The notes beneath the pieces were generated by a model, which ran no database searches, was not told the DNA's origin, and saw only the letters and a list, made by a program, of their open reading frames with translations. From Alphaproteobacteria bacterium (GTDB lineage Bacteria > Pseudomonadota > Alphaproteobacteria > Sphingomonadales > Sphingomonadaceae): 6,001 nucleotides of DNA. The position numbers and the translations under genes are program-made. Shown here piece after piece: positions 1 to 6,001 of the stretch; positions within the stretch are counted from its first letter, which is position 1, and each line of letters opens with the position of its first letter. The stretch lies in assembly GCA_028293005.1 (NCBI GenBank), contig JAQGLH010000148.1, positions 1-6,001 on the forward strand, in the 5' to 3' direction.

Positions 1-150
1 GGCAAGCATGCGATGCTGTTCGGTATCGATCCGTCGGTGAAGCCCGGCGGCAAGATCAGCCTGACCTTCACTTTCAACCCGACGGGGCAAGCGGTGGCCG
101 ATGCGGACGTCGTCGGACCCGGCGCAACCGCGCCTGGCCACGATCACTGA
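1..150 (+). CDS. PCu(A)C-family periplasmic copper chaperone, C-terminal fragment
   Basis: This is the last 49 codons of a gene that starts before the window; TGA is at 148-150. The visible part begins GKHAMLFGIDPSVKPGGKIS and continues through a beta-rich LTFTF segment. This matches the C-terminal strands of the PCu(A)C (DUF461) cupredoxin-like fold. The H-A-M at visible residues 3-5 fits the last HXM element of the family's copper motif H(M)X10MX21HXM; the earlier ligands lie outside the window. Members bind Cu(I) in the periplasm and help load the CuA site of cytochrome oxidase. The tail ends GHDH, a possible extra metal-binding end. The next gene starts 34 bp downstream on the same strand, so co-transcription is possible. 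The family call is fairly safe, but the full length and signal peptide cannot be checked. Confidence 0.8.
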   Translation, partial: GKHAMLFGIDPSVKPGGKISLTFTFNPTGQAVADADVVGPGATAPGHDH

Positions 151-184
151 GGCTCGGCACCGCAGCATCGGCCTCAGGCGCTGA

Positions 185-664
185 ATGACGTCACGCCCCC
201 TCACCCAAGGCGAACGCGCGCTTGCCCGCTCGATCTTCGGCGATGCGATCGATTATGCCCCGGTCAGAATCAAGCGACGACGCTGGTTCCCGCTGCAGCC
301 ACGCCACATCGTGATGGCACCGACCGGCCATATCCATGTCCATCCCGCCAGCGAACAATGGAGTGAGGATTACAGCAATGAACCGCTCCGCATGCAGGCG
401 CTCTTCCTCCACGAGCTGACCCACGTGTGGCAAAGCCAGATGTGCGGGAAATATTATCTGCCGCTGATGCGCCATCCCTTCTGCCGCTACAGCTACCGCC
501 TCAAGCCCGGCCGGCGCTTCAAGGATTACGGGCTCGAGCAGCAGGCCGAGATCGTTCGGCACCTCTTCCTGCTCAGGAACGGCGCTAGCGTGATCGGCGC
601 GCCGCCGCTGGCCATGCTCGAAGCGCTTGTGCCGTTCGGTGCCCACCAGCCGGCTAATTCGTGA
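185..664 (+). CDS. HELTH-motif putative zinc-metalloprotease-like protein ('vgr related protein' type)
   Basis: The product is 159 aa with no signal peptide or membrane segment. Residues 72-83 (ALFLHELTHVWQ) contain an HExxH zinc-binding motif, H76-E77-L-T-H80, in a hydrophobic helix. About 40 residues later E118 lies in an ExxA context (EQQAE, 118-122), where a third zinc ligand would be expected in a gluzincin-like site. The LxHELTHVxQ context resembles the DUF4157/eCIS-core metallopeptidase-like domain. Sphingomonad homologues are commonly named 'vgr related protein', but the sequence contains no VgrG spike domain. The middle is rich in Arg, His and Tyr. ATG at 185 is the only sensible start; no strong Shine-Dalgarno precedes it, so it may depend on read-through from the copper chaperone gene. 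Whether it is an active peptidase, and on what, cannot be told. Confidence 0.75.
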   Translation: MTSRPLTQGERALARSIFGDAIDYAPVRIKRRRWFPLQPRHIVMAPTGHIHVHPASEQWSEDYSNEPLRMQALFLHELTHVWQSQMCGKYYLPLMRHPFCRYSYRLKPGRRFKDYGLEQQAEIVRHLFLLRNGASVIGAPPLAMLEALVPFGAHQPANS

Positions 665-682
665 CTCCCACACCCCGATGCA

Positions 683-710
683 TAGACAAGCGGTTTGCGG
701 TGCGTAGAGT
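683..710 (+). promoter_or_regulatory. Candidate sigma-70 promoter for the lipoprotein gene
   Basis: TAGACA (683-688, five of six matches to TTGACA) and TAGAGT (705-710, four of six to TATAAT) are separated by 16 bp. They lie in the 73-bp gap between the HELTH-motif gene and the GTG start at 738. Transcription would begin near 717. The elements are moderate matches only, so a non-promoter explanation remains possible. Confidence 0.4.
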
Positions 711-725
711 GATCGCAGACAGAGC

Positions 726-731
726 AGGAAG
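726..731 (+). promoter_or_regulatory. Shine-Dalgarno that sets the GTG start at 738
   Basis: AGGAAG lies 6 nt before GTG 738. A second in-frame GTG at 744 would be 12 nt away and is less well placed. This site is the main reason to accept the non-ATG start. Confidence 0.65.
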
Positions 732-737
732 GGCCGG

Positions 738-1397
738 GTGACGGTGCACGAATCGAAGCCGCGCGCGGCACGCCTCTGGGCCTCATCGACCATCCCCTCC
801 TCGTTGCTGGCGGTCATGATGCTCGCCGCCTGCGGATCGTCGGGCTCGGAGCCGGCACCGGAAGGCCAGGCGTCCAACGGCCTCACCGTCGAGCTGCCCG
901 CCGCCGAACCTTATCAGACGGTGACCCGTCCCGAGGCCGCGGCACCAGCGACCGCAATGGCTGCCGCGACGGACAAGGCGAGCGTCGAAGCGATCCCCGA
1001 AGCCGCGCCGGCCGACGAGGAAGCGCCAGAGAAGAAGCCGCCTGAGAAGACTGGAGAGACGAAAGCGGCCGAGAAGGATCGTAAAGCGACCCCGGCGCCG
1101 ACCGCACCCACTGCGCCGGCCGAGGAGAAACAAAAAGCCGCTCCCGCCAAAGCCGCCGACCGCGGCAAGAGCGACGCATCCGACGAGGTTCGGCTGCGTC
1201 CGACCCGCCCGCCGCTTGGCGACGCCGAGATCGCGCGCACGATCGACCGGATCGGCTTCGCCTGCGGCAAGGTCGTCTCGTCAGCGGCCGTCGAGGGCGG
1301 TCCCAAAGGAACCTACAAGATCAACTGCTCTTCGGGCGAAGCCTATCAAGGCACGACCAAGGGCGGCCATCTGTTCTTCCGCCCGTGGACCGGCTAG
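738..1397 (+). CDS. Putative lipoprotein with charged Ala/Pro linker and two-cysteine C-terminal domain
   Basis: The product is 219 aa from a GTG start. A hydrophobic stretch at about 20-31 ends in L29-A-A-C32, a good lipobox followed by GSSGS, so Cys32 should be lipidated and the protein anchored to the membrane, probably facing the periplasm. Residues about 65-147 form a low-complexity region rich in Ala, Pro, Glu and Lys, resembling an extended spacer across the periplasm or through peptidoglycan. The C-terminal part (about 155-219) looks folded. It has GFACGKVV (C176) and YKINC (C197) followed by an aromatic GGHLFFRPW end, and the two cysteines could form a disulfide. Similar C...YxxxC..G..Y tails occur in small hypothetical alphaproteobacterial envelope proteins, but I cannot name a family. 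The gene has its own likely promoter and faces the exosortase operon tail to tail. Confidence 0.8.
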   Translation: MTVHESKPRAARLWASSTIPSSLLAVMMLAACGSSGSEPAPEGQASNGLTVELPAAEPYQTVTRPEAAAPATAMAAATDKASVEAIPEAAPADEEAPEKKPPEKTGETKAAEKDRKATPAPTAPTAPAEEKQKAAPAKAADRGKSDASDEVRLRPTRPPLGDAEIARTIDRIGFACGKVVSSAAVEGGPKGTYKINCSSGEAYQGTTKGGHLFFRPWTG

Positions 1398-1543
1398 CTC
1401 GACCGCGAGTGACGCGCGCGCCGGCGAAGCGGCGGGCCCCACGCGCCCGCTGACGCAATCGCGCGTCTGATCGGGCCGATGGAGGCACGTTTCGGTCGTT
1501 TCCCGCGATTCCCGAGCCGTCGGCTCAGTCCACCTGAAGCAGC
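1398..1543. other. Convergent intergenic region with weak hairpins
   Basis: This 146-bp gap separates the lipoprotein stop from the stop of the exosortase accessory gene on the other strand. It holds a 6-bp GC stem at 1432-1437/1445-1450 with a 7-nt loop, and a 5-bp stem at 1514-1518/1522-1526 with a 3-nt loop. Neither is followed by a T-run on either strand. Either could contribute to termination, but intrinsic terminators are not clearly present. I see no gene here. Confidence 0.35.
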
Positions 1544-2026
1544 CTACCGAGCGAAGGTCGATATCGCCTCCCAGCGCAGGCGCCCGATGTCGCAGCCGCG
1601 CGATGCAGCGACGGCGAGGATCGGCGCGCGCGGTGCGGCGACGCCGAGCCGGCGAAGCTCGCGTCCGATGAAATATTCGATCAGCGGCAGCAGCTTGGGC
1701 GCTCGATCGGTGACGCGGCCACGATAAACGAAATGGAGCGGGCCGACCGGCCGCGCGAGACGCGCATAGGTCTGAGCGAGCGTGCCATGCGGCGGATAAT
1801 TGCGGATCGCCAGGCGGCAGCCGTCGCGCTGCGCGGTGACCATCATCCCCAGCGGGCGCAGCTCGGCGGCAGCCGAATAACCTTCGCGTTCGAGGAAGCC
1901 GGAGACCTGGCTTGCGAAAAGCTGTCCGTCCGGCGGGGGCTCGCCTCGCGAGGCGCCGAGCTTAAGGCCCAGGCTGAGGACGAGCAGCCCGACCAGCGTG
2001 ACTTCAAGCGCGTTGGAAAATTTCAC
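1544..2026 (-). CDS. Exosortase-associated accessory protein (XrtV sorting system accessory type)
   Basis: The product is 160 aa. One N-terminal membrane segment (about 8-24, VTLVGLLVLSLGLKLG) is followed by a soluble domain, probably periplasmic. The domain carries two cysteines, C70 in DGCRLAI and C145 in SRGCDIG, and aromatic/basic stretches such as HFVYRGRV (98-105). The GTG start at 2026-2024 overlaps the 3' end of the exosortase gene by 23 nt with no clear Shine-Dalgarno, which suggests translational coupling. Its size, topology and position match the small helper encoded beside XrtV-type exosortases, and it may be a distant counterpart of the EpsI-like partner of other exosortases. Its biochemical role is not known from the sequence; handling the substrate or the acceptor molecule is only a guess. 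Confidence 0.75.
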   Translation of the reverse strand: MKFSNALEVTLVGLLVLSLGLKLGASRGEPPPDGQLFASQVSGFLEREGYSAAAELRPLGMMVTAQRDGCRLAIRNYPPHGTLAQTYARLARPVGPLHFVYRGRVTDRAPKLLPLIEYFIGRELRRLGVAAPRAPILAVAASRGCDIGRLRWEAISTFAR

Positions 2027-2852
2027 GCCGCGCGCCGTAGAGGCAAATCCCCGCCACCGAGATCAGGGTCAGCCAGGAGAAGACATGCCAGCCGACACCG
2101 GTGTGGATCTGATCGAAATGGGCCGGGAAGAGACCGATCGCGCCTATCCTGAGCACGTTGATCGCGATCGTCACCATAAACGCGGCGAGCAGCGCCATGA
2201 GCGCGGCACGTCTGAACGGCACCTCGAAACATTGATTGACCAGCGCCCACATCACGATCGCGACCGACATGCCCTGAAGCGACGAGCAGCCCGGCGCGAC
2301 CGCGAACTGACCGCTGCCATCGGCAAAGCTGATGAAGTTGCTAACCCTCCCAATGCCGAACAGGCTCGCGACGAGGAAGCTGTCGGCATCGAGCAGCGGT
2401 CCGCTGAACAACGCAAGCACCAGCCTTCCCCAGATCAGCATACCGGTGATCGCAAGAAAGATGATCGCCGCACGACGAAGGTTCGATCCGCGCGCGCTGG
2501 TTGCGATCGCGTATAGCGACAAAAGGGTCAGCGCCCCCGAACTCGCCGGCCCGATCGGCACCAGCACCGCCGCCGCGATTAGCCCGGCCATCCACAGATC
2601 CAGTCGCCGCACCGGCTCCTGCAACGCGGGCTGGACGAGAAGCGCAATACCGGCCGCAGCCGCAACCCAAACGATCGCGCTGATCCCGAACAAATTGCCG
2701 AGCGACGAAGCCAGATCGTGCGCATAGTAAAATTGCAGCGCGAAGCCGAGCAGCGCGTTGCTGATCGCGAGCAGGAAAAGCCAGAGGAAGAGTTTGGGTC
2801 GGGCTAGGCGTGCGCCGGCGCGCGCGGTCGAACCCTCAATTGCCGGGGTCAT
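2004..2852 (-). CDS. xrtV: Exosortase (XrtV-type), membrane transpeptidase-like sorting enzyme
   Basis: The product is 282 aa with about eight hydrophobic segments, typical in length and topology of the exosortase/archaeosortase superfamily. The conserved catalytic residues are present in order: Cys189 in APGCSSLQGM, Arg235 in INVLRIGAI, and His250 in QIHTGVGWH. These enzymes recognise a C-terminal motif-helix-basic-tail signal on secreted proteins at the membrane, cleave it, and are thought to transfer the protein to another molecule. Two candidate substrates lie directly upstream in the same operon and the accessory gene overlaps downstream. The ATG at 2852 has no clear Shine-Dalgarno, unlike the substrate genes, so the enzyme is probably made at a lower level. 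The superfamily is near certain. The V subtype is inferred from the accessory partner and the sphingomonad-like context; an HMM comparison would settle it. Confidence 0.9.
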   Translation of the reverse strand: MTPAIEGSTARAGARLARPKLFLWLFLLAISNALLGFALQFYYAHDLASSLGNLFGISAIVWVAAAAGIALLVQPALQEPVRRLDLWMAGLIAAAVLVPIGPASSGALTLLSLYAIATSARGSNLRRAAIIFLAITGMLIWGRLVLALFSGPLLDADSFLVASLFGIGRVSNFISFADGSGQFAVAPGCSSLQGMSVAIVMWALVNQCFEVPFRRAALMALLAAFMVTIAINVLRIGAIGLFPAHFDQIHTGVGWHVFSWLTLISVAGICLYGARREIFQRA

Positions 2853-2866
2853 GCCGCACTTGTAGC

Positions 2867-2900
2867 CCAGATCGTCGGGTCGGCCAGATCGTCGGGTCGG
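2867..2900. repeat. Perfect 17-bp tandem duplication upstream of xrtV
   Basis: The unit CCAGATCGTCGGGTCGG occurs twice back to back (2867-2883 and 2884-2900) with no mismatch. It fills most of the 54-bp gap between the stop of the downstream mini-substrate gene and the exosortase ATG, ending 14 nt before that ATG. It could be a recent slippage duplication, or a pair of sites affecting expression of the enzyme. Confidence 0.85.
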
Positions 2901-2906
2901 AAGGTC

Positions 2907-3095
2907 TCAGCGCCTCGGACGCTTGCGCAGCGCCCAATAGCCGCCCGCAATCGCGAACAGCGCGGGAATTCCGGCCCCGGCGATCGGGGCGGGCACCGTC
3001 GCAGTGACGCATCCTGCCAGGGCGGGCTCCATTGCCACCAGAAGCGAGACACCGATCGGGGCGATGACGCGGATCACAGTCGTGAATGGCAGCAT
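2907..3095 (-). CDS. Mini exosortase substrate 1 (signal peptide plus sorting signal, lipobox-like cysteine)
   Basis: The product is a 62-aa precursor. Residues 1-27 form a signal peptide ending EPALA. Residues 34-44 read VPAPIAGAGIP, then a hydrophobic helix (about 45-56, with a GGYWAL end) and a basic tail, RKRPRR. This is the three-part design of exosortase sorting signals (PEP-CTERM-like), and the gene lies beside an exosortase. Only about six residues (GCVTAT) separate the signal peptide from the sorting motif. L26-A-G-C29 also fits a lipobox, so lipidation at Cys29 is an alternative to ordinary signal peptidase cleavage. It is a clear paralogue of the gene at 3193-3381. A perfect AGGAGG 7 nt before the ATG supports both the start and strong translation. 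The function of the mature peptide is unknown. Confidence 0.82.
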   Translation of the reverse strand: MLPFTTVIRVIAPIGVSLLVAMEPALAGCVTATVPAPIAGAGIPALFAIAGGYWALRKRPRR

Positions 3096-3102
3096 AAGCG
3101 TT

Positions 3103-3108
3103 CCTCCT
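3103..3108 (-). promoter_or_regulatory. Perfect Shine-Dalgarno of mini substrate 1
   Basis: AGGAGG on the minus strand lies 7 nt before the ATG at 3095. The same site and spacing occur in front of the paralogue, which supports both small ORFs as real genes. Confidence 0.85.
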
Positions 3109-3192
3109 GACCAAATACCGCCAGCGCTACTCGGCGGCCCGAGACTTCCGACTTCAGCACCGATGCCGCGCCATCAGCGCGACCAACGACCA

Positions 3193-3381
3193 TTATTTCT
3201 TGCGATTGCGGAGTGCCCAATAGCCGCCAGCGAACGCGATCAGCCCGGGGATGCCCGCGCCGACGATCGGCGCCGGCACGGCGGGCACCGACATGCTCCC
3301 GGCAAAAGCGGGTTCGACTGCTGCGACGGCGGCAACGCCAGCCGCGGCAAGCACCCGCGATGCGCTCGACAGAGAAATCAT
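3193..3381 (-). CDS. Mini exosortase substrate 2 (signal peptide plus sorting signal)
   Basis: The product is a 62-aa precursor, the same length as its neighbour. The signal peptide covers 1-27 with an Ala/Val-rich core and ends EPAFA before G28. The sorting signal is VPAPIVGAGIPG (35-46), followed by a hydrophobic helix with FAGGYWALR and a basic end, RNRKK. After signal peptidase cleavage only about 7-9 residues (GSMSVPA and adjacent) would precede the sorting motif, so almost nothing but the signal exists. Position 29 is Ser where the paralogue has Cys, so this copy is not a lipoprotein. It is the first gene after a near-consensus promoter and has a perfect AGGAGG site. The N-terminal signal peptides of the two paralogues differ a lot while the sorting segments are nearly the same. 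Substrate status is inferred from architecture and neighbourhood. Confidence 0.85.
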   Translation of the reverse strand: MISLSSASRVLAAAGVAAVAAVEPAFAGSMSVPAVPAPIVGAGIPGLIAFAGGYWALRNRKK

Positions 3382-3388
3382 GGGCAGA

Positions 3389-3394
3389 CCTCCT
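3389..3394 (-). promoter_or_regulatory. Perfect Shine-Dalgarno of mini substrate 2
   Basis: AGGAGG on the minus strand lies 7 nt before the ATG at 3381, matching the spacing in front of the paralogue. Confidence 0.85.
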
Positions 3395-3440
3395 CATGCG
3401 AAGCCGCCCCGGTTCGGGTCAGGCGACTCAATGAAATGCG

Positions 3441-3468
3441 ATTGTATGGGCGCCTCCGCTTCTGTCAA
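3441..3468 (-). promoter_or_regulatory. Near-consensus sigma-70 promoter of the exosortase operon
   Basis: Read on the minus strand, TTGACA (3468-3463, six of six) is followed after 16 bp by TACAAT (3446-3441, five of six). Transcription would start near 3434, giving a 5' leader of about 50 nt before the first mini-substrate ATG at 3381. In DNA this GC-rich such a match is unlikely by chance, and no other promoter of similar quality is seen further down the operon. It probably drives both substrates, the exosortase and the accessory gene. Confidence 0.75.
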
Positions 3469-3498
3469 CGCAGATGGCGGGCGAGCCGGTGAGACGGC

Positions 3499-3581
3499 CT
3501 ATCCGGTGCGGCGCTTGCCGAGCGCCAATAGGCGCCGGCAAGTGCTGCGGCGGCGCCGGTTGCGGGTGTCCAAGACAGCAT
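3499..3581 (-). pseudogene. Frameshifted remnant of a third mini-substrate sorting tail
   Basis: Bases 3512-3541 align with 2920-2950, the tail of mini substrate 1, at 26 of 31 columns with four mismatches and one missing base at about 3526. Restoring one base on the minus strand gives a short reading frame from ATG 3581 ending LAGAYWALGKRRTG then TAG at 3501-3499. This resembles the AGGYWALR-plus-basic-tail ends of the two intact copies. No signal peptide precedes it and the VPAPIxGAGIP motif is worn down to something like TPATGAA. It lies just upstream of the operon promoter, so the array may once have been longer. A real but very short gene, or chance similarity, cannot be excluded. Confidence 0.45.
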
Positions 3582-3683
3582 CTCACGTCACCCTGGCGAA
3601 CGAACAGCTGTTGAGCTAAACTGGACGCATCGCGCTTTTTGCCGGCCATCTGGCTGTCAATGCGCTCCTTTATGGGTGAGCAA

Positions 3684-4556
3684 ATGCTCGGATCGGCAAG
3701 CGATAGCGTCGTCGGCATACCGGTGGAATGGCTGCCGTTCGCAGCATTCTGGCTGCTGTTCATCGGTCTCGCCTTGGTCGAGCTTATGCTGCCGATCCAC
3801 CAGAGGCCGGTCGAGGCGAAGGGCCGGCTTGCCGCGAATTTCGCACTTGGCGGCAGCGTATTCGCGCTGGCGACCTTTCTCCCGCTGTCGGGCATCCTTG
3901 CCGCTCAATGGGCCGCAAGCCATTCGGTCGGCCTGTTGAACGTAGTGGCGATGCCGCTCGGGCTGGCGCTCGTCCTGACCGTCGCGATCAGGAGCCTGGC
4001 TTCTTATACGATGCATGTCGTCGAGCACAAAGTGCCGCTGCTTTGGCGCTTCCATAAGGTCCATCATTGCGACACGGCGATCGACCTTTCGACCGGCTTT
4101 CGATCCCACCCGCTGGCCGCCATCATACAAGCCGTCGTGTTCGCCTCAGTTGCGATCGTCTTGGGCCTGTCCGTCCCGGCGCTGATCGCTTACGAAGTCC
4201 TGGCGTCAAGCTTTTCGCTGCTGACCCACGCCAACCTCCATCTCGGTCGCGCAGAGCCCTATTTGAGATGGCTGATCATCACGCCGCAGATGCACCATGT
4301 TCATCACTCGGCGGTGCAGCGCGAGACCGACAGCAATTTTGGAGACGTGTTCAGCGTCTGGGACCGACTGCTCGGCACCTATTGCGCACGCAGCGTGGAA
4401 GAGGTGCGCGCCATGCGAATCGGATTGGGAGACTCGCACGACCAGCATGCGGGAAATTTGATCCATCAGCTCAAGCTGCCGCTGCTCGGCTCGACGGCGG
4501 GATCCGCGGCGGCCGCCGCCCCTCCTCCTTCGGCGCGTGCCGAAGGAGCCGGTTGA
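3684..4556 (+). CDS. Fatty acid hydroxylase / sterol desaturase family membrane protein
   Basis: This is an integral membrane di-iron enzyme of the fatty acid hydroxylase superfamily. The ATG at 3684 gives 290 aa and is preceded by GGGTGAG; TTG 3639, ATG 3660 and ATG 3672 are in-frame alternatives with no better site. Counting from 3639, the histidine clusters are HVVEH (126-130), HKVHH (139-143), RSHP (155-158), H197 in THANLH, and HHVHH (219-223), in the expected order and contexts (PLLWRFHKVHH, NFGDVFSVWDRLLGTY). Hydrophobic segments lie at about 32-52, 65-90, 100-120 and 160-195. Members use O2 to hydroxylate or desaturate lipids; the substrate here cannot be read from sequence. The last 15 or so residues are low-complexity Ala/Pro and overlap an inverted repeat. 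It is transcribed away from the exosortase operon. Confidence 0.88.
   Translation: MLGSASDSVVGIPVEWLPFAAFWLLFIGLALVELMLPIHQRPVEAKGRLAANFALGGSVFALATFLPLSGILAAQWAASHSVGLLNVVAMPLGLALVLTVAIRSLASYTMHVVEHKVPLLWRFHKVHHCDTAIDLSTGFRSHPLAAIIQAVVFASVAIVLGLSVPALIAYEVLASSFSLLTHANLHLGRAEPYLRWLIITPQMHHVHHSAVQRETDSNFGDVFSVWDRLLGTYCARSVEEVRAMRIGLGDSHDQHAGNLIHQLKLPLLGSTAGSAAAAAPPPSARAEGAG
4525..4548. terminator. Perfect 10-bp inverted repeat, probable bidirectional terminator
   Basis: CTCCTTCGGC (4525-4534) and GCCGAAGGAG (4539-4548) form a perfect stem around the loop GCGT. It sits in the last codons of the hydroxylase gene, 14 bp before the end of the convergent grpE. No T-run follows on either strand, so this is not a classic intrinsic terminator, but position and stem strength suggest it ends transcription from both sides. 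Confidence 0.55.
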
Positions 4557-4562
4557 GCAAAG

Positions 4563-5120
4563 CTACGGCTTCTTGGCCACGCCGACCAGCGCCGGCCTGA
4601 GCAGACGATCCTTGATCATATAGCCCGATTGCATCTCCTGGACGATCGTCCCGGGCTCCGCCTCATCGTTGGGGATTTCGACCATCGCCTGGTGGCGATT
4701 GGGATCGAGCGGCACACCCATCGCTTCGATGCGGGTGATGCCATTGCGCTGAAACGCCGCGTCGACCTCGCGCGCCGTCGCCTCAATGCCGGCGAGCAAG
4801 GCACTGAGCTTGGGGTCCTGGCGCAATTCCTCGGGGACTGCGGCGAGCGCGCGATCGAGATTGTCCTTCACGGACAGCATCTCGCGCGCAAAACCGGTCA
4901 CCGCATAGGCCGAGGCATTGTGCTTTTCCTGCTCGAGCCGGCGGCGGACATTGTGCGTCTCGGCCTGCGCATAAAGCGCATGCTGGCGCACCTCCTCGAG
5001 CTCCTTTTCGAGCTCGGCGAGCCGGTCGAGCTCGCTGCTTCCCTCCGCTTCCGCCACACCGGTGTCGGGGACGTCGTGGCCGTCTTCGGCTTGTTCGTGC
5101 AGCTTCTGGTCGTCGTTCAT
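4563..5120 (-). CDS. grpE: GrpE, nucleotide exchange factor of DnaK
   Basis: The product is 185 aa, a normal GrpE length. An acidic N-terminal tail (1-30) leads into a long coiled coil (about 31-70, DRLAELEKELEEVRQ). This is followed by the conserved helix MLSVKDNLDRAL (81-92), and the beta-domain signature HQAMVEI (143-149) with GYMIKDRLLRPALV (166-179). GrpE dimers release ADP from DnaK in the cytoplasm so that the DnaK-DnaJ folding cycle can continue. Its ATG overlaps the hrcA stop as ATGA (5117-5120), so the two are co-transcribed and translationally coupled; no strong Shine-Dalgarno is visible. The TAG stop lies 6 bp from the hydroxylase stop on the other strand. Confidence 0.97.
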   Translation of the reverse strand: MNDDQKLHEQAEDGHDVPDTGVAEAEGSSELDRLAELEKELEEVRQHALYAQAETHNVRRRLEQEKHNASAYAVTGFAREMLSVKDNLDRALAAVPEELRQDPKLSALLAGIEATAREVDAAFQRNGITRIEAMGVPLDPNRHQAMVEIPNDEAEPGTIVQEMQSGYMIKDRLLRPALVGVAKKP

Positions 5121-6001
5121 GTCATCAATCTCGATAATGCCTGTGCCGTGAAATCCACCATGGGAACGACGCGGGCGTAGTTCAACCGCGTCGGACCAAT
5201 AACTCCGACCACTCCGACCACCTTTCCGTCGCCGCCACGATAAGGCGCGGCGATCACCGAGGAGCCGGAGAGCGCGAAAAGCTTGTTTTCGGAACCAATG
5301 AAAATTTTCATCCCGTGGCCGGCGCGCGCGCGCTCAAGCAGCCGCGCGATCTCCTCCTTGCCTTCGAGCTCGTCGAGAAGCTGGCGAACTCTTTCGAGAT
5401 CGGCCGCGGCTTCCTGATCGATCAGATTGGCCTGCCCGCGGACGATCAGCACCGGCCGCGATCCATCCGCCGACCAGACGGCGAGGCCGCGCGCGATGAG
5501 TTCCTGCGCCGCTTCATCGAGCTCCGCCTCGCCCGCCCTGATCTCCTTCTTGAGCCGCGTCTGCGCCTCGCCAAGCGTCAGCCCCGAAAGGCGCGCGCTG
5601 ACGTAATTGCCGACCTCGGTCAGCGCGCTCGGAGTAACGCCCGGCGGAAGATCGACGACACGATTTTCGACGCTGCCGTCGCTTCCAACCATCACCGCGA
5701 GCGCCTGCGTGGCCGACAAGGGGACGAATCCAAACTGCTTGAGCACCGGCTCGCGCTTCGGCACCAGCACGATCCCGGCGCAGGACGACAGGCCGGAAAG
5801 CGCTGTCGTCGCTGCCGCCAGCGCCTCCTCGATCGGGCCCCCGTGCGCGATCCCCCCCTCGATCGCCGCGCGTTCCTCCGCGCTTGGCTCGGCCGCCTGC
5901 ATCATCCCGTCGACGAACAGGCGAAGCCCGCCCTCGGTCGGGATCCGGCCGGCGGAAGTGTGGGGATGGCCGATCAGCCCCATCTCCTCGAGATCCTGCA
6001 T
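5117..6001 (-). CDS. hrcA: HrcA heat-inducible transcription repressor, 5' end outside window
   Basis: The last 294 residues are visible, reading from MQDLEEMGLIGHPHTSAGRI at the right edge. That segment is the end of the winged-helix DNA-binding domain of HrcA, so the ATG at 6001-5999 is an internal Met and about 50 N-terminal codons lie beyond the window. After it come PTEGGLRLFVDGM, the dimerisation and inserted domains, and the C-terminal FIGSENKLFALSGSSVIAAPY and GVVGVIGPTRLNYARVVPMVD, which are hallmark HrcA motifs. HrcA represses groESL and related operons by binding CIRCE inverted repeats and depends on GroEL for activity. No CIRCE element is visible here; the upstream region that would carry one is outside. 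The hrcA-grpE order with a 4-nt overlap is common in alphaproteobacteria. Confidence 0.97.
   Translation of the reverse strand: MQDLEEMGLIGHPHTSAGRIPTEGGLRLFVDGMMQAAEPSAEERAAIEGGIAHGGPIEEALAAATTALSGLSSCAGIVLVPKREPVLKQFGFVPLSATQALAVMVGSDGSVENRVVDLPPGVTPSALTEVGNYVSARLSGLTLGEAQTRLKKEIRAGEAELDEAAQELIARGLAVWSADGSRPVLIVRGQANLIDQEAAADLERVRQLLDELEGKEEIARLLERARAGHGMKIFIGSENKLFALSGSSVIAAPYRGGDGKVVGVVGVIGPTRLNYARVVPMVDFTAQALSRLMT

What the first reader, a model, noticed from the sequence alone, without database searches (positions are those of the whole stretch)
1544..3468. Self-contained exosortase operon whose substrates are almost pure sorting signal
One promoter appears to drive two 62-aa precursors, the exosortase and its accessory protein. 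In both precursors the signal peptide (about 27 residues) is followed almost at once by VPAPIxGAGIP, a hydrophobic helix and a basic tail. Known exosortase substrates usually carry a sizeable secreted domain. Here only about 6-9 residues would be left after both cuts. Possible roles are a secreted or lipid/glycan-linked peptide, a membrane microprotein, or a decoy/priming substrate.
Basis: partly seen in the sequence, partly recalled or inferred. Interest (0 to 1): 0.8.

Follow-up and report, generated by a model that had tools for sequence, protein, structure and literature searches.

The report
Tiny-substrate exosortase with lipid hydroxylase
Some sphingomonad bacteria pair a protein-sorting enzyme with its own tiny precursor, little more than an export signal plus a sorting tail, next to a lipid-modifying gene, which suggests a machine that may join a gene-encoded peptide of a few residues to a membrane lipid.

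Summary
Two 62-aa ORFs, an exosortase-like protein and an accessory membrane protein lie in one minus-strand operon. The small ORFs are a real family: 125 of 125 relatives listed have an A-x-A site, 2-10 residues, P-x-P, a helix and a basic tail, and they are under purifying selection. In 397 family genomes micro-precursors occur in 5, all among the 8 with this exosortase.

It is adjacent in 13 of 13 micro-precursor loci with enough sequence, absent from six near relatives whose substrates are longer, and one orphan micro-precursor sits beside such a hydroxylase with no exosortase in 9 kb.

Best reading: a dedicated exosortase trims a micro-precursor and probably joins the short peptide to a lipid that the hydroxylase helps make. 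Processing, transfer and acceptor are inferred, not shown. Tiny exosortase targets have a precedent (NCBIfam TIGR04200, target of XrtJ, 57 positions), so this is a new variant of a known kind.

The parts
3193..3381 (-). Micro-precursor 1 (62 aa): signal peptide to AFA, 8 residues, P-A-P, GAGIP helix, basic tail RNRKK
   Evidence: ORF; 28 database matches at E<=1, itself included; alignment; dN/dS
2907..3095 (-). Micro-precursor 2 (62 aa): signal peptide to ALA, 7 residues, P-A-P, GAGIP helix, basic tail RKRPRR; an L-A-G-C lipobox overlaps the cut
   Evidence: ORF; alignment; lipobox-like site seen in the sequence, shared by 5 of 125 relatives
2004..2852 (-). Dedicated exosortase-like enzyme (282 aa), presumed catalytic Cys189, Arg235, His250
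   Evidence: TIGR04178 33.3 bits over cut-off 23; PF09721 25.9 against 25.7; C189, N232, R235 and H250 invariant in 21 rows
1544..2026 (-). Accessory protein (160 aa): one N-terminal helix plus a small alpha/beta domain, two conserved cysteines
   Evidence: Model with mean pLDDT 88; C70 and C145 invariant in 15 rows; relatives in 12 of 13 hydroxylase-linked loci at E<=1e-3, not found in L049
3639..4556 (+). Divergent PF04116 fatty-acid-hydroxylase-type gene, conserved partner of the micro-precursors
   Evidence: PF04116 98.8 bits, cut-off 31; adjacent in 13 of 13 micro loci with enough sequence; histidine boxes invariant in 13 rows
3441..3468 (-). Promoter-like site upstream of precursor 1
   Evidence: Consensus match 11 of 12; no such site at the other 14 loci scanned

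Best explanation
A dedicated exosortase system with micro-substrates. Each precursor is exported by Sec and cut by signal peptidase I after A-x-A, which leaves a head of about 4-10 residues on a transmembrane tail. The exosortase (Cys189, Arg235, His250) cuts near P-x-P and transfers the new C terminus of the short peptide to a membrane acceptor. The divergently encoded PF04116 enzyme hydroxylates that acceptor lipid or its precursor. The product would be a ribosomally encoded lipopeptide of about 5-9 residues on the cell surface. Shown here: the architecture, its conservation, the pairing with adjacent substrates, and the linkage to the hydroxylase. Inferred from exosortase and archaeosortase biology: both cuts and the transfer. 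Inferred from gene linkage alone: the lipid acceptor and the part played by the hydroxylase.
For: Tripartite micro-precursors in 125 of 125 relatives listed. Micro-precursors in 5 of 397 family genomes, all among the 8 with the exosortase. In 12 of 12 hydroxylase-linked genomes the only strong tail hit is beside the exosortase. Exosortase motifs N-x-x-R invariant and H-x-x-x-G kept in at least 90% of 21 rows (motifs from passages of PMC1569441). dN/dS of whole ORFs 0.19-0.50 in 13 of 14 pairs, one pair saturated. Hydroxylase adjacent in 13 of 13 micro loci with enough sequence; the linked copies form one side of a branch in a tree of 35 PF04116 proteins. In 26 genus genomes no other hydroxylase comes near the linked ones in score (341-371 bits, next 188). 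Orphan precursor-hydroxylase pair in G099. Precedent: the gene order of artA, pssA and pssD led to the finding that these lipid enzymes are needed for processing by archaeosortase ArtA (PMC7157517, sections 6 and 11 read).
Against: No processing, lipid attachment or peptide was observed. The cysteine motif is C-S-S, not the C-x-G of EpsH. The hydroxylase's substrate is unknown: it is nearest to ornithine-lipid hydroxylase OlsE but far below its cut-off (72-86 bits against 475), and a strong OlsB-type hit is missing from the linked genomes. L043 has four micro-precursors and no hydroxylase in sight, though its contig ends about 1 kb upstream. L069, a distant relative without the hydroxylase, has a possible tiny substrate lacking an A-x-A site. 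G409 has a fairly similar hydroxylase (188 bits) with neither exosortase nor precursor found. The coupling of hydroxylase and micro form rests on about two changes in the tree, so the counts are not independent.
Confidence: 0.45

Rival explanations
1. The precursor is not trimmed to a short head. It acts as a small two-helix membrane protein (or one-helix after signal peptide removal), a subunit or regulator of the exosortase or of the hydroxylase.
For: Model of precursor 1: helices 4-27 and 43-61 with a short loop, at modest confidence (mean pLDDT 75.9, pTM 0.35). The tail is far better conserved than the head. The orphan precursor beside a hydroxylase has no exosortase nearby.
Against: A signal-peptidase-like A-x-A site is kept although the head varies. 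The same class of tail is carried by longer exported-looking proteins beside relatives of the enzyme.
Confidence: 0.2
2. The exosortase releases the short head as a free secreted peptide, for example a signal, and the hydroxylase has a parallel role in the envelope.
For: Heads differ between tandem copies and between species, as for diversifying signals; one locus has four copies with different heads.
Against: No receptor, transporter or regulator gene was noted as conserved beside the cassette, but no systematic neighbour search was made. Archaeosortase ArtA, the nearest worked case, is coupled to lipid attachment.
Confidence: 0.15
3. The hydroxylase is only a hitch-hiking neighbour; the exosortase and micro-precursor work without it.
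For: Gene order can persist by descent: the linked hydroxylases are consistent with a single origin. L043 shows no hydroxylase in the sequence available.
Against: Linkage in 13 of 13 micro loci whose exosortases are 28-53% identical to the window's where measured; loss of hydroxylase together with a switch to longer substrates in L044-L046; an orphan precursor-hydroxylase pair.
Confidence: 0.15
4. An ordinary exosortase with larger targets elsewhere; the small ORFs are remnants or decoys.
For: The enzyme is a recognisable exosortase/archaeosortase-type protein, and usual exosortases serve many targets (passages of PMC3237569 and PMC1569441).
Against: No strong tail hit away from the exosortase in 12 of 12 linked genomes; purifying selection on the small ORFs. 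The 6 genomes tested also hold a separate PF09721 exosortase, XrtA in the two read correctly.
Confidence: 0.05

Closest known systems
XrtJ and its target (NCBIfam TIGR04200 'targ_of_XrtJ', 57 positions; the label 'TM-motif-TM protein' is recalled)
   Same: A tiny exosortase target, about the size of these precursors
   Different: The precursors do not match TIGR04200 (not among the hits), and the enzyme matches no named Xrt subtype at its cut-off. Whether XrtJ has a hydroxylase neighbour was not tested.
Archaeosortase ArtA with PssA/PssD (PMC7157517, sections 6 and 11 read)
   Same: A sorting enzyme of the same superfamily whose gene order with lipid enzymes predicted a lipid requirement
   Different: ArtA substrates include the large S-layer glycoprotein, and the lipid enzymes make archaetidylserine and probably archaetidylethanolamine; here the substrates are tiny and the lipid gene is a PF04116 hydroxylase
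PEP-CTERM/EpsH (XrtA-type) exosortase system (PMC1569441, passages)
   Same: Signal peptide plus C-terminal motif, helix and basic tail; enzyme with N-x-x-R and H-x-x-x-G
   Different: P-A-P or P-G-P in place of P-E-P, C-S-S in place of C-x-G, no sizeable secreted domain, one to four substrates beside the enzyme
N-acyl amino acid synthases linked to exosortase (Craig 2011; only the title seen, in the reference list of PMC11631085)
   Same: A lipid-acting enzyme linked to an exosortase system
   Different: Another enzyme class; the paper itself was not seen
Ornithine-lipid hydroxylase OlsE (NF052566)
   Same: Nearest curated relative of the linked hydroxylase
   Different: Scores 72-86 bits against a cut-off of 475; no strong OlsB-type synthase hit in the linked genomes

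Membership tests
Exosortase/archaeosortase superfamily (TIGR04178, PF09721) | Score over the curated cut-off | tested here: met
   Window: TIGR04178 33.3 against 23, PF09721 25.9 against 25.7, marginal. Four sphingomonad relatives scanned also pass TIGR04178; L148 does not (19.4)
EpsH-type exosortase | Cys-x-Gly motif (PMC1569441) | tested here: not met
   Cys-Ser-Ser in the window and nearly all of 21 rows
EpsH-type exosortase | Asn-x-x-Arg and His-x-x-x-Gly motifs | tested here: met
   N232, R235 and H250 invariant, G254 in at least 90% of 21 rows
Named exosortase subtypes (Xrt models of NCBIfam) | Score over the subtype cut-off | tested here: not met
   Best subtype XrtD 21 bits against 400; none for the relatives scanned
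PEP-CTERM substrate | Tripartite C terminus: motif, helix, basic cluster | tested here: met
   125 of 125 relatives carry P-x-P and a tail of 27-32 residues
PEP-CTERM substrate | Pro-Glu-Pro motif | tested here: not met
   P-A-P 99, P-G-P 21, P-S-P 3, P-I-P 2 of 125
XrtJ target (TIGR04200) | Match to the 57-position model (cut-off 40 bits) | tested here: not met
   Not listed for the two window precursors at E<=1 nor for any of 25 precursors at E<=0.1
PF04116 fatty acid hydroxylase | Family score and histidine boxes | tested here: met
   98.8 bits, cut-off 31; histidines 126, 130, 139, 142, 143, 219, 222, 223 invariant in 13 rows
OlsE ornithine-lipid hydroxylase (NF052566) | Equivalog cut-off of 475 bits | tested here: not met
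   80.6 bits for the window, 72-86 in four relatives
EpsI-type accessory protein | Family or fold match | tested here: inconclusive
   No Pfam or NCBIfam match at E<=1 for the window protein; structure searches without a clear match
Exosortase as transpeptidase | Cleavage and transfer to an acceptor | not testable with these tools
   Needs biochemistry

The most novel reading that the evidence does not exclude
A pathway for a new class of ribosomally encoded lipopeptides: signal peptidase and an exosortase cut a roughly 55-62 aa precursor down to a peptide of about 5-9 residues and join its C terminus to a membrane lipid made or modified by the linked PF04116 hydroxylase. The sorting enzyme would here be a peptide-lipid ligase that makes a small molecule, not a protein anchor.
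Probability: 0.3. Interest if true: 0.85.

Novelty: new variant of a known kind. Interest (0 to 1): 0.65.

Why it matters
In the papers seen here the acceptor of exosortase products is not settled, and large substrates make it hard to measure. A product of 5-9 residues could be read directly by LC-MS/MS, giving cut site and acceptor in one experiment. The linked hydroxylase gives a genetic handle on the acceptor, as pssA and pssD did for ArtA. If the lipopeptide reading holds, exosortases would also be biosynthetic enzymes.

Tried and rejected

My errors and biases. L030 was read on the wrong strand (tree; protein 3); one search replaces and leaves the canonical enzymes out. In one search the signal-peptide part of window precursor 1 is cut at the wrong place; only the whole-ORF and tail rows are used, and several dS values exceed 1. 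Cut sites come from simple rules; the rule prefers a site followed by Gly, so its 116 of 125 with Gly at +1 is biased upward (80 of 125 with the plainer rule). The precursor profile A5 and hydroxylase profile A7 contain rows from the genomes they hit; the informative part is the lack of comparable hits in the other genomes. In some searches only up to 6 (exosortase) or 16 (precursor) candidates per genome were scored. The tree holds 22 of about 64 unlinked PF04116 matches, since 30 loci were fetched and 8 repeated linked genes.

Rows dropped.
Full report
1. Observation. The minus strand carries precursor 1 (3193-3381), precursor 2 (2907-3095), an exosortase-like gene (2004-2852) and an accessory gene (1544-2026). 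The enzyme passes TIGR04178 (33.3 bits, cut-off 23) and, marginally, PF09721 (25.9 against 25.7), but no named exosortase subtype. The accessory protein matches no Pfam or NCBIfam model at E<=1. A good sigma-70-like site lies upstream of precursor 1, but the other 14 upstream regions scanned have none, so it says little about the system as a whole.

2. The precursors are a family. Precursor 1 has 28 database matches at E<=1, itself included, all 59-68 aa. A profile of 25 diverse precursors gives 317 matches at E<=1 among 7986 scored candidates, 120 of them listed (only proteins of 0.55 to 1.75 times the query length are candidates, so this search could not find long substrates). The 125 proteins listed were examined: all 125 have P-x-P 27-32 residues from the C terminus, 121 of them 27-29, and an A-x-A-type site 2-10 residues before it, 5 being the commonest distance (44 of 125). 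Heads vary; the tail does not. No NCBIfam model reaches its cut-off for the window precursors; over 25 precursors the weak matches listed include LPXTG, MYXO-CTERM and GVDTG tails.

3. Selection. dN/dS is 0.21 between the two window precursors (tail 0.19). Among the tandem precursors of L043 it is 0.19-0.37 in the five pairs computed (tail 0.02-0.32). Over all 14 pairs computed it is 0.19-0.50 for whole ORFs, with one pair saturated.

4. Co-occurrence. No genome is held for the window, so relatives were used. Of 397 genomes from the family of Sphingomonas parva, 8 have the exosortase and 5 the micro-precursor; all 5 are among the 8 (p about 7e-10 ignoring kinship). The other three (G017, G129, G049; loci L044, L045, L046) have longer Gly-rich substrates beside the exosortase. 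Elsewhere the exosortase was found in 5 of 26 genus genomes, 8 of 396 order genomes and, with a wider profile, 9 of 385 class genomes, overlapping sets included. Each of the six genomes tested also has one separate PF09721 exosortase; the two read on the right strand are XrtA.

5. The missed gene. A divergent PF04116 hydroxylase lies beside the precursors in the window and in L001-L006, L047, L048, L049, L054, L055 and L056: 13 loci, which are all the micro-precursor loci with enough upstream sequence. L043, with four tandem precursors, ends about 1 kb upstream. The 12 genomes have 2-13 PF04116 genes each, so by my arithmetic adjacency by chance is of the order of 1% or less per genome. The 13 linked hydroxylases are one side of a branch in a tree of 35 (1 change against 10.7 for shuffled labels; branch support only 71/57). 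Their profile scores 341-371 bits in the five exosortase genomes of the genus, whose own hydroxylases are in the profile; in the other 21 the best is 188 bits (G409, where neither exosortase nor precursor was found) and then 115 or less.

6. Contrast. In the corrected exosortase tree the micro-precursor loci form one group of 17 rows (99/98) with L044-L046 nested inside. L044-L046 lack the hydroxylase and have longer substrates. The neighbouring group (L067, L068, L146-L148; 96/94) also lacks it; where substrates were found there (L067, L068, L148) they are longer too and carry a P-x-P/G-x-G-type tail. Five long precursors measured (L045, L046, L067 and two of L148) have 32-90 residues between cut and motif; L044 and L068 were not measured. 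So 13 of 13 micro loci have the hydroxylase against 0 of 6 longer-substrate loci (p about 4e-5 ignoring kinship), but by the tree this rests on about two changes. Against a strict rule: L069, more distant and without hydroxylase, has a possible tiny substrate lacking A-x-A. In Rhizobium sp. WL3 (L147) a relative of the enzyme and its accessory lie in an exopolysaccharide cluster.

7. Orphan pair. On another contig of G099 a 53-aa micro-precursor (L106 3976-4137 -; E 5.2e-10) lies 100 bp from a divergent hydroxylase (4238-5032 +), with no exosortase match at E<=1 in the 9 kb fetched. This ties the hydroxylase to the precursor itself.

8. Mechanism. From exosortase and archaeosortase work the precursor should be exported, cut by signal peptidase, cut again near the motif and transferred. 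ArtA is the nearest worked case: gene order with pssA and pssD led to the finding that both are needed for cleavage and lipid labelling of ArtA substrates (PMC7157517, sections 6 and 11 read). By analogy the hydroxylase should shape the acceptor lipid. It is nearest to OlsE, which hydroxylates the ornithine part of ornithine lipids (PMC3972451, passages), but no strong OlsB-type hit occurs in the linked genomes, so ornithine lipid is disfavoured and the acceptor stays open. Precursor 2, and 5 of 125 relatives, have a lipobox-like site at the cut, so a minority may be handled as lipoproteins. The precursor model shows two helices with a short loop at modest confidence, which also fits the rival of an untrimmed membrane microprotein.

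9. Known or new. Tiny exosortase targets have a precedent, TIGR04200 'targ_of_XrtJ' with 57 positions; these precursors do not match it. PMC3237569 (passages) calls an enzyme with a single target a dedicated system and proposes that conserved neighbours of such systems may reveal unknown components; that is how the hydroxylase came to light here. I place the enzyme in the broad exosortase/archaeosortase superfamily, not among EpsH/PEP-CTERM exosortases, since C-x-G and P-E-P were tested and not met. Verdict: a new variant of a known kind, with a bold but testable reading as a lipopeptide pathway.

Noticed in passing
window 2907-3095 (-): Precursor 2 reads PALAGC: an L-A-G-C lipobox overlaps the A-x-A site, so it may be a lipoprotein; 5 of 125 relatives have such a site.
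   Followed up: partly
L106 3976-4137 (-) and 4238-5032 (+): Orphan micro-precursor beside a divergent hydroxylase, with no exosortase match in 9 kb.
   Followed up: yes
L043 6824-7635 (-): Four tandem micro-precursors with different heads (TKFV, FEVV, GSVVV, ELAPV) upstream of one exosortase.
   Followed up: partly
L148 4000-4720: Microvirga ossetica plasmid: two Gly-rich precursors, on opposite strands, with the tail VPGPIAGAGLP beside a related exosortase and no hydroxylase.
   Followed up: partly
L069 6906-7112 (+): Possible tiny substrate (hydrophobic segment, PSPAP, helix, basic tail) without an A-x-A site, near a distant exosortase.
   Followed up: no
window 185-664 (+): 159-aa ORF with an HELTH (HExxH) motif, metalloprotease-like; only weak Pfam matches.
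   Followed up: no
window 738-1397 (+): 219-aa ORF rich in Ala, Pro and Lys with a lipobox-like LAAC near its start.
   Followed up: no
window 1544-2026 (-): Two cysteines of the accessory protein (C70, C145) are invariant in 15 rows, perhaps a periplasmic disulfide.
   Followed up: partly
database proteins P0009, P0133, P0135, P0144: One exosortase and three different micro-precursors share the longest-contig length 10536, so they are probably on one contig (inferred from length alone).
   Followed up: no
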